Source of the DNA: Tetmemena sp. SeJ-2015
Lineage: Eukaryota > Ciliophora > Spirotrichea > Sporadotrichida > Oxytrichidae
Length of the DNA: 64,000 nt
Direction: 5' to 3'
Assembly: GCA_027382625.1 (NCBI GenBank)
Contig: JAJKFJ010022304.1
Coordinates: 35,120-99,119 of the forward strand
The position numbers and the translations under genes were made by a program. The notes under the pieces are model-generated. The model was not told where the DNA came from, did no database searches, and saw only the letters and a list, made by a program, of their open reading frames with translations. Positions within the stretch are counted from its first letter, which is position 1, and each line of letters starts with the position of its first letter. Below, piece after piece: positions 1 to 64,000 of this stretch.

Positions 1-49
1 ATTCTCATTAATTTCAATTTATAGAAACTTGTGAAAGATTTAGAAATAA

Positions 50-1472
50 GGTGGGAGCACGTATCTCGAAAACTCCTAAAAATCATTCGATCTCGACTAT
101 TCTAGGCCCATCCATCTTTAAGTGAATAACAAAAAAAATGAGTTATTGAGTAAAATTCGAAACCCTTCTTCTGGCTAAAACTTTTATGATAAATCCGAAA
201 TTTTCATTTTTAAATATTATATTATATGTAGAAATGCTCATAATCATGAAATAATTCTTTCTTATAGTATGATATCCCTTTGGCTTTTTGGGTTTTCAAA
301 ATTAATTAGGCCAAATCTATGAGATAATCTTAAACAAATTAGTCTTTATCTTCCAAAGAAGATAGAACATAGTAAAATGTAATACTCGTAATAATTTTTT
401 GGACGATAGTTATTTACAGAATAATTACTCATGCCATCATTCTAAAACTTTAATTATATAGGTAACCATCAATTAAAAGTCTTAGGTTGACTTAGTTAAG
501 CCTTAGAATTAAAGGGGGGGCCTATCCTCGTCATCCACTTTTTTCATGAAAATATTTTAAATCTTAATTCAGCCAAAAATCAGCCAAAAACAATAATTTT
601 TTAGTCCAAATTCAAATTCAAAGGGTCAATCCAGGATATATTCTTTATTTTAGAAAAGTAGCTTTAATTTTTTTAAATAAAAGTCTCTAGATTATCTTTC
701 GGAAAATTTTATTAAAAACTAGCTATATTTTATAAACAAAGTATAGAATACAAAGAAAAGAAATTTTAATAAAATTATTTAGATTTATATAAAATAATAG
801 TTTGTGTTTTATTGGGTTGTTTAAATATAATGAAGATCCTAATAGTTTATGTTTTAATTGAGAGATCTCTGAGCTTCTGAAATATTTTTCTTAAATATAT
901 AATATTATAAATTTTTTATATAATAAATTTTGCAATTTGATATTTTTACAAAATATATATTCATTCAAAGATCTTTTTAAAATACTAAAATAAGGAATAT
1001 GGCTTAGATGGACCCTTTGAATTTGAATTTGGATTAAAAAATTAGTATTTTTGGCTGATTTTTGGCTTGGTCATGATTTTTCATATTTTCATGTAAAAAA
1101 ATTGGATGACGAGGAAAGGCCCCCCCCCCGAATTAAAGAATCTTGCATTTGACTATCTTCTTTGGAAGATAAAGACTAATTTGTTTAAGATTATCTCATA
1201 GATTTGGCCTAATTAATTTTGAAAACCCAAAAAGCCAAAGGGATATCATACTATAAGAAAGAATTATTTCATGATTATGAGCATTTCTACATATAATATA
1301 ATATTTAAAAATGAAAATTTCGGATTTATCATAAAAGTTTTAGCCAGAAGAAGGGTTTCGAATTTTACTCAATAACTCATTTTTTTTGTTATTCACTTAA
1401 AGATGGATGGGCCTGGAATAGTCGAGATCGAATGATTTTTAGGAGTTTTCGAGATACGTGCTCGCCCCCAAA
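50..1472. repeat. Large imperfect palindrome (PAL family, copy 1)
   Basis: The stretch from about 50 to 660 returns as its reverse complement at about 975 to 1472, leaving a central AT-rich spacer of about 300 bp. The arms match with scattered differences; a run of 8 G at 514-521 in the left arm faces a run of 10 C at about 1119-1128 in the right. I saw no frame in it. The architecture (long inverted arms, short spacer) is that of a foldback or MITE-type element. A partial relative lies at 35.8-36.9 kb. It sits just beyond the last recognisable exon of gene 0, so it may be an insertion in one of its spacers. Confidence 0.8.
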
Positions 1473-1544
1473 ATAATATTTCTATTGTTAAAATTTAAGA
1501 AAAAGATATTGAGATTTGCTTTAGGATATTTTACAAAATCTTTT

Positions 1545-1665
1545 AACTATATTTTTTTAAAAAGATTATTTATTTAAAAATCCTGTTAGAGTTACTGTGC
1601 CTCCACCTATCATTACAAAATTCTAGTTTTCAAATGGATCATAACTTAGAGATAAATAATTATAT
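1545..1665 (-). CDS. Gene 0 exon, paired with gene 1 exon at 21545-21640
   Basis: On the minus strand this block reads SLSYDPFENQNFVMIGGG with one TAG as Gln. The gene 1 block reads SLSYDPFGNQNFVMLAGG. The two differ mainly at a few residues, so the reading frame is supported by comparison. The pattern (aromatic, Gly-rich turn, hydrophobic strand) suits a beta-propeller blade in the N-terminal ectodomain. In gene 1 this exon is about 335 bp from the preceding one; here it is about 2 kb away, because gene Q and a family A element lie in between. Confidence 0.55.
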
Positions 1666-1924
1666 CATTATTATAATGTATATATAGCATCATTTACTAT
1701 GTAAAATTTTTAATTAATATAAAATACCTTGGCTGACTATATTTTATTGAGTATTTTTTATATTCGTTTTCGCCTAATTTTAAAGTATGAATATAGGTAA
1801 GAATTTAATGGGGGAAAAAAGGTACATTATCATCTTTTAACTAGGTCATTTTAAAGAATTTAAACAGACACTTATTAGAATCAGTTTTTTTTAAAAAACT
1901 CATTCTTTTAAAAAATATAATGTT

Positions 1925-2344
1925 TATAGCAGAGAATAAAATAAAAAGAGATTTAAATTAGATATTAAAATAAAATCAAATAAATCAGTGACAGGGTGGA
2001 GTGTGTCTAATTTAAATAATTATTAGACCATTCGATTCAGCATCAAAATTTAATAACTTTTTTATCATTGTAACTTTTGTGTGGGAGTGCTCAGTAAAGA
2101 GTTATAAGCGACACAAGTTGCGATGAAGATGATGATGAGGATGAGGAAGAATGCGTGAGTCATATCTCATTGCTGAGAGGTGCTACGAAGATGATTAAAG
2201 AAGAAATTCATATTAATTTTTAATAAGCTATCGAACAAGCTACAGATCGGGTGGTTATTCTGCGATTTGAACTCTCACCATTTTGCAACTCTCCCAATTA
2301 TTATTTTAACCAATAATCGATTTTAATTAAAATTCCTACTATAT
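1925..2344 (+). mobile_element. Family A MITE-like element, copy A1
   Basis: One of the best preserved copies of a repeat of about 420 bp seen at least ten times in the window. It starts near TATAGCAGAGAAT and ends near ATTCCTACTATA, so the termini form an imperfect inverted repeat of the form TATAGNNGGAATTT. The interior carries a frame that reads RVISDTSCDEDDDEDEEE, then SHISLLRGATKMIKEE, then QAIEQATDR, with TAA TAA read as Gln-Gln. Copies A3 and A8 keep the same frame. The target duplication is probably only a TA-rich few bases and cannot be fixed by eye. Confidence 0.8.
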
Positions 2345-2539
2345 TACAAGAGTTGATCAGGCTGGGAGTCATTCCCAGGTTTTTAAATTTATAAAAAGAT
2401 TAAGCCAGTTAAAAATTATTTAATGAAATGCTGAATAAAGCTCTTTTCGAATAATTGCTATAAATTAATACAGCGAAGCGTTATGTAGTATTAAGTTTTT
2501 AATAAAGTTATAATTATTAATTTAAAGATGCTTGACGCA

Positions 2540-3480
2540 TCATATAGCGGTCAAGGGTGCAATCTCTGAAACTTATTGCTCACTCTTTACTTGCTGCTGT
2601 ATTGTGATAAGTAAGTTGTTGCCATTTCCCTGAGCCCAGGTGATAACTCCGAGATATCATGCTGTGACTCTCGGTACTCAATCTTGGTGTCTTTCGCTAA
2701 ATTTTATTTACGATTCCCTGGTCAGCCTGGTTGAGAATTTCTAGCACAAGTGCAGCTGCCTGAAATATGTCTTTTTCTAAAATCAGATGATCTTCATGGG
2801 TCTCGCACTTGCTAAAGGAAAAAGATTATGGATATTGTATTTGTGGAGCCTTACTGCTACACTCAAGTTGCTTTGTGGGAGTTTATTGCTTTCAGAGGCT
2901 CATCATTTTTGGATTCCTACTGCTAAAAAAGGAAAAAAGTAATGGGATTAAGAGACAACATATTAGCAAGGTTGTTTCTTGGAATTATAGGAAGGCATGA
3001 GGGCAGCGAAATATTTCTGAATTGCTTCAAGTGCAGATCATGGAAGCGACATCAAGTAAGTGATTCAATTTCTGCAGTCGGTAGATTAGCTTGAATGCGA
3101 GTTCACACTCTAGTGTAATATGAGGAGCTTGCTCTCTTATCCTTTGGTTTGATGTAAAGAGTGCATCTCATTCCCCATGAAACCCTCGCAGGATTTGAGG
3201 ACTTTTGAAAATAGTGAATGCTCCATCGGCTGTGTGGACACTACCATTTTTTTCATTTGCTTCGGAGATTTCACTTTGTGGTAGAGTATCAATCCTGTTT
3301 TCAAAAGGGAGATTGACTGAGCATCTAAGCTATGGGTAAAGACAACAGTTAATTCACGAAATGTGGTTTAGATGAACACTCCTTCGAGGCAACTATTATG
3401 AGTCCTTGATACAGTTTTGACTCAATTTTCAGACTCAAAGGTTGTTTAGCCTAGTCTTAGATTCTTTGAACATGTTAATA
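2540..3480 (-). CDS. Gene Q: unrecognised gene embedded in a gene 0 spacer
   Basis: The minus strand carries about 300 codons of convincing coding sequence in several pieces, with frame changes between them. Readable pieces include AKQPLSLKIESKLYQG, KVKSPKQMKKMVVS, FKLIYRLQKLNHLLDVAS, and near the C-terminal side HEDHLILEKDIFQAAALVL followed by NQADQGIVNKIQ. A TGA follows NTAASKE. The helical, charged character suggests a cytosolic protein. I do not recognise the family. The plus-strand ORF at 2809-3000 is its antisense shadow. The block lies between two gene 0 exons and has no counterpart in gene 1, so it looks like a different gene nested in a spacer. The frame changes may be introns, IESs or assembly indels. 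Confidence 0.6.
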
Positions 3481-3639
3481 TATGTAGATTTGAAAAACAA
3501 CTTGTATATTTATGCGTAGAAATTTATGAAAGCAATATAATCTCAACTCAAACTCTACTAAATTACTTAAATATTGAACCTTTAGCCAATTATAAAGGAT
3601 TATTAATTTAATAATTTGCAAAATAAATGATAATTTAAT

Positions 3640-3905
3640 AATAATATTAGAGAATAAATCTTCATTCTGGTGTTCAAGAAGAAAAGGCCCATATCTTGAA
3701 CAGGAATCCCACTGTTTATTTTCATTAATAAAAGTTTAGATTAGTAGATATAGACAAAATCTAATAAGAGTTTGTTGGCAGGTCAAAGAGAGAAACAAAT
3801 GTCAGAGGCTAGTTTATTCCTAGAGTAAATGCTATTAGTTTATTAGCCTGAAGAAGATCAGGGCCAAAGTAAAATTTGGCACACTTAATTTAAGATATTA
3901 TAATT
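3640..3905 (-). CDS. Gene 0 exon, paired with gene 1 exon at 21975-22240
   Basis: Nucleotide similarity to the gene 1 block is clear over about 250 bp. The gene 1 block gives a clean frame (KWAKFYTGPDTLQASQ ... FTLGVNQPLTFISLFN). This copy has several length differences against it and no equally clean frame. It is either decayed or poorly assembled. Confidence 0.55.
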
Positions 3906-5790
3906 GTTTTTTGTTTTTTTTTGTTTTTAAATAAAAATAATAAAATGTAAAATTACTTCAGGATCTGAAAACACTAAAATTAATTATATAAATTAAATTC
4001 TTAGCTTTTATATTTAAACAGTAAAATCATAATCTTAAATATTTTAATGGTAAAGCTCTAATTAAAATGGAAATATTTAGAAATTCTTATGAAAATTAAC
4101 ATTTATAATAGCAGTCATAGATTATAATAAATATTAATAAAGCAAAAATATTTTTATTAAAATATTTTTTAAATTTATTATAAACTTACATTCCCTCAAA
4201 TGCCTTGTAAAGTTTATTTAAGGAAAGCTAAATTATTTAATATTTAGCTTTATTTTACGTTTCTATTACCTAGAATGTTGAATTATTTTTAATTAATTTG
4301 AAACAGAAAAAACTTTGGGGATTCTTAAAATTAATTTTAAAATAAATTAAAAATTTAATTTTATAACCTATCAATCTAGATATTGCTAAAATAATCTTAT
4401 TTAATTTAATCCTAAAAATTTTATTCTTTATAAAATTACAGAAATTCCAGAATTTTAATTTCGAGAAATAAGTTTTTTTAAAAAGCTTTTCATATTGAAA
4501 TAATTATTAAACTTTGAGTTTTATTATGATCAGGAAAAAGGTATATATTTGAAGTAATTTGCTATGCTATTTATGGAAAGAATGAAAGAATATATATATT
4601 GAGGACTAATACACATGAGCTTATAAGCTTTCTTATTTCATGATTTATAGCATAATTAATTATACCCTAATAAGATATAAATGACACTTTTCATTTTCTT
4701 CACATCCTTTTATAAAAATTTTGATTTAAAAAAACATAATCATGATTAATTATTCATTTAAATAGGATAGATCTTCTTTAAAAATATAATTAGAATAATT
4801 TATAGTGACACGTTGAACAATTTTCAATTATTTTGAGTAATTTGGTAAAATATAACTAAAATTATATTTAATAAGAAAGCATAAAAAATTCATATAAACG
4901 AATAGTAGACAGATTGAGTATCAGTCAAACCCATAATATGATAAGAAAGTGAGAATAAGTTATGTATAATTAATTAATTTGTTTATTATGGGCTGGATAA
5001 AATTATAAGATTGAAGACTAAAAATTGTTTCAATACAAATTAGTCGCCTTTTAAGCTGTCGCACTTAAGTAAAATGAAGTATATCCAATTCTTAATGTCT
5101 CAAATAATTTATTGCACTTGTTCAAATTCTCCTTCTCTCAATTTTATTAAAAATTTTATCTAGAAGAAATTAAAAAAGACCTCTAAAAGTTTCACTTTTG
5201 TCTTAAACGAATAGGATGAGTCATGCAGATGAAGACTGAAAATTTTCCCTACTGTTTTGATCAAGAAAAATTTGCACTTCAAGTACTCTAGTGTCCCTAA
5301 TTATTTCTATTATTTTACTTTAGTATCCAAGTATAGCATAATAATTAGACTAAAATTTATGATTAACTCAAAAATAATTTTTACAATGCTTATATATAAT
5401 TAAGTATATTTTCCAGGCTCTATTTTGATAATCTAAAATCAATAGCTATCAAGCAGTTTAATTAGCTTGGAATTTCAAATTATTTTCTCAAATATTAAAA
5501 AGTTATTTAATTCTATTTTGCCCACAATAAATATAATCGTGCTAAATTTTAACCTTAAATAGCTTATCTAAAATCTTCTAGGAAGGTGACCTTGAATTCA
5601 GTCTCTTTTTGTCTGATTTTTATTATTGATTTCTCTATCATAGATACTGACCGTTAAGTTTCATAGGAAGCTTGATTATTACCTCTAAGATTAAATGTTT
5701 TTATATCCTCACAATCCTAAGATGTCTTATTAAGATTCCTCAATCTTAATGTTTGCAGTCTCAGTTTTCTCTGTTTTAAATAAATGTTTA
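3906..5790. other. AT-rich spacer, no gene seen
   Basis: About 1.9 kb of AT-rich sequence between two gene 0 exons. I found no frame with coding character and no clear repeat. It is probably an IES or long intron of gene 0. Confidence 0.5.
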
Positions 5791-5799
5791 CTTATCTTT

Positions 5800-6190
5800 A
5801 ATTGATCTAATAATTGTAATTGCATTTGGAGATTAAGTGTCTTTATCGGGGGAAGCATTTCTTTTAAAATAAATATTTTATTTTTCCAAAAAAACATTTA
5901 TTTTAGAAAAAAATCTTTTTATTCGTCTAATTTGAGAATGAAAGGCCACATTTCGTTAGTTTGCACGTTTGGGTGTAGCTGTTTGTTATTTGTCATTCCT
6001 GCCACCACAAAGTATCCATCTTTAGACTGAGCTGAAGTTGTTATGATAAAGTCATCTGGAGTCGAAGCCAGATAACTTTAGGGAACGGCTAAGGGGAGCA
6101 ATCCCTTTAACACCAATCAGGGTTAGAGCACACAAAATTATGTATTTATACTGTTTATAAATTAGACTAAGTAGAATTTTGGTGTCTTTA
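5800..6190 (-). pseudogene. Gene 0 N-terminal exon: signal peptide and first propeller-like repeat, frame-broken
   Basis: This is the counterpart of the gene 1 N-terminal exon (23520-23944). It begins KDTKILLSLI and keeps FIITTSAQSKDGYFVVAG and NEMWPFILKLD, but a length change near 6065-6075 throws the start and the repeat into different frames. The sequence after KLD is also poor: several homopolymers replace the clean gene 1 continuation. It may be a decayed copy or may reflect consensus errors; I cannot tell which. The next exons of gene 0 lie at lower coordinates. Confidence 0.6.
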
Positions 6191-6194
6191 AACT

Positions 6195-8485
6195 TAAAGA
6201 TGCAATTATAAATGCTTCTGCATTCTATATAAATTATAATTTAATTTAAGAATAATCAAAATCAATTTATTAAAAGAGCAAATTTATTTTGAATCATATA
6301 AAATTATATCTCTCTCCCTTATAAAAAAATATTCGAATATAGCAATTTCTAAAAATTTTGGGTTCCGTTCATGCATTAAAGAAATATTATGCTAATTAAT
6401 AAATATTTTAATGTTAAAATAAAATATCACAAACTTATCTTATATGTCTTCTGACAAAAATTACTTTTAATTAATATACGGTTTAACAGATTTTGATATG
6501 AAAAAATAAGAAAAATATCTCTATCTAAGAAAATTTTTTAATTAATTTTACGAATATAATTCTTCTTGAATGTTTTATAATTTAACTTTAAAAGTAATTA
6601 ATTTCCTAATTAAATTTAAACTATTCTATAAAGATGGTGTTCATATTAATTTTGGATATGAGTTTTATTAGTTTTATTAAAGTGTATAAAACCCTAAAAA
6701 AACCTAAAAGTTACATTTTTCATTAAAATATATAGAACCTTTTCTCACACTTTATTTAATATTATTTAAAAGCCTTAGATATAAATATTAAATGCCTTGT
6801 ATTTCTATTAACCTTAAATCTGGAGTAAATATAAACTCATTTTATATTAAGGTTGCTAATATTTTCAAATGAGTTGAATAAGTAAAGAATAGAATTGAAT
6901 TTGCTAATTAAATAAAGAACAATAATTTTTCAATTTTTATAGAAATCAGGCTTAATTAATTTATGATTTTAGTGCAGTTAGTAAATATAATATACTAATT
7001 AAATATTATAAATCAATTTCTAAATATTTTTAACAAAATATTTCTAAAAAAGGGAATAAATTTAAAAATTTTGAATATAAAATTTTTATTCGCATATTTA
7101 CCTTTCAATTTCATGTGGAATTTATATTTTAAAATTTTTATTTTTTTAAAAAAAAAATTAAATAAAAATTTAAAAGGTTTTTTAAAAATGATTTAACAGT
7201 TGTTTATTCTTTCACTAATAATTTCTATATTTTGAAATAGGATTTCTTTAAAGCTCATCATTATTTTCTAAAATAACAAAATTTTCTTTTTCTATGCAAA
7301 AAATTACAATTCTATAAGCTAAATTAAGGGTATTTATTTTCATAATTAAATTGGCTGAAAAAGAAAAGGCCCCTTATCTATTTTGTAACAAAATATAATT
7401 AAGAAAGTATAAGTCTCAACGATTGATTGAGTGGAAATTTAATCTTTTTAAAAAAGACACTTAAAATATTTGAGTGAGTTCTCTGCTTTAGTTATGAGCT
7501 AATAAATGCTAAGGTCCATAAATATTGATGCTGAGCAAGATTAAAGGTATCATTTTTAATAAATAAAGAGTGCTGAGGCGATTATTAATATAAGCATTAT
7601 ATTTTTCCATTTGCTATAAAATAAACAGATTATCTATAAATAAATTTAAGTTTCACAGCTGTTGTTGTAATATTTTACAGCTGATGATTATAATCTATAT
7701 TTTTCTCGTTTAAAATAATCATTTGTTCTTCTAATAAATTAAAAGAAATAAATTTAAATTAAAGGGGAAATTTAAAATTTACTAATTTCAAATAAAAAAA
7801 AATTAAAAAATTATTTGTAAATTTGAATAATAAAATTAAAAAAATTTTTTAAATTTTTGTTGAAAACGGGCTTTTTTTTGATAAAGATACTTTCCCAAAT
7901 AATTATTTCAAAATCCATGTCTGTTCTTTACGACTTAAGAAATTATTTTTTCTTAATATATTAAAGCAAAATATAATTTTAGCTTTTGTTTAAAGTATAA
8001 AAGATTTGAAAGAATATATTACAATCCCTCTTTTCTATCTATTAAATTATATATATAATTCATATGAATTTCTCTTTCACTAAATCTTAATTAGAAGTAA
8101 ATAAATATTATAGGTGAGAATTAACTGAAAATTTAATTAAATTTTTATTTAAATTAAAATGGAACTATTTCGTGAGTTGAAGTGTGACCGCTTTGAATAA
8201 GTTTTAAAATTTTTGATAAAATTCAAGTTTGAACCGTTCGCCATTAAAAAAGATGCCCAAAAGATTAATGAAAAAGATATTAAGTTTAAAATGGAATCAT
8301 TTCCACGAAATGCTACAAAGATATTAAAGAAGTAACCATATTTATTTTCAATGAGTATCGAACAACCCCCCTATTGACGACAAAATTTTACATTTTAACG
8401 AAAAATTACAATTCTTTATTTATTTTTTTAATTAATTCCCATTTTTTTAATTTTTTAAATATAAAAATTCTATACTTTTAATTTA
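6195..8485. other. Spacer between gene 1 and gene 0
   Basis: About 2.3 kb of AT-rich sequence between the C-terminal exon of gene 1 and the start of gene 0. It is partly similar to 23945-25800, the spacer between genes 2 and 1. A degenerate family A element lies near 8120-8420. I saw no gene. Confidence 0.5.
8120..8420 (+). mobile_element. Degenerate family A element
   Basis: Recognised by the ordered remnants of the family: TTGAAGTGTG, a GAAATGCTAC-AAGAT stretch, and ATGAGTATCGAACAA near the end. Most of the interior, including the acidic-run frame, has decayed. Confidence 0.5.
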
Positions 8486-8489
8486 GAAT

Positions 8490-11400
8490 ATTTTTTTCTT
8501 TCTTCTATAGTTTTTCAAAAGCGCTTAGTAGATCTAACTTAGGATTTTATAATTGACTCTTTTTGCCCTTTTAATGTATGTTGTTAAGCTATTAGTTGAG
8601 ATAGGTGTCTTAAAACGTAAAAATATTCTTGCTTTGAATTCATAGCAATTCTCCAATTCTTTTAATGGACTAGTGGTTTAATTTAATAGCAAATTAATAT
8701 AATTGTGGTTTGTTTTGTATCTTTGAAGCAAAGTTAAAGGCCATAGAATTTAAAGTCTTTGCCTCTAACGTATCTGGGTTGGTACTCTTTTGCGGAGCAC
8801 CAGTTGATTCGTCAGCTTCAACAGAATAAAACGACTCTATTGGCAGAGGTTGCATCGCTATCATTTTATTTATTTAATCCGCTTTTTCTTTTTTGTTCTT
8901 TCTTTGCTTGAATGGTTGACTGTCACTAAAGATCGTAATTAAAAAAATACTTTGAAAACATTTCTAAAATTAAATAAATAAGATTCTGATGAACCTCGTG
9001 ATGACATTTTGTCTGTAAAGTTTAAATCTGAAGTAAACTCTTTTGAGATATTCAAACAAATTTCTAAATAGAGTTAAACAAGAAAAAATTTTACATTTGC
9101 ATCTAACTCATAAGATTAGCAAGTTATTCCAAATTTAAAAAAACAATACTCCCATCACGACCACCCCGTTATTTAAAACATTTTTAAACTTTATGTGATG
9201 CAGAAAAATATTTTTTAAATAAGTTTGGAAATTGTTGTCTAGGAAATCATTTTGGAAGATGAAGAATGGTAAATTATAATGAGAAGCACACTTTGTTAAT
9301 TTATTTATTTAAAAATCTCCATCCCATTCATGAACTCACTCTCAAAGGGCCGCACTTAAATTTAAAATAAATACAACTTTTAAATTAAAAATATTTTTAG
9401 CTAAAAAAAATATAGCATTAAATTTTTAAAAAAAAAATGATATATTTAGAAAGGGAAAAAAATTTTTAAACTTTGTTAAATAAGCAAAAATTTTAAGATC
9501 TTATTTAAAAGATGTAGAAGAGGTAAATAAGTTTTTAGGAAATGAATACATTAAGTGATAGATTTTGGACAATCAGCTAAAAATACTGCAACTGCTGCAG
9601 GAAAAATTTTTCTAACGAAAAATATTCCAAAGTAAATTTGAGCGAGCACCCTTCCTAAAATCAATTCCTTCTAAGAGTCCCAATCATTCCCCCAATTTCT
9701 TCTGCTTTTCAATTTAAGAAAAAGTGTCGAATTAAGAAAAGGCCTCCAATTGGAAAAAGAACACAACCATAAAGAATAATGCCAACAAAGAAGAAACTGA
9801 GTCAGTGAAAGTCACAAATTCAATATGTTTAATAAACTATAAAATTAACAGGAATTCAATATGATTATTTAACGGTTTTTATTATAAAAATAATCCTGAA
9901 TTAAAGTAGAATAATTAAATAGTTTAATATTTATTTAATTTTCATAAACGCAACGCGCAACTTTTTTATTTTTACCGATTACGAAATTGCTCAACTATAT
10001 AATCACAACAAAAAGCTTATTTTTGTCCAGATAAGAAATAAGGTTTCTACTATAATAATGCAGAAATATAATCAATATAAAAATCTTATATCTTGGATAT
10101 TTCAGTACCTTTTTTTACTAATCAAAAAGCATTTTTTCAGTAAAACTTTTTCATTTATGAGAAATATTTTTTTCCTTTTATATTTAAAATTTTGTTACTA
10201 TGTATAAGTTAAAAGACTGAGGAGCATACATTGAAAGAATTGAGGAGAGTAGTGAGAAACATTTCCAAGTAGCCCTCAATGAGGAATTTAATTTAATCTT
10301 ATCACTCCGTTAAACTTAACTAATTTTAATTAACAATTTTAAAATATAATCTGAGTTTAAAGAAGAGAAGAGCGGCCAGTTTTGAATAGATGTATCTCAA
10401 TCTGGAAATATTGAACAGTAATGAGAGTGCTTACATATTTGACCTTGCCTTAATTACCCTAATGGTAAGAGCAATTAAAAAATAATGCTTTAGCAATTGG
10501 AGTTAGGACAACAAACACAACAATGTAGAAATCATTTGATCCTAGACTTTATAGCACAGACTATGACTAATAGCGTAGTTGAGTTAATTTGAGACATGTA
10601 GATAGGAATCTTAAAAGATATCAAGGTTGTTGAATCTGTCGTTAAAAGGCTGCTCATTTGAAAAGTCAAAGAAAGTGTCAAGGATTTACTGAGAAGGGAA
10701 GAAATCGAAAGTGACTATGTCAATAAGTTTCTAAAAAATGTCCTGAGCATTGGTTGGGAAATTTATATCCAGCAGAGGCATGTGGATCACAAACTACAAT
10801 GCATTCAAAAGTCCCCATAAGAATTGAAGCGATGTCGCCCTAAAGCATAATGACCAATCGAACTGTCTTACATTATAAAATTACACTCTCATTTACATTT
10901 ATAATTTAAATGTATTATATTCTTGTTAAATTTGAAACAAATTACTACTTTGATATAAATTATAAATCATAAAAAATTATTAATATTCCTTTCCTAATAT
11001 CAACACTTAAAATTGAATTTAACTCAATCATATTAACATTATGGTATTGAGGCTTGCGTTAATTTAATTTTTAAATTTCCAAATGTTTTATATTAAAAAA
11101 GAGTTAATATTTACCGATTTAAATCGAATCTAAAATTGTTTTCAAGATATTGAGGTGTTTTTATAAATCAAAATCATGCATATATTTAAGAAATGATTCG
11201 AGACAATTATTTATTTTGTTGAGCAGATCATACTAAATAATTTATGATTTTGAATTTCAAATTTATTTTTACTACTAAAATCTCACAGTGAATTATTATT
11301 TTTGAAAGCTCAGTGCCATTTGAAGAGTAATTCATTTAAGAAATTTTAAAATAATCATCAAAAATAAACATTTATAATTTGAAATAGTTGAAGTTATTTT

Positions 11401-14400
11401 AAACCTTATGCCTTAAGAGAGCAGAATTACTTTATGTCAGACTCATAATGAGCAAGATATAAGAAATCAATTTAAAATATTCTTTGGTATAGTATAACCA
11501 ACGATGCGAGTTTTTTTGTCAGTTTTTCCTCAAATAATATTTAAAAATTAGTTGTTTGAGAAAACAAAATAAGACTGAGCGATTTCTTTTACCTCTGCTT
11601 TTATAAATTGCGAAAGGACAAGCCAAATATATCAGGAAATATAAATTTCATAATTAGTCTTAAATATTTCTAATAGTGTTTTATAAGTTACAGATGGTCA
11701 TATTTTCCTCTCTAGGTTAATTTATATTAATTCAGCAAATATTCTAAATTTAATATTAGTGAGTGATAATGATAAGATTTCTAACATAGCTCGTGGTTTA
11801 GTCAACTTCATCAGGTATAGTAGCTGTAAGAGTATTCTTTAACTTATAATTTAACTTACTATTTGAAATTTATTTAGGAATAAGTTATTTGGTTGTGTAT
11901 AGGTACTCCACTGGGAGGTTTGTGTCTTTTGCCATAAAGTATCCGTTCATCATTCACAATACAAATATAATTCAGTAGAGAGAGGAATTATTCTAATAAT
12001 CAAGGAGATAGTCTAAATTTAATCTAAACTCTATTCTGTGTGAAATTGATTCCATGTCTGTTTCTTTAAATAATTAAGATATTTTAAATTTTAATGGATG
12101 AGAAATCCACCTTCAGAGACACCAAGTACATCATCGAACTTCTCAAGGAGAACCTGTCACACTCACTGCCTCCCTCCACTTGTAAATTCTCTTTGCAGTT
12201 TTCTTTTTAATCTTGCATTCGAAACTGCAAGCTCCTAAACAATAGTTATAATATTTCATAAATCTGTTTGACATCAATTCTCAATGAACTTACTTTCATT
12301 TTAAATCTGGAGCTAGAGAACTTACAAGTGGAGGGAGGCAGTGAGTGTGGCAGGTTCTCCTTGAGAAGTTCGATGATGTACTTGGTGTCTCTGAAGGTGG
12401 ATTTCTCATCCATTAAAATTTAAAATATCTCAATTATTTAAAGAAACAGACATGGAATCAATTTCACACAGAATAGAGTTTAGATTAAATTTAGACTATC
12501 TCCTTGATTATTAGAATAATGAAATTATTCCTAATTTGTATAATAGACAATTGTATTTTGCAAAAATTTCAATAAAGTAGTTGGGATTATCCTCATCTCG
12601 AGTAATAAAATTAAACAATATGGATAAGGCAAATATAATTTATATTTGTAAAGAACGCTTATTATATAAATATAGGAGAAATAAGGAAGTTTTGATTTAC
12701 CTATTAATTGTTGAGAGTGTCTGGGTCTGACCAAGTAACCTTGACCAACATTCTCCTGGACTGAAAATTGACGATCTTGAATTTTTAGTAAACATAGTTT
12801 TCATCTTCATCTCCAGAGAGTGCTAAAATATATTTATGCCAAAGTACGAATATCCTTAGAAACCTTTTTAACTGCGAAGGTCAGAGCCACATTGTTCAAA
12901 GCAGATAAGAATAACTTATTTTTTTTTTTTAAAACACAAAAAAATAAATATCCCCAAATAACATTACTTCCCAAACATTTTTTTCTAAAAATATTTAAAA
13001 GAAATTGTAAAAGAATTATTTAAAAATTGAAAATTTTTTTTTTGAACCAAGGTTTTTGGGACAAACTTTTTTTTTTAAAAAAAATTAAAAAGTTTAATCC
13101 ATTTTTTTAATTTTGGGCAATTTTGAATTTACACACTTATTAAATAATTAAAATTTTTTTGATGTTTTAAAAAATAAATGGAGATTGCCTTCGGTCAATT
13201 GAAATGCAGATTCACCCCTTATCTGTAACTTGTTCGATGTTTAAAAAAATTAATATGAGTTTCTTCTTTAATCATCTTCGTAGCATCTCTCAGCAATGAG
13301 ATATGACTCACGCATTCTTCTTCTTCCTCGTCCTCATCTTCTTTTAAAAGTGTGTCGCTTATAACTCTGTACTGAGCGCTCCCACACCAAAGTTGCAAGG
13401 ATCAAAAGTTATTAGAATTTGAAGCTAAATCGAGTGGTGTAGTTATTATTTAAATTGGACACACTCCAACTGTCACTGATTTATTCCATTTTATTTTAAT
13501 ATCAAATTTTTAAATTCTCTTTTTTATAAAATTCTTAGTATAATTGAGATTCATTCGAAAGACGTTTAATTTTTGTAGTTCCTCAGAAAGTGATGACAAA
13601 TGTATATAATAAACGAGTAGATAGTGGTGTGAACTAAAGTCGCAGAGAGAAAAAATATCCCAAAGTTTTACTCAATTTGGCTTTGCAAAGCACCCTTCTT
13701 CAAACAGTTCAACTCTGATTTTCTTTCTATATAAAAACAGAGATGAGTAGATACAATTTCTTACTTAGTTGAAATGAATTTCTATTTAAATACTTTCGCC
13801 TATGTCTCAAGTGATTATTTATTCCTCATTTGTTCTAAATTTGTAAATATTGTATTTGTGAAGCATCTCTTATGATGAGTTTCATAAATCGGCTACTCAA
13901 GGCAAAAGCGAAATTACTGAGAATGATGTTTTAAAAGTCTTCAAGTTATTACTCTGTGATCTTCAAGTCAATTATTTGTTAAATTTGGTCAACTACAGTT
14001 TCATTCAGAGTTCCCAAGTACGTCAATCCCTAAGAAGCACTGATTTAATTTAATTCTTTTTATTTACATTTACATACTTGAAATTAAATTAAACTGATGA
14101 CATCAATTGCACTATTGAGAAGATTCACAAAGTAGCTAATTAAATTATAAAATATATAACAGGTCTGCCTTCATTCTTGGTATAGTTCCAGTCTGGATAA
14201 TAAAATAAGTGATTGACATTTGAGTAGGCAATTTAATCCTGAGTAGACTAAGAAGGAGGAAGAACGAACAAGTAGTAAATGTAGTCAGTTCTCCTAGAGG
14301 GATCGTACAAGTCAATCAAGGACACTACGACTGGGTGGATTCCTATCTGTTCCACTTTAGTTGGGTAAAATGCGAAGTTGTAAAGAGTCGGTATATACTA

Positions 14401-17400
14401 AATGAAATAATAAATATATTATAAAACACTAACACATCTATATATTTTAAATGAACTGAGAATCCTATTGATTTGGAAGGCTCAAAACTAAATAATTAAA
14501 AGTTTAATACAATCTATTTTGTCTTTTTAACCTTTCCTATATAAATGTAAATATATTATTAAGGTTGGCTCAAAATAATAATCACTAGAACTTAGAATGG
14601 GCGGTTATTTGGATTGATGATAGAAGGTATGTATTTTAAATAAAATATAACTAGTTGTATAATTAATTGATCAGATTTAATAAATAGTAGCTTCCAAAGG
14701 TACCAAAGACCATAGTGAAATTATCTAATCTACGATCAAAGTGTGGTCTTTAATCGGGGGGAAGAGTTGCAGCTGAAGTTCTAGGGGCTTGAGTAGTAGT
14801 AATGATTTTGGTAGTAGGCGCTGGTGTGGTTGTTTTTGTAGTAGTTGTTGTGGTTTTTGTGGTAGTCCTAGTTGTTGTCGTAGTTGTAGTTGTGAATGGG
14901 TTTATAAATATTATGCTATTAGTGTATAAAGAATATTATCTGTTCAGCCCCAATTTTTCACTCCTGGCTAGGAAGACAGCTTTAGAATAAGTAGCCATAG
15001 TTTTAGTCTTTTTACTGAACTTTAGAAAAGCAGCTTTGGAAACATCCATGATTGTTATATTGCTTAAACGTTTCCTATAATTGTGCGATTAAATAAATCA
15101 GTAAAATTACCTTTTTTTAAAATTTTTGTAGCAATACTCGGAGAAAGAGTAGTACAAGTTTTACACTACCAAGTACTTGTCCTGTCATCACCTTAAAGAA
15201 CTAAAGTTTTGAAAAAGGACATATAATTATTTCTTAATTAAATTATATTTTTTAAAATTAAAATCTAATAATGATAGAAATGTTAATTTTTATTCTTTTT
15301 AAAATTAGTTACTAGAAATAGTGAAGTACTTGATATCTTAAATTAAATAAATCAATAAATTATAAAAATAAATTTCTTTTATTTTATATAAGAAAAAAGC
15401 TGAATTAATTTCCGTTTGATTATTAAATTAGAAATTTTCAATCAAGGGCAGTTGACTTGACATTTAGGTCTAATTGTAAAAATAGGTTGTGAGATTGCCA
15501 GGTGATAATCGAATGAATTTACTTAGCGCTCTCATCCTCTTTAAGGCAAACTATTTTAGTAATCCATTGAAGACTACTATATAGATATTTATTGAGGATT
15601 ACTAAGTTGATGAGCATGAAATCGTAAGAGATAAGCATCTATACCTCAAGATGGATCTAGTCTCTTCATATATTAGTGCATTCAAGAATAAATTAGCTTT
15701 TTTGAAATGACCTATTCAGAGTATGATGCTAAAGTTCATTGTTTGAAATTAATTTGCAGTTTTCTTTTGGAGATAATATTTCAGGCTGATATTATAGGTT
15801 GAATACGAATTCTTCATCGAAGGCGATTGTTTTCAAAAAATAAACGGATAAATAAAAAGATTTTCCTAATTAGTAATTAAAATGAAATAGAAAAAAGGAA
15901 TGAAAAATTTTCAAAAGAATCAAGTCCAACTATATTGTTTTAGAATTTTAAAGTTCATATTTTATTGGGCTGCACAACAATACCTTTAAAATCTGAATAA
16001 GCAGTTCTGGTAATGTATAATATATACTAACATTAAATTTTAGAGAGAGAGAGAGAGAGTGAAGAAGACAGCTAAAAAATGCACAAAATTTTATCAATGC
16101 AGATAAAATATTTGTTATTAGAGTAAGCAGAATAAGAATCTCACTTTGAAACATCAGGACTACTAAAACTTTAAGATTCACATTATAATTTTTGATACTT
16201 AAGAAGAGGAGGTCAAGAAATAGTAGAATACGAAATACTTCACACTACTACAATGCTAAACTATCGCAATTACACTTTTCTCTATTTCTTTTATTGTCTA
16301 TGAAAGTGCCCTTCTGAATCATTGTTTTTAAAATTCTTTATTTCTGAAAACATTCGCCTTCGTGAAGAATTCTTATTCAACCTACATTCTTCACAATGTG
16401 ATTTGAAGATAACACCTATAAACTTAGAGTGTCCCTACAAGAACAGCCTATGTCAATGGTTTCAATTCTAATATTAACCAACAACAAAGATTATTTGTGG
16501 CTTTGATATGTCAAATCATAGTCATGAGCTCTTAGAGCTTGCTTATGTTAGATGGTATACCACCTTCGTTTGATATGCGATGAGTTGAAATGCTTCAAAA
16601 TTTTAGGTTATTCCTTCCTTAATTAATTTTGTTTAATTATCAAGTTTTATATTTTAAATAAATCTAAGATAATATTTTTTTATGATAAATAAACAACTGT
16701 AAATATATTTTTTCAATTTTTTTGGCCTTCTGATTATTTTTTTTGCAGCAAAAATTAAAATTTTTTAATTTATAACAGAATTTAACTAAAATCTTGATTT
16801 TATAATTTATTGAATAAAATTATCTTATTTGAAAGTCTATTCACATTTTTATTTAAGAAAAATTTCTCATAAATTAACTTATAAAATAAAGATTTATCAA
16901 TTGTTCAATCTCATTTTCAGTCAACTAATTTTTAATTATTTTTCCTCGAGTTTAAAGATAGAAATAAGTGAATCAATTAAAAAACTCTTTTTCATTTTAA
17001 GCCTGGAAATATTTTTTTCGTTTTAAAAATGATTTTAATTATAAAATCTTGGAATCCTAAAATTTCTCTCACTTAGGTTAGGTAATAAGTGTCTGCTTGT
17101 TTAGCAAGATAAATTAAAAATAATAATTAATTTACAATTTAAGTATAATCTGATTCATTAACCTTTGGCGCTCATGCCTTCTATAACATCTTTTCACTGA
17201 ATAAAATAGCAGTATAAGCCATATTTATTAAGAAAAAGAATAGTAAATTAAAGAAAGAAAATACAAATTATCTTTCACAAATCAAATTGATTCAAATATA
17301 TTTTGGTGGATTTTAAGTCATTATTTAATTTATAAGAGTTGGTTTTATAGTAAACTTAGTCTTATCAGCATCCATTGTCATATCAATTATAATTTATAAG

Positions 17401-20400
17401 AATTATTTTTATATAATTTAAATATTATTAACTCCTTTTAAATTATTAATTTATTTAAAGTCATAAACTTTGGAAGTCCATTAGTTACAGTTGCATTTGT
17501 ATTGCTTTTATAAAAAAAGTAATTAGTTTATTTAAATAAATCCATATGAAAATCTTGATTAATCAAATTATATATCTAAATAAATGATATTTATCAAAGC
17601 TCATATAAATTTATTTAATTTTAAAGCCAAATCTTTGATTAAAAGCATAAAAATAATTAAATTTTTATTTTACCACAATTTATTCTTTATTAATTTTTAA
17701 AATATTGAATATTTTTTAATGAATAAACTGATTTAAAGAATAATTGAAGTGTAACTCATAGAAACTATTGTAGGGGTACCACATTTTGATGTCAAGGGGC
17801 CAAAAATTATGTCCGTAAATTATGATATGTAAACAGTGGTTGTCTGATTCTATGAAACTTAGTCACTGATTTATAAGTTATTCACTTATAAAAATAGGAT
17901 ATTTAATTATAGTAGGCGCATCTTTTAATTTTTATTGTTTATATTTTGAAAAATAAAAAATATCATATATCTAATGAGCATTTATTAATTATGATTAATG
18001 GAAATTTACAAATCTTATTCTAAATTTTATCCATAAAAATTAAATTTTCAGTAAAATTGGATGCAATAATTAATTTTACTCAATTATATTAACTTAATAA
18101 AATATGGAGTGTATGATGTTAATTTAAAGTAAGTTAAATGTTTTAAAAATAATTTAGAATAAAAGGGATAATTAATTTTCAATTATTATTTGAAATATTT
18201 TATTATTTATTGCACCAACTAGTGTCATGCATTTTTGGATCTCCTCCTAAATCAACTGTAGAGACAGTGGGCTTAAAAACATCTATGTGAGAACAATAGT
18301 TTCCTGAAATTGCATCCGCATTCGATGCAGGCGCAGCGCAAGGATAGTAATAAATATATATTTCTTAGTTTAAGGAGCCTCTTTAATGAATATGATTTTA
18401 AATACTTTTGATTAATTTTGGCAATAAATTTTTACAAAAATAAAAATATCTAGCTTCATCTCTATGCAAGCTAAAGTAAAATAATTATCTTGTACACTTT
18501 TTAAAATTCTATTAGTTTATGAATTAAATAAGAGTAATGAATATAAATATCCTAATAATATGGTTGGATATTTAAAATTGAGAAGATTTATATATATAGT
18601 AATCATATCCTTTTCATTTAAGTGTATTTGAGATAAAAATTTGAAATTATGAGATTCGTATATAATTTATAGTCGAATTGGCCATCTATGTATTGATCTA
18701 CAGAATAAGTATAATATATATTTTTTAATCAGTAATTTGAAGAAGATTCATCATCTCTGGATTTAAAGTTGCTATATCAAATCCAGATTCTAGATTATAC
18801 GTAGAAATCTCTATAATTAAATAATCATGAAAGCTTTCATTCCACTACCACTAAAAGCTGCATTTCCTCCGGCGAAAGAATACTTAGAAGAGGCAAACAA
18901 ATATTACTTAAACCCATCTATTTTTCTTATATAAAAAATGATTTTATTTATTTTATTTAAAATCTATGTATTATAATTATAAATACTTTTAAAAGTCACT
19001 AATAAACAATATAAGGGAATTAAGCTTTCTCTTTGAGAACCTTTAGATTATTATTTGTAAGTTTGGTAATTATATTTCTTATATGATAATATCGTAAGTT
19101 ATTATATAATTTTAATTTAAGAATAAGCTTTGCTGTCTGCTGGAACATAAATGGGCCTTTGAGCAATAGTTACTGGACTCAAAAGGATATTTTGCTAAGA
19201 AATATTCATAAATTAGTTATTAATCACCTACTAAGTTGTCTATGATTATTTTATGAGAGCACATCGATGTTAAAGATAAACTTTAATACATAATTTATAT
19301 TCAAGAAATTATAGGAGCAAAATATATATATAAAATTTTTCAATAATTTAATTCTTTAAATGTATGATTGTTTGCCATCAGTTTAATTTTAGAAATAAAT
19401 TAATTTAATTTTTGATGTTAAAGACTACAAGACGAAGTATAGTGGGATTGGTGAAATCCTAAGATGTCATGTAAAGTTTATAAGAGCCAGCATAGAACAA
19501 ATCTAAGCACTCCCCTATTCAAACAATTTTTATTAACGCTAATTTAATTTAATATGAAATTAATAAGTAGAAAACAAATTTATCTCATATTTAAAGAAAA
19601 AATCTGAAAATATTTTATAAACAATTTATAATGGCTATATTTAATTAAGTATAAGTTAATCTAGAATGGAAAATTGAGATATTGATTCTCTTTATCGAGC
19701 CCATAAATTGAGTTATATTTTAATTCTTATTTTAAATATAATGAGTTTGCTATGAAAATTGTGAATACTTCATGTCTTCAGGAGTAAATTAACATTATTC
19801 CATCTGTTATTTCGATTGAAATCGAAAAATAATTCTCAAGTATTCTTTCTTTATTTTTTTATCAATAACATTCTACAGTGATAAATTATATATCCACTCT
19901 TTGTTCTCCTCATTTCCTACTTTTAAACTTATGCAACTATAATTTAAGGTGAGTAACTATGAATTTTCGATTAATATTTTAATCAAGAAAGAATTACTTT
20001 AGATACATTAAGCTACTTCTGGTTACATCCATTTTATTTCGTGCAAATACTGAAATATTTAAAAGCATTTTTTCATTAAATCTTACTTTCTTAATTATAA
20101 AGTAGTTCGTGAAATCTCTTGACTAATTATTTCTGAACTATAATACCTTTTTTATTATTTCAATTTAAAGACTCAGTTGACTAAGTTAAATTATTAAATA
20201 AAATATGGGTCAAGATTAAAGACTATGAGCGAATTTAATTGCGAGGAAAAATTAATTCATGATGAGTACATTTTATTTCAACTAGATAAACTAATTCCTC
20301 TTTAACATTATATTAGCTATGCTTAAATTAGCTTCTACTTTAAATTATATTTGTATTTTAATTTGATCCGTTATGGACTTCAATATAATTCCATTAAATG

Positions 20401-23400
20401 TCCAAAAATTAATTAATTTGTAAAATAATCATTTGCTTGATGAGTGCTTTGGTTTATATAAAATAATTTTTATCATATTAAAAATTTTCCTCTTTATAAT
20501 TTGGATAGCTCTTTTATAAATACGGGATTTGATTTATGACATGGAGTATGCTTTCTTATACTTGAGAGTTGGAGGACTGGTAGCAAAATTAGAGAGCCAA
20601 AATATTTGCCTTTGCTAAATTAGACCCCCTGTGCAAGCAAATAGTTCCCTAGAGGAGCCAGAGAGATAAGTAGTAACTCGCTAGAAATAGTAACTGCCCA
20701 TAGTACTTCCAGTTGTAGCTGTAAATAGCCTACTCCAAAGTTTCATTTAAATAATTTTAAAAAAATAAAAGTTATTTTGATCAAGTTTTGGAATTTTTAG
20801 TGTAGGAGATTTAACCTAATCAAAATATAAATCGACTAAAGCTTGCTAGAGATTGAATGCTACAAATTAATTTTACAAATAAAAGTCTATAAAAATTATA
20901 AAACTAGAAGATAATTTAAAAAATTCATTTGGAAATACCAACATAAACACAGTTAAAATAATAGATTTGATCTTAAATTATAATATAGATCGATCACTTA
21001 TTAAAATTTAAGATGAGAGTTCTTCTATAACTTTATTCATTTTGTCCGCAATAAAAAAGGAGAATGTAATAATTCTTCTGATTATAATTCTATTATTCTT
21101 AGTTTTTTTTGGCTCTTCTTAATTTTGAACATAAAATCTCTAACTGTTGTAATTTAAGAAATTATCAAATATAAGAATTATTTATTTAGCAAACTGCTAA
21201 TGTTTGAGGGGGGTTAATTTTCTTCACAAATTTAAATGCATTAATTTAACCTTCACAGTTTATAATTTATATTTATGCTATATAAATTAAAATTTAGACT
21301 ACGAATCCAGGCTAATAAGTATTTGTTCCACCTGGACTCCTCCACCTCCTTTTTTATTTAATTAACAATCTAATATTTTGATAGATTTATTTCGTTTTAA
21401 TTGAATAATATATCTAATTTTGACATATTATTTTTAATTTTATAATGATTGCTTAGAAAATGAATGAAACAGATTAATAAGAAAAATATTTATAGACTTA
21501 TTTATAGCCTTACTTTTAAAACATTCTACAAAATTATTAATTATTTTTAAAACCTTATGAAATTGGGAAGCATCCTCCAGCTAACATTACAAAATTTTAG
21601 TTTCCAAATGGATCATAACTTAGAGAACTTAAAATTTTAATAAGAATTTAACGAAAATAAGATTTTCTTTTTAATTTACTAAAATATGTCAAAGTTTGAC
21701 TATATTTGATCAAGTTTAATAATGATCCAATATTTTACTTTTTCTAAAATGCTAAAAGTATTTTCTTCATAAGTCTGAATATAATAATTGCATTTTCTCT
21801 CTTATAGAATTATTTTAATAAACACATAACTATCTTTGTTGCTGTATTTGAGAATATAGTTTGCGAATTATAATCTATATATTTAGTTATTTTAGCTTTC
21901 CTTTAAATTATATAAATTAATTTTTAAGAATATTTTAATAATGAAGATTAAATGAATTTTAGTTCCTATAAAATATAAAGGATATATTTATTTGTGAGAG
22001 AATAAAGCTTCATCATCCTATTCCATTTGGTGAGGCCCATTTCTTGAACTGGGATTCCACTGTTATTTTATATGTTTGTTTAGCCTAGTCGATATAACTA
22101 ATATCTAATCTGAATTTGTGGGGAGGTTGAAGAGCGAAATAAATGTAAGAGGTTAGTTCACTCCCAGAGTAAAGGCGATCAATTGACTAGCCTGAAGAGT
22201 ATCAGGACCCGTGTAAAATTTGGCCCACTTAATTATTATAACAGAATTATCAAATAGAAAGAGAAATTGAATTTATATAATTAATCTTTCCTAATAAAGA
22301 AAAAACGAGTTATTAAAATTATTCTCATTTATATTCAACTTTTATCAGTTTTTATTTAAACCATTGTCTTATAGCAAAATAACTCAGCTTATTGTGCAGG
22401 AAAGAAAATACCCAGAATAAAAATAAAATCTAACAGCAGTTGAAAAAATGAAAATTAGTAAATACTAAATTTAATAAAGGATATTTTTTTAAAAAAAACT
22501 ATGACGATATCCACCCCTAAATGCTTTGTAAAACTTTTGTAAAAAAGGCAAAATATTTTATCTATTATTTTATTTTAAGATTCTGAGACCACTAGAGTTG
22601 AATTATTTTTATTTGAAACAGAAAAAATGAAAAGGTACTTAAAATTTTACAAAACTAATTAGAATACCTAATTTTATCGCCCTTTTAAACTAGGTAAAAT
22701 TGAATAGTTTAATTAAAAATAATTTTTCCAATTAAATTATTCAAAATAAAGACTTTATTAAAATAAATTTTAAGTGGCCAAAAAAATTTTAATTTTATTA
22801 TATTAAGGGGTATAAATTTTATTAAATCAATCTCCTTTGCTAGAATTTAATAATATCTCATGGATTACAAGGTATTCAAAGTTCGAAAAGAAAAAATATT
22901 TAAAAAATGTAAAAGAAAAGATTTTAGCAAGAAAAAGATAATTATCTTCTCTTAGTTAAATTCTAAATTTCAACTAATGAGAAATGATATTTAAAATTAA
23001 AAGATTAAGAATTCCTTATATCTAATAAGATAATTTGACATTACTAACAAAAATAAAGGAAAAATCTTATCAAAATCTTAATTAGTTTTAAATTTCTCTG
23101 AAGAAATATTTAAATGAATAAAAGTTAAATTTAAATTTAAAAAGTAAATTAAATATCAATATAATATTTTTATTAAAGAATAGTAGACAGACTGAGTATC
23201 AATTAAAACCCAAAGATATAAAAAGTAAGGATAAGTAGTGAATAATTATTTTTTAATTAATAAATATAATCATGCTAAATTTTAACTTTTTACATGCAAT
23301 CTAAAGACTGTGACCTTGACATCTGTCTCATATCTTCTGAATTTTATACCTGGTTCCTCCATATCAGATAACTGAGTGTTAGGTTTCATATGTTGCTTGA

Positions 23401-23944
23401 TTATTGTTTCTCACTTTATCAAAGGTTCTGATACCTTTTGTCTCTCTTGCAATGTATTCATTTTGACCATAGTAGTATTTATAAGAATAAAATAAATAAA
23501 TCACTTAATCTTTAAATGATAAAAATTTCTAATCGTATTTAGAGTTTGAGTGTAAGAAAGTACGATTTGGTCTTGGGAGGCATTTCTGTCGATAAACTAA
23601 ATATCTTTGATGGTTCCGCAACAGAGAGCAGGTCTTATGGCTTATGAGAGAGAGACATCGGCGTTCTGTTAATCTAATTTAAGAATGAAAGGCCACATTT
23701 CATTAGTAAGGACCTTAGGGTGTAGCTGCTTGTTATTTGTCATTCCTGCAACCACAAAGTATCCATCCTTTGACTGAGCCGAAGTTGTTATCATAAAGTC
23801 ATCTGGAGTCGAAGGAAGATATACTTTTGGAAAGGGCTGAGGGGCGCAATCTCCGTTAGCACCCCTCAAAGTAAGGACACACAAAATTAAATATGTTTTA
23901 AGTTTATTAATCAGACCAAGCAGAATTTTGGTGTCTTTACACAT
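8490..23944 (-). CDS. Gene 1: giant ciliate surface protein, signal peptide to multi-pass C-terminus
   Basis: Gene-level entry; the exons are annotated separately. On the minus strand it starts at the ATG at 23942-23944 (signal peptide). It passes through propeller-like and cadherin-like ectodomain blocks and the Thr-rich linker at about 14.7-14.9 kb, and ends in the membrane region at 8.5-10.9 kb. The coding blocks total a few kb of about 15.5 kb. TAA and TAG are Gln. The order of blocks matches gene 2 and gene 3. Large TM proteins of this design, often annotated as Cadg or cadherin-like domain proteins, are multicopy in spirotrichs; this family call rests on recall of the C-terminal pattern, not on a search. 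Several C-terminal exons here have more frame breaks than their gene 2 partners. Confidence 0.6.
8505..8885 (-). CDS. Gene 1 C-terminal cytoplasmic exon(s)
   Basis: Closely similar to 25835-26220. The frame reads SVEAEESTGAP and DTLEAKSLNSM, then a second stretch giving SIKRIGELL, then IKRAKKAIYKIL or, in another frame, KLDLLSAFEKTIEEQ. An acidic, Ser/Thr-rich tail followed by basic helix is what one expects at the inner end of these membrane proteins. The frame between the two stretches is unresolved, so one small intron or indel is likely. Confidence 0.5.
8990..9350 (-). CDS. Gene 1 membrane-region exons (late TM segments)
   Basis: Two blocks matching gene 2 at 27330-27515 and 27590-27705. 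In this copy the GW...LIL membrane segment has length changes that break its frame. The EIFKNKINEVCIL type block is better preserved at the nucleotide level. The family pattern is a cytosolic loop, NE and two hydrophobic segments. Confidence 0.5.
9520..9840 (-). CDS. Gene 1 membrane exon with TLYEG-type motif region
   Basis: Counterpart of 27905-28215, where the clean frame is given. The nucleotide match is strong over about 300 bp, but this copy has several one-base gaps and extra bases, for example in the A-runs near 9600 and 9720. The frame therefore cannot be read through without corrections. Confidence 0.55.
10200..10870 (-). CDS. Gene 1 exon with the LWG...P...N..FP signature
   Basis: Counterpart of 28550-29190; the two match almost base for base over long stretches. 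It encodes the conserved segment after the last ectodomain: a hydrophobic helix, HMPLLNVNFP in gene 2, then DFFPS, and the loop leading into the first C-terminal TM helices. This segment is the most diagnostic part of the family and recurs in gene 3 at 62230-62490. Confidence 0.65.
11790..11975 (-). CDS. Gene 1 ectodomain exon with a 36-nt intron
   Basis: Minus strand: MNGYFMAKDTNLPVEYLYTT and TIPDEVDSTTIYVRN, joined in frame by removing a 36-nt intron at 11824-11859 (GTAAGT...TTACAG). The same intron, at the same place, is in gene 2 at 30448-30483. Without splicing the frame hits TGA; with it the protein reads through in both copies. This is the best intron evidence in the window. Confidence 0.75.
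11975..12535. repeat. Inverted duplication inserted in gene 1, carrying the start of another gene in both arms
   Basis: Positions 11997-12186 recur as the reverse complement at 12323-12513 with only about two mismatches in 188 bp, around a 135-bp centre. The outer flanks also pair, less exactly. Each arm holds an AT-rich leader, then an ATG (12102-12104 on plus, mirrored on minus near 12403) that opens MDEKSTFRDTKYIIELLKEN. This G+C-richer, coding-like N-terminus is unrelated to gene 1. The block is absent from gene 2 at 30600, so it is an insertion in gene 1. Confidence 0.85.
12720..12905 (-). CDS. Gene 1 ectodomain exon, VTWSDPDTLNN type
   Basis: The minus strand gives MLVKVTWSDPDTLNNQ in one frame and NNVALTFAVKKVSKDIRTLA in the next piece. 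The gene 2 block at 31140-31370 gives MMVKITWSDPETLNNQ and NNVALTFAVKKVAKDGR. Amino-acid conservation between copies, with differing bases, supports the frame. The strand-turn pattern fits a cadherin-like beta-sandwich edge. Confidence 0.6.
13145..13545 (-). mobile_element. Family A element, copy A3
   Basis: It lies in a gene 1 spacer where gene 2 has none at the same point; the gene 2 copy A5 sits one spacer earlier. The frame on the minus strand reads RVISDTLLKEDEDEEEEE, then SHISLLRDATKMIKEE, keeping the acidic run and the helix of copy A1. Ends: near TTTTAATTATTTAA and near TTCTTAGTATAAT. Confidence 0.75.
13850..14045 (-). CDS. Gene 1 ectodomain exon, paired with 32090-32290
   Basis: Nucleotide match to gene 2 over about 190 bp. 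The gene 2 frame is ESSGKTYLGTLNGTVVE, QLIDLKITDQQLEDFQ, then NFAFALSNRFMKLI. It resembles the SS..G...L...L....L stretch that precedes the membrane region in this family. Confidence 0.55.
14085..14640 (-). CDS. Gene 1 ectodomain exons (cadherin-like strand pattern)
   Basis: Three blocks matching gene 2: IPSIINPNNRPFQV at about 14570-14630, LSLPNQQDSQF at about 14440-14490, and the long block at 14085-14400 whose gene 2 copy reads VLYNFVFYPTKVEQIGIH then LVSLVDLYDPSRRTDY. A Gly-Ile/Tyr-x-Val...Leu-x-Asp series is typical of cadherin-like (Cadg) domains. Confidence 0.6.
14690..14910 (-). CDS. Gene 1 Thr-rich linker exon
   Basis: The counterpart of the gene 2 exon at 34155-34440. Here the antisense pattern GTAGTTGTTGTGG and similar shows the same ACA/ACT-rich repeats on the minus strand, but fewer of them: about 25 Thr-rich codons against about 45 in gene 2. 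The plus-strand Val-rich ORF at 14802-14990 is its shadow. The conserved flank NFTMVFG follows. Thr/Lys/Pro repeats suggest a glycosylated stalk. Confidence 0.65.
15420..15715. other. Coding-like block, strand uncertain
   Basis: On plus, an ATG at 15513 opens 65 codons to TGA at 15708-15710 (MNLLSALILFKANYF ... EDYQVDEHEIVRDKH) with a purine-first codon pattern. On minus, the direction of gene 1, the same DNA is also free of TGA and reads KIVCLKEDESAKQIHS and ITWQSHN in its second half. It is either a small embedded plus-strand gene or a gene 1 exon. I lean slightly to plus for 15590-15700. Confidence 0.35.
16035..16060. repeat. (GA)n microsatellite
   Basis: A run of about 8 AG/GA units in a gene 1 spacer. 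Confidence 0.8.
16370..16600 (-). CDS. Gene 1 ectodomain exon, KHFNSSHIKRRW type
   Basis: The minus strand gives about 74 TGA-free codons ending at TGA near 16375: KHFNSSHIKRRWYTIQ, then ALRAHDYDLTYQSHK, then LLLVNIRIETIDIG and CSCRDTL, with four TAA/TAG as Gln. The composition is protein-like and the strand matches gene 1. I did not find its gene 2 partner. Confidence 0.5.
17744..17885. CDS. Block shared with 38990-39090, strand unresolved
   Basis: About 90 bp is clearly similar to 38998-39090. On minus it reads HIIIYGHNFWPLDIKMW and YNSFYELHF, in the direction of gene 1. On plus it reads VQLIETIVGVPHFDVKGPK. The placement upstream of the Thr-rich linker in both genes 1 and 2 favours an ectodomain exon on minus. 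Length changes between copies prevent a firm choice. Confidence 0.4.
18200..18345 (-). CDS. Gene 1 ectodomain exon, Cys-containing
   Basis: The minus strand reads PCAAPASNADAISGNYC, then SHIDVFKPTVSTVDLGG and DPKMHDTSW. The G+C content stands out from the flanks. Paired Cys and the D.GG turn fit an extracellular module. No TGA interrupts it. Confidence 0.55.
18730..18895 (-). CDS. Gene 1 propeller-like repeat exon
   Basis: The minus strand reads YSFAGGNAAFSGSGMKAFMI, like a blade with the Y.FAGG core seen in repeats of the DGGY..AG type, then Gln-rich sequence to a TGA near 18735. Confidence 0.5.
20515..20750 (-). CDS. Gene 1 propeller-like repeat exon
   Basis: The minus strand reads FTATTGSTMGSYYFQRVTTY, LSGSSRELFACTGGL, then IFWLSNFATSPPTL and KKAYSMSQ. 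G..YYF..., the FACTGG strand and FWLSN are arranged as in one blade. It is bounded by AT-rich spacers. Confidence 0.6.
21540..21645 (-). CDS. Gene 1 exon SLSYDPFGNQNFVMLAGG
   Basis: A short block whose minus-strand protein matches the gene 0 block at 1545-1665 except for a few residues. It belongs to the propeller-like part. Confidence 0.6.
21970..22245 (-). CDS. Gene 1 exon KWAKFYTGPDTLQ...
   Basis: About 85 TGA-free codons on minus: KWAKFYTGPDTLQASQ, LIAFTLGVNQPLTFISLFN, then QILVISTRLNKHIKQQWNPS and an acidic end MEQDDEALF. Three TAA/TAG codons are read as Gln. The gene 0 copy lies at 3640-3905. Confidence 0.65.
23520..23944 (-). CDS. Gene 1 first exon: start codon, signal peptide, propeller-like repeat
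   Basis: The ATG at 23942-23944 opens MCKDTKILLGL with a hydrophobic stretch (LKTYLILCVLTLRGANG) that looks like a signal peptide. Then come DCAPQPFPKVYLPSTPDD, SKDGYFVVAGMTNN and NEMWPFILKLD. The standard code stops at TAA after KLD; with TAA as Gln the frame runs on (QQNADVSLSQAIRPALCCG, then SQDQIVLSYTQTL) to about 23520. DGYFVVAG...WPFILKLD is the shape of a bacterial-type propeller blade (DGGY..AG...W..KLD). Confidence 0.8.
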
Positions 23945-25830
23945 AAAGATTATTAATTACACTTCTCAAAATCTATAGATTTAGAATGAAATTTAAATAA
24001 TTTCATATAAGTATAATGATTATTGTTTATTTAGTAGTAAAATAAATATTCTTATAAACTTAATGATATTTTTTATTTAGCAGACACAAAATTTCATTTC
24101 ATTCCACTAAAGTTTGAGAAATAGTTAAAAATAAAAATCTTTGATTTATCATATAAAAGAGGTCAAAGATTTCTAAATTTAAATTATTTTATAAAGATGG
24201 TGTTCATCTTAATTTTGGATATGAGTTTTATTAATTTCAAATAAAGTGTACAAAGGTTTAAAATCCTAAATCTAACTTTTCTTATTAATAAAATAAACCT
24301 TTTCTCACACTATTTTATTCGTAGTCAGAGTTATAATTATTCTATGCCTTTGATTTTCTATTTAACTTAAATCTAAGCAAACGTAAAATAACTTTTTATG
24401 TAATTATACAAATTAGAAAATAAAATGAAAAAATTTAATTTATAAAAGATTTTAATTAAAAAAAAGCAGAATAATTTTAAATTAATAATTGTTTTGATTA
24501 TAACTTTTGTAACTATAATGTTTTAGATAGTTGAACAAAGAGATATTAAATTAGCAATTAAATTAAAATGGATTAAATGATAGGGAATTGAAGTTTGCCT
24601 ATTTACATTTTGATTCATAATGACATTCTAAGAAGTGCATATCCTTGCAATTTTTGTATTGTCACTCTGTCAATAGTATAAGCGGGTACAATCTTTGAAG
24701 AAAATGATAATCTAGATATTGATAAATGCGCTCTTCGCATTTTGCTATTGAAAGGTACCGAATAATGAGAAGAAACTCTTATTTTATATTTGAGTGGCCT
24801 TTAAAGAACAAGTTTCCAGATAGTGGGTGGATCAGCCATTTCAATTGCAATGAAGGTGCAACCTCTCATTTTTTATTTAAATTAATTCTCAACTTTAATT
24901 TTTAAATATTTTAATAGATAAAAATATGTTTTTAGCTAATATTATAACCCTCTCTATTTAAATTTTAGAATTAAGTAGGTTAAATATTTTAACTAAATAT
25001 TTATAGAGAGGGGATGAGGAAAAATATGAAAATACAATATCAAAGATTTAGATAATAAAAATCATAAAATTTAAATCACAGCAATTTTTAGAGTATCAAA
25101 TTCTTGTGTGAATAGCTGAGATTACTCAAATTTTCTTTTATTGTTGAAAGACAAATTTAAATTAAATGAGTGAATTTATAATAAGCTCCAATTTAATCAT
25201 AAATTATTTTATAACAGCTCGTTATTAAAATTTAAACTTTTCATACTTATTAATTTCGATTAATGCATGTAAGGAGTAATTATCAGTCATGATCGTAAAG
25301 TGAATGACAAGAATATAAAATTAAATTATCATCTAAAATTTCTTGTTTCAAATAATCATTTGTTGCATTTACAACTGTTCTAAGAGTTATGAAAATAAAA
25401 TAAATAATTTGAGAGCATCTTAAAATTATGGGACTACCTCAATATTTAAACTAGATATTATCAAATTAAGATAGAATAGAATTATTTGTAAATTAGAATA
25501 TCTGAAATTAACTTCTTTTTTTTTTAATTTTGAAGGTGATTTTCTAATGCAAGAACAATTCCATTTATTGATACAATTTACTGCTGTCTTGACTATCAAA
25601 ATCCATGTGGTGATCTTTCTGATTTAAGACATTGTTTTTTATTAATATAAGCAAATTAAAATTTAGCTTATATTAATTAAAGATTATAAAAGAAATATTT
25701 GATAAAATATTAGTTACTAAAAAGTGTAATTCATATGAATTTCTCTTTTATTAAGTATTCATTATTGGACTTGAAATTATTCTTATTTTAAAATTATTTA
25801 TAAAATCTATTCGATGAATATTATGTTTCT
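23945..25830. other. Spacer between gene 2 and gene 1, with a degenerate family A element
   Basis: AT-rich, partly similar to 6195-8485. A decayed family A element lies at about 24530-24900: TCCTTGCAATTTTTG-type core and the TTGCAATGAAGGTGCAACCTCTC-type end are still recognisable in part. No gene seen. Confidence 0.5.
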
Positions 25831-28800
25831 GTTCTTCTATAGTCTTTTCAAAAGCGCTTAGTAGATCTAACTTAGGATTTTATAAATGGCTTTTTTTGCC
25901 CTTTTAATGTATGTTGTTAAGCTATTAGTTGAGATAGTTCTCTAAATAAATAAAAAATATACCCTTGCTTTGAATTCATAGCAATTCTCCAATTCTTTTA
26001 ATGGACTAGTGGTTTGTTTAAAATAATGATCCAAATTAATTGAAAAGGTTTTATTGGCGTTCTTGTAGCAAAATTAAAGGCATAGAGTTTAAAGACTTTG
26101 CCTCTAACGTATCTGGGTTGGTATTCTTTTGTGGAGCCCCAGTTGATTCTTCAGCTTCAACAGAATAAAAGGAATCTTGTGGAAGAGGCTGCATCGCTAT
26201 CATTTTATTTATTTAGTCATTTTTATCTTTTTATATTTTGTTCTTTCGTAGCTTAAAGAGTTGACTATCACTAAAGATAAAAATTAAATTTATTAGCAAT
26301 ATAGTAAGAATTTTAATTAAAATCTGTGATTGGTTAAAATAATAAATGGAGAGTTGCAACTTATAGTGCATGATCGAATACAATGAAGGGTTAATCTTAT
26401 TCAATTAAACTTTAATTCTACAAATTTATGATAATGGAGCCTAATACAACTTGAACTTTGAGAAAAATAATGCGATCAGTTCCAGAGCTCTCTACTTACT
26501 TCGCCATTGAAAGGTTGCTTTATTTCAGATTTGATATATTTTCTTAGATCCAGGGAAGGATGACTCAATTAAGACTTAAGCCATTGGGAAGAGAAAGCCT
26601 TGCAGTTGAGAAAACTCATGGGATATCTTAAGAGCATCAACCACCGATTTAGAACTGACCATCATATGCTTATCGAAGAGTCATATATCTCGCAGTGATG
26701 GACAATTGAGTAGGCACAGCCAAATTAATAGTTCAGAATTGGGTCAGCAACTACCTCAATAGTCAGATTTAAAAAAAGCAAGAAACAAAAGAACCTACTT
26801 CAGACAGCAGATACTGAGATGAACAACTACTACACCGCTATTTCAATTAGTCAGCAAATATATTCAAAGCTTGTATCTGAATTATTCACTTCCACCATTG
26901 TATTCTATCATGCACTCTTATTGTCAGTTAAAATCATTTATTCACCCCCTGGTCTGTAGCTTGTTCGATAGCTTATCAAAAATTAATATGAGTTTCTTCT
27001 TTAATCATCTCAGCAACACCTCATTGAATCGAGATATGACTCACACACTCTTCATCATCCACTTCATCATCATCGTCTGAAAATGTGTCAGTTGTAACTT
27101 TAACTAGTATCCCACGCAAAAGTTGCAAGGATAAAAAGTTCTTAGAATTTGATGCTGAATCAAATGGTTTATAAATTATTCAAATTGGACACACTTCAAC
27201 AGTCACGATTTTATTCCATTTTAATTTAATATCTAATTTAATTATTTTTTTATTAAATTCTAGGTTATACTATGTAAGCGTTTCAAAATTAATGAGTATT
27301 ATTATAAAATAGGAATTAAATAAGATTTTGATGAACTTGCTTATGACATTTTGTCTGTAAAGTTTAAACCTGAAGTAAACCCTTTTCATATAATCAAAAA
27401 GATTTCTAAATACAGTTAAGGCATGAGAAAAAATTATTACATAAGCATCATACTCATCAAGATTAGCAAGTTAGTTCCAATCAAAAAGAATAATATTCCG
27501 ATCACTGACCACCCTGCTTATTCAAAACATATTTAATAATTCAGTATAACTTCTATTTATTAATTTGTAAATAAGTTTTGAAATTGTTGTCTAGGAAATC
27601 ATTTTGGAAGATGAAGAAGTGGTAAATTATAATGAGAATGCACACTTCGTTAATTTTATTTTTAAAGATCTCCATCCCATTCATGAATTCACTCTAAAAT
27701 GGCTACACTTAAATTAAATTCGCCATATTTAAATAATAAATTTTTAAAAGCAAGAATTTTAATCAATTTTTAAATTAATAAACTTAAAAATGACTTTACA
27801 AATATTATTTTAAAGCAAAGTCTAATTTGAAATTTATTTTTCAAATTTTAAAAAAATAGACAATTATTTTGTTCTGAGAATATTTAAATGATGTAGAAAA
27901 GGTAAATAATCTGTTAGGAAATGAGGTACATTAAGTGATAGACTCTTGGACAATCAGCTAGAAATACTGCAACTGCTGCCAGTGAAATTCTTCTAACGAA
28001 AAATATTCCAATGTAAATTTGAGCGAGCACCTTCCTAACATCAATTCCTTCGTAGAGAGTGCCAATCATTCCTTCAATTCTTCTGCTTTTCAATTTACGA
28101 GAAAAGTGTCTAATTAAGAACAGGCCTCCAATTGGAGCAAAAGAACACAACACCATAAAGAATAATGCCAACAAAGAAGAAACTGAGTCAGTGAAAGTCA
28201 CAAATTGCAACTATGTTTAAATAAATTATGTAGGAAATCTCGTATAACAATTTCTTTTTTAAACAGATCAACTATCTTATTACAAAGAATACTAATTTAC
28301 CATATACAATTATTATCACACAAGATTGGTTCTCTTAAACTTAATGATAAAAAAATAAGTTTTCTTACCTCCATGCAGTAATATAAAATCTACTAATTCT
28401 GTATCTTGAATATTTCAATGGCTCGAGTTTATTTTTCTTATTGCAAATTTATAAAATTCATTTTTTAGAGCAAAAAACAGTATTAATTTGATCAAGTATT
28501 TTAATTCAATATTTAAATTCTTTACTATGTATAAGTTAAAAACATGAGTAAAATACATTGAAAGAATTGAGGAGAGTAGTGAGAAACATTTCCAAGTAGC
28601 CCTCAATGAGGAATTTAATTTAATCTTAACACTCCATTAAACTTAACTAATTTTAATTGGGACTTTAAGAAAGTAATCTAAGTTTAAAGAAGAGAAGAGC
28701 GGCCAGTTTTGAATAGATGTATCTCAATCTGAAAATATTGAACAGTAATGAGAGTGCTTACATATTTGATCTTGACTTTATTATCCTAATGGTAAGAGCA

Positions 28801-31800
28801 AATAAAAAAATACTATTTTTAAGCAATTGGAGTTAACACAACAAACACAACAATGTAGAAATCATTTGATCCTAGACTTTAAAGCACAGACTAGGACTAA
28901 TAGCGTAGTTGAGTTAATTTGTGGTGAAGATAGATAAGAATCTTAAAAGATATCAAGGTTGTTGAATCTGTCGTTAAAAGGCTGCTAATTTGAAAAGTCG
29001 AAGAAAGTGTCAAGAATTTACTGAGAAGGGAAGAAATCGAAAGTGACCACGTCTATCAGTTTCTAAAATATGTCCTATGCATTAGTTGGGAAGTTGACAT
29101 TCAATAAAGGCATATGTATCACAAATTGCAGAGCATTTAATAACCCCCACAAGAATTGCAAAGAAGTTGCCCTATAGCATAATGACCAAATAGACATTCT
29201 TACATTATCTAATAAAGAAAGATCATTTTATTTTAAATTAAAAGTCTTTATAACGTTTAAGAACTTCTTAGATATTGCAATCAATCTTAGTACATATAAA
29301 GTCATTAAGATTAAATGTGCTAGCACAAATCGTTACTGCGATAATTTATATCCATAAAATTATAACAATTCCTTTTTTAAGCACTTAAAATTAAGAATTA
29401 TGTAATTTAAAACAAATTAAATAAAAACTATATTTGAATTAGATTCACATTATGGTATTCAAGCTTGCGTTAATTAATTTTTAATATATTATAAAAATGA
29501 GGGATAAATTGATTTATAAATATCACCCCCCGTTCTTTTTAATAAAAATGGCTTATTTATAATCTATGGTTTAAATTAATCATCAGCAAAAAAAATAATT
29601 TCCTAGGTCTTTAAATGCGTTAATATTTACCAATTAAAATCGAATTCAGTTATTTTCAAAAAATACGAAAAAATTGGTTACTTTCAATCCGAAGAACTGT
29701 AATAACCTATAATAAGTGTGTGAAAAAATTATATGAACAAAAAATAATTTTTTTTTTGTTTTTTATAAATAAAAAAGGATAAATTTAAAAAGAAAAGTGA
29801 TAATCAATCAGGAATATTTATTTTTGGAAAAGTGCTCAAATTATATTATAAATGATAAAAAAATATTAAACAAGCTAAATAAATTTTTCTAAAATTTAAA
29901 ACTATGATATTTAAATTAGAATTTTTAGGCTATCTCTTGGCGTGCAAGATGAAAGTCTAAAAAGTTTTCTGGTTTATAAAATCTTCAGTTAATAGGTTTG
30001 TAAAAGAGTGTTCTTCAAGAGTTCCTAAGCTTTACTATATCAAAATATTTTAAGATGACTCTTATATGAATTAAATAAATGTGATCAAATATTTTATTTT
30101 TTCTTAACTCAAGTGTAACTAACGCTGTGGGACAATTTAGGGTAGGGATCTGCACTGCAAACACTTCTGTATTCTTTTGTGGAGTCAGTCAGAGCATTTC
30201 ATTTCACTCTTGCCTTAATAAAGTGCGGTAGGTAAGGCTGAATATACCGCAGCATTGTCAATTACATAATAGGGCATTTATTGTACGATAATAGTGAGTA
30301 TATAAGTTGCGCATTAATTTTATTTGCTCTTTGCAGGGATTACTTAATTCAGCTAAAAATTTATACTCTAAAAATTATGTTGTTGAGTTATAATGATGAG
30401 ATTTCTAACGTAGATCGTGGTTGAGTCAACTTCATCAGGTATAGTTGCTGTAAGAGTATTCTTTAACTTATAATTTAACTTACTATTTGAAATTTATTTA
30501 GGAATAAGTTATTTGGTTGTGTACAAGTACTCCACTGGGAGGTTTGTGTCTTTTGCCATAAAGTATCCGTTCATCATTCACAATACAAATATAATTCATT
30601 CAACTGATAAATGGGTTATCAATATATTAGGAAATAATTCAATTATAGCTGACAATCTAAAAAAAAAGAATTAAAATAGTAATTTAAATAAAATGGTTAA
30701 ATGATTGGAAGTTAAATTATCTCTAATTTGAATAATTTTTATACTATTCAATTTAGATAAAATTGTAAGAACTTGATATCCTTCCCATTTTTGTATAGGA
30801 GCGTTAGTTTTGAGTGATCCACAAAAAATTTTTCAGATTCTTTAGGAAAAGGGGTTGTTTAAGATTTGTAAAGAAAAGCTCATGTTTTAATTTTTGATTG
30901 CCTATTGAATAAGTACACTTTAGGGGTGAATCTGCGATACTGCCATCATCTGTAGCTCTCATTTATTTATTTTAACCAATCTTCGATTTTAATTAAATTC
31001 GACTATATAATAAAAGAAGTATTCAATTAATAAAAATATTAATAAAAATATTTAATGGATTATCCTCATCTCGAGATAATCAAAAGTCTATAAATTTATA
31101 TTTGTAACAAATTTCAAATTCAAGAAATAAAGGATAGACCAGAAGAAAGTTTTCAATTACCTTTTGATTGTTTAGTGTTTCTGGATCAGACCAAGTAATT
31201 TTCACCATCATTCTCTTGGCCTAAAAATTGACTATTTTAAACTTCTGGTAAACGTAGTTAGTATCTTCCTGTTAAGAAAGTGCTAAAATATAATAATGCC
31301 AACTATCGTCCATCTTTAGCAACCTTTTTTACTGCAAAAGTCAGAGCCACATTATTCAAAGAGGAGTAAGATCTTGGAACTTTCATTAAATTTTTGTTTT
31401 TATTTAACTGTGATAAATAAAATATCCTTCCCAAACTCAACAGTTACTCTGCCATACATATCTATTCTTCAAAATATATAATAAAATAAAGTTAAAATAG
31501 GAAATTAGCAAAAATTAATCAACATAAAATTTGAAAAATAAAAATAAAATTCTTGATATCCAAGGCTTGAATTTGGGATCATAAGCTAATTATATTTTGT
31601 ATTATAATTAATAAGAAAGTTAAAAATAATTACCTGAATATTCACACCAAAGTAGGCTTGAAATTATAAGTTGATATTAGCAGGCCATTTCTTTGGGTCT
31701 AGTGACTGGTGTTTTTCTAAGATATTTTTAGAAGGTAATTCGTCAGTAAATCGTATTAAATTGTAATAGATGGGTAGATTATTATTAATTAATATTGATA

Positions 31801-34800
31801 GCCTCGATAGAAAGCGAGTTTCCTCTTACGATGTGAGCTGTTCCGCCGAATCCAATACTGGAATTAGTTATAATTCACAAGCGAATATTTTACACTTGGG
31901 ATAAACTTCTCAATTCTCGTATAAATTAACTTTGGGATAAGCATCCTTTCTCATTTAGCTCCACATTTTTCATTTCCTTCTAAAGACGTAATTTAATGAT
32001 GTGGCACTTTATGCAAACATTAGTTTCGCATTTTCGCTATTCATTCTTTTTCATAAATGTTTCAAATGATTCTAAATCTTTCAATATTTTATTTGTTAAG
32101 CATCTCTTATGATAAGCTTCATAAATCTATTGCTTAAAGCGAAAGCGAAATTACTAATTATGATGTCTTAAAAATCCTCAAGTTATTAATCAGTGATCTT
32201 CAAGTCAATAAGTTGATAAATTTACTCTACTACGGTTCCATTCAGAGTTCCTAAATAAGTTTTTCCTGAGGATTCACTGATTAGAATTATTATAAATAAT
32301 TCTTCTGCTTTATACGATATACTTAAATAGAAAAATCATTAAGTCTCAATCAATTTAAAAGTGAAAAATTAGTGCTATATTCTTTTTAATTTCTAAAACT
32401 ACCAAGTTAGCCTGACTTATTGTACTCAATTTTATGATAAACAATTATAGTTGAAATTTTAATTAAAATCTGTGATTGGCTAAAATAATAAATGGGGTGT
32501 TGCAACGTCATGGCAGTTGAAATCACAGATTCACCCCCTAATCTGCAGTTTGTTCGATAGAAAATCAAAAATTAATGCGCCTTCTTATTTAATCATCCAT
32601 TAGCACGTCTCAGTCGCGAGATATGTAGCTCGCACTCATCTCATTCTCAATTTTCATTTATCTTTGAACTTGTGTCTCTTATGGCTTTTTACTGAGTCTT
32701 AGAATTTTATGCTCTATCGAATGGTATAATAATTAATTAAATCTGAGATACTTCACTGTCACCGATTTGATCCATTTTAATTTAATATCTAAATTAATTA
32801 TCTTTTTTATTAAATTCCCACCTATAATAAACTTGAATTGAAAATTAACTGAGGAAATCAATTGCCTTATTGAGTAGATTTACAAAGTAGCTAATTTTAA
32901 ATTATAAAATATTTAACAGGTCTGCCCTCATTCTTGGTATAGTTCCAGTCTGGATAATAAAATAAGTGATTGACATTTGAGTAAGCTATTTAATCCTTAG
33001 TGGACTATGAAGGAGGAAGAACGAACAAATAGTAAGTATAGTCAGTTCTCCTAGAGGGATCGTACAAGTCAACCAAGGACACTAAGACTCGGTGAATTCC
33101 TATCTGTTCCACTTTAGTTGGGTAAAATACGAAATTGTAAAGAACTGGGATGTACTAAATGAGGTAATAAAATAATTTACCTTAATGGTATTTTAAAGAA
33201 TCTAAAATTAATAATGAAAAGATATTTAGTTATATAGTTAGTTTAAATGAACTGAGAATCCACTTATTTTGGAAGGCTCAAACCTAAATAAATAAATAAT
33301 TATGAATGCTCAAAAAAATATTCACTTGAACTTAGAATGGATGGTAAGTTGGATTTATTATAGATGGAATGTATTGTTAATTAAAAATTAAGTGGAAGTA
33401 AGGAGTAACCCCTGAGGGCATAAAGAAACATGATCATAACAGGTGTAGCAGCGCCCAATAAACACGTGTTATCCCTTGACTCCAGTTAATCAGAGATGAC
33501 GCACCACTCTCATTTTGGGGACGAGAGAAAATCCTCTGTGGTACTTCACATCTCACTCCTCCGTCAGTTCTCATATAAGTACATCTGAATCTGACTCCTC
33601 ACTTGGGCGCTAAAAGCCTCGAATCCTGCGTTGGTTAGACATGAAAAATTGAGGAAATAAACGCAACTGGGTTACCAAATTGATTAGAGCAGTATGATTT
33701 TATGATGTTAGGAGATCAACATTAAGTAATATGGGTAGTGCATATGCGTCTGCGAGTATTACTTTAGCATACTTTTACTCCTAACCAGCCGAATCCAATT
33801 GAGGATTCTACGGCAATCATAGCTCCCATAACTCCTTGAATGGGAGCTCACTAATTTAGAGCCAGCAGACTACGGCTTGATACATATTACATTCTCGCAC
33901 AGCTTTGAGGTCTACCAACATCCACGTACTTCTATTAGACACACTACACCACTTACCAAGGATTACTAAACTAGATCGCCTCTAGAGAGATGAACAGATC
34001 ATAGCAGTGGCGTTCATCATTGGCCGGCTAATCTCTTAACCCCATTCAAGCCGACTTTGTTGCCACTTCATGAGTCCTACACTTAACTTTCTAGCTTAAA
34101 AATATATTTCTAATTAAATATAACTTAGTTGTATATTCAATTTACTAAATTAAATTAATAGTAGCTGCCAAAGAGACCAAAGACCATTGTGAAATTATCT
34201 AATCTGCGATCAAAATGTGGTCTTTCATAAGGTGGAAGAGTAGGAGCTGAAGTTGTAGGGGCTTGAGTTGTCCTTAAGATTTTGGTAGTAGGAGCAGGAG
34301 TGGTTTTTGTTGTTCTAGTTGTTGTAGTAGTGGTTTTTGTAGTTGTTGCTTTTGTAGTGGTTGTTGTTCTTGTAGTGGTAGTCTTAGTTGTCGTTGTGAA
34401 TGGGTTTATAAATATTATATTATACTTATTATAATACAAATTTATCTAATTTTTATTATAAAAAATGAATTAATTTATGTTTTTAAAATCTTAAAATACA
34501 AATAAAATTAAATCAATCTTATAATAAATTATATTTAAAAATCACTATTTTTAAAATACAAGTTACCGATTATAATAGTGAAGTACTTGATATCTTTGAT
34601 GAAATAAATAAAATATTAAAAATAAATTCTTTAACTATAATATATTATCCTTTCAGCTCCAATTCTACTAAAGGTTTTGAGTTTACTTCAGTAAAACTTG
34701 GACGAGGAGGACTAAACCGCATTCTTTGATCTTAAATGTTGGCACAGCAATCGATAAAAATAATGTTTTATAAACGGAATTTTGCTTAATTATTATTTCA

Positions 34801-37800
34801 GTTATTATAGAGATAGTTCTCCGCCACCTGTGTTTTGATATCTTTTAGCAAACTCAACATCTATAAAGATTTTTAAGGGCCAAAGACACACTGATTTCCT
34901 GATTTCTTCTGTATAAGTTAAGTTTCTACCAAGGAATGAGAAATTGGGGCTGATGGTACTATATAATAAGTTATTTAAATTTTATTTCAGTTCAAATATA
35001 AGAAAATATATTTTTTATCACAGCGACAAAGCATATTATTATATCTAAAAACTCATTATATATTTTTAGTTAAAATCTCGGATGCGCGACATGGCACAAA
35101 GTCGGCTTGGCAAAGGGTAGGAAGATTGGCTGGCCATTTTTCAGTTATTAAGGTTTAATATTTTCACCCTGAAAGAGATTTCGCTTCTAAAACCATTGAT
35201 GAATAATGTAGAATACTTAATTAAAGGATGTGTGAGTTAAGGTGAGCTCTGAACCGTGCGAGAAGAGCACTAACACTCAGCTTGGATCCCGTATTCTAGA
35301 TTAATGATCCTCTCTCTTCGAATAGTATGCCTTGCAAGGATTAATGATAGTTGTTCAAATCGAAAAAGTAACTTAGAGAGAGAAAAATAGATCGGCTCTT
35401 TGGCACTATTCAGCCAAACTACTTACATAATTCTACACTATATCATTTAAAGATATTACCTAATCCCTAAAAGTATCCTAGAGATTGACAGGAGGTCATT
35501 AATTTTTCCTTCTTTAAGTCTAATAAGCAATAACATATGATTTTTGGCTTAGATTGGTCAATTCAGAGTTAAAGAGCTCGGAGAGGTATTATAGGTGCGA
35601 GGGTGTTGCTAGTTAAGATTTTACACATACCAAAGATGCTGGATATAAAGAGTAATTAGCCATCCTATTTTTTTCACCACGAGTTTTAAGTTATTACCTG
35701 AAGCAAATTATTTGACTTTTAAGAATAAAAATACTCTGGTAATTTAGTAGGTTAAACTTTTTTAATAATAGTCAATGTAGTCAGGAACATTAAAGCACTT
35801 AGTCATCATCTGTTTTATTAATATATTTTAACAGTAGTGGGGGATCTTTCTTCGTCCTCCACTTTTTTTTAAGAAATAGTGTCCTACATGGTATGAAAAA
35901 TCACTGTTAATTTTAGCAATAAAATTTTGCACAATAAATACCACCATTTGTTAAGGCAGTCCAAAATTTTCAAACTATTCAATAGGTCTTGTCAATGAAC
36001 ACATTTTCTTTCAATTAGAAAAATTTTTGTACTCCTCGAAGAAATAATTTGGCGGATTTTAGTAAATATTCAAAATTAAATTTTTTAAAGGAATGCCATA
36101 ATATTCATTTAGGTGAGATATAATTGAATGCATTGCACAAGTTAATTAAATGAGTATCTTTAACTGCAAAACAATTAATAAAAATATTAAAACTCATTTA
36201 ATTAATTTTCTTCCATTAGCTAATGTGCTCTTCATTATTAGTCTTCCTGAAAAGCATAGTCTTAGCTAAAAATTATATATAAATTTTATTTATTCTAAAA
36301 TTTCATTTTATTTTATTAAAAATCTATATTGTGTCTTTTATAGTTTGCATGTAATATTATCTGCAATCCTCATTTATTATACGTTCTCTGTTAACTAAAT
36401 TCTTCAGAATTTGGATATCTAAGCCTTTACTGTTTATCCAGCAAACAGCATACTTATAAAGAATTCCTTCAATACATCAATAGTACCTAAACTTGTTTTT
36501 TTATGCATAGATATTTTTTAGATGAATTAATTTTTTATCTTCTAGTGAATGCAAAACTTAATAATTAATCATTTAGGTATACAAATTACAACAGTCTTTT
36601 TGCATATAAAGTTGTCTAAAAATCAAATACTTCATCTTTTGTAACTTTACACTAGGCTATTTTTAAAAATCGAAGCTAAATTTTACTAAAATTAAAAAAG
36701 GTATATTATAGAAAATGGAGTAGAGGCTAAGTCTGAAATTGAATTATTATGGACTAAAAATTGGTATTTTTGGGTAATTTTAGTGGATTTTCGGTCTTTT
36801 CGCATGAAAAGGAAAATGGATTGAACGGAGATAAGGCCTCCTCATTCTCCCAAAAAAGGGAAGACGAAAATTTAAAAACTATTGAATACTTTTTAGTCCA
36901 TTTTGGAATTCCTTCTGAAGGTAAAAACTTTTTATGAAAAATCTCACTCTATTATTTTAATTGTTTATTAAGATTAATTCTGGTTGAATTCTTCACTTAA
37001 TTTAATATAAAATATTTAAACTTTCAACGATCTTTGAGAAAGATTTAAATTTTTTTAATCTAGAAGTAAAAAGATCCTATTTTCTTCCAATAAGTCAATG
37101 ATTCAATTTATTGTAAAAAATATCAATTTTATTAGCATAATATCGTTTTAATTCTCCTTTATAAGGAAATTTTTAAGTTTTAACTCTCAATTTATTAACT
37201 TCTTTACCTTTTTTAATAAGAGCATTTTAAAATTTTCGTTTAACATTGACATTAAATAAAATCTTGGAATTTTCATTATAAGCTACTAGAAGATTTCTCT
37301 CTTTTACTTGGATCCGATCAGATCCAACTGGGAATAATGGACGGTGTCAGCTTCATTTAACAAGATACTTACAAAAAGGATTAAATAGTGGATTAAAAGT
37401 ATATAATACATGATATATGTAATAAATTCAATTATTAAAGGCATCACCTTTTGTTTTAGCATTTAGTAATACTTTAAAATTCTCTTCAGTTAATATTCGA
37501 AGAAGTAAAGGTAATAATCAATTTAGGTTCCATATTAAAGAACAAAAATATGTAAGACTGATAAGATTTATAACAAATTAAGATTGTGATTTTCATCACT
37601 ATTTTAGATATAAATTTAAAAAATATTTAGAATATTTAACTATTATTATATAAAAATTAATTCATGTTATAGGTAAGAGTGAAGTTCGGTTTTATTGGGT
37701 AAATAAAGAGTTCAATTTAGCACAAAAGCTGGGACAATCCATTTGGCTACATATTTATTATTACTAAGTGTGAATACTAATTATGATAAATTTATGCGTT

Positions 37801-39100
37801 TTCATAGTAAATATAGGAATAATAATTCTAAGAACTCACAAGCAATAAATAATTATTCAATAATAAAAATTAACTCAAATTGTTTATGATTCTATAAATT
37901 TATAGGTCAATCACCAATTTTCAATTTATATAAATCAATATTTAGTATTAAGGTCATATTACACTTTCAGGTAGTCTCAATGGGCAAATTTGTAATCTTC
38001 TGCTATTATGTAAAATAAATATTTTTTTTAAATTTAAATAAATATTTATCTAGAAATTATAAAAAGAAAAAGCATGGTTGGAGAAGAAATATAGTGCTCA
38101 GAGGAAGGAGTTGACGATTATGGATAAACAAAAGATAGAAATCTTTTAAGGGCTTTATATTCACCATATTTTATAAAGGCTTAACATTTTCATTCATTTT
38201 TATAAAAATCTATATTTAATTTTAAAGAAGGGACTGTTGACTTTCTTTCCCATACTACACATTTATTGTCGGATTCAAGAATGTACTTTTAAGATGCTGG
38301 ACTGTTGTCTCGAAACGCTAGGTGCATGAAATCTAGAATACACTTCTTACTTTCACTCAGATGCTTTCGTAGAAACAGTCCCCCTAAAAGCACTAAGAAC
38401 ATTCTTGAGATATGTGGAGCATGCGGTTCAGATCATGATCAGATACAAAGCATGTCTTGTCAAAAATCTGAAATATTTATTGACAATATAGTAGAAAGTT
38501 GAATCTTTAAATTATACCATTTTCATTATCCTCGGGGATCTCCTAACTTGAAATTTCACTCCTGGTCCTGAAAACTGAGCATTTATTTTAGATTCTTCTC
38601 CACAACATTAATTACGTCTTTCAAAGGACTTTTCTTAGAATATACATGTTGTAAGAATTCAATTTAAATTGTCAAGGGAAAATTTTCCATTATTAAGAAT
38701 ACGAGAAGGTTGTACATAGAACATAACCTTTATTAACATTCTGCATTTGGAATTATTTATTAACATCAATGATTTGACTTTTTAAATAAAAAACGCCACT
38801 TGAAATTATTTATAAAAAGACAGGACAATAATATTTTATAAGATTTGTTATATTTATATTTTTTATCTCACTTCGCATAATATGTTTTTATTGATAAGAC
38901 ACTCAGGATCTTGAAGGTAACTATAAAAAATTATATATTGGGCGTGTCTTATAAATGGGAAAATAAAAAATATTTACATCATGGTTAAAAAGATAATTGA
39001 AAGTGTAACTCTATAGAAACTTTATTGTTGGTGGTGATTTCCCACAAATTTGATGCAATGATCCCTGAAAATTACTAAGAGGTTCAAACACAATTTTTAA
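25820..39100 (-). CDS. Gene 2: tandem paralogue of gene 1
   Basis: Gene-level entry. Exons run in the same order and on the same strand as gene 1, usually with cleaner frames. The 5' end was not found: recognisable blocks stop near 39.1 kb, where gene P begins on its other side. Insertions absent from gene 1 lengthen it: copy A4 with its own insertion (26.3-27.26 kb), copy A5 (32.45-32.83), the ORF-bearing insertion (33.39-34.11) and palindrome copy 2 (35.77-36.93). Confidence 0.6.
25835..26225 (-). CDS. Gene 2 C-terminal cytoplasmic exon(s)
   Basis: Minus strand: SVEAEESTGAPQKNTNPDTL and EAKSLNSMPLILLQER, later SIKRIGELL, then TTYIKRAKKAIYKILSQ or KLDLLSAFEKTIEEQ in the neighbouring frame. 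Near-identical to 8505-8885. The acidic then basic/helical character is right for a cytosolic tail. Confidence 0.6.
26300..27265 (-). mobile_element. Family A element, copy A4, split by a 0.5-kb insertion
   Basis: The outer end at 26303-26365 carries the family terminus (TATAGTAAGAATTTTAATTA). The rest of the element resumes at about 26920 and ends near 27262 (TAAATTCTAGGTTATAC). Gene 1 lacks the whole block: its sequence runs straight from TGACTGTCACTAAAGAT to the next exon at 8990. The acidic-run frame is kept (DDDDEVDDEEC, SHISI, MIKEETHINF). Confidence 0.75.
26385..26920 (+). CDS. Coding-like insertion inside copy A4
   Basis: The plus strand reads LNQDLSHWEEKALQLRKLMG, YLKSINHRFRTDHHML and IEESYISQ, then TGA at about 26695. 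A second frame reads QINSSELGQQLPQQSDLKKA and KRTYFRQQILR, then TGA near 26820. Codon use is purine-first and TAA/TAG read as Gln. The two frames may be joined by a small intron or indel. I do not recognise the protein. Nothing like it is in gene 1. Confidence 0.5.
27330..27515 (-). CDS. Gene 2 late membrane exon with a 35-nt intron
   Basis: Minus strand: GWSVIGILFFLIGTNLLILM (membrane helix), then LFDYMKRVYFRFKLYRQN and VISKFIKI (basic loop). Removing a 35-nt intron at 27406-27440 (GTAATA...GTATTTAG) joins the two pieces in frame. The GW...N.L helix followed by a basic stretch is the family's final membrane segment. Confidence 0.7.
27590..27710 (-). CDS. Gene 2 membrane exon NGMEIFKNKINEVCIL
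   Basis: Minus strand: NGMEIFKNKINEVCILIII, then YHFFIFQNDFLDNNFKTYL. The family shows IFNE followed by a hydrophobic helix and a short F..DF motif at this place; gene 3 has IIEIFNESAF. It is conserved in gene 1 at 9240-9345. Confidence 0.7.
27905..28215 (-). CDS. Gene 2 membrane exon with TLYEG motif
   Basis: About 98 uninterrupted codons on minus: FVTFTDSVSSLLALFFMV and LCSFAPIGGLFLI form one helix. Then a basic loop SRKLKSRRIEGMIGTLYEG, then YIGIFFVRRISLAAVAVFLA forms a second helix. TLYEG flanked by a basic stretch and FF.RR is a pattern I recall from the C-terminal region of large ciliate TM proteins. TAA then continues as Gln into IIYLFYII. Confidence 0.8.
28550..29195 (-). CDS. Gene 2 exon with LWGLLN...HMPLLNVNFP signature
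   Basis: The minus strand from about 29180 has about 100 TGA-free codons: SLQFLWGLLNALQFVIHMPL, LNVNFPTNAQDIFQKLIDVV, TFDFFPSQQILDTFFDFS, NQQPFNDRFNNLDIF. It then ends at TGA near 28868, followed by an exon RATWKCFSLLSSILSMYFTH around 28606. Six TAA/TAG read as Gln. The counterpart 10200-10870 is nearly identical. The gene 3 partner reads KLLWELLSLLQLIVNLNL. Confidence 0.8.
30110..30310 (-). CDS. Gene 2 ectodomain exon, not found in gene 1
   Basis: Minus strand: MPYYVIDNAAVYSALPTALY and QGKSEMKCSD, then in the next frame PQKNTEVFAVQIPTLNCPTA and LVTLELRK. The Cys and strand pattern fit the ectodomain. Gene 1 has no similar block at the matching place (11000-11790). Confidence 0.5.
30385..30600 (-). 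CDS. Gene 2 ectodomain exon with a 36-nt intron
   Basis: Same protein as 11790-11975. The intron at 30448-30483 (GTAAGT...TTACAG) is base-identical to that of gene 1, and splicing gives ISNTTIPDEVDSTTIYVRNL. Confidence 0.75.
30640..31015 (+). mobile_element. Degenerate family A element
   Basis: Still recognisable by GGGGTGAATCTGCGAT near 30930, TGTAGCTCTCATTTATTTATTTTAACC and the terminal ATTTTAATTAAATTCGACTATAT. The acidic-run frame is lost. Confidence 0.6.
31140..31375 (-). CDS. Gene 2 ectodomain exon, ITWSDPETLNN type
   Basis: Minus strand: NNVALTFAVKKVAKDGRQLA, LLYFSTFLTGRYQLRLPE, then RMMVKITWSDPETLNNQKVI. Same design as 12720-12905. Confidence 0.6.
32085..32295 (-). CDS. Gene 2 ectodomain exon, ESSGKTYLGTLNGT
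   Basis: Minus strand, about 63 codons to TGA near 32080: ESSGKTYLGTLNGTVVEQIY, QLIDLKITDQQLEDFQDI, then NFAFALSNRFMKLIIRDA, with five TAA/TAG as Gln. The gene 1 partner is 13850-14045. Confidence 0.65.
32450..32830 (-). mobile_element. Family A element, copy A5
   Basis: In a different gene 2 spacer from the gene 1 element A3, so the two insertions are independent. The ends (TTTTAATTAAAATCTGTGATTGG and the TTTTTTATTAAATTCCCACCTATAAT side) are good; the interior has decayed more than A1 or A8. Confidence 0.7.
32875..33170 (-). CDS. Gene 2 ectodomain exon with cadherin-like pattern
   Basis: About 100 TGA-free codons on minus: YIPVLYNFVFYPTKVEQIGI, HRVLVSLVDLYDPSRRTDYT, YYLFVLPPSQSTKDQIAYSN, then HLFYYPDWNYTKNEGRP. 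TAG and TAA occur at Gln positions, and one gene 1 difference swaps CAA for TAG-type codons nearby. G...V.V.L.D followed by Y.F.V is the Cadg/cadherin strand signature. Confidence 0.75.
33240..33380 (-). CDS. Gene 2 ectodomain exon IPSIINPTYHPFQVQV
   Basis: Minus strand: YIPSIINPTYHPFQVQV at about 33315-33370 and LSLPKQVDSQF at about 33250-33290. Both are conserved in gene 1. They end near the point where the 33.39-34.11 insertion begins. Confidence 0.6.
33390..34110 (-). CDS. G+C-richer insertion with an unrecognised reading frame
   Basis: This block breaks a gene 2 spacer and is missing from gene 1, where sequence runs from the 14630 exon straight to the Thr-rich exon. On minus, an open frame from about 34100 to a TGA at about 33824 reads KLSVGLMKWQQSRLEWGQEI, NATAMICSSLQRRS, STWMLVDLKAVREC and FKELWEL. 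Overlapping or following frames read MGAMIAVESSIGFGWLGV, NWIRLVRSKSMLKQYS, FEAFSAQVRSQIQM and INWSQGITRVYWALL. It is plainly more G+C-rich than its flanks. TAATTAAA occurs on both sides and may be a target duplication. The family is unknown. Confidence 0.5.
34155..34440 (-). CDS. Gene 2 Thr-rich linker exon
   Basis: Minus strand: about 45 residues of Thr with Lys, Arg and Pro (units like TTTTK, TTTTR, TTKTTPAPTTK), then APTLPPYERPHFDRRL and DNFTMVFGLFGSYY. The repeat tract is longer than in gene 1. Such tracts are common O-glycosylated stalks. Its position between propeller-like and cadherin-like parts is the same in both genes. Confidence 0.75.
34640..34765 (-). CDS. Gene 2 ectodomain exon RFSPPRPSFTEVN
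   Basis: Minus strand: MRFSPPRPSFTEVNSKPL, then VELELKGQYII. A Pro-rich turn followed by a hydrophobic strand, as between beta-sandwich domains. A related, poorer block is in gene 1 near 14940-15110. Confidence 0.55.
35180..35430 (-). CDS. Gene 2 exon FEQLSLILARHTIRRE...
   Basis: About 75 TGA-free codons on minus to TGA near 35145: FEQLSLILARHTIRRERIIN, LEYGIQAECQCSSRTVQS and FINGFRSEISFRVKIL. Strong coding character with one TAG and one TAA as Gln. No clear gene 1 partner. Confidence 0.5.
35765..36930. repeat. Palindrome element (PAL family, copy 2), degraded
   Basis: The right arm (about 36700-36860) matches the right arm of copy 1, including TAGTATTTTTGG / TGGTATTTTTGG and the GAAATGGATTGAACGGAGATAAGGCCTCC-type core. 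The left arm is reduced to GGGGGATCTTTCTTCGTCCTCCACTT near 35840-35870. It lies in a gene 2 spacer that is shorter in gene 1. Confidence 0.6.
37670..37770 (-). CDS. Short coding-like block, possible gene 2 exon
   Basis: Minus strand: MQPNGLSQLLCQIELFIY, then PIKPNFTLTY, with two Gln from TAG/TAA. Only about 28 codons, in the gene 2 direction. Confidence 0.35.
38268..38508 (+). CDS. Small unrecognised ORF, plus strand
   Basis: The ATG at 38281-38283 opens 74 codons to TGA at about 38500-38502: MYFQDAGLLSRNARCMKS, RIHFLLSLRCFRRNSPPK, STKNILEICGACGSDHDQI and SEIFIDNIVES. It is Cys-rich near the end. One TAA as Gln. It stands opposite to gene 2 and could be an embedded small gene. Confidence 0.45.
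38985..39095. CDS. Block shared with 17744-17885
   Basis: Similar to the gene 1 block over about 90 bp; on minus it can read IIASNLWEITTNNKVSIELH. On plus it runs open into the next ORF (DAMIPENYQEVQTQFL). This is the last trace of gene 2 toward its 5' side. Confidence 0.4.
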
Positions 39101-39465
39101 TGATGTACAGCAGTAGTAAAGAACTGGTTTATTTGAAGAGCATGATTGATACGAATGCGGATTAGCTCGTTAATGTACTTAAAACGAAGTTCCCGTAAAT
39201 CAACTCGAGCCAGTAAGGACGTATGCGCATGATGATTAGTGAGTTTGCTATCCTTAAGAAGAGAGTTTCAAGAGCGAGGTGTGCACGGAATCCAAGGTGT
39301 CGATCCCATAGGCATTCATGTCAAACGTACCGATTAAGTAACTAAACAATCATAAATCACACGTATTATCTTTCACACTTACATTATTTAATACTTAATA
39401 TATTTGGTACTTTTGTGTTGTTGTGTTGGGTTGAACACTTCTTGCGTCCACCTTATGTGATTTGA
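39100..39465 (+). CDS. Unrecognised plus-strand ORF between gene 2 and gene P
   Basis: The ATG at 39100-39102 starts 121 codons to TGA at 39463-39465: MMYSSSKELVYLKSMIDT, NADQLVNVLKTKFPQI, MRMMISEFAILKKR. From about 39250 the next frame looks better (FQERGVHGIQGVDPIGIHVK then RTDQVTKQSQ), so a single-base shift is likely there. Four TAA/TAG serve as Gln in the whole stretch. Function unknown. Confidence 0.5.
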
Positions 39466-39504
39466 TTATATAATAAATATTTTATAATTAATTAAATGTT
39501 GTTA

Positions 39505-39995
39505 TCAGGCGTCATCTAGTTAAGTCGAAATGCGTCATTGTAGAGATCAAGTTGTAATCGTCAGGGTAGTTCGCTTATTAAATACGGTAAGAGTAAGGCA
39601 CAAGAGGAATGAGGATTGTAGAATATGTGTTATTCCACACCTCAGATATAGTTTACGTACTTTAAGACTGTCTTAGCGGTTGTTTATTTCTTTTTTAAAC
39701 CACTAAGTTTCTGGTCTCTTAGGAATAAAGTGGACCTTGGTCTCTGGTACAGTGATGTTCTACTGTTAATCTTTCTCTCTCTTATCTCAGATCATTGTAT
39801 GATTAGTATTCTTTAGGGTTCTTCTTTACACTTGTTGATCTTCGTTACTCGACATTTTTGTTGGCAATCATATTGATTAAGCAGTTTCCCTCCCCTGTAG
39901 CAGGTGTTCTTGCTCCTGCATCAATAAAGAATTATCTAATTAAGTACTCCAATTCCCAAAGTCTTGTAGCATCTTGTATACAACTTCCACCGGGA
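39505..39995 (-). CDS. Gene P 3' exon
   Basis: About 165 TGA-free codons on minus to TGA near 39506: IKKGEKVPGGSCIQDATRLW, ELEYLIRQFFIDAGARTPAT, GEGNCLINMIANKNVEQR, NPKEYQSYNDLRQERERLT, EVWNNTYSTILIPLVPYS and DYNLISTMTHFDLTR. About a dozen TAA/TAG read as Gln. The GARTPATGEGN stretch looks like a glycine-rich active-site or nucleotide loop, but I cannot assign it. The plus-strand ORF at 39858-40067 is its shadow. Confidence 0.7.
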
Positions 39996-42900
39996 ACTTT
40001 TTCACCTTTCTTAATCCTTCATAATATAATGGTAATTATTCTAAATTTCCAATCTGTTTCGAAATAATTTAATTTTGAGTTTCTCAATCTTTCAATTTTG
40101 ATTTTAGTAATTATTCAAGCAATATATAATGAATAAGTTGATATATAAGCTTTATAATTTCAACCTTATTGAGGTTTTATTGTCAAATTTAAAGGGGCAT
40201 AGTTATATTATATATTCTAGATTCTAAATCAAGTATTTATCGGTATTCTAAAGCTCTTATAAGTTCTGGTTTGATAAAATTTGTTCAACTAGGTCCTTTG
40301 TGGATGTGGGCTTTATAGAGTGGAGTGATCTGGAGTCCATTTACACGGGTATGTGAATCCTGTAATCTAGATTTATTATTACAGCATTTAATTGAAATGT
40401 ACATAATATATATAGTAGGTTTTACTGTCAGAATATTGCCTAATTTAATTTGATTAACAACAATCAAATAAACAAAAGGTAAATATTTTTAAGAGTACAT
40501 AATTTTATGAATGGACTATACTCTGTTCGCAGCTTACCTAGAAAGGATGCATACCAGACTATAATACTTTTCATCTTTTAATCTAGGACCTTAGAAAATT
40601 CCACACCCTGCTCTGTTCCCCATTTAAACTTATCCCTTTTTAATTTGTTTCAAGTTAATTTATCTTCAATTATCTAAAAAAAAATACGCTCTAGAGTTAT
40701 TCATTTAATAAAATATATAACTCTTACTTAAATAGGTTATAACGATCTATTATAGTAAAAATCCATTCATTGACTCCGTTGGCCATTATTGAAGCAATCT
40801 TGTTGCCAACTTATTCACAAAATTTCCTTTTCAAATTCAGTCGATATTGTAGAATTTGAACATTCCTGATTTATAAATACTAAAATTTTCGCAAAACTGT
40901 CATGCAAATCCGATTTTTGAGCGACGGCAATGAGTACCGTTCTTACGGTGGCGGGAGCTTTTCCAATTATTTTTATCCATAAAATTAAATTCGAGAAATT
41001 TACAACAATTGGGAAATATTCTTTTAAGATAAATTAATGTTCAATAGAAGAAAGCATCATCTTATGAAACTGATTTCAAGAGATATCTTCTCTAAGATTT
41101 TTCTCAGGCTTTGGAAGGAGTCCAAACTTTCCTGCCTATTAAAATAAGCTCAAAGTTATGTTGTGACCCTAAAGAGTTAAAATTGTAAAGAATTACGAAG
41201 ATTTAAATTTCTTTAAATCTCGCAATACAGGCTGCATTATAGATAAAATTTAAATGGAAGTTGGCTTTTAACTTAAATGATAAATGAAGAATTCCATATT
41301 GTTGGCATCTATGAAGAATAAGAAGAAAATTTACTTAGGTGTTACAGAATGTAGCTTCTTATATAAAGAAAATGAGCTTACAAAATATCATATTATGAAA
41401 CAGTAGCTCCTAAATAATATTTATTCCTAGTGAAACTACTCTTTGGATATACAACTCTACAAATATATAGTCGTCAGTTTAAATTATAATAATATTAAAC
41501 GGATTAAGGAATCCCTCAAGGTATAAAAAGAGAGGTCTCAGCCTTAATAAATTAATATAATGTCCTGTTTAGAAGTCTTTGAAATAATCCTGCTGGCTTC
41601 TTGCTTTCCAAATTTTCGAGAGCCATGGCTTAGTAGTGATCTACCTTCATATCCTTCATTTCTCTTACTATGCAGACTCTCTGTCTAGGCTTATTTTTTA
41701 AGTCGGGCCTGACCTCTTTTCCTTTTCCTATCTCTGTATGCATGCTTTTCAACTGGTGGGAGTATGATATGTTCGTAAGGCCTTCCGGGATAGTTTTACC
41801 TTCGGCAAGGACCTCACCTGACAGCTGGTGCTGCCGGCCACTCATGTACTCACTCCCAATATCTATCAAGACCTAATCTTCGAAGCGAAGGTAGAGATCT
41901 TCTCTCTATTGGGATTATTACTCGGATGAATGGGTTTTGATAGAAATTCTCAATCGCAGCAATATGTAATGTAAAAAGTTCACTTTGTCCAATCAACATT
42001 GACTCAGTTCAGTAATTGAAGAAATCTCACGTTACACCTGAAAGAGACAGAGGAGAGATGAGCACATATTACCTTCTGTATCTCATATGTTTCTTTCTGT
42101 GAGGCCTGCCAGTTAAGCGATTAATTATACAATGGTTCGTGAATTTTCCAGAGCTGTGAGCTCGTAGTAAAATCTATGATAACATTGCTCACGCAGGCCC
42201 CTCTGATTGCTTTCCTGGTTCCACCGAGTCTTCTGATTAGCACTCTTCTTTTCGCAGTGACTTCTGCTCCAATCATAGCTGGCTCGATCTAGTCTCTTAA
42301 TTCTTGTAGCTATCTTGCTCTGGCTATTCTTCCTTACGATATCCCTCTCTTTCAATCCAACCTGATTGATGGAACTCATCATTCACTTGGTTACATAGAG
42401 ACTAACTGGCTTCAGGTTCTTTGAATGTTTCTAATGAGGTCAAAATACGTTATGCTTGTTGAAATGACTCTGATAGCTGATCGTGGTGAATCTCAAATTT
42501 AATTGTGATTGGGGTGGTAAATAAACGTTATTCGTCCGATACACTTCAACCAACGTAATTGCAAAGAGCACTCTTCCGTTCATCAAGATCAGAGGTATTG
42601 GAGGACCTTGGAGGAAATGCTAGACTTGAAAAAGTACTGTGAGCTGGGAAATTGTTGATTCCAACAACTAGGCAACAGCCGCTGTGATGTCGCACTCTTT
42701 CTCTTAGATAATACAGATCAGCCAAAAGCCTTTGCGTTCATTCCTCCTATCATTCAGCTGTGCATGTTTGTGCTGTTCTTAATGTAAGAAAGGCCATAAC
42801 GGCCATACAATAATGCCGTGACTTTAACCTATTGTTGAAATCATAGTAACAAGTTTGCAGATCCTCTGTACATGCAAACTTCCCTAGTCTGATAGAAGAA

Positions 42901-43890
42901 CCATCGATCGTCTGCGAGCCGGATAGAAATAGCATTCTGCTCAAAAGATACCATTCTTGAAAGACACTGGTGTTGAATGACTCCGAATTAGACGTGAAGA
43001 GAGGAGCAATAGATAGATATCCTATGCCTGATTCGTCTTAGACATTTATAATTTAATTAGAGTTTATAAAAAATATAGAGAGAAGGACATTATCATGAAT
43101 CCCTGAAGTTATGAGCTTCTACACTCTAAATATTAACTCTACTATGCTTTGCTTTCCTCCGCGTCTGTGTTATTAGCTCGAATATCATCGCGCGTGACTT
43201 GTGGAGGCTTAAGTAAATATTCAAAGATTGTATTCAAGAATTAAAATAAATAAAGAAAGATAGCGTAACTCACAACACAGATAATTGCTTACTCACTTGA
43301 AACACATTTTCGTCAAGGAATGGTTATTTTCTTAAAGGGTATATGTAGCTCTCTCCTGCCTTCTTTCTCAGCAGTAAGAGTGAAAAATAGACTAGAACAT
43401 AATGACTTCTCTTCAGAACTCACTCTGAGTCTTTCCAATGACTGGAAAATTCTTATCCCAAAAATACACAGAGTCTTTGGTAAGACTTAGAGGATGAAAA
43501 ATGACCCAAGGCCTCCTGGTCAGATTTTGGAGCACCATGTTATTAGGCGCCTTTTTAGATTCATCTGAAATGCATCAGTTAGGTTAGGCAGTATGATCGT
43601 CTTACATCTGGGTCGCTTGCCCTTTGCGATTTTTTTTACCCCAATCATAACTACTTTTGGGCCCTCATGCAAATGGTGGTACAAATCTAGGGCAGATTAA
43701 ATTGAAATTGGTATCTAATACTGCTGTCGCACGTCTTTACCTTGCCCCCATTATTAGGCTCATAATCGAACAAATTAATACAGCTGATGCTTCATCGATA
43801 AATGAATGAAAAGCAGGCAATCTCCTGGACACCAGCTGAGCCAATTGATGCCATTTATGGCCTAATTCTTACCTTTCTTCTAATTTAGCT
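39505..43890 (-). CDS. Gene P: unrecognised multi-exon gene
   Basis: A 4.4-kb run of coding blocks on minus, richer in G+C than anything around it. Order (N to C): ASIGSAGVQEIACFSFIYR at about 43840; SAVLICSIMSLIMGARQRRA; VKKIAKGKRPRCKTIILPN; RRPWVIFHPLSLTKDSVYF; FTLTAEKEGRRELHIPFKK; PPQVTRDDIRANNTDAEES; QGFMIMSFSLYFLQTLIKL (possible TM helix); GSSIRLGKFACTEDLQT; LLADLYYLRERVRHHSG; ESFQQAQRILTSLETFKEPE; ARQLQELRDQIEPAMIGAEV; LWKIHEPLYNQSLNW. The 41520-41990 and 39510-40345 exons follow. Frames change between blocks; one change is explained by an intron, others may be introns or indels. I do not recognise the family. Confidence 0.55.
40095..40350 (-). CDS. Gene P exon MDSRSLHSIKPTS...
   Basis: About 85 codons on minus to TGA near 40097: MDSRSLHSIKPTSTKDLVEQ, ILSNQNLQELQNTDKYLIQN and CPFKFDNKTSIRLKLQ. 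Eight TAA/TAG are Gln. The standard-code ORF at 40285-40467 is a different frame of the same DNA. The frame relation to the 39505-39995 exon is unresolved. Confidence 0.55.
41515..41995 (-). CDS. Gene P exon ending at TGA 41519-41521
   Basis: About 155 codons: LLRLRISIKTHSSEQQSQQR, EDLYLRFEDQVLIDIGSEYM, SGRQHQLSGEVLAEGKTI, PEGLTNISYSHQLKSMHTEI, GKGKEVRPDLKNKPRQRVC, REMKDMKVDHYQAMALENLE, then KKPAGLFQRLLNRTLY. TAG/TAA as Gln at six sites. The plus ORF at 41670-41876 is its shadow. The charged, helical character suggests a cytosolic domain. Confidence 0.7.
42038..42072 (-). other. 35-nt spliceosomal intron in gene P
   Basis: Minus strand GTAATATGTG...GTCTCTTTCAG: consensus donor, pyrimidine-rich tract and acceptor. 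Length matches the other introns found here (35-36 nt). The exon before it ends ETYEIQK and the one after begins VQREISSITELSQ; the latter soon meets a TGA, so a further correction is needed downstream. Confidence 0.65.
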
Positions 43891-43894
43891 ATAA

Positions 43895-44235
43895 AATTTA
43901 TTAAAAAATTTATTTGATAATAGGAGAATATTTTAAAATAAAATCTTATTATTTCTGATGCACAGAATTATACAAATCTAGTTTAATTTTTCCATAATAA
44001 TTGTTTAATTATAATACCTCTAACTTATAATTTTTAAGACTTAGAGAATACAGTTTACTTTTAGATGTCGCTTGGAGCTACTCTGATTTTTGATTTAACA
44101 GCTATTCAGGTCCACTAGGTATAGATATTACTTGAATTTAAATAAATTATCTAGAAGACATTAAAAATAAATTATAATAAGAGAATGATTTTACTCAATA
44201 TTTTCTTGCATTAGCTTTAAGATTTACTTAAGTAG
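43895..44235. other. AT-rich, no gene seen
   Basis: Upstream side of gene P and left flank of the 3-kb element. Nothing recognised. Confidence 0.5.
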
Positions 44236-44740
44236 CATGTAGTAAAAATAGAGAGATTTTGGAGGATAATGTAAAGTTAAATCAATTCTAGCTCGATCTT
44301 ATTTGGCTCATCTTAGTAGTAGTATAATCCATTTCTAAAATTAAAAAGATGAAGTCATCAAGGCTTAGCATCATTGAGAACAGTAAATAAAGACTATTTC
44401 AGAAATAAAAACCTTAAAAGTTCCAATAATAACCACTTTGATATTGATGAAGATATCTGTAAATCTATTTCACATAATAAATGAAGCAATGCTTTCTTTT
44501 CATTACAAAGTTCATTGAAAAGAAGTTTACTTTACAATAATTAATATATCTCATGAATTTTAATTTAGATGAAATGAATAAGGCTTTTCTTTAACCCTAT
44601 ATAATCATACTTTATAAAAGAGTGTTGTATAGAAATGAAGGAAGAGATTCCTAAATAATAGTTTAAAGCATATAATTCAAGTTATTAATTTCATATTATA
44701 TCAAAATTTTTTAATTCAAAGATAATTTCTAAGAGCTATC

Positions 44741-44771
44741 GGCGGGAAATTCCGCGGCCGGTTTCCGCGCG
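44741..44771. repeat. GC-rich palindromic box, left
   Basis: GGCGGGAAATTCCGCGGCCG, then GTTTCCGCGC, in otherwise very AT-rich DNA. It contains GGAAA...TTTCC arms. In reverse orientation it resembles the right box at 46771-46799, so the two form an inner inverted pair of the 3-kb element. Confidence 0.7.
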
Positions 44772-45167
44772 TTGCAATATTATTCAATGATTTAATATTT
44801 GAAAGATAAATTGTAGGCACATTTATTATCATAGTTAACTTAGATTTTATAATAAAAATTCTCAAAGTGAACTCCGATGTGATAGAAGAATATCCTAATG
44901 TACAGAAATTCTTGCTGTTGTGCTTTTGTGATTTGCTAATTCATTTAGTTCATTCCATTGATATTCTTTCATTTAATCAAACATAGCACTATGAATTGCA
45001 TTCCTTAGGCTTATATAGGAAATTTGTTTTATTCAATTTCTCAAGTTCTTAATTTCCCTTTCAATGATATATTCCATCTCCAAATTTCCTAATTGCATTT
45101 CAAAAATGAGATAGCATATAGAAACCCTCACGAATATAAAGAACAATGAAAGAAAGATGAATGAAGA

Positions 45168-46130
45168 TCAAGCTTAATGAGAGGAAAAACTTGACATGGC
45201 TGAATATTGAGAATGCGTTTGCACAAAATGTTATTATTAGGTTTGAATATATTACGTAGTAATTAAAGCTCTAAGAAATTTTTTATCAAAACTTAAATCT
45301 AAAACTTGGAAGAATAGTTCAGTGTTTTTTCTTGCTCTCATTTGGTGCCAAACAGAGTTAGATGATTGTACGTGTGATAAAAAATATCGACCAGGAACAT
45401 AAATCATGATTTTTGTGACGAATTGAGGCCTCTGCTCTAAATCGGCTTTGAATACTAAGAAATGTCCATTATGATGAGGTAAATCGTTTTTCATAATAAA
45501 ATAAGTTTAAAAAAATCTCATCTGATTTACCTTGAACAAAAGTTTAAAAGAATATTTTGCATGATTGATTTAAAAGTGAACATCTAAGAGGATTTACTGT
45601 TGACATAAATTACTAGGAGCGTGGTGAAGCGAACCATATCTCTTCTAAAAGTCACGCCCATATCTGCTCGAACCTCCTATATTGTTAGAATCCAAATAGT
45701 TATCCTGAAGCTGTTTTGCGAAATGTAAGAATAATTAGCGAAGGCGAATCATAGTAGAGAATAGCTTGAATTTATCATTCCTCTTATTGTAAGAGGGCAT
45801 AGACTTCTTGAATTAATGAAAAACTGAAGCTTTAGTTGTGATGTTTTTCATGAAATTGTATGTTTTTCTCTGATCGGCCCCCCATCGTTTCCTGATGCGG
45901 TTTGTTTTTTGTTATGATCAGAAAAGCCAAAAAGATGTAACTTTGCTGATTCGTGAAATGATTAAGCAGCTCTGTGTTTATTTTATCATGGTAAATTTGG
46001 TTTGAAAAAGTTCTCATTTCCAGGATGAAATCAAAAAAAATTTTCTCCACGAACTTTTCACTATATTTAGAGTTTCTAACTTCATGCGATTGGAAACTGG
46101 CAAAAACTGGCAAATTTTTTGACCAGAAAT
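45168..46130 (-). CDS. Main ORF of the 3-kb element (about 310 codons, one frameshift)
   Basis: Two long TGA-free frames on minus. The first, about 46130 to TGA at 45775-45777, reads ASFQSHEVRNSKYSEKFVEK, TELLNHFTNQQSYIFLAF and KNKPHQETMGG. The second, to TGA at 45168-45170, reads RWGADQRKTYNFMKNITTKA, FKKSMPSYNKRNDKFKLF, NNIGGSSRYGRDFQKRYGS, FKADLEQRPQFVTKIMIYV, SSNSVWHQMRARKNTELFF. They overlap and switch at a run of six C (45878-45883 on plus), so one homopolymer error or a real frameshift separates them. An ATG at 45798-45800 gives a clean 210-codon version of the second frame. Its codons are AT-rich. No family recognised. Confidence 0.65.
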
Positions 46131-46529
46131 TAAATCATTTCTGCAGCATGTTCGGTTTTAAATTAAAGGTCTAATTGATCTTGAGGACTTTAGCTTAATT
46201 GAGTTTCATAATTTTTTTGGAATGTTTTTTATATAATCCACTTAATGCACTAATTTAATTTCCAACAATTTAATTCAGCTCTTAATGTGCGAACTAGTGA
46301 ATGACATGAATATTTTTTAGGATTATTCCAAAAGGATCGAGAGAGAAAGTGATATGTGCAAACTAAATTTTTTTATGGAAATCAACACTAATTAATATCT
46401 GCCACAAATTTTAATCAAGCTTCAAAATTGTTATGTTAATTAAAATCCTATTTTAAAAAAAAAGGTTACTATATACTGAAAATAAAGAGTATCAATAAAA
46501 AAACTAAAAGTACTTTTAAAAAGTTGAAA

Positions 46530-46768
46530 AGATTTTCTGACTTAATTGAAATTAGAAAGTGAAGCAATAATAGAAGTAGTTGAAAAGAGAAATGAGATCA
46601 TTTCAACAAACAAATATTTTGAAATTTCACAAAAATATGTTTGCTTATAGAAAAGTATTAGTCTATCTTAAAATAGTTTTTATGACTTTAGATTTAGAAA
46701 TAATATTTGAAGATAACCTATGGAATTACTTTCCTTTGTTTATAAAATCATTTGGATATAAACAATGA
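46530..46768 (+). CDS. Short plus-strand ORF of the 3-kb element
   Basis: KLESEAIIEVVEKRNEIIST and NKYFEISQKYVC read in one frame, then LDLEIIFEDNLWNYFPLF, IKSFGYKQ in the next, to TGA at 46766-46768. One shift joins them. Confidence 0.45.
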
Positions 46769-46944
46769 TACTGCGCGGAAATTCCGCGCGCGCGGAATTA
46801 TTATCTGTCTGCTCTATCACTTCTTGGGGGAGGCATGATTCTGAGAACTGTCGGCGATGCTGGGCCTAAGTTTGCTAATTTGAAGATTTGCGGTTAGAAG
46901 GCGACGAAGTGCTGTTCTTTTAACCGTTCAGCAGAATAAAATGA
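46765..46944 (+). CDS. ORF running through the right GC-rich box
   Basis: The ATG at 46765-46767 overlaps the stop of the preceding ORF (ATGA). It encodes 59 residues through the palindrome: MILRGNSARAELL, then SITSWGRHDSENCRRCW, VCQFEDLRLEGDEVLFF, ending RIK at TGA 46942-46944. The sequence after the box is coding-like and Cys-rich (ENCRRCW..VC). It may start further in. Confidence 0.4.
46771..46799. repeat. GC-rich palindromic box, right
   Basis: CTGCGCGGAAATTCCGCGCG then CGCGGAATT. The part AATTCCGCGCGCGCGGAATT is a perfect 20-bp palindrome. It pairs with the left box. Confidence 0.8.
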
Positions 46945-48484
46945 CATTATATAAACTTAGTGTTCAAAGTCGTCTGAGTGTTTTGCGTAAACTTAAATAA
47001 TTTGTAGGAATTTTGAAGTAAAAAAAACTTTCTCTGTTTTTGAAAGGGAAGCAAAATTTGATTATCTGGGAGTGGAGATCCGAGGTCGTTGCTGAAGGAG
47101 TATTTACTCATGTTTCGCTCTGACTTGAAGGAGGGTTCTACATTTAATAAGTTAGGAATTATAAATTACTAATTGAAATAAGATCACACTAGAATTGATT
47201 AAACTTTTCATTACCCCTCCAAAATCTCTCTATTTTTACTAAATATGATATTTTAAAAAGTTTATAATAATATGCCTATAATTAGAACTGTGCTTTTGGA
47301 GGATAATAGAATGCTGTCTACCAAATTATTATTCACAATTTTCTTAGACCAAGTTCTCAATAAATTCTACTTTATTATTTTTTATTCAAATTATTGTCAT
47401 AAAAGTCAATTAAAAGTGGATATTTTTAATATTTGATAGGCAAAAAATGTAGTCATAGAGTTATAAAGAGAAAGTAAACATAAGAAAAAGAAAAATGATA
47501 TAATTTTTTTTAAAAAAATAAATAAGATTGTTTATAATAAGGCTAATATAAACATCATTATAAAGTGTCTAATTATTTTTCAAGTTAATAATTTATGAAC
47601 AATGTTCTCTGGCTTGGCGGAGAGACTGTCCCAAAGTAAGAATAAAATTGTTTAAGTTTAAAGTGATGATAAATTAAAATAAAATGCAGATAGAAGTAAG
47701 ATTGAATACGAGAATTTAATTACAAATATTATTACCTCAAAAGATTAATTTAAAATGAAATTCTATCACAAAAGTGTTTTTTAAACAACAATATCTTTGA
47801 AGATAGAAAAATCGCTATATTGAAAAGAAACTATTTATTATGCTATTCTAAAATTTGTTATATTATATCTATGAGTTAAGAGTCTCGTTAAGGCAAGTTT
47901 GGGGAGTTTCCATCAATAGCTATTTAGTGGAAGTAGTCTAAACCTTGGCTTTCTCTTTTCAATAAAAATATAGAAGACTTGAATAATTGCTCCTTATTTT
48001 ATTAATTTGCGATTTAACTTCTACTGGTTAAGTAAAAAATAATTAATTTACAATTCTAATCTTATCAACTCGGCATTCAAAATCAAGAAATCTTTCAGGG
48101 GAATCATCTAGCACACTTATGGGAATAAAACGATTTTGCAAAAGTGCAATACATAAAGCTAGAATTCTTACTACTTAAAATAAAATGAGGTAATTGGAAT
48201 CACCTATCACACACTTTGATAATTAAAAATTATTAAAGATCATCAAGTCTTAAAAATATTATTCCACTGGCCACCAAAAGAATTTGTGATTTTCAAAAGA
48301 AAGATATATTGGATTGAAAATTAAATAAGATGCTACTAATCATTTTTCAAATCTATTAATGATTCTCTAAAAATTGTTAATGTTGTTCGTTTTTTCATTG
48401 CTTAAATAAAAATCTTAAGTTTCATGCGAGCCTACCTTTACAAGCATCTGTAAGTAATCATGGCATTAATATTAAAACTGTGAA

Positions 48485-48962
48485 GATTCAATTTTACAGT
48501 TTTTATAAGAACTATAAGTGTAAAGCTTAAGCAATAAAAAACTGAGTCCCTCTTCATCTCTCGTATTGATATTTCCATCAGCAGAACAACTCTAATTACA
48601 AAAAGGGTATCAGTATATCTTATAAGACAAGAGTTTAAAAATGATAAAGGCTACAGGTCATTCATTGTATAATTTTAGTCAAGTGTTGAGTTGAAGCGTA
48701 ATGGGGAAATAAAGTCTGCTAATTTGTTCAAGAAAACGATAGTCATCATTACTGGATGCGCGAGTTAGGTTAAGTAATGCAAGAGAAGCTAATTAAACGT
48801 AACCAAGAAAGGATTAAAAGCAAACATTCCTTCTCTTAGATTCTTAATACAGAATATTCTAATACTTCTTTAATACTTTTCATTAACTGCAGAATTTTTT
48901 TGAAACTATTTGGATTTGAGGGGGCTGTTGAAAAATTTAATGCTTTAAAATACAATGTATGA
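48485..48962 (+). CDS. Gene U: unrecognised plus-strand gene
   Basis: Frame 1 (48485 to about 48760): FTVFIRTISVKLKQ, ESLFISRIDISISRTTLITK, VSVYLIRQEFKNDKGYRSF, VELKRNGEIKSANLFKKT. Frame 2 (to TGA at 48960-48962): QENDSHHYWMRELGQVMQEK, LIKRNQERIKSKHSFSQ, LFGFEGAVEKFNALKYNV. The two overlap between 48690 and 48770 and are joined by one shift. TAA/TAG are Gln at several sites. Codons are purine-first. An ATG at 48777 could also start the second part alone. Confidence 0.55.
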
Positions 48963-48964
48963 CG

Positions 48965-49780
48965 TTTAACCCCCCTTATTTTTTAATTTTATTTTTCCTT
49001 TAAGATTTTAAATTACTTAAAATATTTTAAATCTTTTTTAAATTTCAAAAAATTAAAAAAAATTAAAAATATTTTTTCATTAATATTAAACTTTACTAAA
49101 GGGGGGAAAAAATTTAAAAGAAAATGGTTAAAGTGAGAAAACCCTTTTCCAAAAAGTTTTTAATTTGGTTTTCTTTGCCCCAAAAAATTATCTCGAATTG
49201 CTTTTGAAGTTTATATTAAGCATTTTTTTATTTTATCAATTAATTCTAATTTATTTTCGAATCTTTGAAATCCATTATAATTCAATCTATGTCTATCCTT
49301 TTACAATTTTTTATAAAAATATATGGTTTGATATGAGTTGAATTACAGAGCAGAATTAGGATAGGGGTCTTATGTTGTCAAAATTTCAACAAATGACGAA
49401 CTTAGCATTATATCTTGTGTGGAGGATCCTAGTTTTGAGACCATTTTTTTAAATGCTTTATCTAAGATAGTAAGTTTAATGTCTATTTAATGCACATAGA
49501 ATGCAAATGATAAATACACTCATTTCGACTATGCTATCGTGAAGTCATAGGATGGCTATTCTAATTATTGCAGAGATATTCAGATTCTAGAAACTGGTAA
49601 GATAATTGTTTAAATCTAATTTGGGGGGTTCCTTTTTTTCCTTTTTCCCAAAATAAATATACATAAAATTTTACCCTTTTTAAAATCCTTAGGACGATCT
49701 TTTTTCCCTTTTTTTAAGAAAATTTTTTCGAGTTTCGACGGTTTAAATTTGGAAACAAAATTTTTTAAATACTTGTTCTG
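48965..49780. other. AT-rich with poor-looking homopolymer stretches
   Basis: No gene seen. Several homopolymers (GGGGGG, CCCCCC, long A/T runs) near 48970-49200 and 49620-49780 look like low-quality consensus. Confidence 0.4.
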
Positions 49781-49784
49781 TAAA

Positions 49785-49950
49785 TCATAATAAATGGCAC
49801 ACTTAATTTAAAAGTCTACCTCATCAACTAATACAAAATCTCCTACAGCAAAAAAACCTCAGCTTCTAAAACTTGCAGGTGGCAGACAGAAGTCAAGAGT
49901 CCAGGACAATCCCAAAAGCGCATTCTTAATGATTTTAAACCCGACTTGAG
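49785..49950 (+). CDS. Short Ser/Thr/Lys-rich coding-like block
   Basis: Plus strand: STSSTNTKSPTAKKPQLLK, LAGGRQKSRVQDNPKSAF, LMILNPT, then TGA. Bounded by AT-rich sequence. Too short to assign. Confidence 0.4.
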
Positions 49951-51235
49951 GGCTGACCCCTTAAAAATTTAAAAAAAAATTTTAAAAAACCAATTTTTAA
50001 ATTTTTTTTAAAATTATCTTGAATAATATTTGGCTTTGATTACCCTTGATTAACTAATTAGATTAAATATTTAAATTTAAAAATTTTAATCTTTTGGGAA
50101 AAAGACCTGATTCCGAAGTCAAAGAGGCACATGTTAGGAGAAAATCTTGTTTCATAGCTTAATATACTTTTTTAGAATAGTGTAAGATCTTAAATAAAAA
50201 ATTCGTTAATTATGTCAAAATTTTATTTTGAAATTTTGTTCTTTTATGTTTTTAATTTTGCAAAAATTTCTTAGAAATGCAACTTAAAAATAGTTTTTAT
50301 ATTTTTTTAATGAAAATACTCTTTATTATTTTCAGAGATTAAAATATCTCCTAATTTTTAGCATCTGAATAAGAATTATTAAAATTAGAGTTTTAATTTA
50401 ATGAAGAGGAAAGACAGCCCAATTTTATTTTTAAAATAGTTCTTGTTGCTAGAAACGAAGTATTTTAAAATAATGGATAACAAAATCATGCTATTTCAAC
50501 AATTAAAAAGCCTATCTTTATAGTATAGATTGGGAGAATATAAATAACAAATTTAATTAATCATTTGGTTTAGCTAATTCATTATTTCGTAATTGTTAGT
50601 TATTAAAAAAGCAATGGAGGAAATGCTAGGTCTGAGTAGGGTCCGCAATTACACATTTTCGGGAAACATTTAAGACTACTTTTAAATTCTAAGGTAAGAA
50701 AGAATACAGCTCCTAACTAAACAAACCCCAATTCCATGTTTAAACAAATTTTAAAATCCATTAGTTAAAAATTTCATAAGCGAAATAAATTAAGCTTATT
50801 GCGAAATGTTTTTTTAGGGTCTTATTTTTAATTAGTCTAGCTATTAATTAAACTTTTAGGTTTTCATATCGAGCAATTTTAAGTACTTGTAGCTGATTTC
50901 AAAAGTATATGCTCTAAAAAAATTTCTAAAAATGGAAGATGAGATATTTAAAGTTACACTCTAGCACATCGCTGTTATTTATGAATCTACTGTCTCTAAA
51001 ATTATCAAAAAAACTTTCATTATTTATAGTTATGATTATTTTCTATTAAATTCTCGCTTATAATTAAATATATTTATTTTAAGTTTTATATTTATTAAAT
51101 TTTAATTTCATTAGTGAGCTTTATAAATTTCAAATTTGAGCTATTGAGTGACACCAAGTATTTTTACCAATCAACTTTATTAAAATATAAATTAAAAATA
51201 ATTTTTAAATTGGGATTATTTTATTTTTTTATTTA
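49951..51235. other. AT-rich, no gene seen
   Basis: Nothing recognised apart from A/T runs. Confidence 0.5.
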
Positions 51236-51239
51236 TTTT

Positions 51240-51662
51240 AGTATTTAAATAGCTGAAATTTTAAATAAAAAAAGAGAATTAAATTAGTTTTTAAATTAAA
51301 ATGGAATAAATCGGGGCAGTGAAGTGTGTCCAATTTAAATATTAATTAACCATTCGTTCAGCATAAATTTTAAAACTTTTTATCCTTGCAACTTTTGTGT
51401 GGGAGAGCTCAGTAAAAGTTATAAGTGAACAAGTTTAAATCAAAATGATGAAGAGGATGAAAAAGAATGCGTGAGTCAATCTCGTGCTAAGAGGTGATGT
51501 GGAGATTTTTTAAAGAAAAACTATATTAATTTTTTTTTCCCCATCGAAAAAAAGCTGCAAAAATCAAAGGGGGGGGAAACTAGTTTAACTGACACCATTT
51601 TGCAACTTCCCCTTTATTATTTTAACCAATCACCGATTTTAATTAAAATTCCAACTATAATA
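51240..51662 (+). mobile_element. Family A element, copy A6
   Basis: Ends TATTTAAATAGCTGAAATTT (left) and AAAATTCCAACTATAATAAT (right), matching the family's inverted termini. The interior follows A1 but with extra homopolymer bases near 51530-51590, which break the frame. Confidence 0.75.
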
Positions 51663-51664
51663 AT

Positions 51665-53160
51665 TTGTTATTTATTTAAAACTTTCACTTGAATAGCCAT
51701 TTTGATTTTATTAAAATTGATTCTGGTTCATCGTGAAGCTAAAAATATATATTATGAGACAATTTTGGGTGGGAATTAGGCATATTATGGAATTACTAAA
51801 AGCTTTGTCATTAAATATTTTGAACATACTGAAGATTAAACACAAAATTTAATTAGTAATTGGAAATAGGAAAATTAAAAAATAATTCACTTTTTGTGAT
51901 TTATATCATCGCTTACTGCTTTCGATTTAGAAATGTTATATATTGTGAAAATACAATCCAGTTCAAAATTTCTAATTAGAAGAATAAACACTGGAGAGAT
52001 ATTTGCCTTCTCTGAATTATTTTCTTATTACTTAAATTAACAAAATAAGTTTAATAATTTACAAATAGATGTCAATACATCTTTCTTTATTAGCTAGAAT
52101 CACACCATATTATGAAACTAAGAATTTAAGTTCTTAAGTATGAAGTTGATGAATTAAAAAAAGAGCGTTCGGAGACATTAAAGCTTTATTTGTGAAAAAG
52201 AAAAGTAAAAATACTGAGAGAAACTTCATTTTTTCTGACCTGCAATTTTATCTTATTTTTGGGGCCTTTTATAATTTTTTATAAAGATAAAGATGAGAAG
52301 ATATCGTAGTGAGTTTAAATGTAAGAACCCATAATAAAATTATCTAAAATGTTAAGATGCAATTTGAACACTCGTAGTCTATACCCAAATTCAATAGATT
52401 TTATCTGAATTGTTCTGCTCTTGTATCATTTTTTATTTTAGCTTTGTATTAAAGGATAATCTAATTCTTTCCTTCCCGCATTATGAATCAATAAATATAT
52501 TTAACTTAGGTATGAAATATAGCTCTTATTTTAACATTTTTTTAAACATTGAATTCTCTATCTTAAATTTAAGATTTTAATTTAAGTGTGAATACTGTTA
52601 AAGTTTAATTTTAGCTCAGAATTCTGTATTTCTCAGCAAACTATTCTATTCCGAGGTAGATCTGACAATTTAACAAAGGTAAAATTTCTAGTATTAAAAA
52701 ATTGCTAAGGTATATATATATCGAATTGATTTTAGAAGAAATAGTTACTTTTTTAGAGAATAGAATATTATAGTTAGGTAAAATAAATATTGCAAAATTC
52801 AAAAATCTAGCTGATTCCTAGACATGTTTAAATTTATGTTTTAAGATCAAGTTTACTCTTGTAATTAAAAATCTGATGTGGGCAAAAGTATATTTATATT
52901 GTAAAGTAGCCTCAACTCGTATGAATTCTAAGCTAGTTATGTGACATAAAGACCTTATCTGAATTCTTAAATTGCTCCTCTCATTTTTATCTAATCGTCG
53001 GAAAACTATGAAATTGTTGACATCATAGATAAAAGTAATGATAACAGGTGCTCATCATACCTATTGCGGTAATAAATATTTTATAGAACAATTTAAGCAT
53101 AGAATTAATATTGCTTTCCCGTATTAAATATTCTAGAGATAACATGCTCACTTTTTATTA
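51665..53160. other. AT-rich, no gene seen
   Basis: About 1.5 kb without a recognisable frame or repeat. Confidence 0.5.
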
Positions 53161-53161
53161 T

Positions 53162-53729
53162 TATAGGGTGAATATGATTACATGATCGTGGATTTGGCTA
53201 TTAGAAATAGATTGGTCGTTGAGTCTTTGTTGAGTGATTTCGTATTATATTACGCTTTTAAAATATTCGAGTTAATTTAATTTTAAGTCTACCTCACAAC
53301 TACATCTTAACTCAATAACCATCATCAACAACTACGCAACATCAACAACTAAAAACCCAATTTGAAAGTGACCTCTGAAGAGGCAAATGCCTAGGATAAG
53401 TAAGGCATCACCCCTCCCGATCAACAGAGACTCATCTTCACCTGGCAAGCTCAAAGTGTTACAAAAAGTATGCTTGGATTTGCGTACTTTTGAACAGCAT
53501 TTGCAAAGAGATTAACATCATACGCAAGGAAATACCGCACTGACTACAACATCAAGAAGGAGTCTACTTTCACCCACAACTACCCACCCCCTTGAGCTCG
53601 CTCCCTCATTAATTTAAAATACATAATCAATTAAAACTATCTCTAATTTAATATATATCACTTTTTTTAAGAACTATATCTTGATTAGGTTTTGCCAATC
53701 CTCGATCATGTAATCATATTCACCCTATA
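53162..53729 (+). mobile_element. Short TIR element carrying a ubiquitin-derived frame (copy 1)
   Basis: The left terminus TATAGGGTGAATATGATTAC ATGATCG is repeated in reverse complement at the right end; the first 27 bp are exact and the match continues to about 36 bp with small differences. Size 568 bp. Between the ends lies a frame that matches ubiquitin (next entry). A TATA-like duplication may flank it. Confidence 0.85.
53291..53595 (+). pseudogene. Ubiquitin-derived reading frame inside the TIR element
   Basis: The plus strand from 53291 reads LKVTSEEANAQDKQG and GITPPDQQRLIF, to a TGA at 53491-53493. Another frame at 53539-53595 reads TDYNIKKESTFTHN then PPP and TGA. Ubiquitin has KIQDKEGIPPDQQRLIF and SDYNIQKESTL. 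About 100 bp extra separates the two parts, where ubiquitin has only AGKQLEDGRT. The C-terminus runs into THNYPPP, so the conjugating Gly-Gly end is gone. It cannot be normal ubiquitin: it is either a relic or a changed ubiquitin-like protein. The N-terminal half (MQIFVK) is not recognisable. Confidence 0.75.
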
Positions 53730-53734
53730 TTAGT

Positions 53735-54515
53735 AGTTAAAGATTTCAAACTATAATGTAAATCCTAGATAATTTCTTTATTAAGTAATTTATCTTTATG
53801 CAAATTTATTTTTAGGCATTAGATAACCCAAAATTATCTGGCTAAAATTAGACCATTGACAAATATATAAAAAAACAGATAGAAAAAATAAATCTAAAAA
53901 ATAAATGTGCAAAATAAAAAACTAAACACAATAAGGTGTTATTTATTCGAAGCAAATATGTAAATATTTCATCAGAAAAATTAAAACCAAATTGAATAAA
54001 TATCAATAAAATTAAATACTTTAACTATTTAAAATTTTAATTTAAATCATTGATTTTGTTTTCTAATTTATAAGTTATAGTGTGATAATCGTTAAATCTG
54101 AGTAAAATAAATTTTCCATTCATCTATAGCTTTATTTTTTATGTTTATGTTCTATTAAAATAATTTTCCCCTCTTCAATGCTTAAGTTTTGACTACAAAT
54201 TAAAATTGTTGTAAAATATAAATTTCTTTATATTTTTGAATAATCAGATAATCAACTTTATTCACAAGCAAAAATTAAAAATCAAAATAAGTATAAAGTA
54301 TGTAAATTTATAATGAAAAATAGTACATTTAAGCAATAGATTGTATTGTTGAAAAAATAAAATCAAAAACTAATTTGATATCTTAGACTCATAAAATGTA
54401 CTATGAATTATATCAATCAAAATTTATTATAATAAATTTTTTTTCAATATTCTTAAATATGGCTGATTTAATCATAAGAAAAATTATCTCTAAAAAAGAT
54501 GAATTTTTAATTAAA
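53735..54515. other. AT-rich, no gene seen
   Basis: Nothing recognised. Confidence 0.5.
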
Positions 54516-54519
54516 GAAT

Positions 54520-54935
54520 TAAAAAATGAAAGTTAAACGGTGAGAGTTCATTGCAAAATAGATTCAATTTATATATTAATATAAGATGAAATAAATATTT
54601 AATAGTTTAAATATCATCACATAAAAAAGTTATTTAATAATTCTATTTCTAACAAAATATATAAAATACTTATAAACTCTTTTTTCTTTGCAGCTTTTGA
54701 GTAAGAGAACTCTTTTTAAAAAAAGTGCAAACTTTTTGATAAGTATATGAATGGAAAAAGTTGATGAATTCTAGTGGTATTTCTTTACTACAGAGGGTTA
54801 GTAAGAAGATTCTGAAAGAGAAAAATAATATTAATTTTTGTTTGGCTATCAACTCATCTGGAGACAGGCAAGAGACATGAAATTGCAACCCTGCATTTAT
54901 TTTTTAATTAATCACCTATTTTAATTTTATACTCA
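54520..54935 (+). mobile_element. Degenerate family A element, copy A7
   Basis: Recognised by order: a GCAGCTTTTGAGTAAGAG-type core, a CTACAGAGG, ATATTAATTTTTG, GCTATC and the GAAATTGCAACCCTGCATTTA end. The acidic-run frame is lost. It ends about 30 bp before the second ubiquitin element. Confidence 0.55.
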
Positions 54936-54964
54936 ACATAAGTAAAATAAATAAATTAAGTAAA

Positions 54965-55575
54965 TATAGATGAATAGGAATACATGAAAGAGGGTAAGCA
55001 AAACCTAATCAAGAGAGAGAACAGTAGAAAAGTGGTATATATTAAATTAGATATAGAAACATTATGTTTTTAAATTTAATGAAGGAGCCAGCTCGAACAA
55101 GATCGCTATTAGAATCATCATGAATACCACCTTAGTCTAGCTTTTAGTTTAAGTGTCTGTGCTTTTAAAAGTTATCTGTTGAATTTGAAAGTAGACTCCT
55201 TTTTTATGTTTTAATAGGTGAGGGTTCGGCATGCTCTCAATGAAGATCTTGCTCTTGATGTTGTTCAAAAGTATGCAAATGGAAAAATAATTTTTTTAGC
55301 TCTTTGAGCTTGCCAGCTAAGATAAGTCTCTATTGATCTGAGAGGTGCCTTACTTGTCCTGGACGCTTCCCAAATCGGCTTCGTACTTCAAGTTTTTGAG
55401 CTAGAGTTTGTTATCGTAGATGTGATAGTTGTAGTAGTTGTAGCTGTTGTATTTGACATTTAATTTAAATTTTCTCTTTATTTAAAACGTAATATATTAA
55501 GAATCTCAAGGACTCAATCAGCAAATATTTCCAAAGAAAAACAAGCCACTATCAACTAAGCATATTCAACCTATA
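54965..55575 (-). mobile_element. Ubiquitin-carrying TIR element, copy 2 (inverted, decayed)
   Basis: Reverse-complement relative of 53162-53729. Ends: TATAGATGAATAGGAATACA on the left and AAGCATATTCAACCTATA on the right. On minus, DQQRLILAGKLKEL is readable at about 55300-55345 and the ubiquitin-type NIKKE...ST region has decayed to HKKGVYFQI-like frames. An extra stretch of about 60 bp lies near 55080-55190. Confidence 0.7.
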
Positions 55576-55824
55576 ATTGACATTAGAGATTTGCAATGTA
55601 TTGCAATAAATGATGTTATTTTTCCATTATAAGATAGACAAAGGTAGCTTTAAATATAAAATTCATTTTAATTAACCACAATTTGCATGTGTTTATTGTA
55701 TAAGTCAGAGTCGATCAAATTTAATTTTTAATTCGTTAAATTTTCAGAATTTATTAACTATGAAGACTAGTTTGTTTTGGAAGTGAGCAACCCATTCGAC
55801 AGCTACTCTGACTTTAGTTTAAGT

Positions 55825-56243
55825 TATAGCTGAGAATTTAATAAAAAAGAGAATTAAATTATATATAAATTAAAAATGGAATAAATGCAGCGGCAGTTGA
55901 AGTGTGTCCAATTTAAATAAATAATATACATACAAACCATTCCGATTCACCATAGAATTCTAAGAACTTTTCATCCTTGCAACTTTTGTGTGGGAGCGCT
56001 CTGTCAAGAGTCATAAGTGACACAAGTTTTAATGAGGAGGACGATGAGGATGAAGAGGAGTGCGTGATTCATATCTTGCTGCTGAGAGGTGCTACGAAGA
56101 TGATTAAAGAAGAAGCTCATATTATTTTTTGATAAGCTATCGAACAAGCTACAGATCGAGGGGTGAATCTGCGATTTCAATTGACACGAAATTGCAACTC
56201 TCCATTTATTATTTTAATCAATCACCGATTTTAATTTAAATTC
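55825..56243 (+). mobile_element. Family A element, copy A8 (well preserved)
   Basis: Left end TTATAGCTGAGAATTTAAT, right end AAATTCCTACTATAAT. The internal frame reads SKNFSSLQLLCGSALS, RVISDTSFNEEDDEDEEE, then LLLRGATKMIKEE, one TGA, then QAIEQATDRGVNLRFQ. This agrees with A1 at most residues, so the frame has been kept over the time separating the copies. Confidence 0.8.
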
Positions 56244-56574
56244 CTACTATAATACAACGAATACAAAGCAGTTTAAAAATTTGAAACTTCTTCTCCCTAA
56301 AATATTAATCTCCTATAATTTGTTACAGACCTAAAATACGATTACACTCTCAGTAGATTTAACATCGCTGCTGCTTTGAATACAACAATCACCATCACTA
56401 TTTAAATATTATACCATTTTTTATTATTAGTGATATTAACAAAATAATGCCAATAAAAGTATAAATAATAGTACAATATCTCACAAAATTAATTATTTAT
56501 TTTTAATTATTTATAACATAATTTTTTCAATAAAAAATATTAAAATTCTTTTAATTTTACTTTATTTTAACATT

Positions 56575-56705
56575 TAAGATATGTGTGGGCTTTTACGTGA
56601 CTTAGCAAAGCTGATCAAGGAGTTACGCCTGTGAATTAACTCTAAATCGATTAAGTTATTATATGCCCTATTAGGGGTTCTCTTAATTCCTAATTAATTA
56701 ACATT
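56575..56705 (+). repeat. Repeat C, copy 1
   Basis: About 130 bp shared with 62705-62835. The best part is AGGAGTTACGCCTGTGAATT, then ATTATATGCCC and GGGGTT. No frame or RNA fold was recognised. It is flanked by AT-rich DNA. Confidence 0.75.
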
Positions 56706-56989
56706 AAAGATTAAAAATTAAATTTCTAAATTAAAGATAAAATTTCAATATTCAGCTTGATGGAATTTTATTTTTGACTTTGGCTTTAATGACACAGGTG
56801 TCTTGGATGATAAAAAATAATAAATATTTATAGATTCAACAAATGAATTAAAAGTTAGTTGGAAAAACGTCACTATCTTAAGAACAATTGATATAAAAAT
56901 TTGAAAATATAAATTCCATAATTTTTTTAGCAAAAATTATTTTTAAAACTTAATTTTTAAATTCTAAGACTTTAGTAAAGCATTCAAAA

Positions 56990-59300
56990 GATCTCAATTT
57001 TTAGAGCTAATCAAAAGTAAAAATGTTGCTTTATTAAAATTTTGGGGGGGGGGACGGGAAGTGCACCTCCCCCCTTTTTATGGTCAAAATAGCTCAAAAA
57101 TCGTCCATATAAGCCGAAATTGGCAAAAATGCCCAAAAATTTAAGAGATTTTGACCCTTCGAAATTCCTTGAGGGTCAAAAATTTCATGAATTTCAATTT
57201 TTTTTCAAAAATGTCTATTTTTGTAATTAAGTCTTATTTTGATGAAATACCTTTCATGTTTTTGGACGCCCCATCTTCTTTTAATGACGGATTCACATTT
57301 GAACTCCTATATTCTTCTTCAAAATGTGAGCCTAAGAAATGATTTAAAAAATAGGGGGAAATTTATTCCCGAAATTGATTTAAGAATTTAAAATCCCTAT
57401 ACCCAAAATGTAAAAAGCTTGCTAATTTTTAAAAAAATAAAATTTAGCAAAACCTTCTTTTTTAAAGTCAGAGTAAAAAACCAAATCGCAATAGAGAATT
57501 ACTTGATTTTGGGAATTAACTTCCCATATTTTTTAAGTAAAAAAATTTGGGATTTCTATGTTGGAAGGACGTAAAAAATGCAATTTTTTATAAAAACTGA
57601 TGGCTGTTTTTAACTTTATAATATATAAATATATATTATATTATTTATATATATATATAATATAAATTTTTTGTGGCTAATTTGAAATTTTGCGGGGTAT
57701 GATCTTTCCCCAAAATTTCCCCTATTTTTTTTAAAATTTTTTTAGGGAAAATTTTTTAAAAAATTTTTGCGAGAATTTTTAAAAAAAAATTTAAAAAAAA
57801 AGAAATTTGCCCCTCAAAAAATTTTTCAAATGAAAAAACTCTTAATTTTTTTTGCTTTTTTTGGCCCGTTTGGGCCCTTTAAGGTAATTTTTGGACGTTT
57901 TAAACCAAAAAAGGGGGGGAGGTGCCTTCCCCCCCCCAAAAATTTTTATTATAAGTTGTTACAAAAATTTTAATTTTTAAAAATATTTTAGAAAAAAGAA
58001 AAATTAAAAATGGTTAAAAGGGGTTGGAGTTGTTTTTTTCCCAAATTTTAAAAAACCCCAAAACTTTATAATTTTTAATAAAGGGTGAAATGATAGAAAA
58101 TGTTAAATAGGTTAATTTTAAAAATTTCTGATAGAGCCCTTGCCCTGTAATTAAAGTATATTAGTTTAAAAAAACTTTTTAAATTTTAATGTCTACTACA
58201 AAAACATAACAACTACAAAACTCAATTCCAATTTAAAAGGCGCCCATAAAAGAGGCAACGTCCGGAAAAGGAAAGGGACCCCCCCGATCAACAGAGTCTT
58301 TTTCCCAATCAAAAAAGAAGGTTTACAAGAGTATCCCATATTTTAAAATATCATCAAAAGATTTGAAATTTTTTGGGGAAAAAATTCTCAGTGATAAAAC
58401 TTCAGAAGGATTCTCCCCTCCCCCTAAAAGATCTGTTTAAAGCGAGCCCTAAAAAAAAAGTAAAGAAGTATTTTAAAAAATTTCACGCTGATATGTGGAG
58501 ATGATCTCTTTTAAATTTAAAAACATAATGCTTTTAAAACTATTTCTAATTTAATATATACCAATTTGATCGAGAACTAAATCTTTATTAGGTTTTCCTT
58601 ACCCTTTATCATGCAATCATATTCACCCTATAAAAAGAATTGTGTATTTAAACTTGTTTTTGAAACACTATTCTCATTATATTTAATTGGGCCCTCTGTT
58701 TTATTTTTAATCAGTAAAAAATATAATCCAAATAAAATGCAGTTAAAAAAAACAAAAATTTTAAGAAAAAAATTTTTTAATTGATTAATTTTTTTAAGAA
58801 ATAAATTAAAAATTTAATTTTTTTTGTTTGAATTGGATGTTGCCTTTTTTTTCCCCTTAAGTTTTTTATTTTTCCTTAAAATTTTTTTTTTTGGGAAAGG
58901 AAAATTTTAAACCCCCCTTTTTTAAAAAATAAAATTTAAAAGGAAGTTTTCTCAGAAATTATTTTTTATAAAACTTTCCCAAAATTCAAAACCCAACTAA
59001 TTTTTCCCAAACATTTTTTTAAAATTTTAAAAAGGGATAACTAAGGTAAAAAAAAATTTTACTTTTCCTTTGCAAATTTTAAATTTAAAAGGAAAATTTA
59101 AAAAATTTTTTTAAATATAAAAGGGAAAATAAATCTTTCAAAAAATAAGAAGGGGTTTAAAATAATTTTTTCCCTTTAAAAGGAAAAAAAAATTTAAAAG
59201 GTTTTTTGGAAAACTACCAAAATTTTTTTTGGGAAAAAAGGGGAAAAACCCTTTTAAAAATTCCACTTGAAGAATTTATTTATTCTCAACATTGAACTTG
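56990..59300. other. Low-complexity, homopolymer-inflated region
   Basis: Runs of A, T, G and C of 6-10 bases follow one another, including GGGGGGGGG near 57047 and a CCCCCCCC run near 57929. A pure (AT)n tract lies at about 57625-57660. Where the region overlaps a known sequence (the third ubiquitin element) it differs from the other copies mainly by homopolymer lengths. This looks like poor consensus more than biology. The short ORFs here (57151, 57767) are not credible. Confidence 0.6.
58100..58632 (+). mobile_element. Ubiquitin-carrying TIR element, copy 3 (degraded)
   Basis: From about 58190 it follows copy 1: CATAACAACTACAAAACTCA, AAAAGAGGCAA, CGATCAACAGAGTC, and the right terminus CATGCAATCATATTCACCCT. 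Frames are destroyed by homopolymer changes. The left end is uncertain. Confidence 0.6.
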
Positions 59301-59329
59301 TGTTTAAGGAATAAATTACGCTTTAGTGG

Positions 59330-59697
59330 TTTTTAAGGAAGACTCAGGTATTCAAATTTATGCACCCTTTATTACTATCAACTATTAAGACCCAGTAATA
59401 AGCATAATATCCTCAAACTAGTTAGACGAAGGCATTTACACTATTCAGATAATCGCAACATTAAATTCTGTGTGGAAAGAATCCACGACTGTCAAGTTCA
59501 AACTTAAAATGCTTAGTCCATCTTCTCTTCTCAAAAATAATGTAGATTATTATTTATTGCTCAATCGAATAAACTTTTCAATTCGAGTCATCAAATACAG
59601 TTTAGAATATTTTTCCTTCGTTTATGTAAAATATTCTAAAAAAGAAACAAAATCCGCCTATCTAGATGTCTTTTTATATGAGACTTAATTAAATTGA
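59330..59697 (+). CDS. Gene 3 ectodomain exon, cadherin-like
   Basis: About 120 TGA-free codons to TGA at 59695-59697: KEDSGIQIYAPFITINYQDP, ISIISSNQLDEGIYTIQIIA, TLNSVWKESTTVKFKLKML and KETKSAYLDVFLYETQLN. DEGIYTIQIIAT followed by TVKFKL is the classic cadherin-like pair of strands (D.G.Y.I.I.A....F...). TAA and TAG are Gln at four places. Confidence 0.7.
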
Positions 59698-62600
59698 TGT
59701 TTGCAAGAATTATTATAAATAGTGTTGCAAATGGTGTCTGTCGATATGAAACAAGCCGCTCGGATCTGTATCTTGATTTATACCTAATCAAAACTTAACA
59801 AGAGGAACCTCTTTATTATTTGTTCTTATTTACAACACCTCTTGCTAGGATATGACATTCACACATTTCTTTCAATTTTAATCCCATTCTCATTAATACT
59901 TGATTTGCTAATAATTATTTACTGGGCATTCCTACACAAAGCTGCAAGCATAAAAAATTCTACAATTGTATGCTGGATCAAATGGTGAAATTTTGATTCA
60001 ACATTTTAAAGCAATCAACTACCACTTTTTTTACTTTAAATTAATTCCGTTTGTCAATAAATATTTAGTTAAATTAAAAAATTTATCGAAAATTGTTTTA
60101 ATTTCAAAAATGTCAAGAAATTAATAAATTTAGGCATTAAGATTTTGATATAGCGTTATTTAATATTTTAAATTTTATGAAAAATTTTCCTATTCCCTAT
60201 TTCCAAAACCAATTAGTAAAATATAATTTGCGTTTTAATAAATAATAATAATATACTCCTACAAACTAAATGACACAATTTATTAATTTTACATCTGCCA
60301 ATTAAATACTCATTGAATAATATTTTCAATACAGCACCTTACTTTGCTACTCCGCTTCCTTTACAGATTTAACTTTACTAAGACGAAGCTAATGCTTAAT
60401 TAAGAATTCCTTAAATATAAGATGACTAAAGAGATAAATTTATTCTTTCAATATATCCTGTACATATTGAAGAACTCGATAGTTCAATAGTAGACGGAGT
60501 TATCTTTATGAATCCAGCAAAGTATCAAAAGATTGGCACATACTCTATGTAATTTACTTTAAGTGATCAGAATAATAAACCTCGATCTCAATCATTCTTT
60601 TTAATTTGTCTATTATTCACGCTGAGCATTTAAGTTCTCCCGAATATTATAAAAAATTTATAACACAGAATTATAGATATTATAATTAAGTCTAAAACAA
60701 AAATATGATAATTTTTGTCTTATTTAATTTAGACTCTTCATGATGAGTCATTAGATTATATTTATAATCTGCATTGAGTTTCAAAGTTTAGTTACATTAG
60801 CAAATATATATATTTAAATTTGGGCACTCTAATAATTTTAAATAAGAAGATTTTGCATGAAGGATAGAAATTAGGGATATTTAGCTCAGAAATTAAAAAA
60901 GCAGAGTCAAAAAGAGTATTTTTATGAGTCAAGCAGCAACCCTCAAATTATTTTTAAAGTGAGTTTAATTTGCTCTGGTTTTCTGACGATATCAATATTT
61001 TATAAATCCTGAAGTTTAAAACTTCCTTATTTTTTAATTTCAGATTATAATGAAATTTAATTAAAAACTAGAAGAAGGTGCAAATTCGCAACCGCGATTG
61101 CATATAATTATTGGTAACTTGGATATTTTATTTATATGTTGATTAATCCACTTTAGATTATTATATGAAGTTCTCCAGAGAGATTTGATAAATGGAAGTT
61201 TCATTTTTCCAGACGACTCTTTAATAATTAAAGACACATTTATATCGCCTAGAATAACAAGAATTTTTAACAACGGTTCTGTTTTAATTCAGTTTAACCA
61301 CGCAATAAACACTTTATTTTATTTCTCCTTCAAATATAAGTTGGATAAAAGATATAAAGAGTTTGTCTTTCAAAGTATTTAATTACGGTTTGGAGCTTAA
61401 AAATTAAGTCAGATCTTGGAATGTTTCATACATACTCAATAGAAATCTTTTAATTAACCTCAACTTTTCAGATCCATCAATTATTTCGAGTGGGCAAGCG
61501 TTTTCTTTACTCTCTATTTTATAAAATAGCTTTGCTTTCATACATGTGAATAACTAATTTTATTTTTTTTATTATATAATTAAACTATCAATAAAATTAA
61601 TCCGCATCTAGCCAATTAAATTTAATAAACATGATTGCAAATTTATTTAATAAATTTGAAATCATGTTTAATTAAGTAAATTTTGGCAAAATAATTTTAT
61701 TCCTGTCTGTTTTTAATCAGAAAGCTTTATTATATAGCAGCATTAAATATGCATATTATTGCTTAATTTTTTTAAAAACAAAATTTATACAAATTAATTA
61801 AAGAAGAGGTTTAAGTTTTTTATCAAATTTATTGTTTTTGATATATATATATTCTTCAATCATGATTCTTAAATAAATTTTTCTTATTAACATTCCATAA
61901 TGTACTCTAAACTACTTATATATAAATATTTCATTATAAAATTTTTAAAAAGAAATTTTTTTTAATTTTATAAATTTTAAATTTGATTCAATTTAGCCAT
62001 TTTATTAGATCACTATTAGATTTGATGAAGTGCATTTCTTTAGCTCTAGCTATGGAAGTAAATACATCACAGTTTAAAAAGGTCAAGTAATTTCTAAAAA
62101 GATCCCTCCTCAATAAGACGAAAGCTAAACTATTCAAGATATCAAAAACTTAGCGAGTTCGACTAGTTCGGGAATCCAAGCTCTATCTTTCGTCACTTTA
62201 AGTATGAAATAAAATCAATATTTTTTATAATGAGCATATTCTTAGGAGTTTCAATGAAATTGCTTTGGGAATTACTAAGTTTGCTGCAACTTATCGTGAA
62301 CTTAAATTTGGTTAACTTGAGTTTCCCAGCAGGGGTCACTGCATGTTTTCAAAACCTATTTGATATTTCCAACATGAATATTATCCCGAAATCATTTATT
62401 GATAAAATCATTAACAGTGGTTAAGTAGCTTCGCAAACGCAACTTCAGCAAATTGATATCTTTTAAAATCTTTCTTCTTATTAACACTTTCCTATACTTC
62501 AATTATAATTTATCAAAGTTATGAAAGCACTAATCCGATATAGAATATAGGACTATCAGTTATTGCTTTCCTATTTCTCATAAACCTTTGTAAATTTACC

Positions 62601-64000
62601 TCTCAGTTAATGTTTAAAGGATTTTGAATTTTTTTAATTTTTAAATTTGATTATATTTATTTTAAAATTTTAATTTAAAATTTTTTTTAATTTTTAAAAT
62701 TTTAAAAATTAATTTAAGTCTGGGCTTATGGTGACGTGGCACAAATGAAAAAGGAGTTACGCCTGTGAATTACTTTTAAAACGAATTTAAATATTATATG
62801 CCCTTTTGGGGTTTCTTAATTCCTAACTATTTTATTTTAAAAAAAAAATTTTTTAAATTTAAAAAAAATTGATCCAATTACTTCTAAAATTCCCTTTAAT
62901 TTGATTTATTTTAAAAGGGAAAAAAAAATTTACAAAAAGATCTTTGATGAAGGGATTCTATCCAATTAAAAACTAATTAAATTTGCATTTCATGTCTCAT
63001 CAACTTCAATTCTGTAAGCATCATATAAATTTATCATAAAATATTAAGTAAGCATATTTCTAATATAAATCAAAATTCTAAGAGACTCTATTAAATAAAA
63101 AGAAATTTTTCTTTTAAAAATCTTAAAAAGAATTAAAATTTTTCAAAATTTTAAAAAAATTTAAAAATTTTATTTAAACCTTTTTAAAAATTAATCTTAT
63201 CAAATGAAATTCACAATTAACTTATTTAGATTGACAGTGAGAGTGTTTAAAATAATTTTTTATTTTATTTAAATGAATGTTTCTAGTCTTGATTTAGTGG
63301 TAACAGTTTTTACTCTATCTGCTTACATAGCTGGCTCAATAATGATATTCGTGTATTTGCTTAAACATAAAACAGACTTTACTTAAAAAGATGTCAAGAA
63401 AAGTATTGACACTCTATTCGATAAATTTCTACCTCAATTTATCAAATCTTTCAATTTTTATTAAAAGGAATCTTTAATTTTCATAATCAAGAGTAATTTT
63501 TAAACTACAAGGATTAAAAATGCTATTTATTTATGCCAGTGACTACTTTGACAGTATCATTTTTCATAAGACGATTAATATTTGCAGTGACTCTCACTAC
63601 TCTATCCCAAAACTGCATAATCTAGCTTTTGATTATAATTGTGTTTAATTTACTCCATCTAATCGCTGTTATTGAGAATTTGCACCACTTTAAAACACTC
63701 ACAGATAAAATAATAGAAATTTTCAACGAATCTGCTTTCTAAATATTTCAATATTTTCATTGGAGCAAATTTATTTTTAAATAGTGGTGTATCTTGTAAT
63801 TTTATTGACAGATTTGAATCCTGAATATCGTGATTAAGTAGGTGAGGAAACATTTTGAAAAAGTTCATTGCTATTTATGTTAAAAATAATTAGGATGGTC
63901 GCTTTCATAGCAATTGCTCTATTTAAAATCATCACAAAATTTACAAAAACTCTTTTCATTAAGATAAAAACAAGGGCACAACAAAATATATAAAAAGAAA
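59330..64000 (+). CDS. Gene 3: plus-strand paralogue of genes 1 and 2, C-terminal half, runs off the window
   Basis: Gene-level entry. Plus-strand blocks in order: cadherin-like strand block (59330-59697), a second one (60440-60640), NGSVLIQF block (61180-61560), S..G..ALS block (62030-62210), LLWELLSLLQ block (62230-62490), TM and TLF block (63250-63530), FFIRRLIF and IFNE block (63534-63800) and a final TM helix (63891-64000). The order equals that in genes 1 and 2, but sequence identity to them is low, so this is an older paralogue in inverted orientation. Confidence 0.65.
59690..60080 (-). mobile_element. Degenerate family A element
   Basis: Recognised near its end by CCTACACAAAGCTGCAAGCA, AAATTCTACAATTGTATGCTGG and TCAAATGG, which follow the family in minus orientation. 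The other end is vague. Confidence 0.55.
60435..60640 (+). CDS. Gene 3 ectodomain exon, cadherin-like
   Basis: Plus strand: PVHIEELDSSIVDGVIFM, NPAKYQKIGTYSMQFTLSDQ, NNKPRSQSFFLI. GTYSMQFTLSDQ is the Y.V.V.L.D motif. It then runs into TAA as Gln and low-complexity sequence. Confidence 0.65.
61180..61560 (+). CDS. Gene 3 exon with SPRITRIFNNGSVLIQFN
   Basis: A long frame free of TGA: INGSFIFPDDSLIIKDTF, ISPRITRIFNNGSVLIQFN, FSFKYKLDKRYKEFVFQS, then QILECFIHTQQKSFNQP. PRI..I...G.V.I.F is a pattern I recall from the membrane-proximal ectodomain of these proteins. The minus ORF at 61061-61273 is a shadow. Confidence 0.65.
62025..62215 (+). CDS. Gene 3 exon, Pro-Pro-Gln and S.TSS block
   Basis: Plus strand: SSSYGSKYITVQKGQVISKK, IPPQQDESQTIQDIKNLASS, TSSGIQALSFVTLSMKQNQ. 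Five TAA/TAG as Gln. KKIPPQ followed by a Ser-rich helix and AL.F.T precedes the LW..L block in this family. Confidence 0.65.
62230..62490 (+). CDS. Gene 3 exon with LLWELLSLLQ...VNLSFP signature
   Basis: Plus strand: KLLWELLSLLQLIVNLNL, VNLSFPAGVTACFQNLFD, ISNMNIIPKSFIDKIINSG, then Gln-rich QVASQTQLQQIDIF. It corresponds residue by residue in pattern to LWGLLNALQFVIHMPLLNVN of gene 2. This match is the basis for calling gene 3 a member of the family. Confidence 0.75.
62705..62835 (+). repeat. Repeat C, copy 2
   Basis: Second copy of the 56575-56705 repeat, with the same AGGAGTTACGCCTGTGAATT core. It lies inside gene 3, in the spacer between membrane exons. Confidence 0.75.
63250..63530 (+). 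CDS. Gene 3 membrane exon
   Basis: The ATG near 63274 starts MNVSSLDLVVTVFTLSAYIA, GSIMIFVYLLKHK (one helix), then TQKDVKKSIDTLFDKFLPQ. It matches the SVSSLLALFFMV...TLYEG stretch of gene 2 in place and pattern. Confidence 0.7.
63534..63800 (+). CDS. Gene 3 membrane exon FFIRRLIF / IFNE
   Basis: Plus strand: MPVTTLTVSFFIRRLIFAVT, then LLIIIVFNLLHLIAVIENL, then TDKIIEIFNESAFQIFQ. FF.RRL.F and IFNE are the strongest short motifs of the family. The minus ORF at 63659-63868 is a shadow. Confidence 0.75.
63885..64000 (+). CDS. Gene 3 last visible exon, cut by the window end
   Basis: Plus strand: MVAFIAIALFKIITKFTKTL, then a basic stretch FIKIKTRAQQN. It corresponds to GWSVIGILFF...N.L and the basic loop of gene 2. 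Open to the window end. Confidence 0.55.

Follow-up and report, generated by a model that had tools for sequence, protein, structure and literature searches.

Does a short unit with inverted ends and a piece of ubiquitin reading frame represent a mobile element that captured a host gene and copied itself, and is its cargo a protein or a relic? The unit lies in the window, meaning the whole 64-kb stretch of DNA that was analysed (positions 35120 to 99119 of contig C3079, in a genome of 146 Mb and 5,213 contigs). The account that we consider very probable is that a nonautonomous, Tc1/mariner-like element with terminal inverted repeats (TIRs) took up ubiquitin sequence, was spread by a transposase supplied in trans and carried a broken frame, and that relatives took up 14-3-3 sequence likewise and recombined with it.

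The ubiquitin element in the window

Copy 1 occupies positions 53162 to 53729 on the plus strand. Its 5' TIR (53162 to 53188, plus strand) and 3' TIR (53703 to 53729, minus strand) match exactly over 27 bp, and 33 of 35 positions match when the repeats are lengthened. The 5' repeat begins with TATAGGG, the outer TA being the target duplication. The 568-bp unit and its exact ends were thus found as the initial annotation had described them, as were the inverted copy at a distance of 1.2 kb and a third one, which ends at 58632. Copy 2 (54965 to 55575, minus strand) is a full-length member of 611 bp, old and divergent, with both TIRs recognisable. Copy 3 (about 58079 to 58632, plus strand) is strongly degraded, with a clear 3' TIR and an approximate 5' end. 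Both are old relatives of copy 1. The homopolymer content at window positions 57001 to 59000 is 0.24 to 0.32 against a median of 0.07, three to four times the usual value, which makes the consensus quality there suspect, so some of the decay of copy 3 may reflect a poor consensus. Further exact inverted 20-mers, at most 1.5 kb apart, occur at window positions 1 to 700, 11900 to 12200, 54400 to 54500 and 62600 to 62700.

In what we take to be tubulin genes, TAA and TAG are read as Gln at positions presumed to be conserved. With this code, copy 1 contains ubiquitin-like segment 1 (LKVTSEEANAQDKQGITPPDQQRLIF, 53362 to 53439, plus strand) and segment 2 (TDYNIKKESTF, 53539 to 53571, plus strand). 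The frame originally proposed, reading DKQGITPPDQQRLIF and TDYNIKKESTF, held in that both stretches are present and nominally share a frame, but they are separated by unrelated sequence and by a TGA stop that precedes segment 2. The C-terminal Gly-Gly had been described as replaced. It is indeed absent, and LRLRGG with no more than one substitution was found in 0 of 53 copies; however, copy 1 is an element of about 628 bp that has lost about 60 to 69 bp near 53594, so that the ubiquitin C terminus is missing there rather than replaced. In other copies this end reads VRLRQ, TRLME and similar.

The cargo is derived from ubiquitin. Frames from three other copies (L064, L053 and L078) scored 26.5, 29.2 and 30.8 bits against the Pfam ubiquitin cutoff of 25.4, so the match rests on sister copies; the degraded piece from the window gave no Pfam ubiquitin match by itself. 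Ubiquitin was the sole Pfam family above the cutoff, in three of the four ubiquitin-element frames tested. A ubiquitin search of the same genome found polyubiquitin units on contigs C3473, C2944 and C3415, together with a long further list of places matching mainly residues 26 to 51 (150 scored of 373 candidates). The exact matches shared by 55 elements and the host polyubiquitin had a median of 24 nt and reached 41 nt, compared with 8 to 11 nt in the 3' part of the element, and 40 of the 55 share at least 24 exact nt. Residues 1 to 76 are uninterrupted in the matched host polyubiquitin units, and the two ubiquitin halves of the element are split by about 75 nt of non-ubiquitin DNA. An intron or internal eliminated sequence was rejected as an explanation of this insert, as judged by eye, since removal of the roughly 75-nt GT-AG stretch leaves the frame broken and the AG is not conserved.

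Other ubiquitin-like genes or pseudogenes, covering about residues 11 to 76, are repeated in duplicated segments at loci L038 to L044, L046, L047, L050 and L051 (contigs C3497, C1444, C3645, C3153, C3985 and C811), several with tails like LRLRGGGGQF.

Dispersal, target sites and a second cargo

A DNA search with the 568-bp unit gave matches at all 40 places scored, the window included (of 622 candidates). The relatives are mostly full length, about 628 bp, and contain a segment, near query position 433, that is missing from copy 1. The genome-wide search for the 27-bp terminus that had been suggested was carried out with the exact terminus TATAGGKTGAATATGAWTRCATGAT, which occurs at 178 ends (92 forward and 86 reverse), with 0 and 0 in the reversed control. 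Among the 100 ends listed of these 178, at least 25 inward-facing TIR pairs span 575 to 665 bp. The exact pattern matches 53 of the 106 ends in an alignment of 53 copies, which together with the 178 exact ends leads to a rough estimate of about 178 elements. When 30 genome copies were aligned with copies 2 and 3, the ends and the interior could be aligned and the flanks mostly could not. Some copies have flanks in common (L023/L024/L026, L010/L027 and L002/L007/L008), so not every copy represents a separate transposition.

The initial annotation had named two findings that would speak against capture, a ubiquitin part confined to this locus and termini that flank unrelated DNA at chance frequency. 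Instead, the ubiquitin segment is enclosed by these termini at dozens of places whose flanks are mostly unrelated, and five of six sites picked by the terminus alone (from the 100 ends listed) hold the ubiquitin interior, the sixth being a chimera. Conversely, at 20 ubiquitin-hit loci, which had been selected for long open frames, the terminus (with up to seven errors) lay at the expected distance in 18, on both sides in 15 of those.

Three subfamilies of 26, 12 and 8 copies were distinguished, with mean distances of 0.091, 0.096 and 0.054; the cl2 and cl3 copies were gathered with a ubiquitin query, which biases them toward intact cargo. Four copies (L055 to L058) share 96 to 98% identity. 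A fourth lineage comprises L060 and the two exceptional loci of the 20. It has the same leader, a different TIR (TATACTAGAGAATC) and imperfect inverted ends, and it keeps ubiquitin residues from about 11 to 53, in or beside the ATG frame, with a score above the Pfam cutoff. Its terminus occurs at 14 places, and nine of these lie on contigs that also have ubiquitin hits. The lineages seen all have extra DNA between GKQLE and DYNIQKEST, which suggests one capture prior to their split.

Empty sites were sought by joining the flanks of 51 elements over one TA. These were two 14-3-3 elements and 49 ubiquitin elements, the latter being the rows with a TA at each end and with both flanks available among 66 ubiquitin-element rows, duplicates and partial copies included. 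Two ubiquitin elements have a clear empty site elsewhere within the same locus, L055 with 97% identity over 123 nt and L058 with 99% over 120 nt. The 14-3-3 element of L097 has its empty paralogous site, with a single TA, at window positions 56174 to 56251 (plus strand, 91% over 79 nt), in a dispersed-repeat copy lacking the insertion, as well as in other copies of the repeat. L019 compared with L039 gave 94% over 65 nt, which is supporting, the left flank being only 12 nt long; the matches for L080 and L017 reached only 71 to 79%. Weaker matches in AT-rich sequence were left out of the count, and among the sequences compared the remaining tested elements yielded no usable empty site. The TA target duplication, a Tc1/mariner trait, is therefore present, as seen from the empty sites with one TA. 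The dispersed repeat that served as the target of the element in L097 has several further matches in the window, for example at positions 51584, 32523, 26362 and 2265, and also in many fetched loci.

A sister TIR family, of which three members were read (L097, L098 and L099, on contigs C3230, C1500 and C2037), is about 630 bp long, with TIRs of about 58 bp and a degenerate 14-3-3 fragment. L099 scored 35.0 bits against the Pfam 14-3-3 cutoff of 33.2, and of three pieces of L097, two fell below the cutoff (18.4 and 13.9 bits) and the third gave no match. A host 14-3-3 gene matched L099 with an E value of 3e-10 in tblastn, and in blastn it matched L097 to L099 over 47 nt at 79 to 81%, against nothing below E 0.48 for the ubiquitin-element control. 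The 26-base terminus of this family has 26 exact ends, 16 of which form 8 pairs 597 to 630 bp apart. The chimera mentioned above (L093, contig C1440, positions 2863 to 3214) consists of the left portion of a ubiquitin element fused to the right portion of an element from the 630-bp 14-3-3 family. This second cargo and the chimera joining both indicate that capture was repeated.

A terminus variant, TATAGGTTGAATATGATWAGTGGAGGG, at position 4550 of contig C74 and position 16901 of C142, lies near weak 14-3-3 hits (E values of 0.06 and 0.5) and perhaps marks a second 14-3-3 subfamily. A third TIR family (L028, positions 268 to 746) is about 480 to 500 bp long, with related termini and no named cargo (40 places scored of 471 candidates). 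A tRNA-like motif in this third family was dropped, having no ARAGORN or Rfam match.

Fate of the ubiquitin cargo

The coding state was examined in 53 aligned copies, after 13 of 66 rows had been removed as partial or duplicate. The ATG is retained in 48 of the 53, and the ubiquitin core lies in the ATG frame in 4. Both halves can be read from the ATG in none; with the start disregarded, they share one open frame in 4. No copy has an intact frame or a C-terminal Gly-Gly. The dN/dS test that had been suggested was run on private changes in the three subfamilies (46 copies), giving 98 nonsynonymous to 33 synonymous changes compared with a neutral expectation of 97.9 to 33.1, a ratio of 1.01. By part, the counts were 41:15 in the core (ratio, 0.95) and 46:19 in the second half (1.04); the control, the 3' region in two frames, gave 64:24 (0.90) and 71:16 (1.26). 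Long open frames were rejected as evidence because TGA is the only stop and the window contains 218 stop-to-stop frames of at least 130 amino acids. The broken frames and the neutral decay favor a relic that travels as passenger DNA, the fossil option of the initial annotation.

A history without any transposition, in which ubiquitin pseudogenes arose as retrocopies or segmental duplicates and came to lie between chance inverted repeats, would account for the flanks common to some copies. It is barely credible against the identical ends and internal order, the mostly unrelated flanks and the inward-facing TIR pairs of 575 to 665 bp, and empty sites with a TA duplication, which would contradict it, were found. 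Capture and copying, as originally interpreted, are supported by the recurrence of the ubiquitin segment between the same termini, by the unrelated flanks, and by the TA duplication and empty sites. That the cargo encodes, or did until recently, a functional, Gly-less ubiquitin-like protein expressed from source elements also appears highly improbable, even though most copies retain the ATG and one fourth-lineage frame stays open for 107 codons from its ATG with ubiquitin residues 11 to 53 (L078). Between subfamilies, moreover, the core gave 37:22 nonsynonymous to synonymous changes and the 3' control gave 71:27, a comparison of three nonindependent pairs that hints weakly at older constraint. 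Set against these are the rarity of the core in the ATG frame, the lack of any copy reading both halves from it, and private changes that are neutral overall and in the core. Among fourth-lineage members, codon 2 of L077 is a stop and L060 is frameshifted; L078 compared with L060 gave a dN/dS of 1.04, from only 24 changes. The insert region of about 75 nt matched a known protein in neither of two candidates at an E value of 0.01. The earlier idea of a functional Gly-less protein thus found no support, frames being broken in nearly all copies.

The segment might instead have been kept as nucleotides, through gene conversion with the host gene or RNA-guided recognition, a reading that we consider unlikely. 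It draws on the 40 elements with at least 24 exact nt of host polyubiquitin and on a 26-nt host-matching core with 11 private changes compared with 22.0 expected (rank 4 of 603 windows). The same core ranked only 140 of 603 when all nonconsensus cells were counted. In the 26 copies not gathered by ubiquitin, it had 7 changes against 13.2 expected (Poisson P = 0.049; rank 17 of 603), and in the other two groups, which are biased by their mode of discovery, it was not significant singly. Between the one 14-3-3 element tested and the two host genes set against it, no shared stretch exceeded 12 nt. A relic carried as passenger DNA remains the preferred reading.

In ciliate DNA elimination, small RNAs decide which DNA stays in the somatic nucleus, and this lineage is noted for removing transposons from that nucleus. 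The contigs that are long and rich in repeats probably represent germline DNA. The G4T4 telomere pattern CCCCAAAACCCCAAAACCCC was found at 67 places, in nine cases starting at base 1 of a contig; its reversed control is uninformative, as the pattern is identical when read backwards. The code and the telomeres mark the host as a ciliate, most likely a spirotrich. It is conceivable, if very unlikely, that captured stretches of about 24 to 41 nt identical to polyubiquitin let germline repeats be read as self by small RNAs and so spread better, an idea for which the evidence is the somewhat undermutated host-matching core. If the repeats are eliminated even though parts of them match an essential retained gene exactly, they would provide a test of RNA-guided discrimination between self and nonself.

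Element class and relation to known systems

The proposed sequence of events begins with a nonautonomous TIR element, probably of the Tc1/mariner superfamily (TA target, ends TATAGG[G/T]TGAATATGA), which would have acquired the coding sequence of ubiquitin, probably a single repeat from the host polyubiquitin gene. At an early step, a stretch of about 75 nt would have come to lie within the ubiquitin part and broken the frame. A transposase supplied in trans may then have copied the element to roughly 180 recognisable places, the spreading units holding ubiquitin DNA as a passenger and yielding no ubiquitin. Related TIR elements would likewise have acquired a 14-3-3 gene and undergone recombination with those carrying ubiquitin.

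Pack-TYPE transposons (Pack-MULE, Pack-CACTA, Pack-Mariner and others) are described from plants in the available part of Gisby and Catoni (2022; PMC8903248), according to which the Mariner-type members have TA duplications. They too are nonautonomous TIR elements that hold fragments of host coding genes, some from more than one locus (PMC8903248). By structure, the ubiquitin element fits the definition given in that part of the source, with TIRs, a TA duplication, no transposase of its own and a captured host gene. It differs in that the host is a ciliate, in that one small fragment has been amplified to about 180 copies of MITE size, and in its cargo, ubiquitin and 14-3-3. It is a Pack-TYPE-like, Tc1/mariner-like nonautonomous element outside plants.

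The BogoMITE, or MITIES, of Blepharisma are likewise short elements with TIRs that abound in the germline genome of a ciliate, and they are described as deletion derivatives of a Pogo transposon (PMC9942856); the words ubiquitin, captured, gene fragment and host gene are absent from the part of that text available. TBE and Tec elements are also Tc1/mariner-type germline transposons of spirotrich ciliates but have three open reading frames of their own (PMC9797194), and the words ubiquitin, mite and non-autonomous are absent from the available part of that source. Gene-capturing Helitrons, as far as the sources available describe them, hold captured host gene fragments in fungi and insects too; they are rolling-circle elements, whereas the ubiquitin and 14-3-3 elements have TIRs and TA duplications. 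Among titles and the openings of abstracts, a scope that excludes most subscription journals, no gene-capturing TIR element of a ciliate was found.

In the available part of PMC8903248, cut-and-paste elements that capture genes are treated as belonging to plants; for organisms outside plants, other abstracts name Helitrons, a different kind of element. At least two captured regulatory genes within a single TIR superfamily of a ciliate, together with a chimera of them, would widen the known range of the mechanism, which would then occur in a lineage noted for purging its somatic nucleus of transposons.

No transposase of its own was seen in the element of about 628 bp, in translations read by eye (three frames for 11 copies, six frames for 7). 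DDE_3 transposases are abundant in the genome (150 scored of 921 candidates). None of the 150 places scored lies between the listed termini, as an autonomous partner would. Within 3 kb of a listed terminus, the scored DDE_3 places were on contigs C520 and C1941 only, outside the element and apparently one region seen twice. On contig C3327, termini of the superfamily at positions 3066 and 9766 face inward, 6.7 kb apart, and may bound an autonomous element.
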